DNA of 64,000 nucleotides from Synechococcales cyanobacterium CNB (GTDB lineage Bacteria > Planctomycetota > Phycisphaerae > Phycisphaerales > UBA1924), in contig SZOZ01000006.1 in the NCBI GenBank assembly GCA_030263455.1, positions 62,001 to 126,000 on the forward strand, in the 5' to 3' direction. The translations under genes and the position numbers were made by a program. Every line of letters starts with the position of its first letter. The first letter of the stretch is position 1. The notes under the pieces were generated by a model. That model saw only the letters and a program-made list of their open reading frames with translations, had not been told where the DNA came from and ran no database searches. Shown piece after piece: positions 1-64,000 of the stretch.

Positions 1-1
1 G

Positions 2-439
2 GTGCAGGACGCGCTGATTCGTGCGCTGCGCTCGCTTGACACGCTTGAACGTCCCGAGTCCTTCTCCGGCTGGGTGAAACGAATCGCCGCCAACGCGGCC
101 ATCCAGCGCGTCCGCGACCGCTGCCGACGGCGCGAGAGGCCGATCGAGTCGATGCTGCCCACATACCACCAGGACGGGCACCGCGATGTAACCGGACCAC
201 GGTGGGACGCGTCCGGGGTGTCGAGTCTCGAACGGGAGGAGGTCCGCCGGAAGGTCCGCGAAGCGATGGAGCAGTTACCCGACGCCTACCGGACGGTCCT
301 CATGCTCCGCGATCTCGCGGGCTTCAACACGGAACAGGCGGCGGACGCCCTCGGAATCAGTCAAGGACTTGTCAAGGTCCGCCTGCACCGCGCACGGCAG
401 GCCCTCCGTGAGTTGCTCGAAGAGGAGTTCGGATCGTGA
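2..439 (+). CDS. ECF-type RNA polymerase sigma factor, 5'-truncated
   Basis: The reading frame is open from the first bases of the window, so the N-terminus is probably missing. What remains covers the end of sigma region 2 (ALIRALRSL... SFSGWVKRIAANAAI, about residues 5-35) and all of region 4 (LPDAYRTVLMLRDLAGFNTE... GISQGLVKVRLHRARQAL, about 91-138), the helix-turn-helix that reads the -35 element. The GTG at position 2 could serve as a start, but full ECF factors carry about 30-40 more residues upstream, so I treat this as partial. It overlaps the next gene by 4 nt (GTGA), the usual sigma/anti-sigma coupling. Its targets cannot be inferred from this fragment. Confidence 0.88.
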   Translation: MQDALIRALRSLDTLERPESFSGWVKRIAANAAIQRVRDRCRRRERPIESMLPTYHQDGHRDVTGPRWDASGVSSLEREEVRRKVREAMEQLPDAYRTVLMLRDLAGFNTEQAADALGISQGLVKVRLHRARQALRELLEEEFGS

Positions 440-696
440 GCGACCTGACCTGCCGGGAACTGATCGACTTCCTCGACGATTTCGTCGAGAACGAGCTGCC
501 GGCCGACCGGCGGGCGGTCTTCGAAGCGCACCTCGCCATCTGCCCCGATTGCCGTGCCTATCTCGATTCCTACCGCGCGTCGATCGGACTGGTCGGCGAG
601 CTGCGGCAGCGATCGCCCGAGTCTCGCCCGCCCGCCGACGTTCCCCAGTCGCTCCTGCACGCGGTCAAGCAGGCGATGCGCAAACAGGGCAACTGA
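436..696 (+). CDS. Zinc-finger anti-sigma factor, soluble type
   Basis: An 86-residue protein with the ZAS signature HLAICPDC (H-x3-C-x2-C, near residues 34-41), preceded by a conserved-looking CRELIDFLDDFVENELPADRR segment. ZAS proteins bind zinc and hold the cognate ECF sigma factor inactive. There is no hydrophobic segment after the zinc finger, so this is a cytoplasmic, RsrA-like size class rather than a membrane anti-sigma. The GTG start overlaps the sigma gene stop (GTGA), implying translational coupling. The cysteine pair could make it redox-responsive, but that is inference. It ends 45 nt from the oppositely oriented debranching-enzyme gene. Confidence 0.85.
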   Translation: MSDLTCRELIDFLDDFVENELPADRRAVFEAHLAICPDCRAYLDSYRASIGLVGELRQRSPESRPPADVPQSLLHAVKQAMRKQGN

Positions 697-741
697 GCCG
701 CAACGCTCCGCTCGCATTACCCATCATCATCGCCGTCGGCG

Positions 742-2727
742 TCACGCCAACGCGTGAAGCGCATCAGGCGCCTGCTCGGCAGGCCGCCGGTTGGCACGGG
801 CCTTCTCGTCAAGGAGCGTCTCAGCCCGGATCAGTTCGCCCACCGACCATGCCTGGAACGGGCATCCGCGCGGCAGGCGCGGCGGCTCGGCGTCGAGAAT
901 CTCGCTCACGTGCCCCAGGCCGCCTTCGTCAAGGTGCACGCGGAGCGGTTCGATGAACCTGCGCCGTGCTTCCTCAATCGTCTCAGGGGATGCGCCGAAG
1001 ACTCGCAGCCACGCCTCGACGAAGGGACCGCACAGCCACGGCCAGACCGTCCCCTGGTGGTACGCCCCGTCGCGCTCGAACGGACCGCCCTCGTAGCGCG
1101 TGCGGTAGGCGCTCGACCCGGGAGCAAGTGTCCGCAATCCGAGCGGCGTCAGCAGATCGCGCTCGACGCGCTCGACGACCGCCCGCGCCTTGTCGCCGTC
1201 CAGAAGCGCGACAGGCAGGCCGCCGACGGCGAGAATCTGGTTCGGACGGATCGACGCGTCGCACCGACCGAACTGGTGGTCGCAGTCGACGACATCGAAC
1301 AGGCTGCGGGTGTCGGGGTTCCAGAAGCGCCGGGGGAAGGACTCGACGGCACGATCCATCAGCGGCGTCCAGTCAGGGTTGAACAACGTACCGACCGAGA
1401 GCGCATTGATCCACAGCGCCTGGACCTCGACGGGTTTGCCGATGCGCGGCGTCACGACCCAGTCACCGACTTTCGCGTCCATCCAGGTGAGTTGCACGCC
1501 CGGCTCCCCCGCCGCCAGGAGGCCGTCGGTGTCCGCACGGATGCCGAAGCGCGTCCCCCGCGCGTAGCCGGACAGGATCGCTTCGATCGCGGCCTCGATC
1601 TCGCGGTAGCGCTTCCGCTTCCCGTTGATTCTCGACAGGAACTCGCCCGCCGCGACGACATACCAGAGCGACGCGTCCACGCTGTTGTACTCCGGTGTCC
1701 CGCCCCCGTCCGGGAAGCGATTCGGAAGCATGCCCTCGCTCACCGCGCCTGCCCACTCGGTGAGCATCTCGCCGGCTTCGCGGAGCCGACCGGTCGCAAG
1801 ACAAAGCCCGCGCATGGAGATGAACGTGTCACGCCCCCAGTCCTCGAACCACGGGTAGCCCGCCACGATCGTCCTGCCCTCGCCGCGCTGCACGATGTAC
1901 GCGTCGGCCGCGCGGTGCAGCGGCGACGCAAATCGGGAACGGCGGTTGGCCTCCGTGGTGCGCAGCCCGCGCATGCACAACTCGACGCCCGACCCGGTCG
2001 CTGACGGTTCGCAGGCGGGAACATGCGCCGAGAGTACAACGACCCCCTCGCGACCGCCATCGACGGCAAGCTCGAACTCGCCCGGCGAGGCAAGGTCCTC
2101 GGTGGCGTCGAGACCTCGGGCAGCCTCCTCGGCGTAGAAAAACTGCCGATACCAGGCAGGATCGTGTCTGTAACGTCCGTTTGAAGCAATGAAGAGGGAC
2201 GGCGAGCCGAAGTAGAGATCCCAGCGCAGCGTGGCGGGTCCGACAACGCTGGGCGAAAAGCCGAGATACCCGTTCTCGCGATGGCTCTCGTGCAACGAGG
2301 CGACGCACAGCAGCGGCCTCACCACAAGCCGCGATCCCGGTGGTGCGGCGGGGCAACGCCAGGTGAGCAGTGTCGTATCCTGCTCATGCACAACGACGAC
2401 CTCGTGCTCGACGATCAGGCCGTTCGGCAGGCGCCACTGCCAGCACGGCCACGGATCATGCTCGAAAGATGCAAGCCAGGACGCGCCGTCGGGGTGTGCG
2501 GCGACGCCAGGATACGCCTGCGAGGTCAGCGCCCACCGACCATCGGGCGTCTCCAGAAACGCCTCGACACCCCTGACGAGATGAACTCGCCCGGTCGGCG
2601 GCGCGAGGGCAACGGTGAGAAGCGAGTGGTAGCGGCGAGTCCGGATGCCGGTCGCCGAGCCCATCGCGTACCCGCCCCGACCGTCGGCTTCGAGCCACTC
2701 GAACGTGCTGTCGAACCTGCGGTGCAT
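742..2727 (-). CDS. Amylo-alpha-1,6-glucosidase / bacterial glycogen-debranching-type enzyme
   Basis: A 661-residue protein with the two-part architecture of bacterial debranching-like enzymes. The N-terminal beta-rich domain (about 1-245) starts with EWLEADGRGGYAMGSATGIRTRRYHSLL. The C-terminal alpha/alpha barrel (about 270-630) carries YPWFEDWGRDTFIS (291-304), TPEYNSVDASLW (344-355) and a late DGAYHQGTVWPW motif. The family hydrolyses alpha-1,6 branch points in glycogen-like glucans or related oligosaccharides. A GGGAGGG site about 6 nt upstream supports the ATG. No signal peptide is seen, so it is probably cytoplasmic. It is the last gene of a leftward cluster starting near 13206 that also holds a GH63-like glucosidase and sugar oxidoreductases. 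Exact substrate is uncertain. Confidence 0.9.
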   Translation of the reverse strand: MHRRFDSTFEWLEADGRGGYAMGSATGIRTRRYHSLLTVALAPPTGRVHLVRGVEAFLETPDGRWALTSQAYPGVAAHPDGASWLASFEHDPWPCWQWRLPNGLIVEHEVVVVHEQDTTLLTWRCPAAPPGSRLVVRPLLCVASLHESHRENGYLGFSPSVVGPATLRWDLYFGSPSLFIASNGRYRHDPAWYRQFFYAEEAARGLDATEDLASPGEFELAVDGGREGVVVLSAHVPACEPSATGSGVELCMRGLRTTEANRRSRFASPLHRAADAYIVQRGEGRTIVAGYPWFEDWGRDTFISMRGLCLATGRLREAGEMLTEWAGAVSEGMLPNRFPDGGGTPEYNSVDASLWYVVAAGEFLSRINGKRKRYREIEAAIEAILSGYARGTRFGIRADTDGLLAAGEPGVQLTWMDAKVGDWVVTPRIGKPVEVQALWINALSVGTLFNPDWTPLMDRAVESFPRRFWNPDTRSLFDVVDCDHQFGRCDASIRPNQILAVGGLPVALLDGDKARAVVERVERDLLTPLGLRTLAPGSSAYRTRYEGGPFERDGAYHQGTVWPWLCGPFVEAWLRVFGASPETIEEARRRFIEPLRVHLDEGGLGHVSEILDAEPPRLPRGCPFQAWSVGELIRAETLLDEKARANRRPAEQAPDALHALA

Positions 2728-2748
2728 GGATCCCTCCCGATGGAACCG

Positions 2749-3819
2749 TCAGTCGTCCGTAAAAAGGAGCAAAGCGTGCCCGTCCGGGTCGCGGAGCAGG
2801 AGCGCCTCGCCGCTGTCCCGATCCGGAAGGTCCGCGTCGATCGCGCCGGGCGAAACGGGCAACGCTCCGAACAGGCGGGCGCGCCGGAACCACGCCGCGG
2901 GCCGTTCCGTGCGCACGCCGACGTGCCAGTGCCAGAGATCGTTCGCCCGCGAGTCGAGCGGATACGGGCGGCCGTCGCGCGGCGTCAGGTACTCGAGCAG
3001 CTCCACCGCCGGCCCGCGGTCCGCGCGGAGCGTGGTGATGCGCAGCCGTGCACCGAAGACGGTGTTCAGGCGTTCCTGCTCAGGCCCGTGGTTCTCGCTC
3101 TCGCCCGCGACGCGCATGCCCAGGCCGTCCCTGTAGAAGCGGAGGCTCGCATCGGTGTCGTCCACGACGATCGCCGTGTGATCGATGCCGAGAAAGAGGT
3201 CGGAGGTGGCGGCGTGCCAGCGCGGATCACCCTTGCCCTGCGGGAAGTCAAGGACCTCGAGAAAATGGCCGTCGGGGTCACGGAAGTAGAACGCGCGGAT
3301 GCCGCCCGCCGCCGCGTTCCAGGCGGGGAGCGTCTGGGGACCGCTCGAAGCCTGCCCGACACCATGGGCACGCAGCCTGGCGTAGGCGGCCTCCATGTCG
3401 CGGACGATGATCGCGACGTGCTGGAACCAGCGATCGTTGCCCCGGGAGTCCGCGGGAACGGGCCGACCCTCCGGCGTGACGAAGTCGATCAGGTCGAGCC
3501 GCTCCTCGCCCAGCCGCAGCGTGGCGACGCGGACACGCGCGCCGAAGACACCGAGCAATCGTTCGGCCTCTTCGCCCTCCAGCTCTCGCTCGTCCGTGAG
3601 GCGGCAATCAAGCACTCGCGTGTACCACTCGACGGACCGGTCGAGATCAGCCACGGTCAGCGCGATCGATTCGACCGCGAGAGCCTTCGGCGGGTCGTCC
3701 ACTTGCGCACTCGCCGCCTTCTCGGCCATCGCGATCACCGACGCAAAGGTCAGCGTGGCCGCGATCGTTGCTCGGACCCTGTGCCTCGGAGACACGGCGC
3801 GTCTTGTGATGCTCGGCAC
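2749..3819 (-). CDS. Exported protein with two VOC (glyoxalase-like) domains
   Basis: I start this at GTG 3819 because GGAGG lies 8 nt upstream; the open frame extends further but the extra N-terminus is basic and low in information. From there the 356-residue product begins with a basic stretch and a hydrophobic run (ATIAATLTFASVIAMAEKAASAQ), a plausible signal peptide ending in ASA-Q. Two vicinal-oxygen-chelate domains follow, roughly 46-195 (ALTVADLDRSVEWYTRVL... FYFRDPDGHFLEVLDF) and 210-356 (DHTAIVVDDTDASLRFYRDGLG... RDPDGHALLLF). VOC proteins include glyoxalases, dioxygenases and antibiotic-binding proteins; the sequence does not decide between them. The DPDGH motif of each half supplies likely metal-ligand glutamate/histidine positions. 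An exported tandem VOC protein in a sugar-oxidation cluster is unusual. Confidence 0.8.
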   Translation of the reverse strand: MPSITRRAVSPRHRVRATIAATLTFASVIAMAEKAASAQVDDPPKALAVESIALTVADLDRSVEWYTRVLDCRLTDERELEGEEAERLLGVFGARVRVATLRLGEERLDLIDFVTPEGRPVPADSRGNDRWFQHVAIIVRDMEAAYARLRAHGVGQASSGPQTLPAWNAAAGGIRAFYFRDPDGHFLEVLDFPQGKGDPRWHAATSDLFLGIDHTAIVVDDTDASLRFYRDGLGMRVAGESENHGPEQERLNTVFGARLRITTLRADRGPAVELLEYLTPRDGRPYPLDSRANDLWHWHVGVRTERPAAWFRRARLFGALPVSPGAIDADLPDRDSGEALLLRDPDGHALLLFTDD

Positions 3820-3949
3820 TGTTGTACCTCCGCGGCGATCGGGGGACGGATGTTCCCGGCCCACCGATCGCCGCTCGTGCGTCCCGCGTGTTCTCGGTTC
3901 GGGCCGCCGTTCGATCGGCCCGCTTCTGGACGCCACCCGTGCGTTGCGG

Positions 3950-5551
3950 TTACGGCATCGGGCCGCTGACCCCCAGTCGCACTCGATAGACTCCGGTGTG
4001 ACACGTCATGTAGAGCGTGCGCCCGTCCGGGTCGCCGAAGGCGATGTTGTGGGGCGTCTCCGTGTTGCGGAGGAGTCCGAGCCGCGTGCCGTCGGCAGCG
4101 AAGATCCACAGGCCACCCGGGCCGCAGACATAGACGTTGCCGCGACTGTCGCACTTGACGCCGTCGATGGCCTCGTCGCCAGGCTCTGCGGTCAGATCGC
4201 AGAAAACCGTCCCCTCGCCGAGCGAACCGTCGGCCAAGACGGGATACGCGGTAACAACCTTGTGCCGCTCGTCCCAGTCCCCGACGTAGAGGACGGTCTC
4301 CTTGTGGTTGAACGCGATCCCGTTCGGGCCTCGGTGGCTGGTGGTGAGGAGGCTCAGGCCGGCGTGGTCGAGCCGGTACACCCCGAAGTGCGGTGTCTCA
4401 CGCGCTGGGTCGTCGTAGCCACGAGGCAGGCCGAACGGCGGGTCGGTGAAGTAGAGCGCGCCGTCGGAGCGATAGACGAGATCGTTGGGGCTGTTGAGCC
4501 TCCGGCCGTGGTGACGATCCGCAAGGACTGTCTCTGAGCCGTCGTGCTCGAGACGGATGACGCGCCGGTTGCCGTGCTGGTTGATCGTGAGCCGACCCTC
4601 GTTGTCGAAGGTGAGACCGTTGGACCCCGGTTGGCGGTACTCGGCGACGTCCGCGCCCGCGTAGCCGCTCGGGAAACGCACGACCTCGACCGAACCGTGC
4701 GAACACCACCGGTAGATCGTGTTCGCGTTGGGATCGCTGAAGAGCAGCGAGCCGGTCTGCCGGTCCCAGACCGGCCCCTCCGTGAAAACGAAACCGGTGG
4801 CGATGCGCTCGACCGGCGTGCCGGGCGCGATGATCGAATCGAGCCGGGGATCGTAGCGCACGAGCGACCCCGAGACCGCCTCGGGCGTCACCGCGCGGGG
4901 GTTGGCGTACACCTCGACCGCGGCGGATCGCACCCAGATGAAGTTCTCTGGAACCTCGGAGATCGGACCGTTCACGGCGAAAATCGCGACGTCGAAGGTC
5001 TCGCCTGGACGGGCGTCGCTGGACAGGAGGATGCGATTCGACGCGTTCCAGCCCGCGATAACCGCACCGCCGGTCTGTGCAAAGCGGTACGGCAAAGCGC
5101 CGTTGACCCAGACCTCAGCGTAGTCGTCGATGCGAAGGTCGAGAATGATGGTGGAGCCGGTCGGGTCCAGCTCGCCCACGCGATCCGGAATCCTGAGGTT
5201 CAGCCTGTACCACTGGAACGAGACCTTCCCCGACCCACGCCGATGCTCAAGTTCGCCCGGGGAAACGGAGGCCCAAGGCACGGTATCGAAGTCCGGCGAG
5301 CCGATGCGAGGGTGCAGATCGAGCGCGCTCCAAGGCATTCCCGTCACGCGGCCGTCGTCATCCGGACTTCGGCCCTGCGCGGCGAGCACGTGGACATCCG
5401 CCGTTCGCCACTCGGCCGACATCGCCTGTGCGCCCTCGGGGGTCTTGAGGTTGAGGATCACGCGCGGCTTGGGCACGAGCGGGGCGAGGTCCGGCCCGGA
5501 CGCGGGCATGACCGCGAGGAGCGAGGCTGTCATCATGGTCCATGTCATCAT
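3950..5551 (-). CDS. SMP-30/gluconolactonase-family protein with N-terminal galactose-binding-like domain
   Basis: The start at 5551 has AGGGA about 8 nt upstream and gives MMTWTMMTASLLAVMPASG, a short signal-peptide-like N-terminus; the longer frame to 5608 looks non-coding. The roughly 533-residue product has a beta-rich N-terminal domain (about 60-225) with ISP/WVNG features typical of jelly-roll galactose-binding folds (LDLRIDDYAEVWVNGALPY). The SMP-30 propeller (about 245-530) has the family markers FVFTEGPVWDR, PGSNGLTFDNEGRL, LNSPNDLVYRSDGALYFTDP, GPNGIAFN and DGVKCDSRGNVYV. The N and D residues in these motifs are the calcium ligands and catalytic base in gluconolactonases. Probably an exported sugar-lactone hydrolase; the lactone is unknown. 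It sits between the VOC and YHS genes of the cluster. Confidence 0.86.
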   Translation of the reverse strand: MMTWTMMTASLLAVMPASGPDLAPLVPKPRVILNLKTPEGAQAMSAEWRTADVHVLAAQGRSPDDDGRVTGMPWSALDLHPRIGSPDFDTVPWASVSPGELEHRRGSGKVSFQWYRLNLRIPDRVGELDPTGSTIILDLRIDDYAEVWVNGALPYRFAQTGGAVIAGWNASNRILLSSDARPGETFDVAIFAVNGPISEVPENFIWVRSAAVEVYANPRAVTPEAVSGSLVRYDPRLDSIIAPGTPVERIATGFVFTEGPVWDRQTGSLLFSDPNANTIYRWCSHGSVEVVRFPSGYAGADVAEYRQPGSNGLTFDNEGRLTINQHGNRRVIRLEHDGSETVLADRHHGRRLNSPNDLVYRSDGALYFTDPPFGLPRGYDDPARETPHFGVYRLDHAGLSLLTTSHRGPNGIAFNHKETVLYVGDWDERHKVVTAYPVLADGSLGEGTVFCDLTAEPGDEAIDGVKCDSRGNVYVCGPGGLWIFAADGTRLGLLRNTETPHNIAFGDPDGRTLYMTCHTGVYRVRLGVSGPMP

Positions 5552-5585
5552 GGGCTGATTCCCTGTATCTGTTGTGATGCGCTCC

Positions 5586-6494
5586 TCAGCGACCGTGGCG
5601 ATCGACAAGGCCGGGCCAGTTGCGGTCGGCCCTCTCGAGGTTCACGCCCGCGTCCTTGTTGAACAGCCGGTAGGCCTCCGACGTGTGCTGCAGGACCAGG
5701 CGGCCCTCGATGATCTGGAAAATCGTCGGGTCGATGGGCGAGACCTTGTTGATGCTGGCCGCGTACCCGCAGTAACCGCCGAACGCCGGCGCATACCTGG
5801 CGGGTTCCTTCTCGAAGGCGGCGCGATTCTCCATCGAGGTGAAGCGGTAGATCGCACCGTTGTACACGGCCTCGTAGTCCGGTGATCCCTGAACCGCCCT
5901 GCCTTCGGTGAAGTACGCGACGGGGTCGTGACCCTCGATGGCGATCCCCTGCTTGTCCGTATTCACGAGCAGTTTCAGCGGCGTGCCGTTGCGCTCGACC
6001 AGCGAAGGCCAGTTGCCGTTCGCCCTGGCGAGATTGCCGGAGAGGTCCTTGTTCCAGAGATCGAACGCCCGCTGGTTGTGCTGGAGGATGAGGCGATCGT
6101 CGATGATCTGCCAGTAGTTGGGATCGACCGGCGACACCTTGTTGATGCTGGCCGCGTAGCCGCAGTATCCGCCGAACGCAGGGGCGTACTTCGCAGGCTC
6201 CGCGATGAACCTCGCACGGTGGTCAGCGCTGACGAAGTGGTAGATCGCCCCGTCGTGCGTCGCCTTGAAGCGGGGATTCCCCTTCACGGGCTTGCCCAGA
6301 GTGAAGTACGCCACCGGGTCGTAGCCCTGGATGGCGATCCCCTCCCGGTTGCGGTTGACGAGAACTTTCGCGGGCCGAGCCGGGGCCTGCTCCTCCGGCT
6401 GCGCCACCGCAGGACTGCCGGCGAAAAGTGCGGAGCCGACCCCAGCGCCAGCGAGCAGCAGAGCGAGAGCGATCGACCGAGTGGACGTGGGCAT
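5586..6494 (-). CDS. Exported tandem YHS-domain protein
   Basis: A 302-residue protein with a clear signal peptide (IALALLLAGAGVGSALFAGSPAVAQ) and two closely similar halves. Half 1 spans about 44-165 and half 2 about 173-300. Each contains VNxxxxGIAIxGxDPVAYF, YHFVSADHRARF or YRFTSMENRAAF, the identical run YAPAFGGYCGYAASINKVSP, then IIxxRLxLQH and a DxNWPxLV ending. YHS domains are small, usually metal-associated modules; a single copy per exported protein is the common layout, so this looks like an internal gene duplication. Each half keeps one cysteine (GGYCGYA). AAAGGA lies 7 nt before the ATG. Function is unknown; the cluster context suggests a periplasmic redox or metal role. Confidence 0.85.
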   Translation of the reverse strand: MPTSTRSIALALLLAGAGVGSALFAGSPAVAQPEEQAPARPAKVLVNRNREGIAIQGYDPVAYFTLGKPVKGNPRFKATHDGAIYHFVSADHRARFIAEPAKYAPAFGGYCGYAASINKVSPVDPNYWQIIDDRLILQHNQRAFDLWNKDLSGNLARANGNWPSLVERNGTPLKLLVNTDKQGIAIEGHDPVAYFTEGRAVQGSPDYEAVYNGAIYRFTSMENRAAFEKEPARYAPAFGGYCGYAASINKVSPIDPTIFQIIEGRLVLQHTSEAYRLFNKDAGVNLERADRNWPGLVDRHGR

Positions 6495-6592
6495 CGTGGA
6501 TTCCTTTCGATCAGTTCGGGCGCGGCTATCGCGCCGGTGATGTGCGTAACCCCGTGCGCCGGGACAAGCCGGCGCGTCCAGACGTGGTTCGG

Positions 6593-7135
6593 TCAGTTCT
6601 CGACGGCGGACGCCCCCGCCTCGGCGATCAGCACGTCCTCCTCGCTGCTGTGCGCGCCGCTCACGCCGACCGCGCCGACGACCTGCCCGGCGACGACGAT
6701 CGGCACGCCGCCTTCGAGCGGTGTCATCGCGTCCACAGCGAGGAGCGTGTGCCTGCCGTTGCGCACCGCGTTCTCGAAGTCGCGCGTGGGCCGACGGAAC
6801 GTCGCGGCGGTGCGCGCTTTGCGCGCGGCCACCTCCGACGACGCAGGGAATGTACCGTCGATGCGCGCGAGGAGGACGAGATGACCGCCGTCATCAACCA
6901 CGGCGATCGCTCCCCCTGCGTCGAGACGCCGCGCTTCGGACAGTGCACCCTCGAGCGCCGCCCGTGCGGCATCGAGCGTGAGCGTCGGACGAAGCGGCAG
7001 GTCGAACGGCCGAGATCCCGCCGGGAGACCGGCCCCGGGGGGGGCGGTCCGGGGCGCGGTCGGTCCCGCGGCGGAAGGAGAGAGAGTCGAGATCGCAACG
7101 GCCAGAGACAGCGGGAGCAGCGGTACGCGAAGCAT
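6593..7135 (-). CDS. Exported GlcG/HbpS-family heme-degrading-like protein
   Basis: A 180-residue protein with a signal peptide (MLRVPLLPLSLAVAISTLSPSAAG) and the GlcG/HbpS (DUF336) core: LTLDAARAALEGALSEARR, AIAVVDDGGHLVLLARIDG, ASSEVAARKARTAATFRRPT, GGVPIVVAGQVVGAVGVSGA and a final EDVLIAEAGASAV. The family contains a heme-binding extracellular sensor (HbpS) and the accessory protein GlcG found beside glycolate or alcohol dehydrogenase genes. It is often encoded next to PQQ or flavin alcohol oxidoreductases, which fits the neighbouring GMC gene 21 bp downstream. AAAGGA sits 6 nt before the ATG. The ligand (heme, cobalamin or other) cannot be told from the sequence. Confidence 0.85.
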   Translation of the reverse strand: MLRVPLLPLSLAVAISTLSPSAAGPTAPRTAPPGAGLPAGSRPFDLPLRPTLTLDAARAALEGALSEARRLDAGGAIAVVDDGGHLVLLARIDGTFPASSEVAARKARTAATFRRPTRDFENAVRNGRHTLLAVDAMTPLEGGVPIVVAGQVVGAVGVSGAHSSEEDVLIAEAGASAVEN

Positions 7136-7156
7136 GATGTGTCCTTTGTGTTCCGG

Positions 7157-8734
7157 TCAGGCAGGGAGCGCACGGCCTCGCGCTGCTGGCGCCTGCGCCG
7201 CGGCACGGCCCAGACGTTCCAGGATGCGATCGCCGACACGGAGCGCGTTGGCCATGATCGTGAGCGACGGGTTCACCGCGCCGCTCGAAGGAAAGACGGC
7301 GGAATCAGCGACGTACAGATTGTCGAGGTCGTGGGCTTTGCAGTCGCGGTCCACGACGCTCGTCGCCGCGTCGTTACCCATGCGCAGCGTCCCGCACTGG
7401 TGCGAGACGCCCTCGACGCCCAGGCGACGGTGCGCGTGGAACCGGCCCGTCGTGCGACCGGACTTCGCGCCCATCGCTGCGTCAAGGTGGCGGGTGAACC
7501 TCGCGAGAAGTCGGCCGTACGCCTCCCCGTTCGTGTCCCGGCACTCGAGCCGGATGCGCCCGTCCTCCGCGAGCGTGACACGGTTGCCAGAGTCGGGCAG
7601 ATCCTCGGCCGTGAGGAAGAAATCGATCGTGTGCCGGCCGATTCCCTCACGCGGCACGCCGGGGAGCCGATCGCCGACGAGCGACGACAGGTACTCGGAG
7701 TCAGGCTTGCCCATCAGTTGCACAGTCCCCATCGGGTACGGCCAGCCCGCATCGCCGCGGTAGAAGTCCGTCAGGGCAAAGGCCTTCTGGAACGGCGAAT
7801 CGTGCGGTTCGTCGGTGAGGGCGATGAGCAGCCCGTTCTGATGACGCATGTAGTTCCGACCGACCTGGCCTGACGAGTTGCCCAAGCCCCGTGGGTGCGC
7901 AAGCGTCGCGGATCGCAGGAGCAACGCCGCGGAGTTCACCGCCCCGCACGCCACCACGAAAAGGTCCGCCTCATACCGCTCGGCGCCGCCGTTTCGGTTC
8001 ACGACAACGGCGCGAATCTCACGCCCCGAAGAGCTCGCTTCGAGCCGCTCGGCCTTTGCGCCGGTCACGAGCGTGACGTTCGGACGCCGCGCCGCGGCCG
8101 CCACGCACACAACCTCGCTGTCCGCCTTCGATCCGGTTGGATCTGGATAGCCGTCGAAGCGGCTCGAAGGTCGCGTCTCGCCCGCGCGCAGGCGGACACC
8201 GAGCGCGCAGGGGAACGGACGAAGCCCCCGCGACCTGAAGGCCTCGCACAGTTCCGCCATGCGCGGTTCCATCGGGACGGGAGGGTGCGGGTACGGCGCG
8301 GAGCGGCGCGGCTCGCAGGGATCGACGCCCGCTTCTCCATGGACGCTGAAAAGCCGCTCAGCACGCGTGTAGTACGGTTCCATCTCGTCGTAGCCGATGG
8401 GCCAGGCGGGAGAGACGCCCCCGTGGTGGACGACCTCGTCAAAGTCGCTCTCGCGCAGCCGCAGCAGCGCGGCGCCGTAAACCTTCGTGTTCCCGCCGAC
8501 CCAGTAGTGCGTGTACGGGCGGAACTCGCGCCCCTCCGCGTCGAGCCAGGCGTCATCAGCGAGATAGCGCCCCTTCACAAAGACCGCGTGCTCGTCGTGG
8601 TTCTGCGCCTCGCGAGGCAGGAAGCCCCCGCGCTCGAGCACGAGGATCCGAAGCCCCGATCCGGCCAGCGCGTGCAGCAGCGTGCCGCCTCCCGCCCCCG
8701 TCCCGATGATGATGACGTCGTATCGCTCGCTCAT
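7157..8734 (-). CDS. GMC-family FAD-dependent oxidoreductase
   Basis: The start at 8734 overlaps the stop of the upstream MIP gene (ATGA) and gives 525 residues, the normal GMC length. The FAD-binding loop is at the N-terminus (YDVIIIGTGAGGGTLLHAL, about residues 4-22), followed by the YTHYWVGGNTKVYGAALLRL region. The C-terminal GMC_oxred_C part holds GVEGVSHQCGTLRMG (with the catalytic-region histidine), LYVADSAVFPSSGAVNPSLTIMA and a final helix. GMC enzymes oxidise alcohols or sugars; this type resembles bacterial sugar/polyol dehydrogenases working with periplasmic electron acceptors, but no twin-arginine signal is visible at this start. It probably acts with the SDR and lactonase in the same cluster. 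Confidence 0.9.
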   Translation of the reverse strand: MSERYDVIIIGTGAGGGTLLHALAGSGLRILVLERGGFLPREAQNHDEHAVFVKGRYLADDAWLDAEGREFRPYTHYWVGGNTKVYGAALLRLRESDFDEVVHHGGVSPAWPIGYDEMEPYYTRAERLFSVHGEAGVDPCEPRRSAPYPHPPVPMEPRMAELCEAFRSRGLRPFPCALGVRLRAGETRPSSRFDGYPDPTGSKADSEVVCVAAAARRPNVTLVTGAKAERLEASSSGREIRAVVVNRNGGAERYEADLFVVACGAVNSAALLLRSATLAHPRGLGNSSGQVGRNYMRHQNGLLIALTDEPHDSPFQKAFALTDFYRGDAGWPYPMGTVQLMGKPDSEYLSSLVGDRLPGVPREGIGRHTIDFFLTAEDLPDSGNRVTLAEDGRIRLECRDTNGEAYGRLLARFTRHLDAAMGAKSGRTTGRFHAHRRLGVEGVSHQCGTLRMGNDAATSVVDRDCKAHDLDNLYVADSAVFPSSGAVNPSLTIMANALRVGDRILERLGRAAAQAPAARGRALPA

Positions 8735-9552
8735 CGTGGGTCGTCCGTGTGGGCCTCGAAGTGAATGGGTCCGTCGCAACCGCAGTGCGGGCACACGCCC
8801 GGGCCGCAGTGGTTCAGCTTGCAGCAATGGACGCGCGGCAGAACTCGCAGGTTACGGAACACCTCCGCGGCGGCGAGCACGCCAAGCGTCGGCGCCGCGA
8901 AGTACATCCACAGGGCATCGTGCACACCGGCCGGAACCGCCGACGCCAGCGTTCTCGCAGGGTTGAGGCTCATGCCGGAAACCGGCGACTCGACCGTGAT
9001 GAACGTGAAGAGCAGCACCCCCGCGAACACGCCCGTCCAACGCGCCAGCCGCCGCGTGTTCGAGGCGTAGAGGACCGTGCTCATGAGGATGAACGTCATG
9101 GCAACCTCGGCCGCGAACGCCGCCGGAACTCCCCAGACGCCCGGCACGGTCGGCGCGTACCTGACAGGCTCGTCGGTGAAGAGCGGACCCGCAACGACGC
9201 CGCCGATCGTCGCCCCGGCCACCCCCCCCGCGAACTGGCAGACCACGTAGCCGCAGGCGTCGAGCGGACGGATGCGACCCAGCCGGAGAAACCCGAGCGT
9301 GACCGCGGGGTTCATGTGCGCGCCCGAGCGCTCGCCTAGCGGCGAGTAAATCAACGCAATCGCAGTGAGCCCCATCCCCGCACCGACCAGCCCGCGCCGG
9401 ACGAGCGGCGACGGCAACAGCGCGTGCAGTGAAGACGCGGGAGACTCGATCAGCCCCACGAAGACCGCAACGGCAAACATGAACAGCCCGAGGAGGAACC
9501 CGTCGATGACCCACAGCGGCCATCGCTCGCGCAGGCGAGGCGTCGTGCCCAA
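8731..9552 (-). CDS. MIP-family aquaporin/glycerol channel with Cys-rich C-terminal tail
   Basis: The start is a TTG at 9552, 3 nt after the SDR stop; GGGAGG lies 7 nt upstream, and there is no better start before the first membrane helix. The 273-residue product has six hydrophobic segments and both channel half-helix motifs, HMNPAVTLGF (about 79-88) and SLNPARTLASAV (about 196-207). The last 34 residues (nt 8731-8835) are not part of the channel fold: they contain CCKLNHC, GVCPHCGC and His/Asp/Glu residues, seven cysteines in all, which look like a metal-binding or redox-active cytoplasmic tail. Pore selectivity (water versus glycerol or other polyol) is not decidable from the motifs. It is coupled by ATGA overlap to the GMC gene. 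Confidence 0.88.
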   Translation of the reverse strand: MGTTPRLRERWPLWVIDGFLLGLFMFAVAVFVGLIESPASSLHALLPSPLVRRGLVGAGMGLTAIALIYSPLGERSGAHMNPAVTLGFLRLGRIRPLDACGYVVCQFAGGVAGATIGGVVAGPLFTDEPVRYAPTVPGVWGVPAAFAAEVAMTFILMSTVLYASNTRRLARWTGVFAGVLLFTFITVESPVSGMSLNPARTLASAVPAGVHDALWMYFAAPTLGVLAAAEVFRNLRVLPRVHCCKLNHCGPGVCPHCGCDGPIHFEAHTDDPR

Positions 9553-9555
9553 GAA

Positions 9556-10458
9556 TCAGCCTCCCGTCTCGAATCCGGGATAGAGCGTCATGCCTCCGTC
9601 GACGAAGAGGCTCGCTCCGGTCACGTAGTCGGCGTCATCGGACGCGAGCCACACCGCGAGGCGGGCGACGTCGTCAGGCTCACCGATCCGCTTGTAGGGG
9701 ATGAGCTTCATCAACTCGTTGTATGCCTCCGCAGTCTCCCACGCCGAGCGGTTGATCGGCGTGCGGATGGCGCCGGGGCAGATGCTGTTGACACGGATGC
9801 GCCACGGCGCGACCTCCTGGGCGATGCTCTTCATCATCAGCATCACGCCACCCTTGCTTGCCGCGTAGTTCACGTGCCCGGCCCACGGGATGACCTCGTG
9901 AACGCTCGACACACAGACGATCTTGCCGGCGGCGCACGACACCTCGGGACGAACGCCGCGACGCTTGAACTCGCGGACCGCTTCGCGCGCACACAGGAAC
10001 TGACCCGTCAGGTTCACGTCCAGGACTCGGCGCCATTGCCCAAGCGTCATGTCCTCGATCGCCGCGTCCTGCTGGAGGCCCGCGTTGTTCACGAGAACGT
10101 CGATCGTGCCGAACTCGTCGAACATTCGCTCGAACATCCCGCTCACCTGCCCCTCGTCCGAGACGTCCGCCCGAACCGCGACCGCCCGCCCGCGACCGGA
10201 GCAGCCGCAGTGGGTCGCCTCATCGACCGCCTCGCGGGCCTGCTCCTCGGGACCGACGAAGTTCAGCATGACGTCCGCTCCGGCGGCGCACATCGCCACT
10301 GCGATGGCTCGCCCAATGCCGCTGCTCGCGCCCGTGACAAGGGCCTTCTGCCCGCGGAGCACGGGACGGGCGTCGCAGTGCGGCATGACAACGCTCGGCA
10401 ACTGCTCGGGCATGAGGTCGCGGATCGCTGCGCTCGACATCGGTGCAGTGTGACTCAT
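9556..10458 (-). CDS. Short-chain dehydrogenase/reductase, glucose-1-dehydrogenase-like
   Basis: A 300-residue classical SDR. The cofactor loop is TGASSGIG (about 39-46), the NNAG motif is present (VLVNNAG), and the catalytic set is S in VCVSSVHEV plus Y-x3-K in NYAASKGG. The C-terminal YVTGASLFVDGGMTLYPG ending is typical of glucose 1-dehydrogenase and related SDRs. It carries an N-terminal extension of about 30 residues (MSHTAPMSSAAIRDLMPEQL) before the Rossmann fold. AAAGGA lies 7 nt before the ATG. Position between the glucosidase (33 nt upstream) and the channel gene suggests it oxidises a sugar or sugar alcohol released by the cluster hydrolases; the substrate is inferred. Confidence 0.9.
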   Translation of the reverse strand: MSHTAPMSSAAIRDLMPEQLPSVVMPHCDARPVLRGQKALVTGASSGIGRAIAVAMCAAGADVMLNFVGPEEQAREAVDEATHCGCSGRGRAVAVRADVSDEGQVSGMFERMFDEFGTIDVLVNNAGLQQDAAIEDMTLGQWRRVLDVNLTGQFLCAREAVREFKRRGVRPEVSCAAGKIVCVSSVHEVIPWAGHVNYAASKGGVMLMMKSIAQEVAPWRIRVNSICPGAIRTPINRSAWETAEAYNELMKLIPYKRIGEPDDVARLAVWLASDDADYVTGASLFVDGGMTLYPGFETGG

Positions 10459-10491
10459 GGCGCGTCCTTTCCCGGGACAGTGCGGTAGAGT

Positions 10492-13206
10492 TCAGACGGA
10501 AACGGCTCGGCGGGCGTCCCGTGCGACACGCTGCGCGGACGCGATCGGGTGCGTCGGATCGGCGAGCAGCGCGGCAACCAGCCCCGTCCATCCGGTCTGG
10601 TGGCTCGCACCGACGCCGCGACCGCTGTCGCCGTGGAAGTACTCGTAGAAGAGCAGGTTGTCGCGGAAATGCGGATCATCGCGCAGCAGCGGCGCGTGCC
10701 CGAAGACAGGGCGGCGACCGGACTCGTCCGGCAGGAAAATGCGCACGAGACGCTCCGCGATCTCGTCCGCGGCACGCCCGAGACTGATCTCCCGCCCGCG
10801 CGCCGTCGGGCATGCGACGAGAAAGGTGTCGCCGTAGAAGCGATGGAACTCACGTAGCGACTCGACTATCAGGTAGTTGACTGGGAACCAGACCGGGCCT
10901 CGCCAGTTCGAGTTGCCGCCGAAGAGTCCACTCTCACTCTCGCCGGGCGTGTAGCGGACCACGTGCTCCTGCCCGCTGACGCGAAAGACGAACGGCTCGT
11001 CGAGGTGCGCCCGGCTCAGCGCGCGGACCCCGAACGGAGAGAAAAACTCGTTCTCGTCGAGCAGACGACGGAGCACGCACTTCATGCGGTGCGCCCGGAG
11101 CAGCGAGAGCAGGCGGCAGTCACCCTCGCCCGGCTCCTGCCAGCGCGAGACAAGCGACGCGAGGTCAGGGCGGTAGTTCAAATACCACTCCAGTCGAGCG
11201 GCGAACTCGGGCAGCTCGCGCAGGAGGGAGCCGTCGATCACCTCGACGGCGAAGAGGGGGATCAGACCGACCATCGTCCGCAGGCGCATCGGCAGCGTCG
11301 AGCCGTCAGGCAGATGCAGCACGTCGTAAAAGAACTGGTCCTGCTCGTCCCAGAGGCCGGTCTCCGCCCCGCCGAGGTTGTTCATCGCCGCGGCGATGTG
11401 CAGGAAATGCTCGAAGAACTTGGTGGCGACGTCCTCGTAGACGTGGTTGTGCCGAGCGAGTTCGAGCGCAATGCGCATCATCTTCAAGCTGTACGCCGCC
11501 ATCCAGCTCGTACCGTCCGCCTGGTCGATGTGCCCCCCCGTCGGCAGCGGCGCACTGCGGTCGAAGACGCCGATGTTGTCAAGCCCGAGGAATCCCCCCT
11601 GGAAGACGTTGCGTCCCTCGGCGTCCTTGCGGTTCACCCACCACGTGAAGTTCAGCAGCAACTTGTGGAAAACTCGCTCGAGAAACGCGAGATCGCCCGC
11701 GTCACCGCGCTGCGCCCGGTCGATCTCGAAGACACGCCACGCGGCCCAGGCGTGCACGGGCGGGTTCACGTCACCGAACGCCCACTCGTAGGCGGGCAGC
11801 TGCCCGTTCGGGTGCATGTACCATTCGCGCGTCAGCAGCACGAGCTGCGACTTGGCGAACTCGGAATCCACCATCGCAAGCGGCACGCAGTGGAACGCCA
11901 GGTCCCACGCCGCGTACCACGGGTACTCCCACTTGTCGGGCATCGAGACGATGTCGGCGTTGTTCAGGTGCGTCCAGTCGGCGTTGCGGCCGTGCCGGCG
12001 AGAACCCGGAGGCACGGGCTGCGTCGCGTCGCCGTCCAGCCACCGAGGCACGTCGTAGAAATAGAACTGCTTGCTCCAGATCATGCCCGCGAGCGACTGA
12101 CGATGGATGCGCCGTCGCTCGGCGTCCATGCCCGGCTGGAACACGGCGTAAAACTCGTCCGCCTCGGCACGCCGTGCCTCGACGATGTCGTCGAAGCCAT
12201 CGAACGGAGCAAGCGCCACCGTGTCCGCCAGGCGCACGCGCACCACGATCGATCCGCCGGCGGGAACGATCGTCCGGTAATGGAACGCCGCCTTCGTGGC
12301 GCGTCCCTCCCTGCGCACCGCCTCACACACGCCATGCACGACGTAGTCGTTGACGCCATCCTTGAATACGCCGGCGGCGTCGATGCCCCAGAGCCGGCGC
12401 GGGTTCGTCTCGTTCTCGCACAGGAGCATTTCCGCCCCGGCCTGAGCGACGACATGCCACTCCCCCAGGTCGGGATGCCGCAGCAGCAGCGAGCCTTCGC
12501 CCGTCGGCTCGAGCCATGGACGATCCGAGCCGTGCGACCACGACCACGTGTTGCGGAACCAGACCTGCGGCAGGACACGGATCGGGGCGTCTTCAGGACC
12601 ACGGTTGTGGACCGTGATCCGCATCAGAATGTCGCGCGGACCCGCCTTCGCGTACTCGACCTCCGCATCGAAGTATCTCCCCCCCTCGAACGCGTCTGTG
12701 TCGTGGATCTCGAGCTCCGGATCGTGCTGGCCACGGCGCCGGTTCTCCTCCACGAGCGCAGCGTACGGGAACTCGCGCTGAGGATACTTGTAGAGCGCTC
12801 GCATGTACGAGTGCGTCGGTGTCGCGTCGAGGTAGTAGTACAACTCCTTCACGTCCTCGCCGTGATTCCCCTCGCTGTTGGTCAGGCCGAAGAGACGCTC
12901 CTTGATGATCGGATCGTGCTCGTTCCAGAGCGCCAGCGCGAGACAGAGCCGCTGCTGGCCGTCGGAGAAGCCCGCGATGCCGTCCTCCCCCCAGCGGTAG
13001 GCACGGCTGCGGGCGTGATCGTGCGGGAATGAATCCCACGCCGTGCCGTGCGGACTGTAGTCCTCGCGGACCGTCCCCCACTGCCGCTCGCTCACATACG
13101 GCCCCCACTCACGCCACGGCTCACGCCCGGCGGACTGCGCCTCAACACGCAGCCGCTCCGCACCGCGGGTTGACGATCGAAACACGGTGCCCGCTCGGTA
13201 GGTCAT
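10492..13206 (-). CDS. GH63/MGH1-like glucosidase
   Basis: I choose ATG 13206 (MTYRAG) because GAGG is 6 nt upstream; other in-frame starts exist to 13263. The 904-residue protein has the glucosidase pattern of the GH63 / mannosyl-oligosaccharide-glucosidase-like group: [23 protein letters not shown] near the N-terminus, [20 protein letters not shown] with the likely catalytic Asp, [31 protein letters not shown], and [20 protein letters not shown] then [11 protein letters not shown] near the end. The fold is an alpha/alpha toroid. No signal peptide is seen, so action is probably cytoplasmic on alpha-glucosides. It is the first gene of the ten-gene leftward cluster, so the promoter should lie in 13207-13571. 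Confidence 0.86.
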
Positions 13207-13571
13207 GAGCATCCTCGTGCGTGCGAACCCGCGAACCGCCTCGACGACTCGCCAGGCCCTCACGCACCATGACGGGGATGAACAGGAATGGTTACGGCGA
13301 CCGACGGCGGTCGTCCCAAGACCCGTCGCGGCGACCCGGTCGAGTCACGCCGAGCGAGTCGCCGATATGCACGACCGGATGGTCCGCGATGAGGGCGACG
13401 CGCACGGTCGACGAGAGCGACGCGGAATGCGGCGCACGCTGCGCGCAAAGTGGCCGCAGCGCGAACCCGCGCCGGTTCGCACCGATCCGTACGAATCATC
13501 GAAAACGCTTGTTGGGGCGGGCATTCCGCAAGACGATGCGGAATCGCGCGAAGCCTCGAAAACAAACCAAT
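13207..13571. other. Gene-free region between glucosidase and tRNA-Glu
   Basis: 365 nt with no convincing coding sequence; the short frames crossing it have no family motif and extend through the tRNA. It must hold the promoter of the leftward cluster and the end of the tRNA-Glu transcript. I see one perfect palindrome (13523-13544) but no clear sigma-70 -35/-10 pair. Confidence 0.5.
13523..13544. promoter_or_regulatory. Perfect 8-bp inverted repeat, possible operator or hairpin
   Basis: ATTCCGCA-AGACGA-TGCGGAAT. It lies 28 nt beyond the 3' end of tRNA-Glu and about 320 nt upstream of the glucosidase start. No U-tract follows on either strand, so a rho-independent terminator is unlikely; an operator or RNA hairpin is possible. 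Confidence 0.35.
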
Positions 13572-13645
13572 GACCCCACGGGGATTCGAACCCCGGTTTC
13601 CAGGATGAGAACCTGGCGTCCTGGACCAGGCTAGACGATGGGGCC
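13572..13645 (-). tRNA. tRNA-Glu (anticodon CTC)
   Basis: 74 nt. The acceptor stem is GGCCCCA paired with TGGGGTC (one G-T pair), the anticodon stem CCAGG/CCTGG encloses the loop TTCTCAT, so the anticodon is CTC, and the T-arm is CCGGGGTTCGAATCCCCG. The 3' CCA is not encoded. It reads CAG-free glutamate codon GAG, which is the dominant Glu codon in this high-GC genome. Confidence 0.95.
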
Positions 13646-13750
13646 AACAGGCTCAGGGCAGCATAGGCCAGAGCGGCATGGCGTCAAGGAAACGAGCCGA
13701 ACCAGCGGGCGGGTGGGTTGAAGCGGAGCTGCTCTCGCGGCAAGGTCGGA

Positions 13751-14065
13751 TCAGACGGTCGCCACCGCCGAGACGCTCGAGGTCGCACGACGCATCTGCG
13801 ACAGCGCGAAGACCGCGGCCTCGGCGGCGGTGCGGCCGACGACAGCACCCGCCGGTTGGCCCGTGCCGTCATGCCACTCCGCACGATAGCAGTCGAACAA
13901 CTGCACGTGCCGCACCTTCAGCGGGAAGCCCGCCGCGGCGAACTCCTGCTCGACCCTGGCCAAGGACGGGAACGGCCTTCCGTCGTCATGGCGTTCGCAG
14001 TCCCGCGTGTCGAGCGGGGACCACCCCGTCGCGTACAGCTCATCGATGGCGAAGTCGAGACCCAT
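13751..14065 (-). CDS. Small protein of unknown function
   Basis: A 104-residue protein whose start is fixed by an excellent ribosome site, AAGGAGGT 6 nt before the ATG at 14065. It begins MGLDFAIDELYATGWSPLD and continues with LARVEQEFAAAGFPLKVRHVQLFDCYRAEW and VVGRTAAEAAVFALSQMRR. The alternation of charged helices and beta-like segments suggests a compact alpha/beta cytoplasmic protein; no signal peptide, membrane segment or catalytic motif is evident. I do not recognise a named family. It stands alone between tRNA-Glu and the CPBP protease gene, in the same direction as both. Confidence 0.72.
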   Translation of the reverse strand: MGLDFAIDELYATGWSPLDTRDCERHDDGRPFPSLARVEQEFAAAGFPLKVRHVQLFDCYRAEWHDGTGQPAGAVVGRTAAEAAVFALSQMRRATSSVSAVATV

Positions 14066-14264
14066 ACCCGGACCTCCTTGGCTCGTCGAGGGCGGGCACT
14101 GCCCCGGTCGAACGGACACGCCCTGCCCTTGAGATCGGCTGACCGGCCGGGGGCGGACCAGCCCAAGTGTAGCGAAGGGGGGGAGGGGGCGTCCAGAAGC
14201 GGGCAAACAGCCCTTGGAGAGGACGCCGAGCAGCAAAGCAGGAGGTAAGACCCGGCACGGCTCC

Positions 14265-15035
14265 CTAGCCCATGATGACGAGGGCGAGGACGTCGTACAG
14301 GGCGTGGACCGCCACCACGATCCCGAACCCACGCAGGATATACAGACCCGCGAAGTACAACCCCGCCAGCAGGAAGAACGCCGACTCGACCGGCGTCGCC
14401 GCGTGGTGATAGAGCATGAACGCCACGGCCGAGACCGCCGCCGATCCGATCTTCGCCCAGTGGTCCGGCAGCCGGAGCAGGTCGGCGAGCACGAAATGGG
14501 CCGCGGCGATCAGGATCATTCGGAACAGAAGTTCCTCGTACAGCCCCGCGCCGATCGAGAGCGTGAGCCGGGCCTGCCACGAACGTTCCCGCAGTTCCGC
14601 CGCGGCGGTGGCGACCTCGGGCTGCAGAGCCGGCCCCGCGGTCATCAGCAACGCGAACAGGAACAGCGGCACGGTCCAGACACACGACTCCATCAGCATG
14701 AACACGAGATACGGCGCCCGGACACGCCAGCGCTCCCGCACCAGCGCGTGCCAGAGCAGCAGTACGACGACCAGCAATCCGGCCGGAAGGTGCAGGCCGA
14801 CGATCCCGAACGACTCGAACACGCGCGCCAGGATGCCGCGGGCGGCGATCGTCTCGCCGGGCAGGTACACGATCGCACCGATCTCGTAGAGCAGGATTAG
14901 CGGGCAGAGAAAGACGAGAATATGCAGGGGGCTTGTCGAGGCCTCGCCGTAGGTGAGCGCGCCGGAGTGCCTGCGGCGAGATCGGCGCCGCGGCGCGGCG
15001 GCCGATGCGTTCTCGCTCCGGGTGGGCCGGCTCAT
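14265..15035 (-). CDS. CPBP (CAAX/Abi-type) intramembrane metalloprotease
   Basis: A 256-residue membrane protein with about six to eight hydrophobic helices. It has the three CPBP motifs in order: GLYEELLFR (E-E-x3-R, about 163-171), a following FMLYHHA histidine motif, and the late VHALYD motif. CPBP glutamic/metallo-proteases cleave within or near the membrane; in eukaryotes they trim CAAX proteins, and in bacteria some process bacteriocin or signalling peptides. The N-terminus is basic and serine-rich (about 1-30), placing it in the cytoplasm. No bacteriocin or partner gene is visible next to it, so the substrate is unknown. Confidence 0.87.
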   Translation of the reverse strand: MSRPTRSENASAAAPRRRSRRRHSGALTYGEASTSPLHILVFLCPLILLYEIGAIVYLPGETIAARGILARVFESFGIVGLHLPAGLLVVVLLLWHALVRERWRVRAPYLVFMLMESCVWTVPLFLFALLMTAGPALQPEVATAAAELRERSWQARLTLSIGAGLYEELLFRMILIAAAHFVLADLLRLPDHWAKIGSAAVSAVAFMLYHHAATPVESAFFLLAGLYFAGLYILRGFGIVVAVHALYDVLALVIMG

Positions 15036-15172
15036 GGCGTGAAGGTAGCGTGGAATGGGATCGAGCGTGCGAGGCTCATGCGCTCAGGGGGAGAGCGCGA
15101 CACCGAAACAGCAACAACACCCGCAGAGCCGTGGGCCGAGCGAGAACGAGAGTTCGGACGTGGCGTGTGCGG

Positions 15173-15448
15173 TCAGGCGCCGCCGGTCTGCTTCGCCTTC
15201 AGACGAGCGCAGAGCCGGCTCTTGCGACGGGCCGCCTGGTTCTTGTGGATCACGCCCTTCTGGGCCGTCCGGTCGATCACCGAGGAGCACTCGCGGTAGG
15301 CCGCCGCCGCGTCTGTGGCGGTCCCCTGCGTCAGGGCGTCCTGAAACTTCTTGATCGCCGCCCGCATCGTCCGGAGTCGCCACCGGTTCAACGCACGGCG
15401 CTTGGCGTTCTGGCGGATGCGCTTGCGGGCGGAGTTTGAGTGCGCCAT
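15173..15448 (-). CDS. rpsT: 30S ribosomal protein S20
   Basis: A 91-residue, strongly basic protein starting MAHSNSARKRIRQNAKRRALNRWRLRTMRAAIKKFQ, which is the S20 signature, and ending with GVIHKNQAARRKSRLCARLKA. S20 is a primary 16S rRNA-binding protein of the small subunit. The ATG at 15448 is preceded by AGAGG. The gene is monocistronic by appearance, with 137 nt to the CPBP gene downstream. A GC-rich hairpin (15475-15491) lies in the probable leader. Confidence 0.97.
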   Translation of the reverse strand: MAHSNSARKRIRQNAKRRALNRWRLRTMRAAIKKFQDALTQGTATDAAAAYRECSSVIDRTAQKGVIHKNQAARRKSRLCARLKAKQTGGA

Positions 15449-15474
15449 CGGGTTCCTCTGCTGGCTCTCGGGTC

Positions 15475-15491
15475 GCCGGGGCAGCCCCGGC
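15475..15491 (-). promoter_or_regulatory. Leader hairpin upstream of rpsT
   Basis: A perfect 7-bp stem, GCCGGGG-CAG-CCCCGGC on the plus strand, ending 26 nt before the rpsT start. It could fold in the rpsT leader; S20 translation is autoregulated in some bacteria, but a link to this hairpin is only inference. Confidence 0.35.
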
Positions 15492-15607
15492 GGGACTTCA
15501 ATCGTGGCAGGCTGGGGGCGGAAATCAAGCCCCGGGGACGAGGGTAGGCTTGCCGGAGGGGCAGGGCTGGATTAGGCTTCTCCGCGCAGGCCGGCAGGCT
15601 CGCTCGG

Positions 15608-15681
15608 GCGGGCGTAGCTCAATTGGATAGAGCACCTGACTACGGATCAGGAGGTTAGGGGTTCGAGTCCCTTCGCCCGTG
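15608..15681 (+). tRNA. tRNA-Arg (anticodon ACG)
   Basis: 74 nt. Acceptor stem GCGGGCG/CGCCCGT, D-arm with GCTCAATTGGATAGAGC, anticodon stem CCTGA/TCAGG around loop CTACGGA giving ACG (A34 normally edited to inosine to read CGN codons), and T-arm GGGGTTCGAGTCCC. CCA is not encoded. A terminator hairpin follows. Confidence 0.95.
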
Positions 15682-15689
15682 TGTCGCGA

Positions 15690-15722
15690 CAGCCCCGCCG
15701 ACAAGGCGGGGTTGTGCTTTTT
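15690..15722 (+). terminator. Rho-independent terminator after tRNA-Arg
   Basis: The stem ACAGCCCCGCC / GGCGGGGTTGT with loop GACAA (core arms 15693-15699 and 15705-15711) is followed by GCTTTTTT. Position 9 nt after the tRNA fits termination of that transcript. Confidence 0.8.
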
Positions 15723-15825
15723 GGACTCCATGCGGGTCGGGTTCGGGTCTTCCCTCCCCCGGTTGAGCGGGACGCGGCCGCCATGCCTGCATCTAGGCCG
15801 CACCGGGGTCGATATAGTTCTGACG

Positions 15826-16233
15826 ATGCTCGCGAGATTCGCCATCCTGATGCTCGCAGCCGGCATGTTCCTGCAGCCGCTCCTCGCCGTCGTGCATGGG
15901 GCGAGCGAGTGCTGCGCTGTCGAGAGCAGCAAGCCCTCCACGCTCGCCGCCCTCGACGGCGGCCATGAGTGTCACTGCTGCGAGACTGCCGTCGCTGCCG
16001 ACGAGGGCCGCCCGGCAGATCGTGAGCGGAACGATCAGAGATCGCACGGCTGCGACTGCCCGAAGTCATGCTGCTTCGGCGTCGTCAAGCTCCCTTTGGG
16101 CGTCTCTCCCGCGGGCGTTGCCCCCGCATGGCGGGATGTCGCGTCCCGCGTCGTCGATGACATGCCGGGTCCGGCAGGTGACGCCGCGATCTCGCGTCTC
16201 AAGCGACCTCCCAGAGCCTTCGCCACCGTCTGA
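15826..16233 (+). CDS. Cys/His-rich exported protein of unknown function
   Basis: A 135-residue protein with a signal peptide (MLARFAILMLAAGMFLQPLLAVVHG). The mature part is dominated by cysteine clusters: ECCAVE, HECHCCE and SHGCDCPKSCCFGVV, eleven cysteines within about 60 residues with histidines between them. This is what a periplasmic metal-binding protein looks like, but I do not recognise a named family. TATAGT at 15813-15818, just before the ATG, could be a -10 element with a very short leader. The gene is 60 nt upstream of a HlyD/ABC/FtsX export operon in the same direction, suggesting it delivers or senses a metal or thiol-reactive compound for that pump. Confidence 0.7.
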   Translation: MLARFAILMLAAGMFLQPLLAVVHGASECCAVESSKPSTLAALDGGHECHCCETAVAADEGRPADRERNDQRSHGCDCPKSCCFGVVKLPLGVSPAGVAPAWRDVASRVVDDMPGPAGDAAISRLKRPPRAFATV

Positions 16234-16293
16234 CACTGAAGGTGCGCGCCGATCGTGCGCGCACGGGCGAAGACAGGCTCTGGAGCAACACCC

Positions 16294-17871
16294 ATGACGG
16301 CGGGAACTATCGGGGGCGATCGGCCCGGCGCGGACGTGCCGCGGCGATCCAAAGTGGCGGTGATCGTGCCGGCGGCTGTGGTCGTGCTGACGCTACTGGT
16401 CGTCGCATGGAGCGCGTGGCCCACGGTGCGGCCTGTCCGAACCGTGCAGGTCACGCAGGCAGTCTTCGAGCGCGCAGAGGAACCCCCCGGCACCCGCGTG
16501 ACCGGTGACCGCCATGCCGGCGCGGGGCGCGTGGGCACGGCCGTGCAGGCTCCGGGCTGGCTCGAAGCAGAGCCGTACTACGTCGCCGCCGCCGCGCTCG
16601 CGGACGGCGTCGTCGAACACGTCGACGCCCTCGAAGGCGACCGCGTGGCAGCCGGGCAGGTCATCGCGCGGCTGGTCTCGGTCGATGCAGAACTGAAACT
16701 CAGCAGCGCAGAGGCGGAGTTGTCCGTCGCGCAGGCCGAACTCGCCCTGGCCGAGGCCGAACTGCGGGCGGCCGAGACGGACTGGAACGAGCCGGTCGAG
16801 CGCGAGCGTGCGGTCGAGGCCGGGCGCGCCGCCGTTGCCGAGAGCGAGGCCGAGGTCGCGCAGTTGCCCTCGATGATCGCCGCGGCCCGCGCGACCCTGG
16901 TGCAGTACGAGGAGGAACTCGCTCGCGCGGAGCGCTCGCGGGCCGGGCAGGCAGCGACCGAACTCGAGGTGATCGTGGCACGCCAGCGCGTCGAGGCCCA
17001 GCGGGCGACGGTCGAGTCGCTCGAGGCCCTGCGGCCGCTGCTCGCCGCACGGAGCCAGCGTCTGAGGGCAGAACTCCGTGCCGCGGAGCGAAATCTCGCG
17101 CTGCGCATCGAGGAACGCCGACGGCTGGACTCGGCCATCGCGTCCGTGAACAAGGCACGCGGCGCGGTCGAGCGCGCCCGGGCCGCCCGCGACGAGGCCG
17201 CGCTCGAACTCGACCGCATGGTCATCCGCGCTCCGATCGACGGCTACGTGCAACGCCGGCTCAAGGCGCCCGGCGACAAGGTCGTCCGCATGATGGACGA
17301 CACGCACTCAGGCCACGTCGCGCTGCTCTACGACCCCGAGCGGATGCAGGTGCGCGTTGACGTGCCGCTGGCCGACGCCTCGCACCTGTTCGTGGGCCAG
17401 CGATGCGAGGTCGTCGTCGAGGTGCTCCCCGACCGCGTCTTCGAGGGCGAGGTGCTCCGCATCACGCACGAGGCCGATCTGCAGAAGAACACCCTCCAGG
17501 CAAAGGTGCGCGTGATCGATCCATCGCCCCTGCTCCGACCCGAAATGCTCACGCGCGTTCGCTTCCTGCCCCGCGGAGAAGCGGCTCAGCATGGATCCGC
17601 AGCCCCAGCGAGCGGACCGGGGCGTGTGCGCGTCCCCAGCGACACCCTCCACGCCCACCAAGGCGGGGTGCAGGTCTGGACAGTCACGAACCGGCGCGGC
17701 GACCGCGGCGTCGTGCGCCCGGTGCACGTCCAGCCCGAAGCCGAATCGGCAGGCTGGGCAGTCGTCAGCGGCCCGGTCCAGCCGGGCGCGTTGCTGGTGC
17801 TTGATGCAGACGGACTCCGCGAAGGGCAACGGGTGCGATTCGCCTCGCGCGGCGGGGAGGGAACACGATGA
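16294..17871 (+). CDS. HlyD/MFP-family efflux adaptor protein
   Basis: The start at 16294 has GGAG 8 nt upstream. The 525-residue product has one N-terminal membrane segment (SKVAVIVPAAVVVLTLLVVAWSAW, about 19-42) and then the adaptor layout: a half lipoyl motif (YYVAAAALADGVVEHVDALEGDRVAAGQVIARL), a long alanine/glutamate/arginine-rich coiled-coil hairpin (about 130-310), the second lipoyl half (IRAPIDGYVQRRLKAPGDKV), and a beta-barrel/MP domain (MQVRVDVPLADASHLFVGQRCEV... GEVLRITHEADLQKNTLQAKVRV). Such adaptors link an inner-membrane ABC transporter to an outer-membrane exit duct. It overlaps the ATPase gene by 4 nt (ATGA). Confidence 0.9.
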   Translation: MTAGTIGGDRPGADVPRRSKVAVIVPAAVVVLTLLVVAWSAWPTVRPVRTVQVTQAVFERAEEPPGTRVTGDRHAGAGRVGTAVQAPGWLEAEPYYVAAAALADGVVEHVDALEGDRVAAGQVIARLVSVDAELKLSSAEAELSVAQAELALAEAELRAAETDWNEPVERERAVEAGRAAVAESEAEVAQLPSMIAAARATLVQYEEELARAERSRAGQAATELEVIVARQRVEAQRATVESLEALRPLLAARSQRLRAELRAAERNLALRIEERRRLDSAIASVNKARGAVERARAARDEAALELDRMVIRAPIDGYVQRRLKAPGDKVVRMMDDTHSGHVALLYDPERMQVRVDVPLADASHLFVGQRCEVVVEVLPDRVFEGEVLRITHEADLQKNTLQAKVRVIDPSPLLRPEMLTRVRFLPRGEAAQHGSAAPASGPGRVRVPSDTLHAHQGGVQVWTVTNRRGDRGVVRPVHVQPEAESAGWAVVSGPVQPGALLVLDADGLREGQRVRFASRGGEGTR

Positions 17872-18572
17872 CCATGATCCAATGCAGAGCCTTGACCCGT
17901 GAGTATCGCAAGGGCGACAACGTCATCCGACCCCTCGACGGCCTGGACCTCGACGTTGACACCGGAGAGTTCCTCGCCCTCATGGGACCCAGCGGCAGCG
18001 GAAAGACGACCCTCCTCAACCTCATCGCGGGCATCGACAGCCCCACCCGAGGCACGCTCCGCATCGGCGGCACCGACCTCGCCAGCCTCGGCCGCGGCGC
18101 GCTCGCCGCCTGGCGATCCAAGAACATCGGCTACGTCTTCCAGCTCTACAACCTCGTCCCTGTCCTCACCGCCTACGAGAACGTCGAACTCCCGCTGCTG
18201 CTGCACCCGCTGAACCGACGCGAGCGGCACGAGCGCATCATGGACGCCCTCGAGCGCGTGGGCGTCGCCGACCGCCTCGACCACTACCCGCGACAACTCT
18301 CAGGCGGGCAGGAGCAGCGCGTCGCAATCGCGCGCGCGATCGTCACGAATCCGGGCATCATCGTCGCCGATGAGCCGACCGGCGACCTCGACAAGACCGC
18401 CGCCGCCGCCGTCATGGCCCTGCTCGGCGAACTCAACCTCGAACTCGGCAAGACCATCATCATGGTGACCCACGACCCGAAGACGGCCGAGCACGCCACG
18501 CGCACCCTGCATCTCGAAAAGGGCAGGCTCGTCGAGAGCGGCGTGGTAACCGCCGGAGGAGAACGGCCATGA
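17868..18572 (+). CDS. ABC transporter ATPase, MacB/LolD type
   Basis: A 234-residue ABC ATPase with Walker A GPSGSGKTT (about 41-49), Q-loop region NIGYVFQLYNLVP, signature LSGGQEQRVAIARA, Walker B IIVADEPTGDLD and switch histidine MVTHD. The FQxYNLVP and ADEPTGDLD motifs are typical of the subfamily that energises FtsX-type permeases (LolD, MacB, DevA). The start overlaps the adaptor stop by ATGA and the stop overlaps the first permease start by ATGA, so adaptor, ATPase and permease are translationally coupled and probably form one complex. Confidence 0.94.
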   Translation: MTMIQCRALTREYRKGDNVIRPLDGLDLDVDTGEFLALMGPSGSGKTTLLNLIAGIDSPTRGTLRIGGTDLASLGRGALAAWRSKNIGYVFQLYNLVPVLTAYENVELPLLLHPLNRRERHERIMDALERVGVADRLDHYPRQLSGGQEQRVAIARAIVTNPGIIVADEPTGDLDKTAAAAVMALLGELNLELGKTIIMVTHDPKTAEHATRTLHLEKGRLVESGVVTAGGERP

Positions 18573-19720
18573 GCATCCTCAACTGCGCGCCCTACGTGCT
18601 CAAGCAGGTGGCACGCCACCGCGTCCGCTCCGCGCTCACCATTGCAGGCATCGCCATCGCCATGTTCCTGTTTACCGCCGTGCAGGCCATGGACCGTGGC
18701 GTGACCGCCGCCACAAGATCTGCCGCGGGCGACACCACCCTCGTCGTCTACCGCGAGGACCGCTACTGCCCCGCCACCAGCGAACTGCCGCAGGACTACC
18801 TCTCCCGCATCGAGCGCATCGACGGCGTCGTCTCCGTGATCCCGATGAAGATCGTCGTCTCCAACTGCCGAACCAGCCTCGACGTCGTGACCTACCGCGG
18901 CGTGCCGAAGGAGCAGTTCCTCGCCGACCGCGCCGACAGACTCACGATCGTCTCCGGCTCGGCCCAGGACTGGCTCCGCCGCACCGATGCCGCGCTCGTC
19001 GGCGAAACGCTCGCGAGCCGGCGCGGCCTGCGCCCCGGCGTCACCTTCGACGCCGCCGGCATCACCGCCTACGTCGCCGGCGTCATCCGCTCCGACGACC
19101 CCCAGGACTGGAACGTCGCCTACACCTCGCTCGAGTTCGTGCAACTCGCCCAACGCAACCGCCTCGGCGTCGTCACCCAGTTCAACGTCAAAGTCGCCGA
19201 CCCCTCCATCCTCGACCGAGTCGCCAAGGACATCGACGCGACCTTCCGCCACGCCCAGGAGCCGACCTCGACCTTCACCGAAAAGGCGTTCATCGGGCGC
19301 ATCGCCGACGACGTCATCGAGATCGTCGGCTTCGCACGCTGGCTCGGACTCGGCTGCCTCGTCGCCGTCCTCGCCCTCGTCGGCAACTCGATCGTCCTCG
19401 GGGTCCAGAGCCGCGTCTCCGAGCACGCCGTTCTCCAGACGCTCGGCTTTCCCGGCCGGCTCGTCGCCGCGCTCATCGTCGCTGAGGGCGTGATCCTCGC
19501 CCTCGTCGGCGGACTCGTCGGCGCGGGCGCGGCCGTCGCGGTCGCGGGATTCAAGAGCTTCGCTCTCTCCGTTGAGGGCGCGACCATACCCATCGTCGCC
19601 GACACCGCCCTCCTCCTCACCGGCATGGTCGTCTGCGGCGCAATCGGCGTCGTAGCAGGCCTCGTCCCCGCGTGGCAGGCGTCCAACCGCGAGATCGCCG
19701 AATGCTTCAGGGCCGCCTGA
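18569..19720 (+). CDS. FtsX-family ABC permease, first of two
   Basis: A 383-residue protein with an N-terminal helix (VRSALTIAGIAIAMFLFTAVQAM), a periplasmic domain of about 220 residues, and three C-terminal helices (LGLGCLVAVLALVGNSIVLGV, LVAALIVAEGVILALVGGLVGAG, ALLLTGMVVCGAIGVVAGLVPAW) ending PAWQASNREIAECFRAA, the FtsX/MacB-type domain. The periplasmic loop has cysteines (EDRYCPATS, VSNCRTS). Two permease halves are encoded separately, the second 11 nt downstream, so the transporter is probably a heterodimer. Substrate unknown. Confidence 0.9.
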   Translation: MSILNCAPYVLKQVARHRVRSALTIAGIAIAMFLFTAVQAMDRGVTAATRSAAGDTTLVVYREDRYCPATSELPQDYLSRIERIDGVVSVIPMKIVVSNCRTSLDVVTYRGVPKEQFLADRADRLTIVSGSAQDWLRRTDAALVGETLASRRGLRPGVTFDAAGITAYVAGVIRSDDPQDWNVAYTSLEFVQLAQRNRLGVVTQFNVKVADPSILDRVAKDIDATFRHAQEPTSTFTEKAFIGRIADDVIEIVGFARWLGLGCLVAVLALVGNSIVLGVQSRVSEHAVLQTLGFPGRLVAALIVAEGVILALVGGLVGAGAAVAVAGFKSFALSVEGATIPIVADTALLLTGMVVCGAIGVVAGLVPAWQASNREIAECFRAA

Positions 19721-19731
19721 GAACAACCCCC

Positions 19732-20904
19732 ATGCGACAACTCCCATTCCATTACGCCTTCCGCAACCTCGGCCGAAGCCGACTGCGCCTCGCCGCTACG
19801 CTCATCGGCTCCACCCTCGTCGTCCTGCTCGCTCTCGCCTCGGGCGGGTTCGTACGCGGCATGACCGCCACGCTCACCCAGCGCGCGGGCCTCCACGAAA
19901 ACGTCATGATCGTCGGCATCGGCAGCGAGGAAGGCGTCGAACGCTCCCAGATCGACGCGGGCATCGAGGGCATCGCCGCCGCCAGCATCACCGGCCTCAA
20001 GCAGAGCGCGGGCGTCGTCTACGCCTCGCCCGAGATCCATGCCGCCCTTCCCGTGCGAGAGAGCGCGACCAGCGACCGCGACCTCCCCGCCGTGATGCGC
20101 GGCGTGCGACCGGTCGCGCTGCTCGTCCACCCGGAAGTCGAGATCGTCGAGGGCCGCGCCCCGCGCAGCGGACGCGATGAACTCATGGTCGGCGCCCTCG
20201 CCGCCACGCGCCTCGGCCTGCCCGATTCCCGCCTCGCCATCGGCCAGACGCTCCACTTCAGCAACCGCGAGTGGACCATCGTCGGCCGCTTCACAGCGCC
20301 AAACACCGTCATGGACGCCGAAATCTGGCTCCCCTTGATCGACCTGCAGGTCGCGATCAACCGGCCCGCATCGCTCTCCTGCGTGATCGTCACGCTCGAC
20401 TCCGCCCGCTTCGCCGACGTGGACCTCTTCGTCAAAGGGCGCCTCGACCTCGAAATCACGGCCATCCCGGAACGCGACTACTACGCTTCCATCGCCGCTT
20501 TCTACGCTCCGATCCGCGCCATGGTGCTCGTCACCGCCGCGCTCATCGCCTCGGGCGGCATCCTCGGCGGTCTCAACACCATGTACGCCGCGTTCGCAGC
20601 CCGCGTCCGGGAGGTCGGCATGCTCCAGGCACTCGGCTTCACACGCACCGCCATTGTCCTCAGCCTCACCGAGGAATCGACCTTTGCCGGCGCGTGCGGC
20701 GCGCTCGCCGGTGCTGCCCTCGGCCTGCTCCTGCTCGACGGCCTCGCCGTCCGCTTCTCCATGGGCGCGTTCATGCTCACCCTCGACGCACCCGTCGTCC
20801 TTGTCGGCGTCCTCGCCGGGCTGGGCGTCGGACTCGTCGGCGCCATCCCGCCCGCCGTTCGTTGTCTCCGTCTCTCCATCCCCGAGGCCCTCAAGGCCCA
20901 CTGA
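19732..20904 (+). CDS. FtsX-family ABC permease, second of two
   Basis: A 390-residue permease beginning MRQLPFHYAFRNLGRSRLRLAATLIG, a typical FtsX-type N-terminus, with a periplasmic domain and three C-terminal helices (VLVTAALIASGGILGGLNTMYAAF, TFAGACGALAGAALGLLLLDGL, VLVGVLAGLGVGLVGAIPPAVRCLRLSIPEALKA). The AARVREVGMLQALGFTRTAI coupling-helix region is the piece that contacts the ATPase. It pairs with the upstream permease and is followed 29 nt later by a lipoprotein gene with its own GAGGAG site. Confidence 0.9.
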   Translation: MRQLPFHYAFRNLGRSRLRLAATLIGSTLVVLLALASGGFVRGMTATLTQRAGLHENVMIVGIGSEEGVERSQIDAGIEGIAAASITGLKQSAGVVYASPEIHAALPVRESATSDRDLPAVMRGVRPVALLVHPEVEIVEGRAPRSGRDELMVGALAATRLGLPDSRLAIGQTLHFSNREWTIVGRFTAPNTVMDAEIWLPLIDLQVAINRPASLSCVIVTLDSARFADVDLFVKGRLDLEITAIPERDYYASIAAFYAPIRAMVLVTAALIASGGILGGLNTMYAAFAARVREVGMLQALGFTRTAIVLSLTEESTFAGACGALAGAALGLLLLDGLAVRFSMGAFMLTLDAPVVLVGVLAGLGVGLVGAIPPAVRCLRLSIPEALKAH

Positions 20905-20933
20905 TCCGGCGTCCGATCGCCGAGGAGTCTCCC

Positions 20934-21455
<522 letters not shown>

Positions 21456-21478
21456 AGCGGCGAACGAACACGCACCCG

Positions 21479-21970
21479 TCAGTCCGACGACGGGTCCGGG
21501 GTCTCCAGCACACGGCGCGTCTGCGCCTCGCGATACCCCGCCAGCGCGTCCCGGTACTCCGGTCGCTTCGTGCCCAGGATCGCGGCCGCGAGCAGTGCGG
21601 CGTTGATCGCCCCGGCCTTCCCGATCGTCAGCGTGCCCACCGGAACGCCCGCCGGCATCTGCACGATCGACAGCAGCGAATCGACGCCCTTGAGCGCCTT
21701 GGACTCCACCGGCACCCCCAGCACTGGCAGCGTCGTCTTCGCGGCGCACATGCCCGGCAGGTGCGCCGCCCCGCCCGCCCCCGCGATGATGACCTCCAGC
21801 CCCCGCCCCTCGGCCGACGAGGCGTACTCGAAGAGCAGGTCCGGCGTCCGGTGCGCGCTCACCACCCGGCTCTCGTGCGGGATGCCGAGTTCCGACAGCG
21901 TCTCCGCGGCGTGGCGCATCGTCTCCCAGTCGGACTTCGAACCCATGATGATGCCGACCAGCGCGTTCAT
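21479..21970 (-). CDS. purE: N5-carboxyaminoimidazole ribonucleotide mutase
   Basis: A 163-residue protein with the class I PurE motifs: GSKSDWETM (about 10-18), [11 protein letters not shown] (about 36-46), [14 protein letters not shown] and [36 protein letters not shown]. It converts N5-CAIR to CAIR in purine synthesis, cytoplasmic. No purK lies beside it here. The ATG at 21970 is the only in-frame start before the GSKSD motif; no strong ribosome site is seen. Confidence 0.97.
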
Positions 21971-22017
21971 GACATGAGCATCATAGGAACACGATCGACG
22001 AAGGGGTCCGCAGCCGA

Positions 22018-22704
22018 TCAGGGCAGCCGCTCCGCCCACTCCGCCGGCAACTCCCTGTATCCCTTCGACGAGCCGTCGAAACGCACCGCCTGCACGACCC
22101 GTCCCGATGCATGGAACCACCCGACCCGGTACTCGACGTGCTCGCTCTGGCGGAAATCGATCACGCTCGCCGTCCGGTCCGAGGGGGGGGCGTCCGTGAT
22201 GTTGTATCCCAGGTCCGAGTCCAGCAGCATCGCCGGACGATCCGGGAACGCCACGAAATCGAACCGCACGTGCGCCCGCCCGTCCGGCAGGTCGTAGTCC
22301 GTCGCGTCGCCCATGTCCGCGCCGGCGTGGCCTGTGCCGTTCATCGCGTACGTCCGCGTCATCACGACTCCAAACGCACGGTCGATCGTCGGGCACACGA
22401 GCACGGATTTCGACCGATACAACTCGCCACCCGTCTCCCCGGCCATCCCCGCGTACGTCTGCACCACCAGCGCCCAGTTCGGCGGCTTGCCCCACGGCTG
22501 CCCGATCGCAGGCCCGTACCCGTCGTACTCATCGGCATAGATACGGCATGCGAGGAACATCTGACGAAGGTTCGACAGGCACGCCGCACCCCGACCCGCC
22601 TCGCGCGCCCCGGCCAGCGCGGGCAGCAGCAGACCGATGAGCAACGCAACGACCGCGATCACCACCAGCAGCTCGACAAGAGTGAAGCCACGCCGAACGG
22701 ACAT
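22018..22704 (-). CDS. Type II secretion/pilin-like prepilin (planctomycete type)
   Basis: A 228-residue protein with a textbook prepilin N-terminus: MSVRRG before [24 protein letters not shown], so cleavage would be G^F with Glu5 conserved. The C-terminal globular part ([23 protein letters not shown]... [23 protein letters not shown]) has the pattern of the abundant planctomycete prepilin-like proteins. Probably processed by a prepilin peptidase and assembled in, or anchored to, a pseudopilus. An 8-G run at 22193-22200 falls in the coding sequence. It is 95 nt from the divergent propeller gene. Confidence 0.88.
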
Positions 22705-22799
22705 GGTGGATTCTGGGCCTGCCGACGCCCCACGGCTACCGTCACACTCCCAATGTCCACTGTCCTTTGTCCTCTGTTCACTGGCTCAAGGAGGCCCGC

Positions 22800-24005
22800 A
22801 TGACCCGCAGAACCCTCGCCGTGCTCTTGACCGCCTTTGCCTGGCCCACCTCCGGGCAGGGAACGGGGCCGGGAGTCCCCGAGTTCGGCGTGCGCGAGGG
22901 GTATCTCGTCGAGGTCGCCGTCCCCTCGCTCCCCGGGGCGAGGTTCCTCGCCTTCGACGATCGGGGCACGCTCTACGTCTCCCTCCCAGGGCCGGGCGTC
23001 ATACGCACCTTCCACGACCCCGACGGCGACGGACGCTACGAGCCGCTCGGCACTTTCGTGCAGGGCAAGCGCTCCGTCCACGGACTCTGCTTCGCCGACG
23101 GATGGATGTGGTTCAGCACCGAGTCCTCCATCCACAAGGGACGCGACACCAACGGCGACGGCGTCGCGGACGAAGTCGTGGACGTCCTCTCCGAACGCGA
23201 CCTGCCCACAAGGGGGGGGCACTGGTGGCGATCCCTGCTCGTCACCGGCGATCACATCTACACATCCATCGGCGACTCCGGCAACATCACCGACGAACGC
23301 GACACCGACCGCCAGAAACTCTGGCGCTACAACCTCGACGGCACCGGAAAGACCCTCTTCGCCGAGGGCCTCCGCAACACCGAGAAACTCCGCATCCGAC
23401 CAGGCGACGACCCCGCCGCCGAACGCCTCTGGGGGTTCGACCACGGCTCCGACTGGTTCGGACAACCCATCGGCGACAGGCAGGGCCACCAGCCCATCAC
23501 CGATCTCAACCCGCCCGACGAACTCAACCTCTACGTCAGGGGCGGCTTCTACGGGCACCCCTTCGTCACCGGTCTCCGCGTCCCACGCTACGAGTACCTC
23601 GACCGCTCCGACATCCACGACCTCGCCGCTCGCACAACCCCCCCCGAGTGGTGCGTCGGCGCGCACTGGGCCACCAACGGCTTCACATTCGTCGATCCCG
23701 CACGCAACCGCGGCGCGTTCCCCCCCGATCACAACGGCGACATCTTCATCGCCTGCCACGGCTCATGGAACAGCTCCGTTCCCGTCGGCTACTGCGTCGC
23801 CCGCGTGATCTTCGACGATGACCCGCTCGGCGCGGGCAGGCCCGTCGGCATGGTCAAGGTCGTCTCCACCCTCAGCCGCGACGCCCGGCAGGTGCTCGCC
23901 CGACCCGCGGACGTCGAGCAAGCCCCCGACGGCTCCCTCTTCTTCTCGACCAGCGGACGCGAGGGCGCGATCTACCGGCTGCGCTACGTCGGCATGGACG
24001 AGTAA
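22800..24005 (+). CDS. Exported soluble sugar-dehydrogenase-like beta-propeller (PQQ-type GDH family)
   Basis: The ATG at 22800 is preceded by AAGGAGG, a strong site. The 401-residue product has a short signal-like start (MTRRTLAVLLTAFAWPTSGQG) and propeller motifs: GARFLAFDDRGTLYVSLPG, GVIRTFHDPDGDGRYE, VHGLCFADGWMWFS, HWWRSLLVTGDHIYTSIGDSGN, GLRNTEKLRIRP, LWGFDHGSDWFG, and FPPDHNGDIFIACHGSWN. This matches the glucose/sorbosone dehydrogenase-like family, many members of which need PQQ. The substrate and whether PQQ is bound cannot be shown here. It stands alone, divergent from the prepilin gene and convergent with the next gene. Confidence 0.83.
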   Translation: MTRRTLAVLLTAFAWPTSGQGTGPGVPEFGVREGYLVEVAVPSLPGARFLAFDDRGTLYVSLPGPGVIRTFHDPDGDGRYEPLGTFVQGKRSVHGLCFADGWMWFSTESSIHKGRDTNGDGVADEVVDVLSERDLPTRGGHWWRSLLVTGDHIYTSIGDSGNITDERDTDRQKLWRYNLDGTGKTLFAEGLRNTEKLRIRPGDDPAAERLWGFDHGSDWFGQPIGDRQGHQPITDLNPPDELNLYVRGGFYGHPFVTGLRVPRYEYLDRSDIHDLAARTTPPEWCVGAHWATNGFTFVDPARNRGAFPPDHNGDIFIACHGSWNSSVPVGYCVARVIFDDDPLGAGRPVGMVKVVSTLSRDARQVLARPADVEQAPDGSLFFSTSGREGAIYRLRYVGMDE

Positions 24006-24025
24006 CCCATGCCCCACACGCGCCG

Positions 24026-24985
24026 TCACCCGATCGACGCCGCCCTCGCCCGCAGACCGTCGATCATCCCACGCACTTCCTCCGCCATCCGCGTGTTCGG
24101 AAACTCGTTGATGATCCGCTCACCCACTCGTGCGGCGTGCCCCCACCGACGATCCCGGACAGCCAGCTTGAACTCCACGCCGAGGTTCTCCCGCGCTTTG
24201 CCGATCACGCCGCGCGCCACCTCCCGGAACGGCTCCGCCTCGCGCTCCGACAGGTAGCCGTCCAGTTCCTTGAGCATCGCCATCGCGTCCTCGATCCGGC
24301 TCTCCTGCGCCGCCAGCAGGAACCGGCGTTCCAGGTCCTCCTTGTACCGCTCGTGCGCGTCGTCCACACGCTTGCGAAGCCCCTGCACCCGGTGCGAATC
24401 CGGGTACAGCCGGGTGAGCCTCCCCGCCTCGGCACGCGCGTCGTCCCATCGACGCTGGATGATCAGCCCGTCCAACTGCGCGATCGCCGCCGAAATCTGC
24501 CGCTCGTACGCGTCGCGCCGACCCGCCTCGACCCGCGCTCGGAACTCCTCCGCATCCGTCCGGTAGCCGAAGCGATCCGCCAACTCGCGCACCAGCACCA
24601 GCGCGGCCTCCCATTCACCTGCCGCGATGTCCTCCTCGATCGCCCGTCGCAGCAACTCCCTCTCACGCCCGCGGTTCAGCACGCGACGAGCGTCGTCCGA
24701 GAGCGCCTGCAGCTCCGCCAGCCGCTCGACCGCCGCCCTGAACTCCGACGCCGCCCGCCCGAAGTCACCCCCCCCTCCGCCCCCGTTCCGTACCGCCGCG
24801 AACGTCACCGGCGCGACCGCCAGCACCAGCACGAGCCCGAGCACACCCATCGCCGTCAGTGTCGTGTCGCGGTGCCAGACGCCCCACAGGCACAGACCGA
24901 GCGCGACCACCGCGGCCGCACCGTAACTCCACGCCAGCCTCACCGTCGTCTCCCGCCATGCCGATCGTGAACCCTTGTCGCTCAT
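24026..24985 (-). CDS. Membrane-anchored helical (TPR-like) protein of unknown function
   Basis: A 319-residue protein with two N-terminal membrane segments (about 18-38, LAWSYGAAAVVALGLCLWGVW, and 42-65, TLTAMGVLGLVLVLAVAPVTFAAV), a poly-Gly linker (GGGGGGD) and a long charged helical region (about 80-315). Repeats such as AAGEWEAALVLVRELADRFG, RRWDDARAEAGRLTRLYPDS, SRIEDAMAMLKELDGYL and RRWGHAARVGERIINEFPN look like degenerate TPR-type helical pairs. No enzymatic motif is visible. It probably acts as a membrane-tethered scaffold facing the cytoplasm. GGAG lies 9 nt before the ATG. It precedes the cupin gene's position but is transcribed in the same direction 33 nt downstream of it. Confidence 0.75.
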   Translation of the reverse strand: MSDKGSRSAWRETTVRLAWSYGAAAVVALGLCLWGVWHRDTTLTAMGVLGLVLVLAVAPVTFAAVRNGGGGGGDFGRAASEFRAAVERLAELQALSDDARRVLNRGRERELLRRAIEEDIAAGEWEAALVLVRELADRFGYRTDAEEFRARVEAGRRDAYERQISAAIAQLDGLIIQRRWDDARAEAGRLTRLYPDSHRVQGLRKRVDDAHERYKEDLERRFLLAAQESRIEDAMAMLKELDGYLSEREAEPFREVARGVIGKARENLGVEFKLAVRDRRWGHAARVGERIINEFPNTRMAEEVRGMIDGLRARAASIG

Positions 24986-25018
24986 CCCTGATGACTCCGT
25001 GGCTCGATTGAAGCCGCC

Positions 25019-25390
25019 TCAACTCCCAGGCGTCGGATCGCCGCAGTCCCGGCTCATCGGCACCAGGCACAGAAACCGCAGGCCGTCCGGACCCGCAGCC
25101 TGAAACTGATGCTCCTCGTTCGCAGGCACATAGATCACGTCGCCGGCCCGGATCGGTCGCTCCTTGCCCTCCAGCAATACGGTCCCCGAACCCGACACGA
25201 TGAACACCTCGTGCTCGTAGTCGTGCGAGTGCCGAGGCGTGTGACCGCCGGCCTCGACACGGAACTGCCGCAACGCGAAGTTCGGCGCGCCGTCCGCACG
25301 CCCCACCATCACCGCCATTCGTGCCCCCTGCACGCCCGGCATCTCCACGGGGGTCAGCGGGGTCGCGTCGATGTTCCGGATCAGGGGCAT
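25019..25390 (-). CDS. Small cupin-domain protein
   Basis: A 123-residue single-domain cupin. Motif 1 is GGHTPRHSHDYEHEVFIVSGSG (G-x5-H-x-H-x4-E type, with H at PRHSH and E at HEVF) and motif 2 is GDVIYVPANEEHQFQ, giving the usual 3-His/1-Glu metal site. AAGGAG is 7 nt before the ATG. Members of this class include small dioxygenase-like or ligand-binding proteins; the sequence gives no substrate. It is divergent from the MBL hydrolase gene (60 nt) and upstream of the membrane helical protein, with which it may be co-transcribed. Confidence 0.88.
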   Translation of the reverse strand: MPLIRNIDATPLTPVEMPGVQGARMAVMVGRADGAPNFALRQFRVEAGGHTPRHSHDYEHEVFIVSGSGTVLLEGKERPIRAGDVIYVPANEEHQFQAAGPDGLRFLCLVPMSRDCGDPTPGS

Positions 25391-25450
25391 GGTCGGCTCC
25401 TTGCCCTTTGATCGGGCTGGCTGCTCCCCAAGTCTAACTATGATCGATGG

Positions 25451-26101
25451 ATGCGGCCCGAGCCAGCCCCGAACGTCGAGATCGTCACCCTCGGGCCGTG
25501 GGAAACCAACTGCTACGTGGTCTCCGTGCCGGGGTCCGACGAGTGCTGGATCGTCGATGCCGGCTTCGACCCAGGTCGCCTGATCGACACCGTCCGCAGG
25601 GGTGGTTTCCGACCCGCCGCGATCGTCCTGACCCATGCCCACCTCGACCACATCGGCGGTATCAACGCCGTCATCCGGGCATTCCCCCGGACTCCGGTCT
25701 GGGTTCACGCCGCCGAAGCGAAGTGGCTCAACGATCCCGAACTGAACCTCTCCGCCGCGATCGGAATGCCCGTCACCGCCCCCGGCCCCGACCGGATGCT
25801 CGAAGGCGGCGAGGAAATCACGCTCGCGGGCACCACCTGGCGCGTCCTCCACACGCCCGGCCACTCGCCGGGCGGCATCACGCTTGTCCACGACGCCTCG
25901 AAGACCGCGATCGTCGGCGACACCCTCTTCGCCGGTTCAGTCGGACGCAGCGACTTCCCGACCTCGGACCCGGATGCACTCGTGCGCTCCATCCGCCACA
26001 CGCTCTATGCGCTCCCCGACGACACCCGCGTCCTGCCCGGCCACGGCCCCGCGACCACGATCGGTCGCGAGAAACAGACCAACCCGTTCGTGCGCGCCTG
26101 A
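25451..26101 (+). CDS. MBL-fold hydrolase, hydroxyacylglutathione-hydrolase-like
   Basis: A 216-residue metallo-beta-lactamase-fold protein. The metal motif THAHLDHIGG (H-x-H-x-D-H, about 61-70) is complete, with the further histidines TPGHSPGG and LPGHGPAT and the bridging Asp in VGDTLFAGSVGRSDFPTSD. This pattern (GDTLFAGSVGRTD) is typical of GloB-like hydroxyacylglutathione hydrolases of the GloB2/YcbL type that hydrolyse S-lactoylglutathione or similar thioesters. It lacks the C-terminal glutathione-binding domain of classical GloB, so the thiol cofactor is uncertain. No ribosome site is obvious. It converges with the GH3-family gene. Confidence 0.9.
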   Translation: MRPEPAPNVEIVTLGPWETNCYVVSVPGSDECWIVDAGFDPGRLIDTVRRGGFRPAAIVLTHAHLDHIGGINAVIRAFPRTPVWVHAAEAKWLNDPELNLSAAIGMPVTAPGPDRMLEGGEEITLAGTTWRVLHTPGHSPGGITLVHDASKTAIVGDTLFAGSVGRSDFPTSDPDALVRSIRHTLYALPDDTRVLPGHGPATTIGREKQTNPFVRA

Positions 26102-26107
26102 AGGCGA

Positions 26108-27814
26108 TCACCACCCACGCGCGACCGCGACCACGCTCTCGATGATCTCACGCGAGTTCGCGCATCGAGGGCACTTGTGCTGCCCGCCCAGCTTCCCGCG
26201 CGATTCGAGCCAGCGGTGGATCGCCCCCGGCGGCAGAGGCGTAACGACCGGAGGCGCCATGCCGAGGTCGGCCGTTCGCTTCGTCGTGTAGTCCACGTTC
26301 TGCGACTTGAGCGCGCGGTCGAACGCCTCGACGAACGCCGCCGGCACCGTGCCCGCGATCTCCACCGCCAGCTCCAGCCCGGGCCGCCGACCCTCTCCAG
26401 GGTACACCGGCGCAGCGGTGAACTCCCCGACCGTCACGCCCGCCTCGCGGGCCGCAGCCGCCACCGCGTTCTCGACGTGCTCGACGATGATGTTCTCGCC
26501 GAAGGCGTTGATGAAGTGCCGATGCCGGCCGACAATGCGAAGGCGACAAGGGCCAACAAAGTCGCGGCCTCCTGTCCCCGGGGCGGGGCCTTGAAGGCCC
26601 AGTCTCGCCCTCGGTATCGAATCAAACTCCACAACGTCTCCCAGCACGTACCTCCACAATCCCGCGCACGTCGAGAGCACGACGACGTACCTCACCCCCG
26701 GCTCGACCTCATCGCACGCGAACGCGCGCGGCGAGGCCGAGTCGATCTCTTCCAACGGCACAAACTCAAAAAAGTTCCCGTGGTCCGCGCACAGCCGCAA
26801 CGAAGGCTGCGACACCCCCTCACGGTTCGGCTCGTCCTGGATCGCCACGAACGCCTCGCTCGCCGGGTACAACTCGATCCGGTGCGGGATGTCCTCGTTC
26901 TCGTTCCCCGACCAGAACCGACGCACGCGAGGATCGAACGGCGCATACTTCACGCCACCATGCACGAACACCCGCAGGTTCGGCCACAGGTCGCGGATGC
27001 ACGACGCGGCACGCCCCCGCTCGCGCGCGACCTGCAACATCCGATCGAACAGCACGATCGCCCACGACGGCATCCCGCTGATGAACCGCACGTCGTGATC
27101 GACGCACAGCCGCGCCATCGCGTCGATCTTCGCCGGCCAGTCGCTCATCAGCGCGATCTCACGCCCGGGCAGATACACCTCGCTCAGCGGCCAGCGGATC
27201 AACCCCGTCACCAGCCCCGACAGGTCGCCCGTGCGCACGCCGTGCTCGTTCGTCTCGACGCTCGTGGACCCGCCGATGAAGAGGCTCCGCCCTCCCATCA
27301 AGCCCGGGAGCGAGACCCCGAACCGAACCGCGTGCGCGAAAATGTCCAGGCTCGCCCGGTAGTTCGACCGCATCATCTCCCGGGAGACGGGGATGAACTT
27401 GTCGCCCGCGGTCGTGCCGCTGGTCTGCGCGAAGTCCCGCACCAGCCCCGGCCAGAGCACGTCCCGCTCGCCCCCCTCACGCATCCGCGCGATCCGCTCG
27501 CGGAAGGCGTACCAGTCCGCGACCGGCGCCGAGGCACGGTATCCCGCCAGCATCTCGTCATCAGGCAGCGACGCCAGGCGCGCAAAGCCGTGCGAACGCC
27601 CGAACTCGCACCGCGCCGCTCGCCGCAGCAGCCACCGCAACTGCGCCCGCTGCACCCGCGCCGTGTGCTCCGCCCACCAGCGCGTGTCCGAGAGCCTCGC
27701 CGACCGGCGCGCAACACGTGCCCGCAGCGCGTGCCCCACGATCGAGGTCCAGCGCCCGTTCGCGGGCGAGTGTGCCGCGCTGGCCCGGTCAGCGACTGCC
27801 ACGGCCGTTCGCAC
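26108..27814 (-). CDS. GH3-family acyl-adenylate/amide synthetase
   Basis: A 568-residue protein of the GH3 auxin-responsive family, whose plant members adenylate carboxylic acids and join them to amino acids. Visible markers are FAQTSGTTAGDKFIPVS (phosphate-binding loop, about 128-144), IELYPASEAFVAIQ, CAGLWRYVLGDVVEFDSI and LRIVGRHRHFINAFGENIIVEHVENAV. A REP palindrome (26580-26606) lies in frame between DSIPR and LRIVGR, adding roughly 20 residues (ARLGLQGPAPGTGGRDFVG) to a loop. The C-terminus has an extra Cys pair (HKCPRCANSRE). The GTG start overlaps the upstream hydrolase gene by 26 nt, suggesting coupled translation. The acid substrate is unknown. Confidence 0.86.
   Translation of the reverse strand: MRTAVAVADRASAAHSPANGRWTSIVGHALRARVARRSARLSDTRWWAEHTARVQRAQLRWLLRRAARCEFGRSHGFARLASLPDDEMLAGYRASAPVADWYAFRERIARMREGGERDVLWPGLVRDFAQTSGTTAGDKFIPVSREMMRSNYRASLDIFAHAVRFGVSLPGLMGGRSLFIGGSTSVETNEHGVRTGDLSGLVTGLIRWPLSEVYLPGREIALMSDWPAKIDAMARLCVDHDVRFISGMPSWAIVLFDRMLQVARERGRAASCIRDLWPNLRVFVHGGVKYAPFDPRVRRFWSGNENEDIPHRIELYPASEAFVAIQDEPNREGVSQPSLRLCADHGNFFEFVPLEEIDSASPRAFACDEVEPGVRYVVVLSTCAGLWRYVLGDVVEFDSIPRARLGLQGPAPGTGGRDFVGPCRLRIVGRHRHFINAFGENIIVEHVENAVAAAAREAGVTVGEFTAAPVYPGEGRRPGLELAVEIAGTVPAAFVEAFDRALKSQNVDYTTKRTADLGMAPPVVTPLPPGAIHRWLESRGKLGGQHKCPRCANSREIIESVVAVARGW
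26580..26606. repeat. REP-like palindrome copy inside the GH3-family gene
   Basis: 27 nt matching the 5' rdgB copy (59059-59085) except for two loop bases (TGA for TTC) and one stem base (A for C). The hairpin is GGGGCCT-TGA-AGGCCCA. On the minus strand it encodes part of GLQGPAPG without breaking the frame. Confidence 0.8.
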
Positions 27815-28637
27815 CCGCGGAACGTTCGTCGAGTTCCTCCGCGAACCGGATCATCGCCGCGGCGAACTCGTCCGGCCGCTCGACCATCGGCACGTGCCCG
27901 CACCGGTCGAACCAGACCAGCCTCGCATCCGGCAGCAACCGCATGAACTCCTCCGCGGCCTCGGGCGGTGTCACGATGTCGTTACGCCCCCAGATGAGCA
28001 GCGTCGGCGCGGTGATGCGCCCGATCTGCTCGCCGAGGTGGTTCCGGCGCGCCGTCCGCGACAGCCGCACCATCGCACGCGCCTTCTCACGGTGAGTCAG
28101 CTCGCGGTACGCACGGTCGAGGTCCGCCTCACGCACGTGCATCGGGTCGTAGAACAGTTCCCCGATCTTCCGGGCGAGCCACTCCCGGCTCGGCCGGATC
28201 TGCACCTCGCGCACCATCGACCGCTCGATCAGCCCGCTCGACCCCGCCAGCACCAGCCCCCGGACCAGTTCCGGCCGCCGCAGCGCGACTCGCAACGCGA
28301 CGTGCCCCCCGAACGAGTTGCCCACCAGCACCGCCGGACCGTCGAGGTGCTGGTCGAGGAAACGGGAGGTCAACTCCTCCACGCCGTCCACCGAGCAGTC
28401 CTCGTCCGTCAGGTCGAGGAGGGGCAGTTCGAGCATCACGCAGCGGACCCGCGGGTGAACGCGGTTGACCACGTCCTCCCAGTGGTCGTTCAGCCCCACC
28501 AAGCCGTGCAGAAAGACGACCGTCGGCCCCTCGCCGACCTCCGTCACCTTCGCGCACACCGGCTGCCCGCTCGCCCCGACGAGGGTAAGCGAGGTAGACG
28601 GAAGGGCCGGTCCTGGGGTGACTTCGCTGGTCGGCAT
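27789..28637 (-). CDS. Alpha/beta-fold hydrolase
   Basis: A 282-residue protein (from ATG 28637). The oxyanion region is VVFLHGLVGLNDHW, the nucleophile elbow is VGNSFGGHVAL (Ser in G-N-S-F-G), the acid is probably the Asp in LLIWGRNDIVTPPEAAEEF and the base the His in RCGHVPMVERPDEF. This is the standard esterase/lipase/C-C hydrolase triad. No signal peptide. It is encoded directly upstream of the GH3-family gene with a 26-nt overlap, so the pair may act on the same acid or its ester/thioester. The exact reaction is unknown. The start is chosen on length and homology to the fold rather than on a ribosome site. Confidence 0.87.
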   Translation of the reverse strand: MPTSEVTPGPALPSTSLTLVGASGQPVCAKVTEVGEGPTVVFLHGLVGLNDHWEDVVNRVHPRVRCVMLELPLLDLTDEDCSVDGVEELTSRFLDQHLDGPAVLVGNSFGGHVALRVALRRPELVRGLVLAGSSGLIERSMVREVQIRPSREWLARKIGELFYDPMHVREADLDRAYRELTHREKARAMVRLSRTARRNHLGEQIGRITAPTLLIWGRNDIVTPPEAAEEFMRLLPDARLVWFDRCGHVPMVERPDEFAAAMIRFAEELDERSAGANGRGSR

Positions 28638-28701
28638 GGCTTCACGTGGGGCCGATCCGGGGATAGTAACCGCTTTACCCCCCCGGGGCGCGCCGGCCCC
28701 C

Positions 28702-29478
28702 TCAGATCGACCCCGCCACCACGCGGCCGTCCTCAAGATGAACGATCCGATCCGCCCGAGCGGCAACCTCGGGGTCGTGGGTCACCATCACGATCGTCCG
28801 GGCCGGCCCGCCCCGAACGCCCGCAATGGCATCGAGGATCCGCCTCCCCGTCTCACGGTCGAGATTGCCCGTCGGCTCGTCCGCCAGGAGCAGCCGCGGC
28901 TCGTTGATCAGGGCACGGGCGATCGCCACACGCTGGCGCTCGCCCCCCGAAATTTCAGCCGGCCTGTGCGCGAGCCGGTGCGAAAGGCCGAACGAAGTCA
29001 GCAGGTCCGTCGCCCGGGCACGGAGCGCCGCACGCCGGCGGGAATAGCCGAAGCGGCCGTGCAGCACCATCGCCCCCAGCAGCACGTTCTCCAGCACGTT
29101 CAACTCCGGCAGAAGGTGGTAGAACTGGAACACGAAACCCACCGATTCCGCCCGGTAGCGGTCCAGTTCGCGGATCGACATCTCCGAGAGCGGCCTGCCG
29201 TCGAACCGGATCGGATGCTCACCGCCAACGCCCCGGTCCGGGCGGTCCAAGCCCCCGATCAGGTGCAGCAGCGTGCTCTTCCCCGAGCCGGACGCCCCAA
29301 GCACCGCCACCCACTCGCCCTCTCGCACCTCGAGCGTCGCGCCCCGCAGCACCGGCACGTCCACGCGACCGAGGCGGTAGGTCTTGTGGAGGTCACGCAC
29401 GGCAAGCAGCGAGCCCCTCGACGCCGCGTGCGGCTCGGGAATCATCGGAATGGCGGCGTGCTGCGTCACGGTGCTCAC
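28702..29478 (-). CDS. ABC transporter ATPase, LolD-like
   Basis: The GTG start at 29478 overlaps the permease stop (GTGA), giving 258 residues. Walker A is GASGSGKST, the Q-loop region VGFVFQFYHLLPELNVLENV, signature ISGGERQRVAIARALI, Walker B LLLADEPTGNLD and the switch VMVTHD. These features match LolD, the ATPase of the lipoprotein-release complex. An insert after the first beta-sheet (DRPDRGVGGEHPIRFDGRPL) is slightly longer than usual. With the LolC/E-type permease it probably forms a homodimeric lipoprotein exporter. No lolA or lolB is visible nearby. Confidence 0.93.
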   Translation of the reverse strand: MSTVTQHAAIPMIPEPHAASRGSLLAVRDLHKTYRLGRVDVPVLRGATLEVREGEWVAVLGASGSGKSTLLHLIGGLDRPDRGVGGEHPIRFDGRPLSEMSIRELDRYRAESVGFVFQFYHLLPELNVLENVLLGAMVLHGRFGYSRRRAALRARATDLLTSFGLSHRLAHRPAEISGGERQRVAIARALINEPRLLLADEPTGNLDRETGRRILDAIAGVRGGPARTIVMVTHDPEVAARADRIVHLEDGRVVAGSI

Positions 29479-31010
29479 TCGAAGCGCAGAGCGCGGATGG
29501 GATGCATGAACGCCGCACGCAACGCCGGGATCAGCGCGCCAAGCAGGCACGAGAGCACGCCCCCGGCCAGCACGAACGCCGCCTTGTCAGGCTCGATCCG
29601 CCGCGGAATCTCCTTGAACACGTACACCGCCGGATCCCAGACGTACAGCCCGAGGCTCGTGCCCATCCAGTCGTGGATGTCGTTGATGTTCGTCACGATC
29701 GCCCACGCCAGCAGCCCGCCCGCCACCGACCCCACCAGCCCGATCGCCGCGCCGTACCGCAGCCACACCCACGCGATCCCCCACGAACCGGCGCCGAGCG
29801 CGCGCAGTACGCCGATGTCGCGCGTCTTCTCACTGATCATCGCCCAGAAGATCGCAAGCACCAGGAACACCGCCGTCATCGAGATGAACGAGAAGATGAA
29901 CAGAACCAGCGCGGTCTCCTTCTTCACCGCCGCGATCATCGTCCGGTTCGCGTCCTCCCACGTCTGGATGACGATCACGGACGGCGCTGGCACCTCCCCG
30001 GCGTGCACCGCCGCGAACTCCGCGTAGATGCGCTCAACCCGGGCCTTGAATCCGGCAAGATCACGGTCGGCAGTCCGTCCCCGGACCAGCACAGCCGTCG
30101 TGCGCGCCGGATCGATCTCGTAGCCGCCCTCCCCCTCGCCCTCAGCCTCCGCGAACACGTCGTCCGGACCCTTGTCGGACAGCCTCAGCCCCTCGTTCAT
30201 CTGCAGCATCGACTGCAACGCGTCGAAACGCACCAGCACCGTCTGCCGGTCGATGTCGTACAGGCCGCTCTCGAACTCGTTGGCCACCGGCAGCACCCGC
30301 GTCTGCACGTCGCGCGGCCTGCCCTTGCTGTCCAGGGGCACCACCCGCAGCGTCAGTTCCCCCTGCAACGGCATGAACACGTCGGCGTGCGTCAACCCGC
30401 CCTCCGCCGTCTGCTGCGGGATCACCATCGGGATGTAGAACCCGCTCCGCGTACGCCGGTTGAAGTCCGTCACCTCGATCCCGAGCACCAGCGCCGGCTT
30501 CGGCTCGCCCGTCTCCGGGTCGGGCCGCGTCAACGCCAGCCCGTTCTCGTACAGCCGACGCCACATCTCGCGCCCATCCAGCCGCGGATCCTCACCCCTG
30601 CGATCCTTCCGAAGCGGCTCGGCCATCGGCTTCCACCACAACGTCTCGGCGAATGACGTGACCCGCGCGAACCCCGGCCCATCCACGCCGCGCACCGCTA
30701 CGCCCTCCGTCCGACCGTCCGGGAGCGTGATGATCCCGAACGTCTCGATCAGAGGCGTCGCGGCTTCGACCTCCGGGTCCGCCTCCAGCCGCGCGATCAG
30801 GTCGTCGTAGTGCGGGAACCCGGTGTTCGGCCAGACGATCCGCACGTCCCCGATCAGCGAACGCCCCGACTCCGTGAGCATCCGCAGGAACCCCCCCATC
30901 ACCGACCACGTGATCAGCACCATCGCCGTGCACAATGCGACGCCCAGCGACGCCAGCAGCGGCATGACCTTCGTCGTCAGGTACTTCCGGGTCAGCAACG
31001 CCTGATACAC
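29475..31010 (-). CDS. LolC/LolE-like lipoprotein-release permease
   Basis: A 511-residue protein starting with GTG as MYQALLTRKYLTTKVMPLLASLGVALCTAMVLITW, the typical LolC/E N-terminus with the first helix. It has a large periplasmic domain (about 45-380), longer than in E. coli LolC (about 400 residues in total), and three C-terminal helices (ETALVLFIFSFISMTAVFLVLAIFWAM, YGAAIGLVGSVAGGLLAWAIVT, AAFVLAGGVLSCLLGALIPALRAA) ending AAFMHPIRALRFE. The ISEKTRDIGVLRALGA coupling helix contacts the ATPase. A single permease gene suggests a homodimer (LolF-like). An acidic patch (EAEGEGEGGYE) sits in the periplasmic part. Confidence 0.9.
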   Translation of the reverse strand: MYQALLTRKYLTTKVMPLLASLGVALCTAMVLITWSVMGGFLRMLTESGRSLIGDVRIVWPNTGFPHYDDLIARLEADPEVEAATPLIETFGIITLPDGRTEGVAVRGVDGPGFARVTSFAETLWWKPMAEPLRKDRRGEDPRLDGREMWRRLYENGLALTRPDPETGEPKPALVLGIEVTDFNRRTRSGFYIPMVIPQQTAEGGLTHADVFMPLQGELTLRVVPLDSKGRPRDVQTRVLPVANEFESGLYDIDRQTVLVRFDALQSMLQMNEGLRLSDKGPDDVFAEAEGEGEGGYEIDPARTTAVLVRGRTADRDLAGFKARVERIYAEFAAVHAGEVPAPSVIVIQTWEDANRTMIAAVKKETALVLFIFSFISMTAVFLVLAIFWAMISEKTRDIGVLRALGAGSWGIAWVWLRYGAAIGLVGSVAGGLLAWAIVTNINDIHDWMGTSLGLYVWDPAVYVFKEIPRRIEPDKAAFVLAGGVLSCLLGALIPALRAAFMHPIRALRFE

Positions 31011-31088
31011 GCGGGCAGTCTAGGAGGAAGTGACGGAGTGAGTCGTGATGAAGCGGTGGAGTGGTCAAGGGCAGGCGTCACCTTTCTG

Positions 31089-32243
31089 ATGCCCGGTGCC
31101 CGATGCCTCCCCCTACAGTTCCGCGTGCTCGCCAAGCCGCTCCAGATCGGCCCGGTTCGGCTGCGGACCAACCTCCTCCTCGCGCCGATCGCCGGCTGGT
31201 GCGACCTCGCCTGGCGCATGACCTGCCGCGAACTCGGCGGCGTCGGGCTGGCCTGCACCGATCTCCTCAGCCCGCGCGGCCTCCTCTGCGGCTCGGAAGC
31301 CTCGCTTGACCTCGCACGCACCAACGAGTTCGACCGCCCGGTCGGCATGCAACTCTACGGCTCGGACCCGGCCCTGCTCGCCGACGGCGCGCGGTGGTGC
31401 GCCGACCACGGCGCGACCGTCGTGGACCTGAACATGGGCTGCCCTGTGGACAAGGTCTGCAAGAAGGACGGTGGCTCGAAACTGATGTGCGACCTCGACC
31501 GAGCGGTCCGCATCGCAGAGGCCGTGCGGGCCGCGCTGCCCGAAAGCATCCCGCTCACCGCCAAGATGCGCCTCGGCTGGACCCAAGCCGACTACGAGCG
31601 CGGCGTCGCGTGCTCGCTCGCCGTGCGCCTCTCCCGTGTCGGCGTTGCCATGGTTACCGTGCACGGCAGGACCACGGAGCAGATGTTCAAGGGCGAGTGC
31701 CGGCGCGAGGGCATCCGCCGCGTTGTCGAGGCTGTCGCCGAGGCGACAGGCCGCTACACCGGCGAGCCGGGTGGTGGCGTCCCGGTCATCGGCAACGGCG
31801 ACGTGCGAACGCCCGATGATGCCGTGTCCATGCTGCGCGAAACCGGGTGCGCCGGCGTGATGATCGGCCGCGGTGCATTCGCCATGCCCTGGGTCTTCAG
31901 GCTGGCGTGGCAGGAGCAGTGCAGGATCGCGCGGGAAGAGGCGGACGGAACGCCCGCCCCACCCGAGGATGAAGGATCGGAGGAGCCGACGGAAGCGGAG
32001 AAGGTCGAGATCGTGCGCCGCTACTTCGAGCGCATGCGCGAGTTCCGCGGCGACCACTACGCCATGCACAAAATCAGACAGAAGATCGCCTGGCTCGGCA
32101 AGACCATCAACGGCTCCCACTGCCGCGGGTTGAAGGACGGCGTGCGCCTGGCCGCCAATCCGGGCGACGTTCACCGCGCCATCGACCACTGGCTCGCCTT
32201 CGGCGCGGCGAACGAGCGGGCGGTTCCCCCGGTTCCTGCCTGA
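31089..32243 (+). CDS. dus: tRNA-dihydrouridine synthase
   Basis: A 384-residue FMN enzyme that reduces specific uridines in the tRNA D-loop. It begins with the FMN-barrel motif IGPVRLRTNLLLAPIAGWCDLAWRMTCRELG. It contains the catalytic cysteine in VDLNMGCPVDKVCKKDGGS, TAKMRLGW, VTVHGRTTEQMFKGE, VIGNGDVRTPDDA and GVMIGRGAFAMPWVF. After the barrel it has the C-terminal helical tRNA-binding domain (EIVRRYFERMREFRGDHYAMHKIRQKIAWLGK). An acidic insert (TPAPPEDEGSEEPTEAEK, about 293-310) separates the two. The start is the first ATG after the divergent LolC-like gene. DusB type is likely, but subfamily is not certain. Confidence 0.93.
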   Translation: MPGARCLPLQFRVLAKPLQIGPVRLRTNLLLAPIAGWCDLAWRMTCRELGGVGLACTDLLSPRGLLCGSEASLDLARTNEFDRPVGMQLYGSDPALLADGARWCADHGATVVDLNMGCPVDKVCKKDGGSKLMCDLDRAVRIAEAVRAALPESIPLTAKMRLGWTQADYERGVACSLAVRLSRVGVAMVTVHGRTTEQMFKGECRREGIRRVVEAVAEATGRYTGEPGGGVPVIGNGDVRTPDDAVSMLRETGCAGVMIGRGAFAMPWVFRLAWQEQCRIAREEADGTPAPPEDEGSEEPTEAEKVEIVRRYFERMREFRGDHYAMHKIRQKIAWLGKTINGSHCRGLKDGVRLAANPGDVHRAIDHWLAFGAANERAVPPVPA

Positions 32244-32371
32244 ACCCCACGATTCTCGGCCTCAATCAGTACCCCAAACCCCGCGACGCCCATTGATCGT
32301 GGGCCTCTCCCGCTTGTAGTCTGGCGGTTTCGGGGGCGGCCGCCGCGGTTGCGGGCGGCAAGGAGCACGCG

Positions 32372-35209
32372 ATGGCATACCGAGGACCGGCGTGGTTGGC
32401 CGGCTGCACGGCGGCGTTCCTGATCTTCGCGTGGATGTCCCCGAGCCAGTCGCGGGGACAGACGCTCTCCGGCAGCGCGCCGGTGGCGACTTACACCTTC
32501 GACGACGCCGCGCTCGACGGGCGCGCCGGAGGACCGATCGTCGTCCGGGACTTCCCGCTCGGAGCGAGCGGGCGCCGGGCCGACCTGCTGCTCACACGAC
32601 TTTCCGTGACAACCCCGTGGACGCGCTTCGCCGTCGGGCGCGCCGGCGAGGCTGACTCTCCACTGAACTTCGACCCATCCTCCGTCACTCTCCTCCGCGG
32701 GACCGTCGTCGGCCAGCCCGGGTCGCATGCCTTCATCGCGCTGGGTGCGAACGCCGCGAACGGCTACCTCGAAGTCGCCGGCGAACGCTTCGGCGTTTCC
32801 TCGCGCCTGCCCGGCGGCGGCGCGACTCGCCCGGGCGAGGTCAGCGTCTTCGCCGTGCGCCCGGGAGGAACGCTCCTCCCACCCGGCGTCGAGTTCTGCC
32901 GTGTCGTACGCCACAACCAGGAGCCGATGCCGGACACGCGCAGCACACCCGACCAGCCGAGCAACCTCTATCGAATCATCGAACTGGCGATCGAGACCGA
33001 CTACGAGTACTTCCTGCTCTTCGGCGACCTCGATGCCGCCGCCGAGTACGTCGTCACTCTCTATGGCGCCGTCTCGGACATCTACCTTCGGGAGATGAAC
33101 CTGCGCTTCGAACTGACCTACGTCCGCCTGTGGGACAACCGCAACGACCTCTACCAGGGCAACGAAAACCCGCTCGGCGCGTTCAGGAACCACTGGAACA
33201 ACAACATGCAGCACATCCCCCGCGACACCGCTCAATACCTCAGCGCGAGGCGGTACCTCAGCGCGGGCGGTGTCGCCTATCTCAGCGCGCTCTGCACCAA
33301 CAACGGCTACTCCTGGGCGGGCTACACACTCGGGTTCTTCGTCGATCCCGACCGCCCCCACGTCTTCAACCGCGACGTCGTCGTCCCCGCCCACGAACTC
33401 GGCCACAACTGCGGCACCCTCCACACCCACGACTACGGCGTCGACAACTGCGCCAACGACACGCCCATCCCCAGCCGCGGCGATATGATGAGCTACTGCG
33501 CCCAGACCGTCAGCGGCGGCGAAGCCAACATCGACATGCGATTCCACCGCCTCACACGACGTGCCATGCACGAGCACGTCGCCACCCGTGACTGCCTCAC
33601 CTTCGACTGCAACCTCAACGGCATCCCCGACAGCGAAGAGATCGCCCTCGGACTCGCACAGGACGCCAACGCCGACGGCATACCCGACGACTGCCAGGAC
33701 TGCAACCGCAACGGCATCCTCGACCCCGAGGAGATCGCCCTCGGACTCGCCGAGGACGCCAACGGCAATCTCATCCCCGACCGCTGCGAGCCGGACTGCA
33801 ACGCCAACGGACTCCCCGACGCCTGGGACACCTACACCGGACTCGAAACCGACAGCGACGGCGACACGATCCCCGACGCCTGCCAGTCCGACTGCGACGC
33901 CGACGGCGTCTACGACTACGCCGCCATCCAGGCGAACATGCCCCTCGACATCGACCGCGACGGCATCCTCGACGCCTGCCAGGATTGCGACGGCGACGGC
34001 ATCATCGACCTCCTCGCTCTCGACGCCGCCCACTTCTGTTTCGTCACAAGCCTCACACAGCCCGCAATCCGCTCCTGCCACTCCGTGACGGGCGTCGTCG
34101 CGGCGGTCTCGCCACCAGCAGTCAACGCCGGGCACGATCTCGTCATCACCCCCGATCGCCGCGTGCTCGTCTCCAGCGGCGCGGACCACCGCGTCGTTGA
34201 GTTCGACCGCTCAGGCGCGCTCGTCGGCGACTTCGTCCCCTCCGGCGCAGGCGGCCTGTCCACGCCGACAGGCATGGTCGTCACCCCCCGGGGCACGCTC
34301 CTCGTCGCCTCGCTCGACACCGCCAGCGTCCACGAGTTCGACCTCGCCACCGGGCAGCACCTCGGCGAACTGGTCGCGCCCGGTTCGGGAGGGTTGGTCT
34401 CGCCTTGGGGTATGACGCTCTCCCCGTCGGGCACGCTCGTCGTCGCCGCAGGCAACAACCGCGTCCGCGAGTACGACGCCAGCACCGGCGAGTTCCTCCG
34501 GACCGTCGTCACCTCGAACAACGGCGGCCTGAACCAGCCTCGCGGCATCGTCTACAACCCGATCACCGGCGACCTCCTTGTCGCCAGTTACGGCAACAAC
34601 CGCATCCTCGCCTACGACGGCGCCACCGGCGCCCCGAAGGGCAAGTGGAACCAGGGCGGCACCTCCACCGTCCTCACCCTCGAGGAGCCGTGGGGGCTTC
34701 GTGTCGGACCGGACGGCGGGGTCTACGCCTCGACCAGCCACGTCCACCGCGACACCGGCGGCCTCCACGTCACACGCGCCCGCGTCTACCACTTCGACCC
34801 GCGCAACGGCTACTTCATGCGTGCCTTCATCGTCGGCAACGACACCGACATCTGGCGACCCAGCGGCTTCGACTTCATGCCCGACGCCGGAACCGACTGC
34901 AATCTCAACGGCATCCCCGACGACTGCGAGATCGCCGACGGACGCGCACAGGACTGCAACACCAACGGACTCCCGGACTCCTGCGACATCGCCGCCGGGC
35001 GCAGCCAGGACCTCAACCGCGACGGCATTCCCGACGAGTGCCAGTGCCTCGCCGACTTCAACCGCGACGACAACGTAGATTCCATCGACCTCGTCGCATT
35101 CCTCAACACCTGGGTCACCGGCGACCAGGCCGCCGACTTCAACGGAGACGGCGTCGTGAACTCGATCGACGTTGCCGTTTTCCTCAACCTCTGGATCGCC
35201 GGCTGCTGA
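32372..35209 (+). CDS. Secreted mosaic metalloprotease with DxN repeats, beta-propeller and dockerin-like C-terminus
   Basis: A 945-residue exported protein (AAGGAG before ATG). After an N-terminal prodomain-like region comes a metzincin peptidase with HELGHNCGTLH (341-351; zinc ligands H341, H345, H351, base E342) and a Met-turn DMMSYC (M373). A block of DCNxNGIPD / DxDGIxDxCQ repeats follows (about 413-550), then an NHL/SMP-like propeller (about 570-835; VITPDRRVLVSSG, MVVTPRGTLLVAS, MTLSPSGTLVVAAG). The end has more DCNLNGIPDDCE repeats and a duplicated ADFNRDDNVDSIDLVAFLNTW / ADFNGDGVVNSIDVAVFLNLW calcium-type dockerin-like module ending in Cys. It is probably cell-surface attached. The substrate is unknown. 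Confidence 0.88.
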   Translation: MAYRGPAWLAGCTAAFLIFAWMSPSQSRGQTLSGSAPVATYTFDDAALDGRAGGPIVVRDFPLGASGRRADLLLTRLSVTTPWTRFAVGRAGEADSPLNFDPSSVTLLRGTVVGQPGSHAFIALGANAANGYLEVAGERFGVSSRLPGGGATRPGEVSVFAVRPGGTLLPPGVEFCRVVRHNQEPMPDTRSTPDQPSNLYRIIELAIETDYEYFLLFGDLDAAAEYVVTLYGAVSDIYLREMNLRFELTYVRLWDNRNDLYQGNENPLGAFRNHWNNNMQHIPRDTAQYLSARRYLSAGGVAYLSALCTNNGYSWAGYTLGFFVDPDRPHVFNRDVVVPAHELGHNCGTLHTHDYGVDNCANDTPIPSRGDMMSYCAQTVSGGEANIDMRFHRLTRRAMHEHVATRDCLTFDCNLNGIPDSEEIALGLAQDANADGIPDDCQDCNRNGILDPEEIALGLAEDANGNLIPDRCEPDCNANGLPDAWDTYTGLETDSDGDTIPDACQSDCDADGVYDYAAIQANMPLDIDRDGILDACQDCDGDGIIDLLALDAAHFCFVTSLTQPAIRSCHSVTGVVAAVSPPAVNAGHDLVITPDRRVLVSSGADHRVVEFDRSGALVGDFVPSGAGGLSTPTGMVVTPRGTLLVASLDTASVHEFDLATGQHLGELVAPGSGGLVSPWGMTLSPSGTLVVAAGNNRVREYDASTGEFLRTVVTSNNGGLNQPRGIVYNPITGDLLVASYGNNRILAYDGATGAPKGKWNQGGTSTVLTLEEPWGLRVGPDGGVYASTSHVHRDTGGLHVTRARVYHFDPRNGYFMRAFIVGNDTDIWRPSGFDFMPDAGTDCNLNGIPDDCEIADGRAQDCNTNGLPDSCDIAAGRSQDLNRDGIPDECQCLADFNRDDNVDSIDLVAFLNTWVTGDQAADFNGDGVVNSIDVAVFLNLWIAGC

Positions 35210-35413
35210 CCCGATCGAGACGGAAGCGTCAGAGCCGTTACGACACGCGGAAACAGGACTCGATTCCCCGGGTTTTCCGCGCCTCCTGCCACGGGGCCGA
35301 CCTCGCGGCGATGCATCGCGTACAGTCCGTGCGATCGCGGGTCTGTCTTGCCTGGCCGGCCCGCCGTCGCGCGGGGGGCTGCCGCGCCACGCGGCAGCGC
35401 AAGGAGGTCGTCC

Positions 35414-36538
35414 ATGCGAAGGATTCCCCTCGCCCTCGCGTTCTGCTCCGTGTTCACGCTCGTCTGCACCCACGCCACGGGGCAGGAGACAACCCCGCAC
35501 GACCCTGCGCTTCCGTCCGAACGGCGCGATGCGCCGAGCATGATCGTCGACCGTCCGCTGCACGACTTCGGCTCGATTCTCGACGATCGGCCCGTGACAA
35601 CGCGGTTCACGTTCGTCAACGACGGATCGGCGACCCTCCGCATCACCGGCATCGCGCCGAGCTGCAAGTGCACGAGCGGCGTCATCGAGACAGCAGAGTG
35701 CGATCCTGGCGAATCGGGCGCGATCTCCGTGTCGTTCGACCCGAGCGGACGCGACGGGGCTCAGGCCCAGTTCGTCACGCTCTCGACCAACGACCCCGAG
35801 CGACCCACCGTCAGGCTCGACATCCGGGCGAACGTCAGGCCGCTCGTGTTCGCCTCGCCCCGCGCCGCCGGCTTCGGAAGCGTGGAGAAGGACCATATCG
35901 CTGAAACCACGCTGCTGATCGCCGGTCGCACCGACGATTTCAGGGTGCTCGAAGCCCTTGCCGACAACCCGGACCTCATCCGCGTCGAAATCGGCGACAC
36001 CGAACTCCGCGAGTTCGAGGGCGAGCCGGAACCCCTCCCCAGCACGGCGTTGAAGGTCCGCCTCCTCAAGGGCACGCCGGTCGGCCTCCTGCGCCAGTTC
36101 ATCACCATCCGCACCAACGACCCCCGCCGAGAAACGCTCCGCGTCGACGCCGTCGCCTCCGTCGTCGGCGATATCGAAGTGACGCCGGAACGCATCCAGC
36201 TCGGCGCGATCGTCATCGGCGAATCGGTCGAACGCGAGATCGTGATCCGCTCACGCTCCGGCAGGCCCTTCACCATCCGCGACGTCAAGAACACCACCGC
36301 CGACCCCGACGCTTGCCGCGTCACCCTCACGCCCATCGCAGGCCCCGACGGCACACCGCCGAGCGCATACACCCTGACCCTCAAGATCACCATGCCCGAA
36401 CACGGCCGCGCCGTCCGCGGGCACCTCACCATCCAAACCGACGTCGATCGGGAGTGGACAAAGTCCGTGATCTACGGAGCTTCCCCGCGTCGCAGACACG
36501 CCCCCACCGCAACCCCCCCCGCCGCACCACCGCGTTGA
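35414..36538 (+). CDS. Exported DUF1573 protein (Ig-like repeats), first copy
   Basis: A 374-residue protein with AAGGAGG before the ATG and a signal peptide (MRRIPLALAFCSVFTLVCTHATGQ). Domain 1 (about 40-140) is a DUF1573 module: DRPLHDFGSILDDRPVTTRFTFVNDGSATLRITGIAPSCKCTSG, including the family's C-x-C motif (CKC). Two further Ig-like stretches repeat the pattern FGSVEKDHIAETTLLIAGR and LGAIVIGESVEREIVIRSRSGRPFTI. The C-terminus is basic and Pro/Ala-rich. It is a paralogue of the next gene, with matching domain order. It belongs to a block with rhodanese and MauE-like genes. Function unknown; a periplasmic thiol-linked role is inference. Confidence 0.86.
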   Translation: MRRIPLALAFCSVFTLVCTHATGQETTPHDPALPSERRDAPSMIVDRPLHDFGSILDDRPVTTRFTFVNDGSATLRITGIAPSCKCTSGVIETAECDPGESGAISVSFDPSGRDGAQAQFVTLSTNDPERPTVRLDIRANVRPLVFASPRAAGFGSVEKDHIAETTLLIAGRTDDFRVLEALADNPDLIRVEIGDTELREFEGEPEPLPSTALKVRLLKGTPVGLLRQFITIRTNDPRRETLRVDAVASVVGDIEVTPERIQLGAIVIGESVEREIVIRSRSGRPFTIRDVKNTTADPDACRVTLTPIAGPDGTPPSAYTLTLKITMPEHGRAVRGHLTIQTDVDREWTKSVIYGASPRRRHAPTATPPAAPPR

Positions 36539-36770
36539 GCGGACACAGGGGTTTCCCCGCCCCGTACAACCCGTCCGCAGATGCCATCGCCGACCGGCGT
36601 GAGATCAGGATCGCTCCCCAACGGGGCGATAGACTTTCCGTGCCACCTCCCCTCTGCTTCGAGCGTATCAGTCGGTACGCGGGGGATCAGGTAGCGACGA
36701 GTTCGCGTTTTGACAGGTGCCGGCTGTGTCGGGCCTCCATGGCCCCAGGCCGGAACAGCGGAGGCGAGCC

Positions 36771-37868
36771 ATGAGATTGTCCGTCATCGCTCTCTTTACT
36801 CTCGCGACGACCCTGCCGGCCGGGATGAGCGCAGCCCAGCTCCTCGACCAGGCCGACGCTCCCAACCGACTCCCGCCGACGCTCGAAGAGCGTGTGCCTC
36901 CCCGCATCGTTTTCGACCGCGACCGACACGACTTCGGGCTGATCCTGGACACCGAGAAGTCCGAGACCGAGTTCGTCTTCGTCAACGAAGGCCCGGGCCT
37001 GCTCCGCATCGAGAGCGCAAAGGGCAGCTGCAACTGCACCGTCCCGGCTCTCAGCAAGACCCAGTTCAAGCCCGGCGAGCGCGGCACCATCAAGGTCGTC
37101 TACGACCCCAAGAACCGCGCGGGCGATCAGCACCAGACCGTCACCGTCACCACCAACGACCCCGAACGGCGCACCATCCAACTCGTCGTCGCCGCCAAGG
37201 TGCGCCCCTCGGTCATCATCGAACCCAGGATGGCCCACTTCGGCCCCGTGGCCAAGGACACGCCCGCAGAACTCGTCATCCGCGTCGCCGGACGCACCCC
37301 TGACTTCAAGGTACTCGAAGCCGTCAGCGACAACGCCGACGTCTTCACGATCACGCTCGGCAAGACCGAACAGGTGAAGTTCGAGGATGAGCCTGAGCCG
37401 CTCCCGACCACGACGCTGACCGTCAAGATGCGCCCGGGTGCGCCCATCGGCCTCATCCGCAACTACCACGCCCGAATCCGCACCAACGACCCGAAGAATG
37501 AGCAACTCCAGGTCGAACTCCTCGCCCAGCACCTCGGCGACCTCGAAATCCTTCCCGAGCGCGTCTCCTTCGGCGCGGTCCGCATCGGCGACACCTTCGA
37601 GCAGGAGGTCGTCATCCGCTCCCGAACCGGAACCCCGTTCACAATCCTCGACGTCGAGGACCGCAACCCCGACCCCGATGCTGTCAAGATCACCCTCGCC
37701 CCGCAGTCCCCCAACGGCGGGAGCAAGGCCCCGGCCTACGTCCTGCGCATCTCGGGACAGATCGGCGAGAACGGACGCGGCGTCAGAGGGCTGCTCATCG
37801 TCCACACCGACGTCGAACGCGAGCAGACCATGAGCATCCCCTACTTCGCCTCCGTCCGTCGCAACTGA
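36771..37868 (+). CDS. Exported DUF1573 protein (Ig-like repeats), second copy
   Basis: A 365-residue paralogue of the preceding protein, with GGAGG upstream and a signal peptide (MRLSVIALFTLATTLPAGMSAAQ). DUF1573 core: DRDRHDFGLILDTEKSETEFVFVNEGPGLLRIESAKGSCNCTVP (C-x-C as CNC), then TVTTNDPERRTIQLVVAAKV. Later segments match the first copy closely (FKVLEAVSDNADVFTITLG... EDEPEPLPTTTLTVKMRPGAPIGLIRNY; FGAVRIGDTFEQEVVIRSRTGTPFTILDVED). The pair clearly arose by tandem duplication. 232 nt separate them. The rhodanese gene starts 18 nt downstream, so this copy is probably in an operon with it. Confidence 0.87.
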   Translation: MRLSVIALFTLATTLPAGMSAAQLLDQADAPNRLPPTLEERVPPRIVFDRDRHDFGLILDTEKSETEFVFVNEGPGLLRIESAKGSCNCTVPALSKTQFKPGERGTIKVVYDPKNRAGDQHQTVTVTTNDPERRTIQLVVAAKVRPSVIIEPRMAHFGPVAKDTPAELVIRVAGRTPDFKVLEAVSDNADVFTITLGKTEQVKFEDEPEPLPTTTLTVKMRPGAPIGLIRNYHARIRTNDPKNEQLQVELLAQHLGDLEILPERVSFGAVRIGDTFEQEVVIRSRTGTPFTILDVEDRNPDPDAVKITLAPQSPNGGSKAPAYVLRISGQIGENGRGVRGLLIVHTDVEREQTMSIPYFASVRRN

Positions 37869-37886
37869 CTGGTAGGCAACCGCCAC

Positions 37887-38543
37887 ATGGCCGAGCCGGA
37901 CACCCGCGCCGCTTCCCGGACGACCACCGCCCACCGCGGCGGAGTGTCCGTCGTCCTCATGCGCGCGCTCACGCTCTTCGGCTTCGCCGTCCTGGTCGCC
38001 GGCGCGCATTGGTGGACGACCCCCAACATCCGCGTCCGTGCCGGCGAAGGACGCCCCGAAGGCCCCCTCATCCCCCCCCCTGATCGCCCACGCCTCGATC
38101 CCGGCGCCGACACCCCGGAGCCGACCGACGCGACCGGCGAAGCCAAGCCCGACTACGCCGCCGCGCTCGCCGCCTGGCTGGACGCCCTCCCCACCGAGAT
38201 CGGTACCGACGCCGCCTTCCGCCTCTGGGACGAGAACCTCGCCCTCTTCATCGACGCCCGCCCCGTCGAGGAGTACGAGGCCGGCCACATCCCGGGCGCG
38301 TTCAACGTGCCACCCTCGAAAATCTCCGGCATCTCCGCCCTGCTCGACTTCATGGGGCCGGGCGACCGCATCGTCGTCTACTGCGAGGGCGGTTCCTGCG
38401 ACGCCTCCCACCTCGTCGCCATCCGCCTTGAAGACCTCGGCATCACCACCGTCCACATCGACGTGGACGGCTACCCGGGTTGGGCAGCCGCGGGGCACGA
38501 GACCGCTCAAGGACCCGACGAACTCCTGAGGTGGGACGAGTGA
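37887..38543 (+). CDS. Membrane-anchored rhodanese-like protein
   Basis: A 218-residue protein with one N-terminal membrane segment (MRALTLFGFAVLVAGAHWW, about 25-43), a Pro/Asp-rich linker, and a rhodanese domain (about 105-210): LFIDARPVEEYEAGHIPGAFNVP, DRIVVYCEGGSCDASHLVAIRL and VDGYPGWAAAGH. The active-site loop is CEGGSCD, with the catalytic-position Cys followed by a second Cys five residues later, unlike the standard single-Cys CRSGxR loop. It overlaps the MauE-like gene by 4 nt (GTGA). Context suggests periplasmic sulfur or disulfide chemistry. A 9-C run at 38073-38081 lies in the linker. Confidence 0.85.
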   Translation: MAEPDTRAASRTTTAHRGGVSVVLMRALTLFGFAVLVAGAHWWTTPNIRVRAGEGRPEGPLIPPPDRPRLDPGADTPEPTDATGEAKPDYAAALAAWLDALPTEIGTDAAFRLWDENLALFIDARPVEEYEAGHIPGAFNVPPSKISGISALLDFMGPGDRIVVYCEGGSCDASHLVAIRLEDLGITTVHIDVDGYPGWAAAGHETAQGPDELLRWDE

Positions 38544-39028
38544 GCGGCCCCCCCCCAATCGTGAAGGTCGTGCTGTTGCTCGTCCGGCTCGCGCTGGCGG
38601 CCGTCTTCGCCTTCGCCGCCGCCCTCAAGATCGCCGACCCCCAGGCCTTCGCCTTCAGCATCCACGGGTTCAAGATCGTCCCAGAGCAACTTGTTCCCGC
38701 CGCGGCCTTCGTCGTTCCCTGGACCGAGATGGTCTGCGCTGCCGCGATCGTGCTCGGCCTCTGGTCCCGCTCCGCCGCCCTGATCCTCTCGGTCATGCTC
38801 CTCGCTTTCATCGGGGCGATTGTCTCCGCCCTCCTCCGCACGGACGTGGACCCCAAGTGTGGCTGCTTCGGCGACTTCGGCCTCCTGTGCCCCCCCGACA
38901 AAATCGGCTGGTGCAACGTCGCCCAGAACATCCTGCTGCTGGTCGGCAGCGCGGCCGTCACCATCTGGGGCGCGGGCTACCTCAGCCTCGACGCCCTCAC
39001 CCGCCGCCCTGCCGCCGGCCAGGCATAG
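38540..39028 (+). CDS. MauE/DoxX-like membrane protein
   Basis: A 162-residue protein with four hydrophobic helices (VVLLLVRLALAAVFAFAAALKI, LVPAAAFVVPWTEMVCAAAIVLGL, AALILSVMLLAFIGAIVSALL, NILLLVGSAAVTIWGAGYL). The KCGCFGDFG motif between helices 3 and 4, followed by CPPDKIGWC, is typical of MauE/DoxX-type proteins proposed to pass reducing equivalents across the membrane. The GTG start overlaps the rhodanese stop. Together with the two DUF1573 proteins (each with C-x-C) and the rhodanese it suggests a membrane thiol-redox module. Confidence 0.86.
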   Translation: MSGPPPIVKVVLLLVRLALAAVFAFAAALKIADPQAFAFSIHGFKIVPEQLVPAAAFVVPWTEMVCAAAIVLGLWSRSAALILSVMLLAFIGAIVSALLRTDVDPKCGCFGDFGLLCPPDKIGWCNVAQNILLLVGSAAVTIWGAGYLSLDALTRRPAAGQA

Positions 39029-39116
39029 ACCTCCGTCTTCGGCGAACCTACCGTTGCCTCCCAAGACCGTCGCCCGGGCTGTCCTCCGGGCCGCACAGAC
39101 CATGACGGAGCGATCG

Positions 39117-39359
39117 ATGAGCAGGTTCTCTCGTTTCCAGGCACCGACCAGGACCAACGTCGTCAAGACCTCCGGCAAGGGTGTCGAGTACGTCGATTGG
39201 AAGGACTACGACACCCTCCGTCGGATGATGAGCCCCAACGGCAAGATCTACGGCCGCAAGCGCCTCGGCACCACCGCGCGCGAGCAGAAACTCGTCGCCC
39301 AGGCCATCAAGCGCGCCAGGTACATGGGCCTGCTGCCCTACACCTCCGCCACGCTCTGA
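39117..39359 (+). CDS. rpsR: 30S ribosomal protein S18
   Basis: An 80-residue basic protein; GGAG lies 7 nt before the ATG at 39117 (an in-frame ATG at 39102 is possible but less well placed). The core VEYVDWKDYDTLRRMMSPNGKIYGRKRLGTTAREQKLVAQAIKRARYMGLLPYT is the S18 signature. S18 sits with S6 on the 30S platform; no rpsF or ssb is next to it, so the usual S6-SSB-S18 operon is not kept here. Confidence 0.96.
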   Translation: MSRFSRFQAPTRTNVVKTSGKGVEYVDWKDYDTLRRMMSPNGKIYGRKRLGTTAREQKLVAQAIKRARYMGLLPYTSATL

Positions 39360-39366
39360 ACCGACC

Positions 39367-39882
39367 GTGCCCGACACCTCCGCCACCGCGGCCACACGCC
39401 GACGCGACTACTCGCGGGTGCAACCTGTCATCGCGCCCGCCTCGTCGCGCGAGGTACGCATGCAGGCGGTCGCGGATGCCCTCTGGGATGCCTTCTCGAA
39501 CGAGGGCTACTCATGGGTCGGTTTCTACGTGAAACCGGGTGACCGCGACGAACTGGTCCTCGGCCCGCGCCGAGACAAGCCCGCCTGCTCGCCCATCGGC
39601 CTGCACGGCGCGTGCGGCCGCGCATGGCGGGAACGACGCGCCCTCGTCGTCCGCGATGTCGCTTCACTCGGCAGGAACTACGTCGCCTGCGATCCGCGCG
39701 ACCGCTCCGAGGTCGTCGTCCCCATGCTCGACCCGAGCGGCGAGTGCTGGGGCGTCCTCGACGCCGACAGCCATGACGTCGGCGCGTTCAGCGACAATGA
39801 CGCCGACGCTCTCGCGGAACTGCTCGTCCGTGCCGGCTTGTCCTCGGCTGCCGTCGCCTCGCGCACGCCGATCGTCATCTGA
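39367..39882 (+). CDS. GAF-domain protein, free methionine-(R)-sulfoxide reductase-like
   Basis: A 171-residue single GAF domain starting with GTG 7 nt after rpsR. The pattern YSWVGFYVKPGDRDELVLGP, KPACSPIGLHGACGRA, NYVACDPRDRSEVVVPM and CWGVLDADSHDVGAFSDNDADALAELL matches fRMsr, which reduces free Met-R-sulfoxide. The three catalytic-type cysteines are C74, C83 and C108. In E. coli fRMsr the first two are ten residues apart; here they are nine, a one-residue deletion in the loop. The protein is probably a reductase, but a sensory GAF role cannot be excluded. Confidence 0.84.
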   Translation: MPDTSATAATRRRDYSRVQPVIAPASSREVRMQAVADALWDAFSNEGYSWVGFYVKPGDRDELVLGPRRDKPACSPIGLHGACGRAWRERRALVVRDVASLGRNYVACDPRDRSEVVVPMLDPSGECWGVLDADSHDVGAFSDNDADALAELLVRAGLSSAAVASRTPIVI

Positions 39883-40019
39883 CGGGTCTCACGCAGAAGC
39901 GCGGAGAACGCGGAGAGAGCGAAAGTGACGGTGCCGGGAGGACGACCGCATCGCGGTTTCCCGTCCTTCCCGACCCCTGCCGTACGCTCAGCGTGCGCCG
40001 CGCCTCCGCGTGAGAACGC

Positions 40020-40673
40020 TCAGAATGGCGGCTCGCTGCCGAACGTCAGCCACTCCCCCGTCTTCGGCCGCCGGAAGGCCAGCGTCGCCGCGTGCAGCAT
40101 CATGCGCTCCGCCGGCGCGCCGGTCCCGTACAGCGGGTCGCCCACGATCGGAGCGCCGATGCCGCCTCGCTCGCGCGGCGTCGCGGCGTGGACGCGGAGT
40201 TGGTGCGTGCGGCCGGTGAGCGGACGAAACTCGACGCGCGTTCGTCCCGCCTCTCGTCCGATCACGCGCCAGAACGTCACCGATGGCTTGCCGCGTTCGG
40301 CGTCCACCATCTGCCTGGGGCGGTTGGGCCAGTCCGCGATGATCGGCAGGTCGACCCGCCCCTCGTCGCCCTCGACCTCGCCCCCCAGCAGGGCGACGTA
40401 ACGCTTCTCCGTCTTGCGATGCTCGAACTGGCATGAGAGCGTGCGGTGGGTCTGCGCATCCAGCGCGACGACCATCAGGCCGCTCGTCTCGAAGTCGAGC
40501 CGGTGGACGGCCATCGGGCCTGTGGCCTCGGCGATGAGCGCGGCGACGCGGGCCGCCACGCAGTCGGCCTTGTCCGGCCCGCGCCCGGGAACGGAGAGCA
40601 GCCGGGTCGGCTTGTCCACGACAACGAAGCCGTCCTCGCGGTGCACGACCGGGATGCCGGGATCGGGCTGCAC
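40020..40673 (-). CDS. RluA-family pseudouridine synthase
   Basis: I start at GTG 40673, giving VQPDPGIPVVHREDGFVVVDKPTRLLSVPG and 217 residues, the usual length of the RluA members that lack an S4 domain; the open frame reaches 40826 but that extension overlaps the divergent gene and is arginine-rich. The catalytic motif is AVHRLDFETSGLMVVA (Asp in HRLD), followed by TEKRYVALLGGEVEGDEG, FRPLTGRTHQLRVHAATP and GAPIVGDPLYG. The enzyme isomerises uridine in rRNA or tRNA; the target site is not determinable. No ribosome site is visible at this GTG. Confidence 0.88.
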   Translation of the reverse strand: MQPDPGIPVVHREDGFVVVDKPTRLLSVPGRGPDKADCVAARVAALIAEATGPMAVHRLDFETSGLMVVALDAQTHRTLSCQFEHRKTEKRYVALLGGEVEGDEGRVDLPIIADWPNRPRQMVDAERGKPSVTFWRVIGREAGRTRVEFRPLTGRTHQLRVHAATPRERGGIGAPIVGDPLYGTGAPAERMMLHAATLAFRRPKTGEWLTFGSEPPF

Positions 40674-40744
40674 GAGAGGACGGTACGCGGCTACCCTTGC
40701 CCGCCGAGCAACGATGCCGGCCGATGCACCCTTGGAAACCCACG

Positions 40745-42022
40745 ATGATGCGTTCCGCCGCCGCCGTGTTCTCTTGCTCCTGTGTCTTCGCGGCGACGGC
40801 CGCGCACGCACAGCCCGTCGGTACACCGAGCGGCGAACCGCTCGACTGGCGTGCGCTGGAACCGCCGGTCCTCCGTCGGCACGTGCAGTTGACGTCGCGC
40901 GATCGGTTTCTCCGCGCCGGCGAGCAGTATTTCAACGCCGATGCGTCATGGGTCATCTTCCAGGCCATCCCCGTGCCTCCGGCCGGCGTTCGCCCGGACG
41001 CGCACTACTCGATGTATGTCGCCAAGGTTGTCTACGACGACACGGGCAACCCCGTCGCGCTCGACGAGCCCATCCTCGTCAGCCCGCCCGGCTCGGCGAA
41101 CACGTGCGGCTGGTTCCATCCGCTCCGTCCCTGGGAGGTCATGTTCGGTTCCACGCTCGTGCAGCCCGCCGAGCACAGCGGTCCCGGCTACCAGCGCGGC
41201 GAGGGGCGCTACGTCTGGCAGTTCCCGTCGGAGATGGAGGTCGTCACGCGCGTCGTGCCCGAAATCTGGCGCGCGATGCACCCCGGCCAGCCGCAGCCCG
41301 CGTGGGAGCCGAAGCAACTCGCCCCGACGCCCCTCTTCGAACGCCCGGGATATGACGCCGAGTGCTCGTGGTCGGCCGACGGCCGCTTCGTTCTCTACGC
41401 GAACGTGGACGATGAAAAGAGCGCACGCCTCGGAAAGCCGGACGCCGACATCTACGTCTACGACACCCGCACCGGTCGGCACACGCCCATCGTCGTCGCG
41501 GACGGATACGACGGCGGCCCGTTCTTCTCCCCCGACGGGGAGTGGATCTGCTACCGCTCCGACCGCAGGGGCGACAACGAACTGCAGCTCTTCGTCGGCG
41601 AACTCGACTTCGACGCGGACGGCGCGCCCGCAGGCCTCAAGCGCGAGATCGCCCTGAGCGACAACGCCTACGTCAACTGGGCGCCCTTCTGGCACCCCTC
41701 GATGGAGTTCATCGTCTACGCGACCAGCGAGGTCGGGCACCACAACTACGAGGTCTTCGCCGTCCAGTTCGACCCGGACACCCCGCTGAAGGACCTGTGG
41801 CGCGTCCGCATCACGCACGCGGACGGGTTCGACGGCCTGCCGGCGTTCAGCGCGGACGGCCGGCACGTGCTGTGGGTCGCGCAGCGCGGCCCGCTCGCCG
41901 AGAGCGAGCAGCGGCCGAGCAGCCAGATCTGGGCCGCCGAGTTCAACGCCGACGCGCTGCGCAGCCTCGCCCGCGAGCACGCCCCGGGCGACGATCGCCC
42001 GCGTACCCTTCCGGGCGAATGA
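40745..42022 (+). CDS. Exported TolB-like (PD40) beta-propeller protein
   Basis: A 425-residue protein starting MMRSAAAVFSCSCVFAATAAHAQ, a signal peptide; GGA lies 8 nt upstream. Propeller blades of the TolB/WD40-like PD40 type are visible: YDAECSWSADGRFVLYANVDD, YDGGPFFSPDGEWICYRSDRRGDNELQLF, YVNWAPFWHPSMEFIVYATSEVGHHNYEVF and GFDGLPAFSADGRHVLWVA. These are common in periplasmic proteins and some peptidase partners. It overlaps the following esterase-like gene by ATGA, so the two are probably made together. Function unknown. Confidence 0.86.
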   Translation: MMRSAAAVFSCSCVFAATAAHAQPVGTPSGEPLDWRALEPPVLRRHVQLTSRDRFLRAGEQYFNADASWVIFQAIPVPPAGVRPDAHYSMYVAKVVYDDTGNPVALDEPILVSPPGSANTCGWFHPLRPWEVMFGSTLVQPAEHSGPGYQRGEGRYVWQFPSEMEVVTRVVPEIWRAMHPGQPQPAWEPKQLAPTPLFERPGYDAECSWSADGRFVLYANVDDEKSARLGKPDADIYVYDTRTGRHTPIVVADGYDGGPFFSPDGEWICYRSDRRGDNELQLFVGELDFDADGAPAGLKREIALSDNAYVNWAPFWHPSMEFIVYATSEVGHHNYEVFAVQFDPDTPLKDLWRVRITHADGFDGLPAFSADGRHVLWVAQRGPLAESEQRPSSQIWAAEFNADALRSLAREHAPGDDRPRTLPGE

Positions 42023-43578
42023 ACGAACCCGACGATTTCGGGCTGAGCGTCGTGCGCACCCTCGCGCACGTCGCGGACACCGCGCCATCCCCGCCGCACT
42101 CCGTCTTCTGGAAGCGGTGGCGCGAGGCGGCGTTCGCGTCCGAGCCTGCCCTCGAGCCGTGGACGCACGGCGAGCGCGACCCAGGCGACCCGACCGCCCA
42201 ACTCTGGTTCGAGAGCGTGCGCGGCGTGCGAATCGGCTGCACCCTCGTCGAACCGCCGGAGGGCGTGCCGGTGCGAGCCGGCCTCGTCTCGCTCCACGGC
42301 TACGGCAGACCCCCTCGCCTTGCCGAGGACGCGGTTCGCTGGCAGGCGGTCGCGGCGCGAGGCGTCGCCGTGCTCATCGTCCGCGTGCGCGGCTACCCAG
42401 GCTCGCAGGTGGACGCCGGCGACCTCTGCTCGCCGTCCGTCGCTCCGTTCGGCTGGATCGGCGTGGGGCTTGACACGGAGGTGCACGCGCCCGAGGACGC
42501 GATGCACTGGGTGCTGCCGCAGGCCGTCGCCGACGCCGCGAACGCCTGCCGGGCGCTCGCGCGGCGCCTCCGCGAGCACGCCGACTCCGAGACGCCGATC
42601 TATCTGCACGGCACGTCGTTCGGCGGCGGGCTGGCGATCATCGCCGCCTCCGCGCTCGTCCCGGTGCTGCGCATCGACCGCGTCGCCGTGGCCCTGCCGA
42701 GCCTCGGCGACTGGACCTGGCGGCTCGAGGAACGCTCACGCTGCGCCCGCGGCCTGGGCGCGGAGGTCTGGGCGGTTCTCGCCGCGAACCATCTCCGACG
42801 TGATCGCATCGTGGAGACGCTCCGCCTCTGCGACGCGGCCGTCCACGCCGCCCGTGTCCGCTGCCACGCCCTCGGTATGTTGGCCGAACGAGACGACACC
42901 GTTCCCGCGCCGGCCGCCGCGGGAGTCTTCAACGCCCTCGGCGCGGACCCGGGCCGGCGCTGGCGGTTCGTCGTTCCCTACGGGCACTTCGACGGCGGGA
43001 TCGCCAACGCCCGCCGGCACGCGCTCTTTGATCGGTGTCTAGTCGACTTCCTCGATCCGACCAGGCGCCCCGGCGATTCGATGGGGCCGTGGCTCGCCTC
43101 GCTCGCGTCGGGCCAGCGCGGGCCGGGCGAGAGCGCCCGCCCGGGCGCGGCCGGGCAACCCGCGCTCTTCGAAGCCGGGCAGGAGGCGAGCGACGCCGCG
43201 CTCATCACCGCGTACGAGCGCGAAGGGAGGACGCTCGACGACCTGCCGTACACGCCCGAGTTCGCCTCGCTCTTCGCCGCCGTGAAGGAGACGACGGGCC
43301 TCGACGAGCGCGGCGTCTTTCACCGCCTGCACAACCTCCGCAAGGCGGGACGGCTGCCGCGCCTGGGACGTGCCGCTGCCTCCCCGCCCCGGATCGACGA
43401 GCGCGAGGAGGCGCTGCTGTCGTCGCTCGTCGTCGAGGCCGTCGGCACGCTCGGCCAGCGCGACCGGCTTCCCTACACGCCGGAGTTCGAGTCGCTCGTC
43501 GCGCGATTCAACGCCGAGACGGGCCGCCACCTGGCCCCGCACACGGTCTGGCGGCTCGTCGCCAAACTCGCGAAGTGA
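42019..43578 (+). CDS. CE7-like alpha/beta esterase fused to two LPYTPEF repeats
   Basis: A 519-residue protein coupled to the propeller gene by ATGA. Residues 1 to about 355 form an alpha/beta hydrolase of the acetyl-xylan-esterase (AXE1/CE7) type: VSLHGYGRPPRLAEDAVRWQ, VRVRGYPGSQ, nucleophile LHGTSFGGG (S200), acid in LAERDDTVP and base in VPYGHFDGG. No signal peptide. The C-terminal part, after a Gly/Ala/Pro linker, has two copies of a short module starting LPYTPEFxSL (409-415 and 484-490), each followed by a TG and a V-x-R-x3-L helix. The module looks like a small helical or winged-helix fold and is not part of known CE7 esterases. Its role is unknown. Confidence 0.8.
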   Translation: MNEPDDFGLSVVRTLAHVADTAPSPPHSVFWKRWREAAFASEPALEPWTHGERDPGDPTAQLWFESVRGVRIGCTLVEPPEGVPVRAGLVSLHGYGRPPRLAEDAVRWQAVAARGVAVLIVRVRGYPGSQVDAGDLCSPSVAPFGWIGVGLDTEVHAPEDAMHWVLPQAVADAANACRALARRLREHADSETPIYLHGTSFGGGLAIIAASALVPVLRIDRVAVALPSLGDWTWRLEERSRCARGLGAEVWAVLAANHLRRDRIVETLRLCDAAVHAARVRCHALGMLAERDDTVPAPAAAGVFNALGADPGRRWRFVVPYGHFDGGIANARRHALFDRCLVDFLDPTRRPGDSMGPWLASLASGQRGPGESARPGAAGQPALFEAGQEASDAALITAYEREGRTLDDLPYTPEFASLFAAVKETTGLDERGVFHRLHNLRKAGRLPRLGRAAASPPRIDEREEALLSSLVVEAVGTLGQRDRLPYTPEFESLVARFNAETGRHLAPHTVWRLVAKLAK

Positions 43579-43598
43579 CGACACCCCTATCCTGCCCC

Positions 43599-44540
43599 AT
43601 GCCGACCGAATCTCTCCGGGCGCTCGTCGCAGGACTGTTCGACTACGCCGGACTGTTCCCGCCGACCGGGCACGCGATGCAGCGCGCCGTCGAGTCGTAC
43701 GCGCGCGACCGCATGGGCGGGCACGCCTGGATGCTCGGGCGGTTCGTCTGCGCGGCGTCGCGGCTCGGCGAGCTGAGCGAGCACGGCGCGGCCCTCATGC
43801 CCGGGACCTACGCGACCAGCGGCTACCGCGAGCACGCGGACGTGCTGGAGCCGTGGGGCGTGTCGGTCGTCGCCGACGTGCCCCTGGAGGACGCCCTCGC
43901 CCGCATCGCCGGGTTCAACGAGCGGCACTCGCGCGAGGACCGCGGCCTCGCCCGCGCCGACGCCGTCGAGCTCAAGGCCGACAGCGCGTCGTTCATCGAC
44001 GAGACGCTCGACGCCCTCCCCGACGACCTGCTGCCGTTCTACGAGCTTCCGATCGACCGCGACTGCCGCGGCATGGTGGCCGCGCTCGCCGGCAGCGGGG
44101 CGTGCGCGAAGGTGCGGTGCGGGGGCGTCGTGCCCGGCGCGATCCCCGCGCCCGAGCGGGTGGCCGCGTTCCTGCACGCCTGCGCGGCGGGCGACGTCCC
44201 CTTCAAGGCGACCGCGGGCCTCCACCACCCCGTGCGGGCCGAGCAGCCGCTGACCTACGAGCTGTCCCCCCCCCGCGCGGTCATGCACGGGTTCGTGAAC
44301 GTCCTTCTCGCGGCCGTCGCGGCGCGCTCGGGCGGCGCCGGCCCCGAGGAACTCGCCGCGATGCTCGACGAGCGCGAGCCGGGCGCGTTCGCCTTCACCG
44401 ACGCGGCCGCCTCGTGGCGCGGCCGCGCGTGGAGCGCGGAGGAGATCGCCCGCGCGCGAGACAGCTTCGCCGTCTCGGTCGGCTCGTGCTCGTTCGAGGA
44501 GCCGGTCGCGGACCTGCGGAGGCTGGGGTGGCTGCGATGA
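43599..44540 (+). CDS. Protein of unknown function next to fumarylacetoacetase
   Basis: A 313-residue cytoplasmic protein, 20 nt after the esterase gene. Visible segments are LVAGLFDYAGLFPPTGHAM, LGRFVCAASRLGEL, VSVVADVPLEDAL, AVELKADSASF, FYELPIDRDCRGMVAAL, AKVRCGGVVPGAIPAPERVAAFLHAC and PFKATAGLHHPVR, then HGFVNVLLAAVAA and VSVGSCSFEEPVADLRRLGWL. The alternating beta/alpha pattern with K-containing strand ends (ELKAD, KVRCGG, FKATAG) resembles a TIM barrel. I recall no named enzyme with this pattern, though the FKATAGLHHP run looks strongly conserved. Placement 83 nt before fahA suggests a role in tyrosine/homogentisate or related aromatic breakdown. Confidence 0.78.
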   Translation: MPTESLRALVAGLFDYAGLFPPTGHAMQRAVESYARDRMGGHAWMLGRFVCAASRLGELSEHGAALMPGTYATSGYREHADVLEPWGVSVVADVPLEDALARIAGFNERHSREDRGLARADAVELKADSASFIDETLDALPDDLLPFYELPIDRDCRGMVAALAGSGACAKVRCGGVVPGAIPAPERVAAFLHACAAGDVPFKATAGLHHPVRAEQPLTYELSPPRAVMHGFVNVLLAAVAARSGGAGPEELAAMLDEREPGAFAFTDAAASWRGRAWSAEEIARARDSFAVSVGSCSFEEPVADLRRLGWLR

Positions 44541-44623
44541 GGCAGCGCAACAGCCGTCATCCGTCTCCCTCGGCATCCCTCCACAGCGAGGGCGCGGGGG
44601 CGAGAGCAGGAGGATGAAGCGAC

Positions 44624-46003
44624 ATGAACATGACCTGTGAAATCAACGAGACCCACGATCCCGACCTTCGGTGCTGGGTCGAGTCGGCGGACGATCCCGC
44701 GACGGACTTCCCCGTCCAGAACCTGCCCATCTGTCTCTTCAGCGTCGCCGGCGGGCGTGAGCGGCACGTGGGCACGCGCATCGGCGACCGCATCCTGAAT
44801 CTCTCTTCCGTCGGGGACCTCCCGCCGGCCCCCGCCGCCCGCGACGGCCCGGAGGATCGTGCGATCGAGAGCGGCCTGCACGGCCTGCTCGCCGGGCCGC
44901 GCACGGCCTGGACCGGCGTGCGCCGCCGCCTCGTCCGCCAGCTCACCGATCCGGGCTCGCGCGGCCTGCTCGAACCCGCGATGCTCCCCGCACGCGACGT
45001 CACGCTGCACCTCCCCCATCCGATCGGCGACTACACCGACTTCTACGCCTCGGTCCACCACGCCACCAACGTCGGCTGCATGTTCCGCCCCGACAACCCG
45101 CTCCTGCCCAACTACAAGCACGTGCCCATCGGCTACCACGGCCGCGCGTCGAGCGTCGTTCCCGGCGGCACGCCGATCCGCCGCCCCGTCGGCCAGCTGC
45201 CCCCCCCCGAGGAGGGCGGCGCGCCGGGCTTCGGCCCCTGCCGCATGCTCGACTACGAGATGGAACTGGGCTTCATCGTCGCGCGCGGCAACGAGCTGGG
45301 CGAGCCGATCCCCGTCGGCCGCGCCGCCGAGCACGTCCTGGGCGCGTGCATCGTCAACGACTGGTCCGCCCGCGACATCCAGCGGTGGGAGTACCAGCCC
45401 CTCGGCCCGTTCCTCTCCAAGAGCTTCGCCACCTCCGTCAGCCCGTACATCGTCACGATGGAGGCGCTCGCGCCCTTCCGCGTCCCCGCCTTCGAGCGGC
45501 CGCCGGGCGACCCGCGCCCGCTCCCCTACCTCGACGACGAGGCCGACCGCGCCCGCGGCGGCATCGACATCACCTGCGAGGTCCGGCTCGCCTCCGCCGA
45601 GATGCGCAGGCGCGGCCTCTCGCCCGTGCGCCTCAGCCGCGGCTCGTTCCGTCAGATGTACTGGACCATCGCCCAGATGGTCGCCCACCACACCGTCAAC
45701 GGGTGCAACCTCCGCCCCGGCGACCTCCTCGCCAGCGGCACCATCAGCGGCCCGGCCCGCGAGAACCGCGGCTGCCTCCTCGAACTGACTTGGGACGGCG
45801 ACCCGTGGGCGGGGCCGGAGCGGGGGGGGCCGAGGATCGTCCCAGGCTCGCAGCGCACCCCCGTCGAACTGCCGACGGGCGAGAAGCGGACCTTCCTGCA
45901 GGACGGCGACGAGGTCGTCATGCGGGCGTTCTGCGAGCGGGAGGGCTTCCGCCGCATCGGCTTCGGCGAGTGCCGGGGGATCGTCGAGCCGGCGCGGGCG
46001 TAG
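44624..46003 (+). CDS. fahA: Fumarylacetoacetase
   Basis: A 459-residue protein, last enzyme of tyrosine/homogentisate breakdown, splitting 4-fumarylacetoacetate to fumarate and acetoacetate. It has the N-terminal SH3-like region (NLPICLFSVAGGRERHVGTRIGDRILNLS) and the catalytic domain: YTDFYASVHHATNVGCMFRP, LLPNYKHVPIGYHGRASS, MLDYEMELGFIVARGNELG, WSARDIQRWEYQPLGPFLSKSF and FRQMYWTIAQMVAHHTVNGCNLRPGDLLASGTISGP. The metal/catalytic Asp, Glu and His positions are present. AGGAGG lies upstream of the ATG. No hmgA or hppD is in the window. Confidence 0.95.
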   Translation: MNMTCEINETHDPDLRCWVESADDPATDFPVQNLPICLFSVAGGRERHVGTRIGDRILNLSSVGDLPPAPAARDGPEDRAIESGLHGLLAGPRTAWTGVRRRLVRQLTDPGSRGLLEPAMLPARDVTLHLPHPIGDYTDFYASVHHATNVGCMFRPDNPLLPNYKHVPIGYHGRASSVVPGGTPIRRPVGQLPPPEEGGAPGFGPCRMLDYEMELGFIVARGNELGEPIPVGRAAEHVLGACIVNDWSARDIQRWEYQPLGPFLSKSFATSVSPYIVTMEALAPFRVPAFERPPGDPRPLPYLDDEADRARGGIDITCEVRLASAEMRRRGLSPVRLSRGSFRQMYWTIAQMVAHHTVNGCNLRPGDLLASGTISGPARENRGCLLELTWDGDPWAGPERGGPRIVPGSQRTPVELPTGEKRTFLQDGDEVVMRAFCEREGFRRIGFGECRGIVEPARA

Positions 46004-46107
46004 ACGGACCCGGGGGTTGACCCCGTCGATCCGGACAGCTCAGGCCGCGATGCCCGCCGTTCATCCGTCCGCGCGGCTCCCGGCGGCTGCCCGAGGCGTG
46101 CCGACCC

Positions 46108-46191
46108 GTGCCCGAGCCGCGCGGGCACGTGCCCGACACCCTCCGGCGCGTGCCGCGGCCGCTCGGACCTGTGCCCGAGCCGCGCGGGCAC
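46108..46191. repeat. Twice-repeated 21-nt GC hairpin between convergent genes
   Basis: An identical 21-nt unit, GTGCCCG-AGCCGCG-CGGGCAC, occurs at 46108-46128 and 46171-46191, with further partial CGCGGGCACGAGCCG units to about 46220. It fills most of the 255-nt gap between fahA and the FIST gene, which converge. Strong hairpins on both strands without U-tracts; possible bidirectional termination or a small tandem repeat. Confidence 0.6.
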
Positions 46192-46258
46192 GAGCCGCGA
46201 TCGCGCGGGCACGAGCCGCCGGGGCCTCGGCGCGGGGTTCGGAGCGCAGAACCTGCGC

Positions 46259-47566
46259 TTACGCCATGCGCGATTCGGCGGGGGCGTCGCGGAACAGGGC
46301 CACGCACGCCGAGAACCCGTGCAGGAACGATTCATCGCCGACCGGCCCGATCTCCCCGGCCGCGAACATGCCCGCCAGCGGCACCGACCCCCGGGCCGGC
46401 TCGATCGGCGCGCCCCCCTTGGCCAGCTCCTCGCCCGCGCGCTCCGGCGCGAAGGCCCTGGCCACGGCCTGCGCGTCGTGCCCGGGCCTCCCGAACAGCC
46501 CCGACCCGCGGCCGTTGCACGTCACCAGCAGCGCGCCCGCCGGACGCTCGTGCAGCTTCTGGGCGTCGAGCAGCAGCGCGAGGTCCTCGTCGGCCGTCGC
46601 CGCGTCGCGCACGTGCAGCCGCACCGTCTGCCCGGTGCGCACCGCGTCGCCCAGCGCGATCGCGCCGGTCGCCTCGTCCCCCCCCGCGACGTTGCGGATG
46701 AGGAAGTCGCCGCGCCCGAACCGCTCCTTGTACTCGTTGACGACGCGCCCGACGAACAGCCCGCGCTGCACCTGCTCGCGCCCGCGCTCGTCGAGCGACT
46801 CGACGACCTCTCGCACCACCTCCACCGCGGGCCGGCCGCCCAGCTCAAAGATGACGTTGCGCTTCGAGCGCGTCACCAGCAGGTTCGGCCCGACGGGGCG
46901 GCACCCCTGGCTCACCACCGTGTCCACCCGCACCGGCCCCGCGATGCTCACGCCGACCGCCCCCGACCGCTTCACCACGCCGTCGATCAGCAGCGCGTTC
47001 TGGCCCGGGCCGCGCCCGCCCGAGACCACCCCGCCGAAGATCGACCCGATCGGCCTGCCGTCGCGCCCGCGCCGCCTCGCCGCGCACAGCCCCGGCAGCG
47101 TGTTCAGCACCGGCACGCTGAAGGCGTCGGCGAAGATCAGCGTGCAGCGCAGGTCCTCGCTCGCGCCGATCGCCTCCCCCACCGCCGCCACCTGCTCGGC
47201 GTTCGACGGGTCGGCCGGGCCGAGCAGCGCCTCGTCGAACCCGTGCAGCCGCACGCCCGGCAGCGACGCCGCCAGCAGCGAGACGCCCGGCTGCCGCTCC
47301 AGCTCGACCCGCCCGCCGATCACCGACTCCGTGGTCACGCCCACGAGCCGCCGGGGCGAGAGGGCCTTCGCCACGATCTCCCCCAGCCCCCCCAGCACAC
47401 GCGCATGATGGGCCGAGGCGAAGAGCAGGCAGAGATCGACGCCCGGCGCGCCGTCGAGATCGGCCCCCGCCTGCTCCGCGACCTGCCTCGCGGCGGTGAA
47501 CGGGTCCAGGTGGCCAGACAGCCCCGACCCCATCCGCACGCCGCGCACAACCCCCGTCTCCGGCAT
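46259..47566 (-). CDS. FIST-domain sensor-like protein
   Basis: A 435-residue protein with FIST_N (about 15-230: LCLLFASAHHARVLGGLGEIVAKALSPRRLVGVTTESVIGG... FIFADAFSVPVLNTL... PIGSIFGGVVSGGRG) and FIST_C (about 240-415: RSKRNVIFELGGRPAVEVV, FVGRVVNEYKERFGRGDFLIRNV, GSGLFGRPGHDAQAV, PLAGMFAAGEIGPVG, FLHGFSACVALF). FIST domains are thought to bind small ligands such as amino acids, often attached to kinases or GGDEF domains; here the protein is stand-alone. It is 24 nt downstream of the SH3-like gene, so the two are probably co-transcribed. Confidence 0.87.
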   Translation of the reverse strand: MPETGVVRGVRMGSGLSGHLDPFTAARQVAEQAGADLDGAPGVDLCLLFASAHHARVLGGLGEIVAKALSPRRLVGVTTESVIGGRVELERQPGVSLLAASLPGVRLHGFDEALLGPADPSNAEQVAAVGEAIGASEDLRCTLIFADAFSVPVLNTLPGLCAARRRGRDGRPIGSIFGGVVSGGRGPGQNALLIDGVVKRSGAVGVSIAGPVRVDTVVSQGCRPVGPNLLVTRSKRNVIFELGGRPAVEVVREVVESLDERGREQVQRGLFVGRVVNEYKERFGRGDFLIRNVAGGDEATGAIALGDAVRTGQTVRLHVRDAATADEDLALLLDAQKLHERPAGALLVTCNGRGSGLFGRPGHDAQAVARAFAPERAGEELAKGGAPIEPARGSVPLAGMFAAGEIGPVGDESFLHGFSACVALFRDAPAESRMA

Positions 47567-47590
47567 GACAGGACTGTAGACGGCCGGCCG

Positions 47591-48922
47591 TCAATCCATG
47601 CGCACCGTCGAGTCCGCGGCGTCCGCGCCGACGCCGTCCTCGGGCCGGAGCACGTCGATCCGGTGCGGCACGACGATCCGCAGGCCGAGCGCCTCGTCCA
47701 TCCGCGCCTCGCCGACGACGCCGACCACGCGCCCGACCTTCGCGCCGAGGTCGAAGCGGTCGTCGGGCAGAACGTAGCCGATCGTGCGAGGGCTGACGCC
47801 CCCGACCGACACGATGCGGTACATCAGCGGCAGCCGCCGCCCGTCGTACAGCGAACTCGGCACCACGCGCCCGACGAACTCGTACCCGCGCGTGCGCTCC
47901 AGCGCCGCGATCCGCTCCGCCACGCGCGACGAGTGCGTCTCCGTCTCCGCGCGCTTCTCGGCCAGCATCGCCCGCGTCTCGCGCAGCCTGATCCACAGCT
48001 CCACGACCGCGAGCCGCTGATCGAGCGAACGGCGAATCCCCTGCGAGTAGGGCGAGTCGTCGAGCGCATCGGCCGCGCGGCGGATCTCCGCCGCCAGCTC
48101 GCTCAACTCCGCACGGTCCGGGTCCTGCTGCCGGAGCGACTCGAAGGCCGCCTCGAGCGCGTCGAAGGTGCCGACGGCACGCTCGGTCTCGGGCAGAGGC
48201 GCGGGCGGCTCGACCGGCGCGGGGGCGACGACCGGGGGCGCCGATGGGGCCGCCTCGTCCGCCGGCGCGGGCGTCGGAACGACGTCCGGCGTCTCCAACG
48301 CGGGGGGCGTCGGCTGTTCCTGCACGGGCGGTGTCCGGGGCTGCGGTGTCTGCCCCGCCGGCTCGCCCGGCGAAGCCCGGTGCGCCCGCACCTCCTCCGC
48401 CGTCGCCGTGCGCAGGTTGTTCGACGCGATGTACCCCCGCGCCCCCGCGGGCGGCTCGACCTCGTAGCCGACGATCGCGTTCTCGCGGTTGCGCACGGGC
48501 TGGACGATCTTCAGCGTCGCTCCCGGTTCAAGCTCCGAGCCTTCGGGCATCAGGCGCTGCCAGCTCGCCCCCCATCCCGCGACCATGCTGCGGGCCTTGA
48601 GCGCGCTGCGCCGCGTGAGGCGGGCCGTCTCGCCCTCGACCTGGACCTCTCGCGCGTCCACGAACGCCGTCACGCCGGCGGGGTACGCCACCCGCGCCCA
48701 GCCGTTGCCCTCCGCGTCCACGCGGACGACCTGCCCGCGCTTGAGCTCCGCGACCTTGTAGTAGTCCGCCATGTCGCCGCTGCGCATCGCCGCGCCGTCC
48801 ACCGTGACGACGGCGTGGTACGGCTCGACCGGCCGGACCTGCGCGTGCGAGGGGACCGCCGCGCACAGCGCGGCGACGACGAACGACACCAGGCTCGGAA
48901 CGATCGTGAATCGGCGGAACAT
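47591..48922 (-). CDS. Exported SH3-like, proline-rich coiled-coil protein
   Basis: The start at 48922 has GGAGG about 9 nt upstream and gives a 443-residue protein with a signal peptide (FRRFTIVPSLVSFVVAALCAAVPSHAQ). Residues about 35-90 resemble a bacterial SH3 domain (VTVDGAAMRSGDMADYYKVAELKRGQVVRVDAEGNGWARVAYPAGVTAFV), with a second SH3-like stretch to about 170. A Pro/Ala/Glu-rich linker (about 195-250) follows, then a charged helical region (ALEAAFESLRQQDPDRAELSELAAEI... RETRAMLAEKRAETETHSSRV) and a final beta-rich part. Probably a periplasmic cell-wall-associated protein. It is divergent from the TolC gene across 178 nt. Confidence 0.8.
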   Translation of the reverse strand: MFRRFTIVPSLVSFVVAALCAAVPSHAQVRPVEPYHAVVTVDGAAMRSGDMADYYKVAELKRGQVVRVDAEGNGWARVAYPAGVTAFVDAREVQVEGETARLTRRSALKARSMVAGWGASWQRLMPEGSELEPGATLKIVQPVRNRENAIVGYEVEPPAGARGYIASNNLRTATAEEVRAHRASPGEPAGQTPQPRTPPVQEQPTPPALETPDVVPTPAPADEAAPSAPPVVAPAPVEPPAPLPETERAVGTFDALEAAFESLRQQDPDRAELSELAAEIRRAADALDDSPYSQGIRRSLDQRLAVVELWIRLRETRAMLAEKRAETETHSSRVAERIAALERTRGYEFVGRVVPSSLYDGRRLPLMYRIVSVGGVSPRTIGYVLPDDRFDLGAKVGRVVGVVGEARMDEALGLRIVVPHRIDVLRPEDGVGADAADSTVRMD

Positions 48923-49100
48923 GGCGTGCGCCCTCCGTGATCCGCGCCGGCCGTCCCTGGGCTGCCCGCAGCGGGCCGCGTGCGGCCGCCACCGGGGCAT
49001 CCGGCGCATGTGGTGTTGAGTCTACCCGGCCCGCGGAACGCGTGCGTCCCCGCGAGTCCCTTTGACCGGACGGCGAGCGGCGGCTAGGTTGTCCCCACGA

Positions 49101-50921
49101 ATGAACGCCACCCTGCCACGGGCCGTGCCGCGGATGCTGCTCTTCTGCGGGCTGGCCGCGGCGGTGGGCGGGTGCGCCTCGCCCATCGCTCCCCGAACAG
49201 AAGCGGACCTGCGCCGATCCGTCGTCGAGGCGGTCCGTCGCGAAATGACCGAGGCCGAGCGCGACCCCACACGCCGCGCGACCACGCGCAGCGCGGACGC
49301 CCAGCCGCTGCCTATCCCTCCGCACCTGATGGCGGAACTGGAGCAGATGGCCGGACCCGGCTCGCGCAACGTCGCCGCCACACCGCTCACGCCCGACCTG
49401 ATGGGCCTGCCGCAGCGCACCGTCGCCGTGAGCCTCGAACGCGCGGTGCGCTCCGCGGTCGAGAACAACCTCGAAGTGCAGTTCGCGCGCATCGCCCCGG
49501 CGATCGTCCAGAGCCAGATCGTCGCCGCCGAGGCCGCCTTCGACTGGACCTTCTTCTCCAACTTCCAGTGGACCAGCCAGGACCAGATGCGGCCGTCCCA
49601 GTCCTCCTCGGGCTTCCCCATCGGCACCGGCCTCGACCAGCGCCAGATCGTCGAATCGACCACGGGACTGCGCCGCCAGCTGACCAGCGGCGGACGGCTG
49701 ACCGTGCAGCAGGAGCTGATGTACACCGACTTCGCCACCCCGGGTCAGAACTTCTCCCCCGACCCCGCCACCGCGCTCACCGTCAGCGCACAGATCGACC
49801 AGCCCCTGCTGCGCAACTTCGGATCGGACGTCGCCCTCGCGCAGGTCCGCCTCAGCCGCAACGCCGAGCGAAACTCCGTCGCCCAACTGCGCCGCGACCT
49901 GATCCGACTCACCAACGACACCGAGCGGGCCTACTGGGAGCTCGTCCGCGCCCACCACGATCTCGCCATCCTCCTGCGGCTTCTCCAGCGCGGCGAGCAG
50001 GTCCGCGACATGCTCCGCATCCGCCAGGAGGAGGGCCTCGACGCCCGACCCGCCAACGTCGCCGAGGCCATCGCCCGCGTCGAACGCCGAAAGTCCGACG
50101 TCATCGCCGCCCAGGTCACGCTCCGCCAGGCCAGCAACCGCCTGAAGATCTTGATGAACGACCCCGACCTCACCGTCGGTTCCGAGGTGCTTGTTTTGCC
50201 CGTCGATCAGCCCATCGACGCCCCGATGGAGTTCAGCCTGCTCGGAGCGCTCTCCACCGCCCTCGCCCAGCGCCCCGAGATCGAGCAGGCCGTCATCTCC
50301 ATCGACGACACCTCCATCCGACAGGTCGTCGCCGCCAACCAGCGGCTGCCGCAACTCGACATGCGCGGCCAGATTCGCTTCCACGGCATGGACGACGACC
50401 TGAGCGTCTACGACAGCGTCTTCGACGGCAAGTTCATCGACTACATCGTCGGCCTCTTCTTCGAGCAGCCCATCGGCAACCGCGCCGCCGAAGCCGGCTT
50501 CCGCCAGCGCAGGCTCGAACGCATGCAGGCCGTCATCTCCTACCGCAACACCGTCCAGGGCATCGTCCGCGAGGTCAAGGACGCCCTCGACGCCGTGACG
50601 CTCAACTACCAGCTCATCGCCCAGACCCGGCTCTCTCGCATCGCCTCCGCCGAGTCGCTCCGCGCCCTGCAGGTCGAGAACGAGCTCCTCACCGGCCTCA
50701 CCGCCGAGCGCCTCGCCCTCGAACTCAACCAGCAGGAATCGCTCGCCGCCGCCGAGCGCGCCGAGATGGAGGCACTCACCAGTTTCAACGCCTCCATCAG
50801 CCAGTACCACGCCGCCGTCGGGACCATTCTCGAACGAAACCGCATCGAGTTTGTCGTCCCCGACGCCGACGAGGCCCTCACGGGCCGCACGCGAGGCCGC
50901 GCCCGCGCCGAGCCGGAATAA
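49101..50921 (+). CDS. TolC-family outer-membrane efflux lipoprotein
   Basis: A 606-residue protein with a lipoprotein-type signal (MLLFCGLAAAVGGC, lipobox VGGC) and the duplicated TolC/OEP pattern: VSLERAVRSAVENNLEVQFARI (first helix) and ALSTALAQRPEIEQAVISIDDTSIRQVVAANQRLPQLDMRGQI (second). It also has TNDTERAYWELVRAHHDLAILLRLLQRGEQVRDMLRIRQEEG and FEQPIGNRAAEAGFRQRRLERMQAVISYRNTVQ. It should form a trimeric duct across the outer membrane. It is longer than typical TolC (about 470 residues). Its pump partner is not adjacent; the HlyD/ABC operon at 16 kb is a candidate. Confidence 0.9.
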   Translation: MNATLPRAVPRMLLFCGLAAAVGGCASPIAPRTEADLRRSVVEAVRREMTEAERDPTRRATTRSADAQPLPIPPHLMAELEQMAGPGSRNVAATPLTPDLMGLPQRTVAVSLERAVRSAVENNLEVQFARIAPAIVQSQIVAAEAAFDWTFFSNFQWTSQDQMRPSQSSSGFPIGTGLDQRQIVESTTGLRRQLTSGGRLTVQQELMYTDFATPGQNFSPDPATALTVSAQIDQPLLRNFGSDVALAQVRLSRNAERNSVAQLRRDLIRLTNDTERAYWELVRAHHDLAILLRLLQRGEQVRDMLRIRQEEGLDARPANVAEAIARVERRKSDVIAAQVTLRQASNRLKILMNDPDLTVGSEVLVLPVDQPIDAPMEFSLLGALSTALAQRPEIEQAVISIDDTSIRQVVAANQRLPQLDMRGQIRFHGMDDDLSVYDSVFDGKFIDYIVGLFFEQPIGNRAAEAGFRQRRLERMQAVISYRNTVQGIVREVKDALDAVTLNYQLIAQTRLSRIASAESLRALQVENELLTGLTAERLALELNQQESLAAAERAEMEALTSFNASISQYHAAVGTILERNRIEFVVPDADEALTGRTRGRARAEPE

Positions 50922-50929
50922 AGTCCCGC

Positions 50930-51910
50930 ATGGACGCCGGCCCCGAGCAGATCGCCGAGGCGGTGCGCCGCCTGAGCGCGGGCGGCATCGTCGCGTTCCC
51001 CACCGAGACCGTCTACGGCCTCGGCGCGGACGCCCTGAACGCCGACGCCGTCGCCCACGTCTTCCGCCTCAAGGGCCGACCCGCCGACAACCCGCTCATC
51101 GTTCACGTCTCAGGCCCGGCGATGGCGCGCGAGGTCGTCGCCCGCTGGACCGCCGACGCCGACACGCTCGCCGATGCCTTCTGGCCCGGGCCCCTCACCA
51201 TCGTGCTCCCCAAGGCCGAGCGCGTCCCGGACATCGTCACCGGGGGCGGGCCGACCGTCGCCGTGCGCTGCCCCGATCACCCCCTCACGCTCGCCCTGCT
51301 CGAAGTCTTCAACGGCCCGCTCGTCGGACCGAGCGCGAACCCCTCCGGCTTCGTCTCCCCCACCACGGCCGGCCACGTCCGCGCCGCTTTCGATGCCGGG
51401 CACGTCTTTGTACTCGACGGAGGCCCCTGCCGCGTCGGCATCGAATCCACCGTCGTCTCGCTCGCCGAAGACCCGCCGCGCGTGCTGCGCCCCGGCCTCG
51501 TCAGCGCGGAGGAGATCGCCCGCGTGCTGGGCAGACCCGTCGTCGAAGCCCCCCCCTCGGCGGCGGACGACGCCTCCCCGCGCGCATCGCCCGGCAGGAT
51601 GCGCACGCACTACGCCCCCCGCAAGCGCGTCGTGCTCGCGCCGGACGAACTCGCCGGCATCGATCTCAAGCAGCCGATGACCGTCATCGCCGCGCGCCCC
51701 ATGCCCGCCGCGCCGACGGTCCGCCTGATCGCAATGCCAGCCGACCCGGCCGACTACGCGCGCGGCCTCTACGCCGCGCTGCGCGACGCCGACGAGCACG
51801 GCCCGGGGGATCTCATCGTCGTCGAGAGGCCGTGGGATGGCGACGAGCCGCCCCCCGCGTGGCGGGCCGTCGCCGACCGCCTCCGCCGAGCCGCCGGCCC
51901 GCGCGACTGA
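50930..51910 (+). CDS. L-threonylcarbamoyladenylate synthase, Sua5 type
   Basis: A 326-residue protein. The YrdC-like domain (about 1-195) has GGIVAFPTETVYGLGADAL, RLKGRPADNPLIVHV, FWPGPLTIVL, VAVRCPDHPLTLALL and GPLVGPSANPSGFVSPTTAGHV, the ATP/threonine/bicarbonate site. The extra C-terminal Sua5 domain (about 220-320) follows a linker: PGRMRTHYAPRKRVVLAPDEL. The enzyme makes threonylcarbamoyl-AMP for the t6A37 tRNA modification. It begins 8 nt after the tolC-like stop. Confidence 0.94.
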   Translation: MDAGPEQIAEAVRRLSAGGIVAFPTETVYGLGADALNADAVAHVFRLKGRPADNPLIVHVSGPAMAREVVARWTADADTLADAFWPGPLTIVLPKAERVPDIVTGGGPTVAVRCPDHPLTLALLEVFNGPLVGPSANPSGFVSPTTAGHVRAAFDAGHVFVLDGGPCRVGIESTVVSLAEDPPRVLRPGLVSAEEIARVLGRPVVEAPPSAADDASPRASPGRMRTHYAPRKRVVLAPDELAGIDLKQPMTVIAARPMPAAPTVRLIAMPADPADYARGLYAALRDADEHGPGDLIVVERPWDGDEPPPAWRAVADRLRRAAGPRD

Positions 51911-51993
51911 ACAGCGTCCGCGAACGAGCCGATCCCGTGGCGGGGTGCGCTATCCTTGCCCCCCGAAACCCCGTCACGCCGGAGGAATCCCGC

Positions 51994-53481
51994 ATGTCCG
52001 CCCCCGTCCGCGTCGCCCTCGCCCCGGGCGACGGCATCGGCCCCGAGATCACGCAGGCCGTCCTCGCCGTCTTCGAGGCCGCCCGCGCGACGAACCACCT
52101 CGAGTTCGTCCCCGTCCGGATGGGCCGAGCCGTCTTCGAGCAGGGCGACTCCCGCGGCGTCACCGACGATGCCCTCGCCGCCGTCGAGGATTGCGGACTC
52201 GTCTTCAAGGGACCGATGGAGACGCCCAAGGGGGGGGGTGGCAAGTCCATCAACGTCACACTCCGCAAGCTGTACTGCGCCTACGCCAACATCCGACACT
52301 TCCGCGCCCTGCCCGGCGTCGAGACCGTCTTCTCCCGCGCCGGCGTGCCCGTGAACTTCTACGTCGTCCGCGAGAACGTCGAGGACACCTACGGCGGCAT
52401 CGAGCACCGCCTCACCAACGACGTCGTCGAGTGCAAGCGCCTCATCTCCGCTCCGGGCTGCGACCAGGTCCACCGCGCCGCCTTCGACCTCGCACGACGG
52501 CTCGGCCTCTCCCGAGTCACCTGCGGCCACAAGGCCAACATCATGAAGATGACCGACGGCCTCTTCCTCGAACGCTTCCACGCCGCCGCCGCCGACTACC
52601 CCGGCATCCTGCACGAGGACGCCATCATCGACGCTCTCTGCATGAACCTCGTTCTCCGTCCCCATAAGTACGAACTCGTCGTCCTGCCCAACCTCCAGGG
52701 CGACATCGTCTCCGACCTCGCCGCGGGACTCGTCGGCGGACTCGGCTTCGCACCCAGCGCGAACATCGGACAGCACGTCTCCATCTTCGAGGCCGTCCAC
52801 GGCTCCGCCCCCGATATCGCCGGCAAGGGCATCGCCAACCCCACCTCGCTCCTGCTCTCGGGGCTGATGATGCTCCGCCACGTCGGGCTCACTCGCATCG
52901 CCGCCACGATCGAGAACGCCCTCCTCGCAACACTCGAGGACGGCGTGCGCACCGCTGACTTCGGCGACCCCGCACGCGAACCGGTCGGCACCATGCCCTT
53001 CGCCCGCGCGATCGTCGATCGTCTCGGCAGCACGCCCCGCTCCGCACCACCCGTCCCCGTGCCCGAACGCGACGCACCCTCGTTCACGCGCCCTGAGCGG
53101 CCGCGCATGAACACCCTCATCCAGACCTTCACGCAGGTCGTCAGCCACCACGCCGGGTGCGACGTCTACGTCGAGACGACCATCAGCCCGCCCGAACTCG
53201 CCGCCCACCTCCAGCGCCTCTGCGAGCACACCCCCTTCACCCTCACCATGATGTCCAACCGCGGCACGCAGGTCTGGCCCTCCGGTTCCGTCTTCACCGA
53301 GGTCGTGGACTACTACCGTGTACGCTTTGAGCTGCGAAACCCCGCCGAACTCGGACGCTACGGCCAGGCCGCCGCCATCGCGCTCCTCAACCGCATCGCC
53401 GAGAAGTTCCCCGTTACCGACTTCCAGCCTCTCAAGATGTACGACGGCCGGCCCGGCTTCAGCCTCGCGCAGGGGCAGTAG
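51994..53481 (+). CDS. Isocitrate dehydrogenase, Thermus-type with C-terminal extension
   Basis: A 495-residue protein with GGAGG upstream. The beta-decarboxylating dehydrogenase core (about 1-340) shows PGDGIGPEITQAVL, VFKGPMETPKGGGGKSINVTLRKLYCAYANIRHF (substrate-binding Ser and Arg), VVRENVEDTYGGIEH, CGHKANIMKMTDGLF, HEDAIIDALCMNLVL, LPNLQGDIVSDLAAGLVGGLGFAPSANIG and EAVHGSAPDIAGKGIANPTSLLLSGLMML. An extra C-terminal domain of about 120 residues is present, as in the Thermus thermophilus-type IDH of about 496 residues. Cofactor choice (NAD or NADP) is not certain from sequence. A run of nine G at 52230-52238 lies in the GGGG codons. The end overlaps the convergent methyltransferase gene by 23 nt. 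Confidence 0.88.
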   Translation: MSAPVRVALAPGDGIGPEITQAVLAVFEAARATNHLEFVPVRMGRAVFEQGDSRGVTDDALAAVEDCGLVFKGPMETPKGGGGKSINVTLRKLYCAYANIRHFRALPGVETVFSRAGVPVNFYVVRENVEDTYGGIEHRLTNDVVECKRLISAPGCDQVHRAAFDLARRLGLSRVTCGHKANIMKMTDGLFLERFHAAAADYPGILHEDAIIDALCMNLVLRPHKYELVVLPNLQGDIVSDLAAGLVGGLGFAPSANIGQHVSIFEAVHGSAPDIAGKGIANPTSLLLSGLMMLRHVGLTRIAATIENALLATLEDGVRTADFGDPAREPVGTMPFARAIVDRLGSTPRSAPPVPVPERDAPSFTRPERPRMNTLIQTFTQVVSHHAGCDVYVETTISPPELAAHLQRLCEHTPFTLTMMSNRGTQVWPSGSVFTEVVDYYRVRFELRNPAELGRYGQAAAIALLNRIAEKFPVTDFQPLKMYDGRPGFSLAQGQ

Positions 53482-54214
53482 CCCCCCGCCGGATCACCCT
53501 CGGCGCGAAGCGCGGCGTCGTCCGCGTGTACCGCTCGTAGTCCTCGCCGTACAACTCCTTCAGGTCGCGCTCCTCGAACCGCACCGCGACAAGGATGTAG
53601 ACAGTCAGAAGCACGGCAAAGAGAAGGTGCGAGACCGTCATCGTCGGCGTCGACCAGAACGCCAGGAACCACCCGGTGTACAGCGGGTGCCGCATCGTCT
53701 TGTACAGCGCGCGCGTCCTGAACGGCAGCGGCCGGTAAGGCACGCCCTTGAAGTGCAGCCATGCCTGCCTCACACCGAACAGGTCGAAGTGGTCCGTCAT
53801 GAATGACGACACCGGCACCAGCAGCCACCCAGCCGCGAAGAGCGACCACAGCGCGATCCGCCCGGCCTCGTGCTCAACGTGCCACACCACGCCCCCCATC
53901 GGCCTCCACTGCCAGAAAAGCACGATCATCAGCAGGTTGGAGATCAGCACGTAGGTGCTCCGCTCCGCCGCCGGATGCACGAACCGCGTCCACCACCGCT
54001 TGAACCACTGCCTCGCCATCACGCTGTGCTGCACGCCGAACACCGCGATCAACCCCACGTTCACGCACAGCGCGAGCCACAGCGGGTCCGACCGCGGCCC
54101 GTCCAGCGTCGTCGGCACGAGGAACCCGCCGACGAACGCGCACGCGTACGCGAACACCCCAAGGAACATCACCCAGCACGCCAGGGCATAGCCCACGATC
54201 AGATACCGCTTCAT
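53459..54214 (-). CDS. Methanethiol S-methyltransferase-like (MddA/NnrU) membrane protein
   Basis: A 251-residue integral membrane protein with five to six helices. It has the MddA/NnrU pattern: GLIAVFGVQHSVMARQWFKRWWTRFVHPAAERSTYVLISNLLMIVLFWQW, LFAAGWLLVPVSSFMTDHFDLFGVRQAWLHFKG, TRALYKTMRHPLYTGWFLAFW and a C-terminal RFEERDLKELYGEDYERY, the SAM-binding tail of isoprenylcysteine-methyltransferase-like enzymes. MddA methylates methanethiol to dimethyl sulfide. AAGGAG lies 8 nt before the ATG, which overlaps the upstream gene stop (ATGA). The exact methyl acceptor is inferred. Confidence 0.87.
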   Translation of the reverse strand: MKRYLIVGYALACWVMFLGVFAYACAFVGGFLVPTTLDGPRSDPLWLALCVNVGLIAVFGVQHSVMARQWFKRWWTRFVHPAAERSTYVLISNLLMIVLFWQWRPMGGVVWHVEHEAGRIALWSLFAAGWLLVPVSSFMTDHFDLFGVRQAWLHFKGVPYRPLPFRTRALYKTMRHPLYTGWFLAFWSTPTMTVSHLLFAVLLTVYILVAVRFEERDLKELYGEDYERYTRTTPRFAPRVIRRGATAPARG

Positions 54215-55005
54215 GATCCGACTCCTTGTGAGACTCCCCCGGACCGAGCGCTCACGCTCAGCCGGACCGGACGAACGTCGTAGAACACGTCCCGCTTCAT
54301 CCCCGCGAACGTCACCGACCCCGGGCACGCCCGCACCATTTTGCGTCTGCCCGGCGAGACCAGGTCGAAGAACTCGGCGCACGACGAGCACACGCCCGCG
54401 TTCCCCGTCACGCTGTGCGCCACGTCCTCGCCGTCGATCCGGGCCGTGAACCGGCCCGACAAGAAGTTCGCGTGGTTCGCCCGGTGGCCCAGCCAGTGCC
54501 GGCGCAGCGTCTCCCCACGCCCCCAGAACCGCGTGACTCGGAACAGCCACCGCATGAGCGCGGCCTCCAGCCGGTTGACGCGCTCCCAGTCCCCCGGCTT
54601 CGCGTCCCGGTACTCGCCGGACTCAATGAGTGCAACCAGCTCGTCTTCGCCCGGCATCCGCTCCGGCTCGAAGTCCGACGCCCCCAGCTCGACCGCCAGG
54701 AACGCCTCCAGCCCATCGGGCAGACGATGGTCCGCGACGAGCATGAAGAGCCCGGCCCGCATCGACTCGCGGTACCACGACCCCTGCCGATTGCAGAACC
54801 CGTTCCACCTGGAGGGGGGGGTGTACACCAGCCGCCGGCCCCGGCTCCGCAAAGCCTGGCACGGCGTCAGCGGCGCGGCACGCAGCCGGTATCCCATCGC
54901 GCGCAGCCGAGACTTCACTCGCTCGAACGCCGCCGGATCGATCCAGTAGACGTAACGGCGGGCAGGCTCCGAGGAGCGGTCGGGCTTCGGTTTGAGGCAG
55001 ATCAC
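54211..55005 (-). CDS. Protein of unknown function coupled to the MddA-like gene
   Basis: The GTG start at 55005 has AAGGAG 6 nt upstream, giving 264 residues (VICLKPKPDRSSEPARRYVYWIDPAAF). Segments include AAPLTPCQALRSRGRRLVYTPPSRWNGFCNRQGSWYRESM, LPDGLEAFLAVELGASDFEPERMPGEDELVALIESGEY, LMRWLFRVTRFWGRGETLRRHWLGHRANHANFLSGRFTARIDGED and GNAGVCSSCAEFFDLVSPGRRKMVRACPGSVTF with a C-x2-C. No signal peptide or membrane helix. No family recognised. The stop overlaps the methyltransferase start, so stoichiometric expression is likely. An unusually long arginine/tryptophan content might suit RNA, heme or membrane-surface contact, but that is speculation. Confidence 0.7.
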   Translation of the reverse strand: MICLKPKPDRSSEPARRYVYWIDPAAFERVKSRLRAMGYRLRAAPLTPCQALRSRGRRLVYTPPSRWNGFCNRQGSWYRESMRAGLFMLVADHRLPDGLEAFLAVELGASDFEPERMPGEDELVALIESGEYRDAKPGDWERVNRLEAALMRWLFRVTRFWGRGETLRRHWLGHRANHANFLSGRFTARIDGEDVAHSVTGNAGVCSSCAEFFDLVSPGRRKMVRACPGSVTFAGMKRDVFYDVRPVRLSVSARSGGVSQGVGS

Positions 55006-55116
55006 GGTCGTCTCCTTCCGGCTCAGCCGGGCTGTCGCTCGCCGCACGCGGCACCGCGACCACCAAGCATTCGGAAAGAGAAGCCCGAAAGGGACTTGAC
55101 TCGCGGTCCAACCCGC

Positions 55117-55133
55117 CTTGACCCCCGGTCAAG
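55117..55133. promoter_or_regulatory. Perfect palindrome upstream of the unknown/MddA-like pair
   Basis: CTTGACC-CCC-GGTCAAG. It lies between the rpiA stop (55145) and the GTG at 55005 of the leftward pair. A related GACTTGAC sits at 55094-55101. No U-tract, so it is better read as a possible operator than as a terminator. Confidence 0.4.
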
Positions 55134-55144
55134 CGGCCGCGGGA

Positions 55145-55834
55145 TCACCCCTCGCGACGCAGCCTGTCAATCGAACCGTCCGCCCGCTCGACGAACACTT
55201 CATCGGCCTCGGTCAGGAACAGCCCGTGATCGACCACGCCGGGAATCGAGTTCAGCGCGGCGTCCAGTTCCTCCACGTCGTGCTCGCCCAGCGCCACGTC
55301 CACGATCAGGTTCCCGTTGTCGGTGATGAACAGCTCTCCCTTGATCGTCCGCCGCACCACCCCGTTCAGCCCCAGCGACCGCAACTCCGACCGCACCGCA
55401 GACAGCCCGAAGGCGAGCACCGCCACCGCCAGCGTCGTGCGCGTGCCGAGGCGATCGACCATCTTGCGCTCGTCCACCATGTAGATGCGCCGTTTCGACG
55501 CCCACGCCACGATGCGCTCGCGCGTCATCGCCCCGCCCGCGCCCTTCAGCATCCGCAGCTGCGGGTCCACCTCGTCAGCGCCGTCGAAGAGCAGGTCCAC
55601 GCTCTCCACCATCGCGAAGTCCATCACCTGCAGCCCGTGGTAGCGCGCCAGCGTCTCCGTCGAGTGGCTGGTCGGCACGCAGCGAACCTCGAGTCCATGC
55701 TCCTTCACACGCTCAGCCAGCGCAACCACACCGCGCGACGCCGTGCGCCCCGTTCCCAGGCCGACGATCATGCCCGGCGTGATCTCCGCGATGACGGCCT
55801 CGGCCAACGCGTCCGCTACCCGTTGTTCGCTCAC
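55145..55834 (-). CDS. rpiA: Ribose-5-phosphate isomerase A
   Basis: A 229-residue protein; the GTG at 55834 overlaps the aldehyde dehydrogenase stop (GTGA). RpiA motifs are clear: MIVGLGTGRTASRGVVALAERV, CVPTSHSTE, LLFDGADEVDPQLRMLKGAGGAMTRERIVA, YMVDERKMVDRLG and a late GVVDHGLFLTEADEVFVERADG. The DGADEVD and KGAGGAMxRE segments hold the catalytic Asp, Glu and Lys. Cytoplasmic pentose phosphate pathway enzyme. Confidence 0.95.
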   Translation of the reverse strand: MSEQRVADALAEAVIAEITPGMIVGLGTGRTASRGVVALAERVKEHGLEVRCVPTSHSTETLARYHGLQVMDFAMVESVDLLFDGADEVDPQLRMLKGAGGAMTRERIVAWASKRRIYMVDERKMVDRLGTRTTLAVAVLAFGLSAVRSELRSLGLNGVVRRTIKGELFITDNGNLIVDVALGEHDVEELDAALNSIPGVVDHGLFLTEADEVFVERADGSIDRLRREG

Positions 55835-57366
55835 TGCTCTTCTCCGAACTGGATGCCCTGGGCGAGCCGGAATGCCCCGCCGAAGTTGACCGTGCACGTC
55901 TGCCGACGTGCGTACGCCTTCCACGAGTCCGAGCCGGACTCACGCCCTCCGCCCGTATCTTTCTCACCCCCGAACGCCCCGCCAATCTCCGCCCCACTCG
56001 TCCCCAGATTCACGTACGCCAGCCCGCAATCACTCCCGGACCCGGCCGGGCTGAGGAACCTCTCCGCCGCCGCGATCCGAGACGTGAAGATCGCCGAACT
56101 CAACCCCTGCGGCACGGCGTTCTGCATCCCGATCGCCCGCTCCAGGTCGCGGTACGTGAAGACGTACAGGATCGGCGCGAACGTCTCCTCCATCGCGATC
56201 GGCAGCTCGCCCGACGCCGGCGCACGCACGATCGTCGGCTCCACGAAGTGCCCCTTCAGACCCGGCACGCTCGCGCGCTTGCCGCCCACCAGCACTTCGC
56301 CACCCTGCGCGCGGGCCGCACGGATCGCGCCCTCGAAGCCCTCGACCGCTCGCTCGTTGATGAGCGGCCCCACGAGCGTCCCCGGGTCCAGCGGGTCGCC
56401 GATGCGAATCCTCCGGTACGCCTCGACCAGCGAATCCACGAACGAATCGGCGATGCGCTCGTGAACGATCAGCCGGCGAGTCGTCGTACACCGCTGCCCG
56501 GCCGTGCCCACCGCGCCGAACAGCACCGCCTTCATCGCCAAGCCAGGGTCCGCGTCCGGCTCCACGATCACCGCGTTATTCCCGCCCAGTTCCAGCAGGC
56601 ACCGACCCAGCCGCTGCGCCACCACCTGCCCGACACGCCTGCCCATGCGGCACGATCCGGTCGCGCTGATCAGCGGCAAACGGCGATCCGCGATCAATCG
56701 CTCGCCCACCTCCTCATCCGTCCCGATCGTCAGCCGGAACACGCCCTCGTGCCCCATCGACGACGCGACCCGCTCCGCGATCGAGTTCGTCGCGATCGCC
56801 GTCAGCGGCGCCAGCAGGCTCGGCTTCCACACCACCGTGTCACCGCACACCGCCGCCAGCATCGCGTTCCAGCCCCACACCGCGTTCGGGAAGTTGAACG
56901 CCGTGATCACGCCGATCGCGCCCAGCGGCAGCCATTGCTCGTACATCCGGTGCCCCGGACGTTCGCTCGGCATGGTGCAGCCGTGCAACTGCCGCGACAG
57001 GCCCACCGCGAAGTCCGCGATGTCGATCGTCTCCTGCACCTCTCCCACGCCCTCGGACGCGATCTTCCCGACTTCGAGGCTCACCAACCGCCCCAGCGGC
57101 TCGCGCAAACGCCGGTACTCATCAGCGATCGCACGCACCACCCGGCCGCGCACCGGCGCCGGTACCTCTCGCCACCGCCTGAATGCAGCGTCCGCCTCCA
57201 CGATCGTGCGCTCGCACGACGCGCCGTCGTCCAGCCGAACGCCCGCGATCGGATCGCCCGTCGCCGGGTTCGTGGACACAATGAACCCCGCGCCAAGCGC
57301 CGCGCCAGGCTCCACCACGCGCGGGTGGTCGGCGACGCCGAGCGCATCGAGCAACGGATGGGGCAT
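55831..57366 (-). CDS. ALDH7-type aldehyde dehydrogenase (piperideine-6-carboxylate dehydrogenase-like)
   Basis: A 511-residue NAD(P)-dependent aldehyde dehydrogenase. The dinucleotide region has NFPNAVWGWNAMLAAVCGDTVVWKPS and ISATGSCRMGRRVGQ, the catalytic Glu is in LELGGNNAVIV, the catalytic Cys in GTAGQRCTTTRRL, and EETFAPILYVFTY follows. The C-terminal GGEKDTGGGRESGSDSWKAY-type segment with RRQTCTVNF is the ALDH7 (antiquitin/AmaB) marker, suggesting alpha-aminoadipate semialdehyde/P6C oxidation in lysine breakdown. It is coupled to rpiA by GTGA overlap and follows the PfkB gene by 39 nt. Confidence 0.92.
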   Translation of the reverse strand: MPHPLLDALGVADHPRVVEPGAALGAGFIVSTNPATGDPIAGVRLDDGASCERTIVEADAAFRRWREVPAPVRGRVVRAIADEYRRLREPLGRLVSLEVGKIASEGVGEVQETIDIADFAVGLSRQLHGCTMPSERPGHRMYEQWLPLGAIGVITAFNFPNAVWGWNAMLAAVCGDTVVWKPSLLAPLTAIATNSIAERVASSMGHEGVFRLTIGTDEEVGERLIADRRLPLISATGSCRMGRRVGQVVAQRLGRCLLELGGNNAVIVEPDADPGLAMKAVLFGAVGTAGQRCTTTRRLIVHERIADSFVDSLVEAYRRIRIGDPLDPGTLVGPLINERAVEGFEGAIRAARAQGGEVLVGGKRASVPGLKGHFVEPTIVRAPASGELPIAMEETFAPILYVFTYRDLERAIGMQNAVPQGLSSAIFTSRIAAAERFLSPAGSGSDCGLAYVNLGTSGAEIGGAFGGEKDTGGGRESGSDSWKAYARRQTCTVNFGGAFRLAQGIQFGEEQ

Positions 57367-57405
57367 GAGCGAACTCTAGGCCCGCACGGGGCGGTCCCCA
57401 CCCCT

Positions 57406-58587
57406 CTATCCAAGCTCGGGCACGGGCAACGCTCGCAGGAAGCCGACGAGCCGCTCGGCCGTGGGCGACTCCCCGTCGCGCACGTACGCCCCGCTCACCG
57501 CGCACCCGACCGCGAGACACTCGTCGAGCGCCAGCCCGACCGCCTGCGCCAGTCCGAAGCCGGCGTTGAAGTGATCGCCCGCGCCCGTCGAGAGCCGCGG
57601 TCGCGCCGTGAACGGCCCGTCAAACCACGCCTTCGCGCCGCCATCCGTCGCGCCGCCCGCTCCTTCGCGCACATGCACCACGACGCACGCCAGCCCCGCC
57701 CGCTCGCGCACGCTCGACGCCAGCCGAAGGACTGACTCACCATAGGTCGCGCTGTCCTCCGCGCCCGTGACGCCGAGCACGCGCGCGATGCGCTCGCCCT
57801 CCGCGAGATTCAGCCCGAGCGTAACCGGCACGAGCGTGTTCATGCTCGCCATCGCCGCCAGCGCGCCGCGCAGGTCGCTGTCGCTCCGCTTCGCCGGATC
57901 GGAGATGTCGATCAGCACGCGACGCCCGCCCTGCCGCGCGCTGAGTCCCGGGAGCACCTCGCGGATCAGCCCCTCCCAGATGCCGGGCACGCCGCCGCAC
58001 AACGACCAGTTCACCATCACGATCAGCGCTGCCTCTTCCGCCCGCCGGCGCAGGCCCTCCACGCCGAGTGTTCCGACTATCCGCTCCCACGTCACCGCCT
58101 GCACGTTCCGCGTCTTGCCGAGCATGATCTTGCCGTCGTCGAACTCGAGCGCATCCGTATGCCCCGGCGCCGCGACGCTCACGACCTCCCGGCACCGAGA
58201 TGCGAACGGCTCATAGATCGGCGCGATCCGCGTCGGGTCGTCCTCACGCCCCACCGCTCCGACGAAGCACACCGGCACGCCCAGCCGACCCAGCGCCCCC
58301 GCCGTCAGCGGGCCGTTCCCGCCGAAACGGTCCTCATCGACCCACAACTCCAGGTTCGTGCTGCGCCCGGCCGCCGCCGCGCACCGGCCCGCGAACTCCC
58401 CGATCGTCCCGATCCGCTCGAAGTCCTCCCCCTCCATGCTCCGCCGACGATCGACCACGCGGATGATCGAGTCCACGAACCCGTCGAAGCCCACGAGCGC
58501 GCAACGTCCGCTCAATCCCGTCGCGCCCGCACGCTCGATCGCGTCCGCCGCGGCCCGTGCGATCTCCGCCCGTTCACGCCTGCTCAT
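57406..58587 (-). CDS. PfkB-family carbohydrate kinase
   Basis: A 393-residue ribokinase-like protein. It has RCALVGFDGFVDSIIRVVDRR, GGNGPLTAGALGRLGVPVCFVGAVG (substrate-binding GG region), DISDPAKRS, VVVHVREGAG and the anion-hole/catalytic motif LSTGAGDHFNAGFGLAQA, with the catalytic Asp in GAGDHF. It is longer than typical PfkB kinases (about 310 residues) with an N-terminal helical extension. The sugar substrate is unknown. It heads the leftward operon pfkB-like / ALDH / rpiA and is divergent from rdgB across 49 nt. Confidence 0.88.
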   Translation of the reverse strand: MSRRERAEIARAAADAIERAGATGLSGRCALVGFDGFVDSIIRVVDRRRSMEGEDFERIGTIGEFAGRCAAAAGRSTNLELWVDEDRFGGNGPLTAGALGRLGVPVCFVGAVGREDDPTRIAPIYEPFASRCREVVSVAAPGHTDALEFDDGKIMLGKTRNVQAVTWERIVGTLGVEGLRRRAEEAALIVMVNWSLCGGVPGIWEGLIREVLPGLSARQGGRRVLIDISDPAKRSDSDLRGALAAMASMNTLVPVTLGLNLAEGERIARVLGVTGAEDSATYGESVLRLASSVRERAGLACVVVHVREGAGGATDGGAKAWFDGPFTARPRLSTGAGDHFNAGFGLAQAVGLALDECLAVGCAVSGAYVRDGESPTAERLVGFLRALPVPELG

Positions 58588-58636
58588 GCGCCAAGCCTAC
58601 CGCGACCGCCCACGACGCGGCACTATCCTCCCGACG

Positions 58637-59917
58637 ATGGGACCGATCGTCGTCGCCACCGGCAACCCGCACAAGCTCGAGGAACTGCGCGCCATCCTCG
58701 GCCCGCTCGGCATCGAACTGCTCTCGCTCGCCGATGCCGGCGACACCGGCCCCGAACCCGACGAACCCGGCTCCACCTTCGAAGAGAACGCCGCGCTGAA
58801 GGCTCTCGCCTACGCCGTGCGCACCGCCCGCCTCTGCCTCGCCGACGACTCGGGCCTCGAAGTCGATGCCCTCGGCGGCGCACCCGGCGTCATCAGCGCC
58901 CGCTACCACTCCGACGGCCGCGAGACCGACCTCCCCCGCGCAGAACGCGACCGCCTGAACAACGAACGCCTGCTGCGCGATCTGCGGGACGTGCCGCTCG
59001 AGCGTCGGGGGGCGAGATTCGTCTGTGCGATGGCACTGGCGGGTCCTCCACCCTCCCGGGGGCGGGGCCTTTCAGGCCCCGTCTCCCCCCCTCCCCCCCT
59101 CGCCAAACGCTGGCTCACCCCAGCAAGTCTGCACACGCGCACCTCCGACCTCCTCCCACACTGGGAACATGGTGGCTCCACCTACTTCCTGACTTTCTGC
59201 GTCCGCTCAGGCTCCCTGACCGAGGCTGAGCGTGCGATCGTGCTCGCCGCCAGCATGCATTGGCATCAACTCCGAGTGCGTGTTCATCTTGTCGTTGTGA
59301 TGCCCGACCATGTTCACTTGATCGTCACTCCGCTCCGTGCAACGGATGACGAGTGGGTGTCGATTCCGTGGCTTATGCAAAGCGTCAAAGGGTTCACGGC
59401 CAGCAAGATCAATGCACTTCGAAACACGTCCGGACCTTTCTGGCAGGACGAGTACTTTGATCGCATCATCCGGTCGGCCGACGAGTACGCCGAGATTGTT
59501 GAATACACGGGGATGAACCCGATCAGGGCAGGGCTTGTTGATGACTGGCGTAAATACCCGTTCATGGCGGGGGAGGAGATTGAGGAGAGGGAGAGGCGGA
59601 GACGGGGCCTGAAAGGCCCCGCCCCGAGGGATCAAGGCCCCAGCCCGACGAATGAAGGCCGGAGTCCCTTCGAAGAGTCCGCCCGCGGGCTTGTTGCCCT
59701 CGTCCGCGGCACGTTTGAAGGCCGAATCGGCCTCCCCGGCGACGTCCCCCGAGGCTCGAACGGCTTCGGATACGACCCCCTCTTCCTTGTCGCCCCCGGC
59801 TTCACACGGACCAGCGCGGAACTCTCCGCCGACGAGAAGAACCGCGTCAGCCACCGCGGCAACGCCGCCCGGGCCATGGCCGAGGCCATCGCACAACTTC
59901 TTCGCTCCGGCGCGTGA
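58637..59917 (+). CDS. rdgB: XTP/dITP pyrophosphatase (RdgB/HAM1) with in-frame inserted RAYT transposase domain
   Basis: A continuous 426-codon frame. Residues 1-137 are the N-terminal part of RdgB: IVVATGNPHKLEELRAIL, GSTFEENAALKALAYA, LADDSGLEVDALGGAPGVISARY, RARFVC-type RGARFVCAMALAGP. Residues about 350-426 are its C-terminal part: GLVALVRGTFEGRIG, PRGSNGFGYDPLFL, SAELSADEKNRVSHRGNAARAM. Between them lies a complete REP-associated tyrosine transposase (about 165-312): HWEHGGSTYFLTFCV, HLVVVMPDHVHLIV with HUH motif H225-V-H227, FWQDEYFDRIIRS, VEYTGMNPIRAGLVDDW (Y290 candidate catalytic). The insertion falls in the loop after the ALA strand, away from the nucleotide site. G+C falls to 53% in a hand-counted 60-nt stretch of the insert against 75% in rdgB. 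Whether RdgB activity survives is unknown. Confidence 0.9.
   Translation: MGPIVVATGNPHKLEELRAILGPLGIELLSLADAGDTGPEPDEPGSTFEENAALKALAYAVRTARLCLADDSGLEVDALGGAPGVISARYHSDGRETDLPRAERDRLNNERLLRDLRDVPLERRGARFVCAMALAGPPPSRGRGLSGPVSPPPPLAKRWLTPASLHTRTSDLLPHWEHGGSTYFLTFCVRSGSLTEAERAIVLAASMHWHQLRVRVHLVVVMPDHVHLIVTPLRATDDEWVSIPWLMQSVKGFTASKINALRNTSGPFWQDEYFDRIIRSADEYAEIVEYTGMNPIRAGLVDDWRKYPFMAGEEIEERERRRRGLKGPAPRDQGPSPTNEGRSPFEESARGLVALVRGTFEGRIGLPGDVPRGSNGFGYDPLFLVAPGFTRTSAELSADEKNRVSHRGNAARAMAEAIAQLLRSGA
59059..59085 (+). repeat. REP palindrome, left end of the RAYT element
   Basis: 27 nt; hairpin GGGGCCT-TTC-AGGCCCC at 59064-59080 flanked by GGGGC and GTCTC. Exact inverse of 59599-59625. Encodes RGLSGPVS in the rdgB frame. 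Confidence 0.92.
59599..59625 (-). repeat. REP palindrome, right end of the RAYT element
   Basis: 27 nt; hairpin GGGGCCT-GAA-AGGCCCC at 59604-59620. Exact reverse complement of the left copy. Encodes RRGLKGPAP in the rdgB frame. Confidence 0.92.
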
Positions 59918-60001
59918 GCGGCCGACGCCGCCTCCGTTCCTCCCCGAGAGGGGATGGCAAAGGGCCGAACCCCGGCACGCAGCAGCAAATGGAGCGAAAC
60001 A

Positions 60002-60823
60002 ATGGCACGCAGCACCACCCGGAATCGCGGAACTCTCGCACTTCTCATCGCGGCGGCGACCATCGCCAAAGCCGCCTGCCTCGCACTCGCGGGCGACCCC
60101 CTGGCCGTGGACGTCATGGCCAGCGTCAAGGGCTTCGACAAGCCCCAGAAGATCGGCACGATCAACGCCGCTTCCGGCTACAAGGGCAACGCCAACGCCG
60201 TCAGTTCGAAGTTCGAGTTCCACAAGGACTTCGCCTTCCTCGACAAGCACTACGACTTCGACTACGTCAACGTCGTCCGCGACCTCTCCGACGGCTACAA
60301 GCCCCTCTTTCCCAAGGGCGCGCCCGCCATCGACCCGCAGTCCGGCGACGTCTCCGGCAGCCCGGAGGACGACGTCCCCTACTACTACCACTTCAAGAAC
60401 GAGTGGCAGGCCAACAAGTTCGACGGCGGCGCGATCCGCGAGGACGAGAAGTGGTCCATGTTCATCGACTACCCCAAGGCGCCCAAGGGCGACTTCCTCG
60501 ACTTCACCAACATCCTCGTCGTCCGCGACCACGACTCCGTCAACTTCGAAGGCAAGACCCAGTTCGGACTCCTCACCGCCTTCGACTGGCGATACGACGG
60601 CGCGGACGGCACGGGGAACCGCGGCGTCTCGAAGATCGGCGACCTCCGCGCCACCGACGCCGCCCTCCAGAAGCTCGTCAACGACGCTCTCGCCAACGAG
60701 CATCTCAACGCCTTCAAGGACTGGTCCGCACTCATCACCTTCACCCTCGTGCCCACCCCCGGCACGCTCGCCCTCTTCTCCGCCGGCGCGGTCCTCTGCG
60801 TCCGCCGCCGCCGCGCCGCCTGA
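60002..60823 (+). CDS. Exported protein with PEP-CTERM-like sorting tail
   Basis: A 273-residue protein; GGAG lies 7 nt before ATG 60002. A signal peptide (NRGTLALLIAAATIAKAACLALAGD) leads to a mature part rich in Asp, Lys, Tyr and Phe (VSSKFEFHKDFAFLDKHYDFDYVNVVRDL, DVPYYYHFKNEWQANKFDGG, DFLDFTNILVVRDHDSVNFEGKTQFG) of beta-rich character with no catalytic motif. The C-terminus VPTPGTLALFSAGAVLCVRRRRAA has the motif-helix-arginine layout of PEP-CTERM signals, with PTPG in place of PEP. That implies processing by an exosortase-type enzyme and surface or extracellular location. It follows rdgB by 84 nt. Confidence 0.8.
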   Translation: MARSTTRNRGTLALLIAAATIAKAACLALAGDPLAVDVMASVKGFDKPQKIGTINAASGYKGNANAVSSKFEFHKDFAFLDKHYDFDYVNVVRDLSDGYKPLFPKGAPAIDPQSGDVSGSPEDDVPYYYHFKNEWQANKFDGGAIREDEKWSMFIDYPKAPKGDFLDFTNILVVRDHDSVNFEGKTQFGLLTAFDWRYDGADGTGNRGVSKIGDLRATDAALQKLVNDALANEHLNAFKDWSALITFTLVPTPGTLALFSAGAVLCVRRRRAA

Positions 60824-60852
60824 CACCCGCACACGCACGCACCCCACAACCG

Positions 60853-60885
60853 CCACGCCCCGGAGGTTCGACCCCCGGGGCGTGG
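60853..60885. terminator. Hairpin between convergent PEP-CTERM-like and dnaK genes
   Basis: An 11-bp stem, CCACGCCCCGG / CCGGGGCGTGG, with an 11-nt loop, in the 98-nt gap between two convergent genes. No U-tract on either side (TTGCGTCC follows on the plus strand), so termination is likely by position but not proven. Confidence 0.5.
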
Positions 60886-60921
60886 TTGCGTCCGTCGTGA
60901 CGGTAGGTCACCCGCGTGCGA

Positions 60922-62823
60922 TCACCGATCGTCCTTCACCTCGAACTCCGCGTCGATCACGTCGTCGCCCTTGCCCCCAGCCTGGCCTTCGGACGCCGCG
61001 CCCCCGCCGCCGCCCGTGCTCCTGGCCGCCTGCTCGTAGATGATCCGGCCGAGTTCCGACGAGGAGGTCTCCAACTCCCGCACCGCGGCCTCGATCGCGG
61101 CCTTGTCGTCGCCCTTGATCTTGCTCTCGAGGTTGCTCACCGCCGACTCGATCCGGGCACGCACCTCCGCCGAGACCTTCCCGCCGTGCTCGTCCAGCGC
61201 CTTGCGCGTCTGGTACACCAGCGAATCGCCCCGGTTCTTCGCGTCGATCAACTCGCGCCGCTTGCGGTCCTCCTCGGCGTGAGCCTCCGCGTCGCGCTTC
61301 ATCCGCTCGATCTCGTCCCTCTGCAGCCCGCCGGAGTTCTCGATGCGGATGTTCTGGCTCTTGCCCGAGGCCTTGTCCGTCGCCGTCACCTGCAGGATGC
61401 CGTTCGCGTCCAACGCGAACTCCACCTCGATCTGCGGCATGCCCCGCGGCGCGGGCGGGATGCCGTCCAGCGTGAACCGCCCCAGCGTCCGGTTGTCGCG
61501 GGCAAACTCGCGCTCGCCCTGCAGCACGTGAATCTCCACGCTCGGCTGGTTGTCCGTCGCCGTCGAGAAGACCTCCTTCTTGCTCGTCGGGATCGTCGTG
61601 TTCCGCTCGATCAGCCGCGTCATCACCCCGCCGAGCGTCTCCACCCCCAGCGACAGCGGCGTCACGTCCAGCAGCAGCACGTCCTTGACCTCGCCCTGCA
61701 GCACGCCGCCCTGGATCGCCGCGCCGATCGCCACCACCTCGTCGGGGTTGACGCTCTTGTTCGGCTCCTTCCCGAAAATCTCGCGGGCGATCTGCTGCGC
61801 CCTGGGCATGCGCGTCGCTCCGCCCACCAGCACCACCTCGTCGATCTTCGACGGGTCCAGTCTCGCGTCCTTGAGCGCCTTGAGGCACGGGTCGCGCAGC
61901 CGCTTCCACAGGTCCTCGCACAACGACTCGAACTTGCTCCGCGTCACCGTCACCTGCAGGTGCTTCGGCCCGTGCTGGTCCGCCGTGATGAACGGCAGGT
62001 TCACCGTCGTCTCCTGCATCGTCGAGAGCTCGATCTTCGCCTTCTCCGCGGCCTCCTTCAGCCTCTGCATCGCCATCGGGTCGCCGCGCAGGTCGATGCC
62101 TTCGCGCGCCTTGAAGTCCCCAGCGATGAAGTCGATCAGACGCTGGTCCCAGTCGTCGCCGCCGAGGTGCGTGTCGCCGTTCGTGCTCAGCACCTCGAAC
62201 ACCCCGTCCCCAACGTCCAGGATCGAGATGTCGAACGTGCCGCCACCCAGGTCGAAGACCGCGATCTTCTCGTTCTTCTTCTTGTCCAGCCCGTACGCCA
62301 GCGCCGCCGCCGTCGGCTCGTTGATGATCCGCTCGACCTTCAGACCGGCGATCTCGCCCGCGTCCTTCGTCGCCTGACGCTGCGAATCGTTGAAGTACGC
62401 CGGCACCGTGATCACCGCCCGGTCCACCTTCTCCCCGAGGTAGTCCTCCGCGACCTTCTTCAACTCCTGCAGAATGAACGCCGAAATCTGCTGCGGCGTG
62501 TACTCCTTGTCCCGCACCCGCACCCGCACGAAGTCCCCCGCCGCCCCGAGCACCTGGTACGGCACCCGCTTCTCCTCGTCCGTCACTTCCTCGTGCCGCC
62601 GACCCATGAACCGCTTGATCGAGTAGACCGTGTTCTTCGGGTTCGTCACCTGCTGATGCTTCGCGGGCTGGCCGACCAGCCGCTCACCCTTGTCGGTGAA
62701 CGCGACGACCGACGGCGTCGTCCGGTTGCCGGACGAGTTGATGAGAACCTTGGGCTGGCCGCCCTCCATGATGGCGACGACCGAGTTCGTCGTGCCCAAG
62801 TCGATCCCGATGATCTTCGACAT
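60922..62823 (-). CDS. dnaK: Chaperone protein DnaK (Hsp70)
   Basis: A 633-residue Hsp70. GGAGG lies 8 nt before ATG 62823. The ATPase domain has [74 protein letters not shown] and [16 protein letters not shown]. The substrate-binding domain has [37 protein letters not shown] and [20 protein letters not shown], and the lid ends in Gly-rich [29 protein letters not shown]. No grpE or dnaJ is adjacent. No CIRCE element (TTAGCACTC/GAGTGCTAA) is seen upstream. Confidence 0.97.
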
Positions 62824-62988
62824 GGCGTACACCTCCGAGTCGGGGCCACGCCAGCCGTGGCGGACCGCTCACCCCTTGTTTGGCAAGGCCGATGCCAGCC
62901 GGACCGCCCGGCGACGCCCACGTTCGGCCCGCCCGCTCCGCCGACCAGCGTCGGATGCCACTCCTGCCTGCCGATCTGGCAGACGACC

Positions 62989-64000
62989 TCACCGCATCCC
63001 CGGCGGCCTCACGAACGCACGCGATGCGAACCGGTACGACGCCAACGCCCCGAACAGCATCCACAAATAGTTGTTGTTGTACGTCCCGTATGCCGTCCTG
63101 ATCGCCGATATGCGGTCCGCGCCGACCCACCCGCTCGACACCTCCGGCAGCGGCCAGACCGACCCCGCGATCGCCGCCAACGTCGCCGCCACAGCGCACA
63201 ATCCGAGCCTCCAGTCACCGCGGCCCGCCACTCGCAACGCCACCGACCCCACGAACGCCCCCAGCGGCCACACCAGCGAGTCCAACCGCCGACTCGTCAG
63301 GTGCGCAAGCAGCAACCACACCCCCAAACCCACCACCGCCGCCGCCCATGCCGACACCATGCCGGCAATCCGCCGCCCCTGCGCAGAGCCTTCGCCCGAG
63401 GCGGGCCCTGCACTCGGGGCGCGGCCTTGCAGGCCCCGTCTCCATTCCTCCCTCTCCCCCCCACCCCATCCCCCCCCCTCCAGCCTCTCCTCCAGTTCTC
63501 TCTCCAAGGCAAGCAGCCTGGGGTCGCCCCCCCCTTCCTCGTGCCTCGAAGCCCGGTACTCCCCCACCGCCTCCAGGTACCGCTCCGCCCTCTCGCGCAC
63601 CTCGTCATCCCACCGCAGCCCCAGCGACCGGCACACGCGCTCCAGCTCCCCCGCCGGTGCGCTCACCAGCCCCTCGTACCGCACCCGCACCAGCCGATCA
63701 GGCCCGAGCCGCAACTCGCGCGCATCTCTCAGGAACCGCCTCTCCGCCTCCATATATTCCACCACGATCCTCTCGCGCAGCGCATCCTCGTCCGGCATCG
63801 CCTGCAGCGACTGCGACTCGAGCCGCCGATGCATCGCCACGTTCGATCGCACCACTTCCTCCGCCCGGCGCATGATGTGCACAAATCGCACCCGGCCCCC
63901 GAACAGCCTGTCCAGCTCGCGCACCCGACCCGTGTGGCTCGGCGACTTGAGCGCGAGCGTCCGCCCTCGCTTGCCCGCGCTCACCTTCCACGCGAACGCC
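62989..64000 (-). CDS. Sulfotransferase-family protein with C-terminal membrane domain, 5' end outside window
   Basis: The frame stays open to the window edge, so the N-terminus (with the PAPS 5'-phosphosulfate loop) is missing. The visible part has ALKSPSHTGRVRELDRLFGGRVRFVHIMRRAEEVVRSNVAMHRRL, the 3'-phosphate-binding region of bacterial sulfotransferases, then DRLVRVRYEGLVSAPAGELERVCRSLGL. A linker containing a REP copy (63416-63442; peptide RRGLQGRAP) follows. The last 110 residues hold about four membrane helices (MVSAWAAAVVGLGVWLLLAHL, SLVWPLGAFVGSVALRVAG, LGLCAVAATLAAIAGSVW, YNNNYLWMLFGALASYRFAS). A sulfotransferase with a C-terminal membrane anchor is uncommon. Its substrate is unknown. 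Confidence 0.82.
   Translation of the reverse strand, partial: AFAWKVSAGKRGRTLALKSPSHTGRVRELDRLFGGRVRFVHIMRRAEEVVRSNVAMHRRLESQSLQAMPDEDALRERIVVEYMEAERRFLRDARELRLGPDRLVRVRYEGLVSAPAGELERVCRSLGLRWDDEVRERAERYLEAVGEYRASRHEEGGGDPRLLALERELEERLEGGGWGGGEREEWRRGLQGRAPSAGPASGEGSAQGRRIAGMVSAWAAAVVGLGVWLLLAHLTSRRLDSLVWPLGAFVGSVALRVAGRGDWRLGLCAVAATLAAIAGSVWPLPEVSSGWVGADRISAIRTAYGTYNNNYLWMLFGALASYRFASRAFVRPPGMR
63416..63442. repeat. REP-like palindrome copy inside the sulfotransferase gene
   Basis: 27 nt with three differences from the left rdgB copy (one G to C in the stem and two loop bases). Hairpin core GCGGCCT-TGC-AGGCCCC. On the minus strand it is read in frame as RRGLQGRAP in the linker between the two domains. 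Confidence 0.8.

Follow-up and report, generated by a model that had tools for sequence, protein, structure and literature searches.

REPtrons consist of an HUH/Y1 transposase, the REP-associated tyrosine transposase (RAYT), with REP pairs at both ends and further REPs dispersed in the genome (PMC2817692; PMC3733652; PMC6006769). Why hosts keep RAYTs, which are stable and usually single per REP family, is posed as an open question in the open-licence text of PMC6006769. The open-licence text of PMC3733652 describes REPs located within genes for repair proteins, tRNA synthetases and others, along with in-frame REPs and Rickettsia palindromic elements (RPEs). In the open-licence literature searched, no account was found of a RAYT lying in frame within a core gene, and none of six fusion or in-frame terms occurs in PMC2817692. 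Judged against that literature, in-frame REPs are already known and the nesting of RAYTs in core genes is what appears new here. Two further kinds of element invite comparison. IS200/IS605 elements also combine a Y1 HUH transposase with hairpin ends. Inteins lie in frame in core genes, are sporadically distributed with empty sites, and persist through dependence on the host gene.

A nested RAYT of this kind is found in rdgB within the window, i.e. the whole 64,000-nucleotide stretch of DNA that was analysed. Its parts are as follows:

58637..59917, plus strand: chimeric rdgB::RAYT ORF of 426 aa without an internal stop, in which a REP-associated tyrosine transposase splits an XTP/dITP diphosphatase in frame
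58637..59047, plus strand: N-terminal part of RdgB with the LADDSGL motif (Ham1 match, residues 49-182 of P0001)
59059..59085, plus strand: REP at the left end of the nested unit (peptide RGLSGPVS)
59138..59581, plus strand: RAYT (HUH/Y1 transposase) domain with intact HVH and Tyr motifs (NF047646, alignment, fold match to 4er8)
59599..59625, minus strand: right REP, inverted, read as RRGLKGPAP
59693..59914, plus strand: C-terminal part of RdgB with the GFGYDP motif (residues 398-464 of P0001)

P0001, the 471-aa translation of the chimera, was used for the Pfam and NCBIfam scans. Its residues 221-354 match the RAYT family NF047646 at 85.5 bits (cut-off 80). The nested REP-RAYT-REP unit contains no stop codon, and the stretch from the left REP to the transposase domain lacks an in-frame ATG, GTG or TTG; a CTG occurs at 59129. 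Mapped onto a solved RdgB structure (6wwd), the insertion falls between residues 131 and 136, where the unit interrupts a beta-hairpin. The REPs had been taken in the original prediction to flank rdgB; they instead bracket the transposase in frame inside the gene. A second, weak RAYT-like frame (G000:C6:128123-128416) lies just outside the window and scores 27 bits, under the cut-off. A structure model of the chimera, used as support only, has low confidence (mean pLDDT 61, from five sequences), with stretches below 50 at the REP-coded linkers (140-176 and 324-348); at that confidence it superposes on RdgB 3tqu with a TM score of 0.77 of the target (rmsd 7.2 Å) and on RAYT 4er8 with 0.69 of the target (rmsd 11.6 Å).

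The unit resembles a REPtron in its HUH/Y1 transposase domain, which scores over the family cut-off, in the inverted REPs at its two ends and in the dispersal of the same REP family through the genome; it differs in lying in frame inside a core gene, with neither the usual start nor its own stop. Unlike an IS200/IS605 element, it matches the IS200 model NF033573 at 18.2 bits, far under the cut-off of 55, and is the sole RAYT over cut-off in its genome (G000), where the chimera is likewise the sole rdgB match. With inteins the nested REPtrons share residence in core genes, sporadic spread, empty sites and host dependence, the differences being that no splicing domain was found, that the sites are variable loops, and that the insert apparently remains part of the protein.

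Two more REP copies in the window lie within genes:

26108..27814, minus strand: GH3-family gene carrying a REP and resembling the lyso-ornithine lipid synthetase OlsH (568-aa ORF)
26580..26606, plus strand: REP copy within the GH3 gene, a 27-nt palindrome giving GLQGPAPG in minus-strand translation
63416..63442, plus strand: REP copy in a sulfotransferase-family ORF, read on the minus strand as RGLQGRAP

The palindrome at 26580-26606 has three differences from each of the copies at 59059-59085, 59599-59625 and 63416-63442, and the shuffled window gave no REP match, which bears out the predicted in-frame 27-nt REP with three differences; as had been implied, the copies in rdgB and in the sulfotransferase ORF likewise lie in frame. 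The 568-aa ORF matches the GH3 N, M and C domains, and its nearest NCBIfam model, OlsH, is reached at 347 bits, under that model's cut-off of 620. GH3 proteins were matched in 39 of the 61 genomes searched, and 30 listed loci, including the one described here, were aligned. Two of these 30, from the genome under study and its congener G001, contain GLxGPAP, which is missing from the remaining 28. Loop length differs across the alignment, and the congener G002 has a shorter, unrelated loop in place of the REP-coded one; the GH3 REP is thus an insertion into a tolerant loop. Either it arose before the split of G000 and G001 and was lost from G002 or is absent there, or it was gained on two occasions. 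The prediction of an unbroken frame and a loop position is supported, while other details need adjusting. The few residues said to normally separate the GDVVEF and LRIVGR motifs are seen in the shortest loops only, the length differing elsewhere; about nine residues of the supposed insert of roughly 20 are supplied by the REP, the remainder of the loop (TGGRDFVGP) being unrelated to it; and the REP-coded stretch is shared with G001 rather than confined to this genome. A member of a repeat family, in frame in a conserved gene and absent from 28 of the 30 aligned proteins, the GH3 copy is of the same kind as intragenic REPs and RPEs, likewise small in-frame palindromes, which differ from the rdgB unit in carrying no transposase gene.

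A search of the 3.2-Mb genome with the pattern GCGGGGCCTNNNAGGCCCCGTCTC, allowing up to three mismatches, gave 52 matches (reversed control: 0), of which 40 were left after second-strand readings of one palindrome had been removed. The counts below use the 21 copies with at most two mismatches; the 19 of 40 sites with three mismatches were excluded, several of them seeming degenerate or accidental. One copy shows a paired change on both stem arms (GGAGCC...GGCTCC). Genes were called with a dicodon caller trained on the window and the loci, a codon score around each REP having proved too noisy, and 0.897 of the loci was coding. Eleven of the 21 copies are intergenic, three touch or overlap gene ends (one by a single base) and seven are wholly intragenic. 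Two of the intergenic copies (G000:C6:145202 and G000:C7:227747) lie 59 bases from contig ends with the same flank and may be one site; they are probably the opposite sides of a single repeat, or mark where two contigs join. At two other REPs (G000:C2:528794 and G000:C3:167918), the called gene ends inside the palindrome, with a TGA in one frame. Since 7 of 21 copies are wholly intragenic in loci that are about 90% coding, REPs are depleted in genes. The symmetric GLxGP frame is used by six of the seven intragenic copies (binomial against 1/3, p ~0.007), or by four of five without the linked rdgB pair (p ~0.045), a frame preference that is suggestive only, given few copies that are partly linked. 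The proposed genome-wide selection for REPs with an open frame thus fares poorly: 11 of 21 copies are intergenic, and the frame bias is weak and drawn from seven intragenic copies.

At up to two mismatches the REP family has 21 copies in G000, 12 in G001 and 14 in G002, and no match in nine other genomes of the bacterial family, so that among the 12 genomes searched it is limited to one genus. The canonical REP foot, 5' GT[AG]G, was not found; the copies read ...AGGCCCCGTCTC, and the foot in the opposite orientation is GAGA. REP classes with other feet exist, according to the open-licence text of PMC6006769. A separate repeat with 21-nt spacing (family D3) occupies positions 46080-46205 of the window.

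RAYT matches of relatives in frames of about 1300 aa proved to be ValRS and LeuRS with an in-frame RAYT. A profile of nested RAYTs scores nested members at 134-250 bits, against 35-74 for 30 other RAYT loci of the order (L150-L179). The profile also finds L199 (in G109) at 167 bits, an ordinary stand-alone member with paired REPs on both sides, as in a REPtron. In a tree of 51 sequences, 12 of them ordinary RAYTs, the nested ones and L199 form one clade (96/93). The insert in Kbl branches within the LeuRS inserts (97/85 and 99/91), a placement that points to host switching by a nested RAYT. Across 301 genomes of the order, the clade profile gave at least 62 matches in at least 51 genomes (E up to 1e-22) and, at E ≤1e-40, at least 56 matches, two of them incomplete. 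For 51 of these 56 the host gene could be identified and the RAYT lies within its frame (ValRS 27, RdgB 12, LeuRS 10, Kbl 1 and MiaA 1). Four of the other five have small frames only (167-248 aa), and one, L192 in G267, has a 1233-aa frame with runs of N and no host domain; it was assigned no host and was not counted as nested. Five of the 51 chimeras reach a contig end, namely the RdgB of G018 and the ValRS of G124:C87, G271:C143, G277:C89 and G282, and in G018, G124:C87 and G277:C89 host sequence is present on one side only.

Among named genomes, at least 29 nested cases occur in the best 80 of 509 related loci, the hosts being ValRS (9), IleRS (6), RdgB (4), PurH (3) and, once each, LeuRS, AlaRS, HscA/DnaK, RarA, PriA, GcvP and a DUF1156 protein; eight of the 29 are probably the same genomes as census matches. 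Going by their names, three nested loci come from outside Planctomycetota: a deltaproteobacterium (L254), a Limisphaerales bacterium (L287), which we take to belong to the Verrucomicrobia, and a Verrucomicrobiota bacterium (L305). The scores of several nested relatives on NF047646 are 60-80 bits, under the cut-off of 80. Some candidates were set aside: L289 and L301 seem to be nested in methyltransferase-like hosts, which is established only in part; L272, L250 and L290 have RAYT frames with extensions of no assigned family; and in L293 an archease follows the RAYT in one frame, as a terminal fusion or an overlap. The deltaproteobacterial DUF1156 protein, which is anti-phage-associated, has a GIY-YIG domain and the nested RAYT in one frame (L254:3840-7313). 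In the ValRS of G002 (L220:718-4800), a different HUH-like transposase, with a weak PHROG transposase match (E 0.007) and REP-like PLPHGRGS flanks, sits at the loop that holds the RAYT in other genomes, and different elements may use the same in-frame ValRS loop.

Most genomes have no copy of the host gene other than the fused one. The nested ValRS is the only one over the family cut-off in 16 of 19 genomes; in the other three, of which G282 has an additional ValRS piece without the insert, it is split by contig ends. The nested LeuRS is sole in four of six genomes, and G009 and G191 have an extra partial LeuRS frame. ValRS motifs are kept in 23 to 26 of 27 chimeras, the misses being due to contig ends, one sequence variant and G289; all 13 RdgB chimeras have LADDSGL and 12 have GFGYDP, the exception ending at a contig end. 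A count of the SHR motif in RdgB was dropped, as this motif also matched a chimera without the C-terminal part. The nested ValRS of G289 (L195) has, after residue 1090, a second stretch with REP-coded flanks and two in-frame stops, although the genome search, contrary to the frame reading, gave no stop within its ValRS matches. It is a broken gene, an out-of-frame REP insertion or an assembly error, and was counted against the reading of these loci as nested REPtrons.

The HuH motif is intact in all 51 inserts checked (27 in ValRS, 11 in LeuRS and 13 in RdgB), a set that overlaps the 51 census chimeras and is not identical to it. A loose Tyr pattern is found in 49 of the 51. Of the two exceptions, one is truncated where its contig ends and the other, the ValRS insert of G005 (L136), has Ser in place of the catalytic Tyr, which was also counted against the nested-REPtron reading. 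In the four of seven chimera pairs whose dS is usable, the RAYT has a dN/dS of 0.13-0.18, and a deficit of amino-acid changes is seen in all seven (simple binomial p from 0.006 to 3e-18), the host parts of the paired chimeras being constrained alike or more loosely. These substitution patterns indicate purifying selection on the nested transposase.

For the flanks, 240 nt to the left of each RAYT was compared with 240 nt to the right, with mismatched pairs as controls. The mean inverted score of nested RAYTs is 27.6 against 11.2 for mismatched pairs (n=35), or 27.3 against 10.7 (n=23) once contig-edge and duplicate loci are removed and L289 and L301 kept, and that of stand-alone members is 24.5 against 10.2 (n=26). 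Taking the better of the inverted and direct scores, 25 of 35 and 19 of 23 nested loci, and 14 of 26 stand-alone ones, lie beyond the 99th percentile of the controls. Read as protein, the flanks are linkers that vary in length and sequence, e.g. GTGFQPV and RLEAGPT or GLSGPV and GLKGPAP. Transposase and linkers together make up about 190-230 residues in RdgB, and the inserts sit at length-variable loops. A search for solo-REP scars covered the ValRS loop where it was readable, in 15 of 30 loci including L328, which has an insert. The RAYT-free loop of G035 (L351) reads GGRNACPT and resembles REP-coded peptides found beside nested RAYTs elsewhere; it is a possible solo-REP scar or landing pad.

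Among the congeners, G002 has a collinear rdgB::RAYT chimera with 92% identity, and G001 has a plain RdgB with a hairpin of 14 residues and no RAYT. The hairpin is RAYT-free in 15 of 21 readable loci (G001 and 14 more). No RAYT of the clade was found in G001 despite its 12 REP copies, which counts against the nested-REPtron reading. Between G000 and G002, the left REP and the RAYT show the highest identity (0.96-0.99), with a drop on both sides within rdgB (window positions 58900-59700) such as a recent exchange would leave. The RAYT dS of this pair (0.06) is well under that of the host (0.29), and the element was probably exchanged later rather than passed on by plain co-descent. In G230 and G253 the values are 0.41 and 0.40, as in co-descent.

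The GH3 palindrome is probably a solo REP dispersed by a REPtron that resides in rdgB as a non-splicing in-frame protein insertion. The two inverted REPs of the rdgB unit are read as linkers. In the proposed mechanism, the host gene would be translated whole with the RAYT included, and the transposase would fold as an extra domain on disordered REP-coded linkers. The nested RAYT would remain a working ssDNA (HUH) enzyme acting on REP hairpins and would scatter REPs, a few of which could end up in frame at loops that tolerate them, as in GH3. A core, usually single-copy host gene would guarantee expression of the element; as a frameshift or imprecise deletion would then be costly or lethal, the element would be maintained by inheritance and occasionally reach another host gene. 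The wider proposal has about an even chance of being right: a REPtron clade that leads an intein-like life without splicing, with REPs as linkers, core single-copy genes as hosts, translation within the enzyme, maintenance by host dependence, occasional in-frame moves to another core gene, and seeding of the genome with protein-coding REPs.

The intein-like distribution, at single sites in conserved core genes that are empty in relatives, is also what would be expected if the inserts were removed before the host protein works, by protein splicing as in inteins or by RNA splicing as in introns. This is very unlikely: no Hint or intein domain is among the Pfam matches of five chimeras (P0001, L130, L139, L143 and L186), the variable loops and the differing lengths and sequences of the REP-coded linkers speak against it, and a frame kept open through the insert would be needless for an intron. 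Removal could instead act on DNA, as programmed or phase-variable excision in which cutting by the HUH enzyme at both REPs returns some of the population to an uninterrupted host gene. The inverted REPs at both ends, the intact HuH motif and the possible solo REP-coded peptide in the ValRS loop of G035 all suit such excision, which we nevertheless consider improbable, because the assemblies hold the inserted form, including genomes in one or two contigs (G051, G093 and G099), and an open, conserved frame would be unnecessary.

Purifying selection on the RAYT that is about as strong as on the host, and residence in ValRS across families f1, f2, f4 and f6, would fit a domesticated transposase, no longer mobile and kept as a useful extra domain of the host enzyme, e.g. 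for DNA or RNA binding. Domestication is rather unlikely, given the same clade in unrelated enzymes with host switching, the inverted REPs around the inserts, and a presence that is patchy even between congeners. That the fused frames are chance open frames in GC-rich DNA or misassemblies, and the GH3 REP a chance palindrome, is extremely doubtful. The window has a GC content of 69%, long spurious frames are common in it, and the ValRS frame of G289 is broken elsewhere; against this, host profile matches resume in the same frame on both sides of the insert, fused frames of more than 1000 aa also occur at 53-61% GC (L232, L242, L254, L287 and L305), and the chimeras come from many separate genomes, with no REP match in shuffled sequence.

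For one clade, the nesting of a REPtron in core genes offers a direct and testable answer to the question of why RAYTs persist. It also suggests that nested RAYT proteins have perhaps been set aside as fusions or annotation errors. If the proposal is true, a loop of a tRNA synthetase or another core enzyme can accommodate a transposase together with its linkers.
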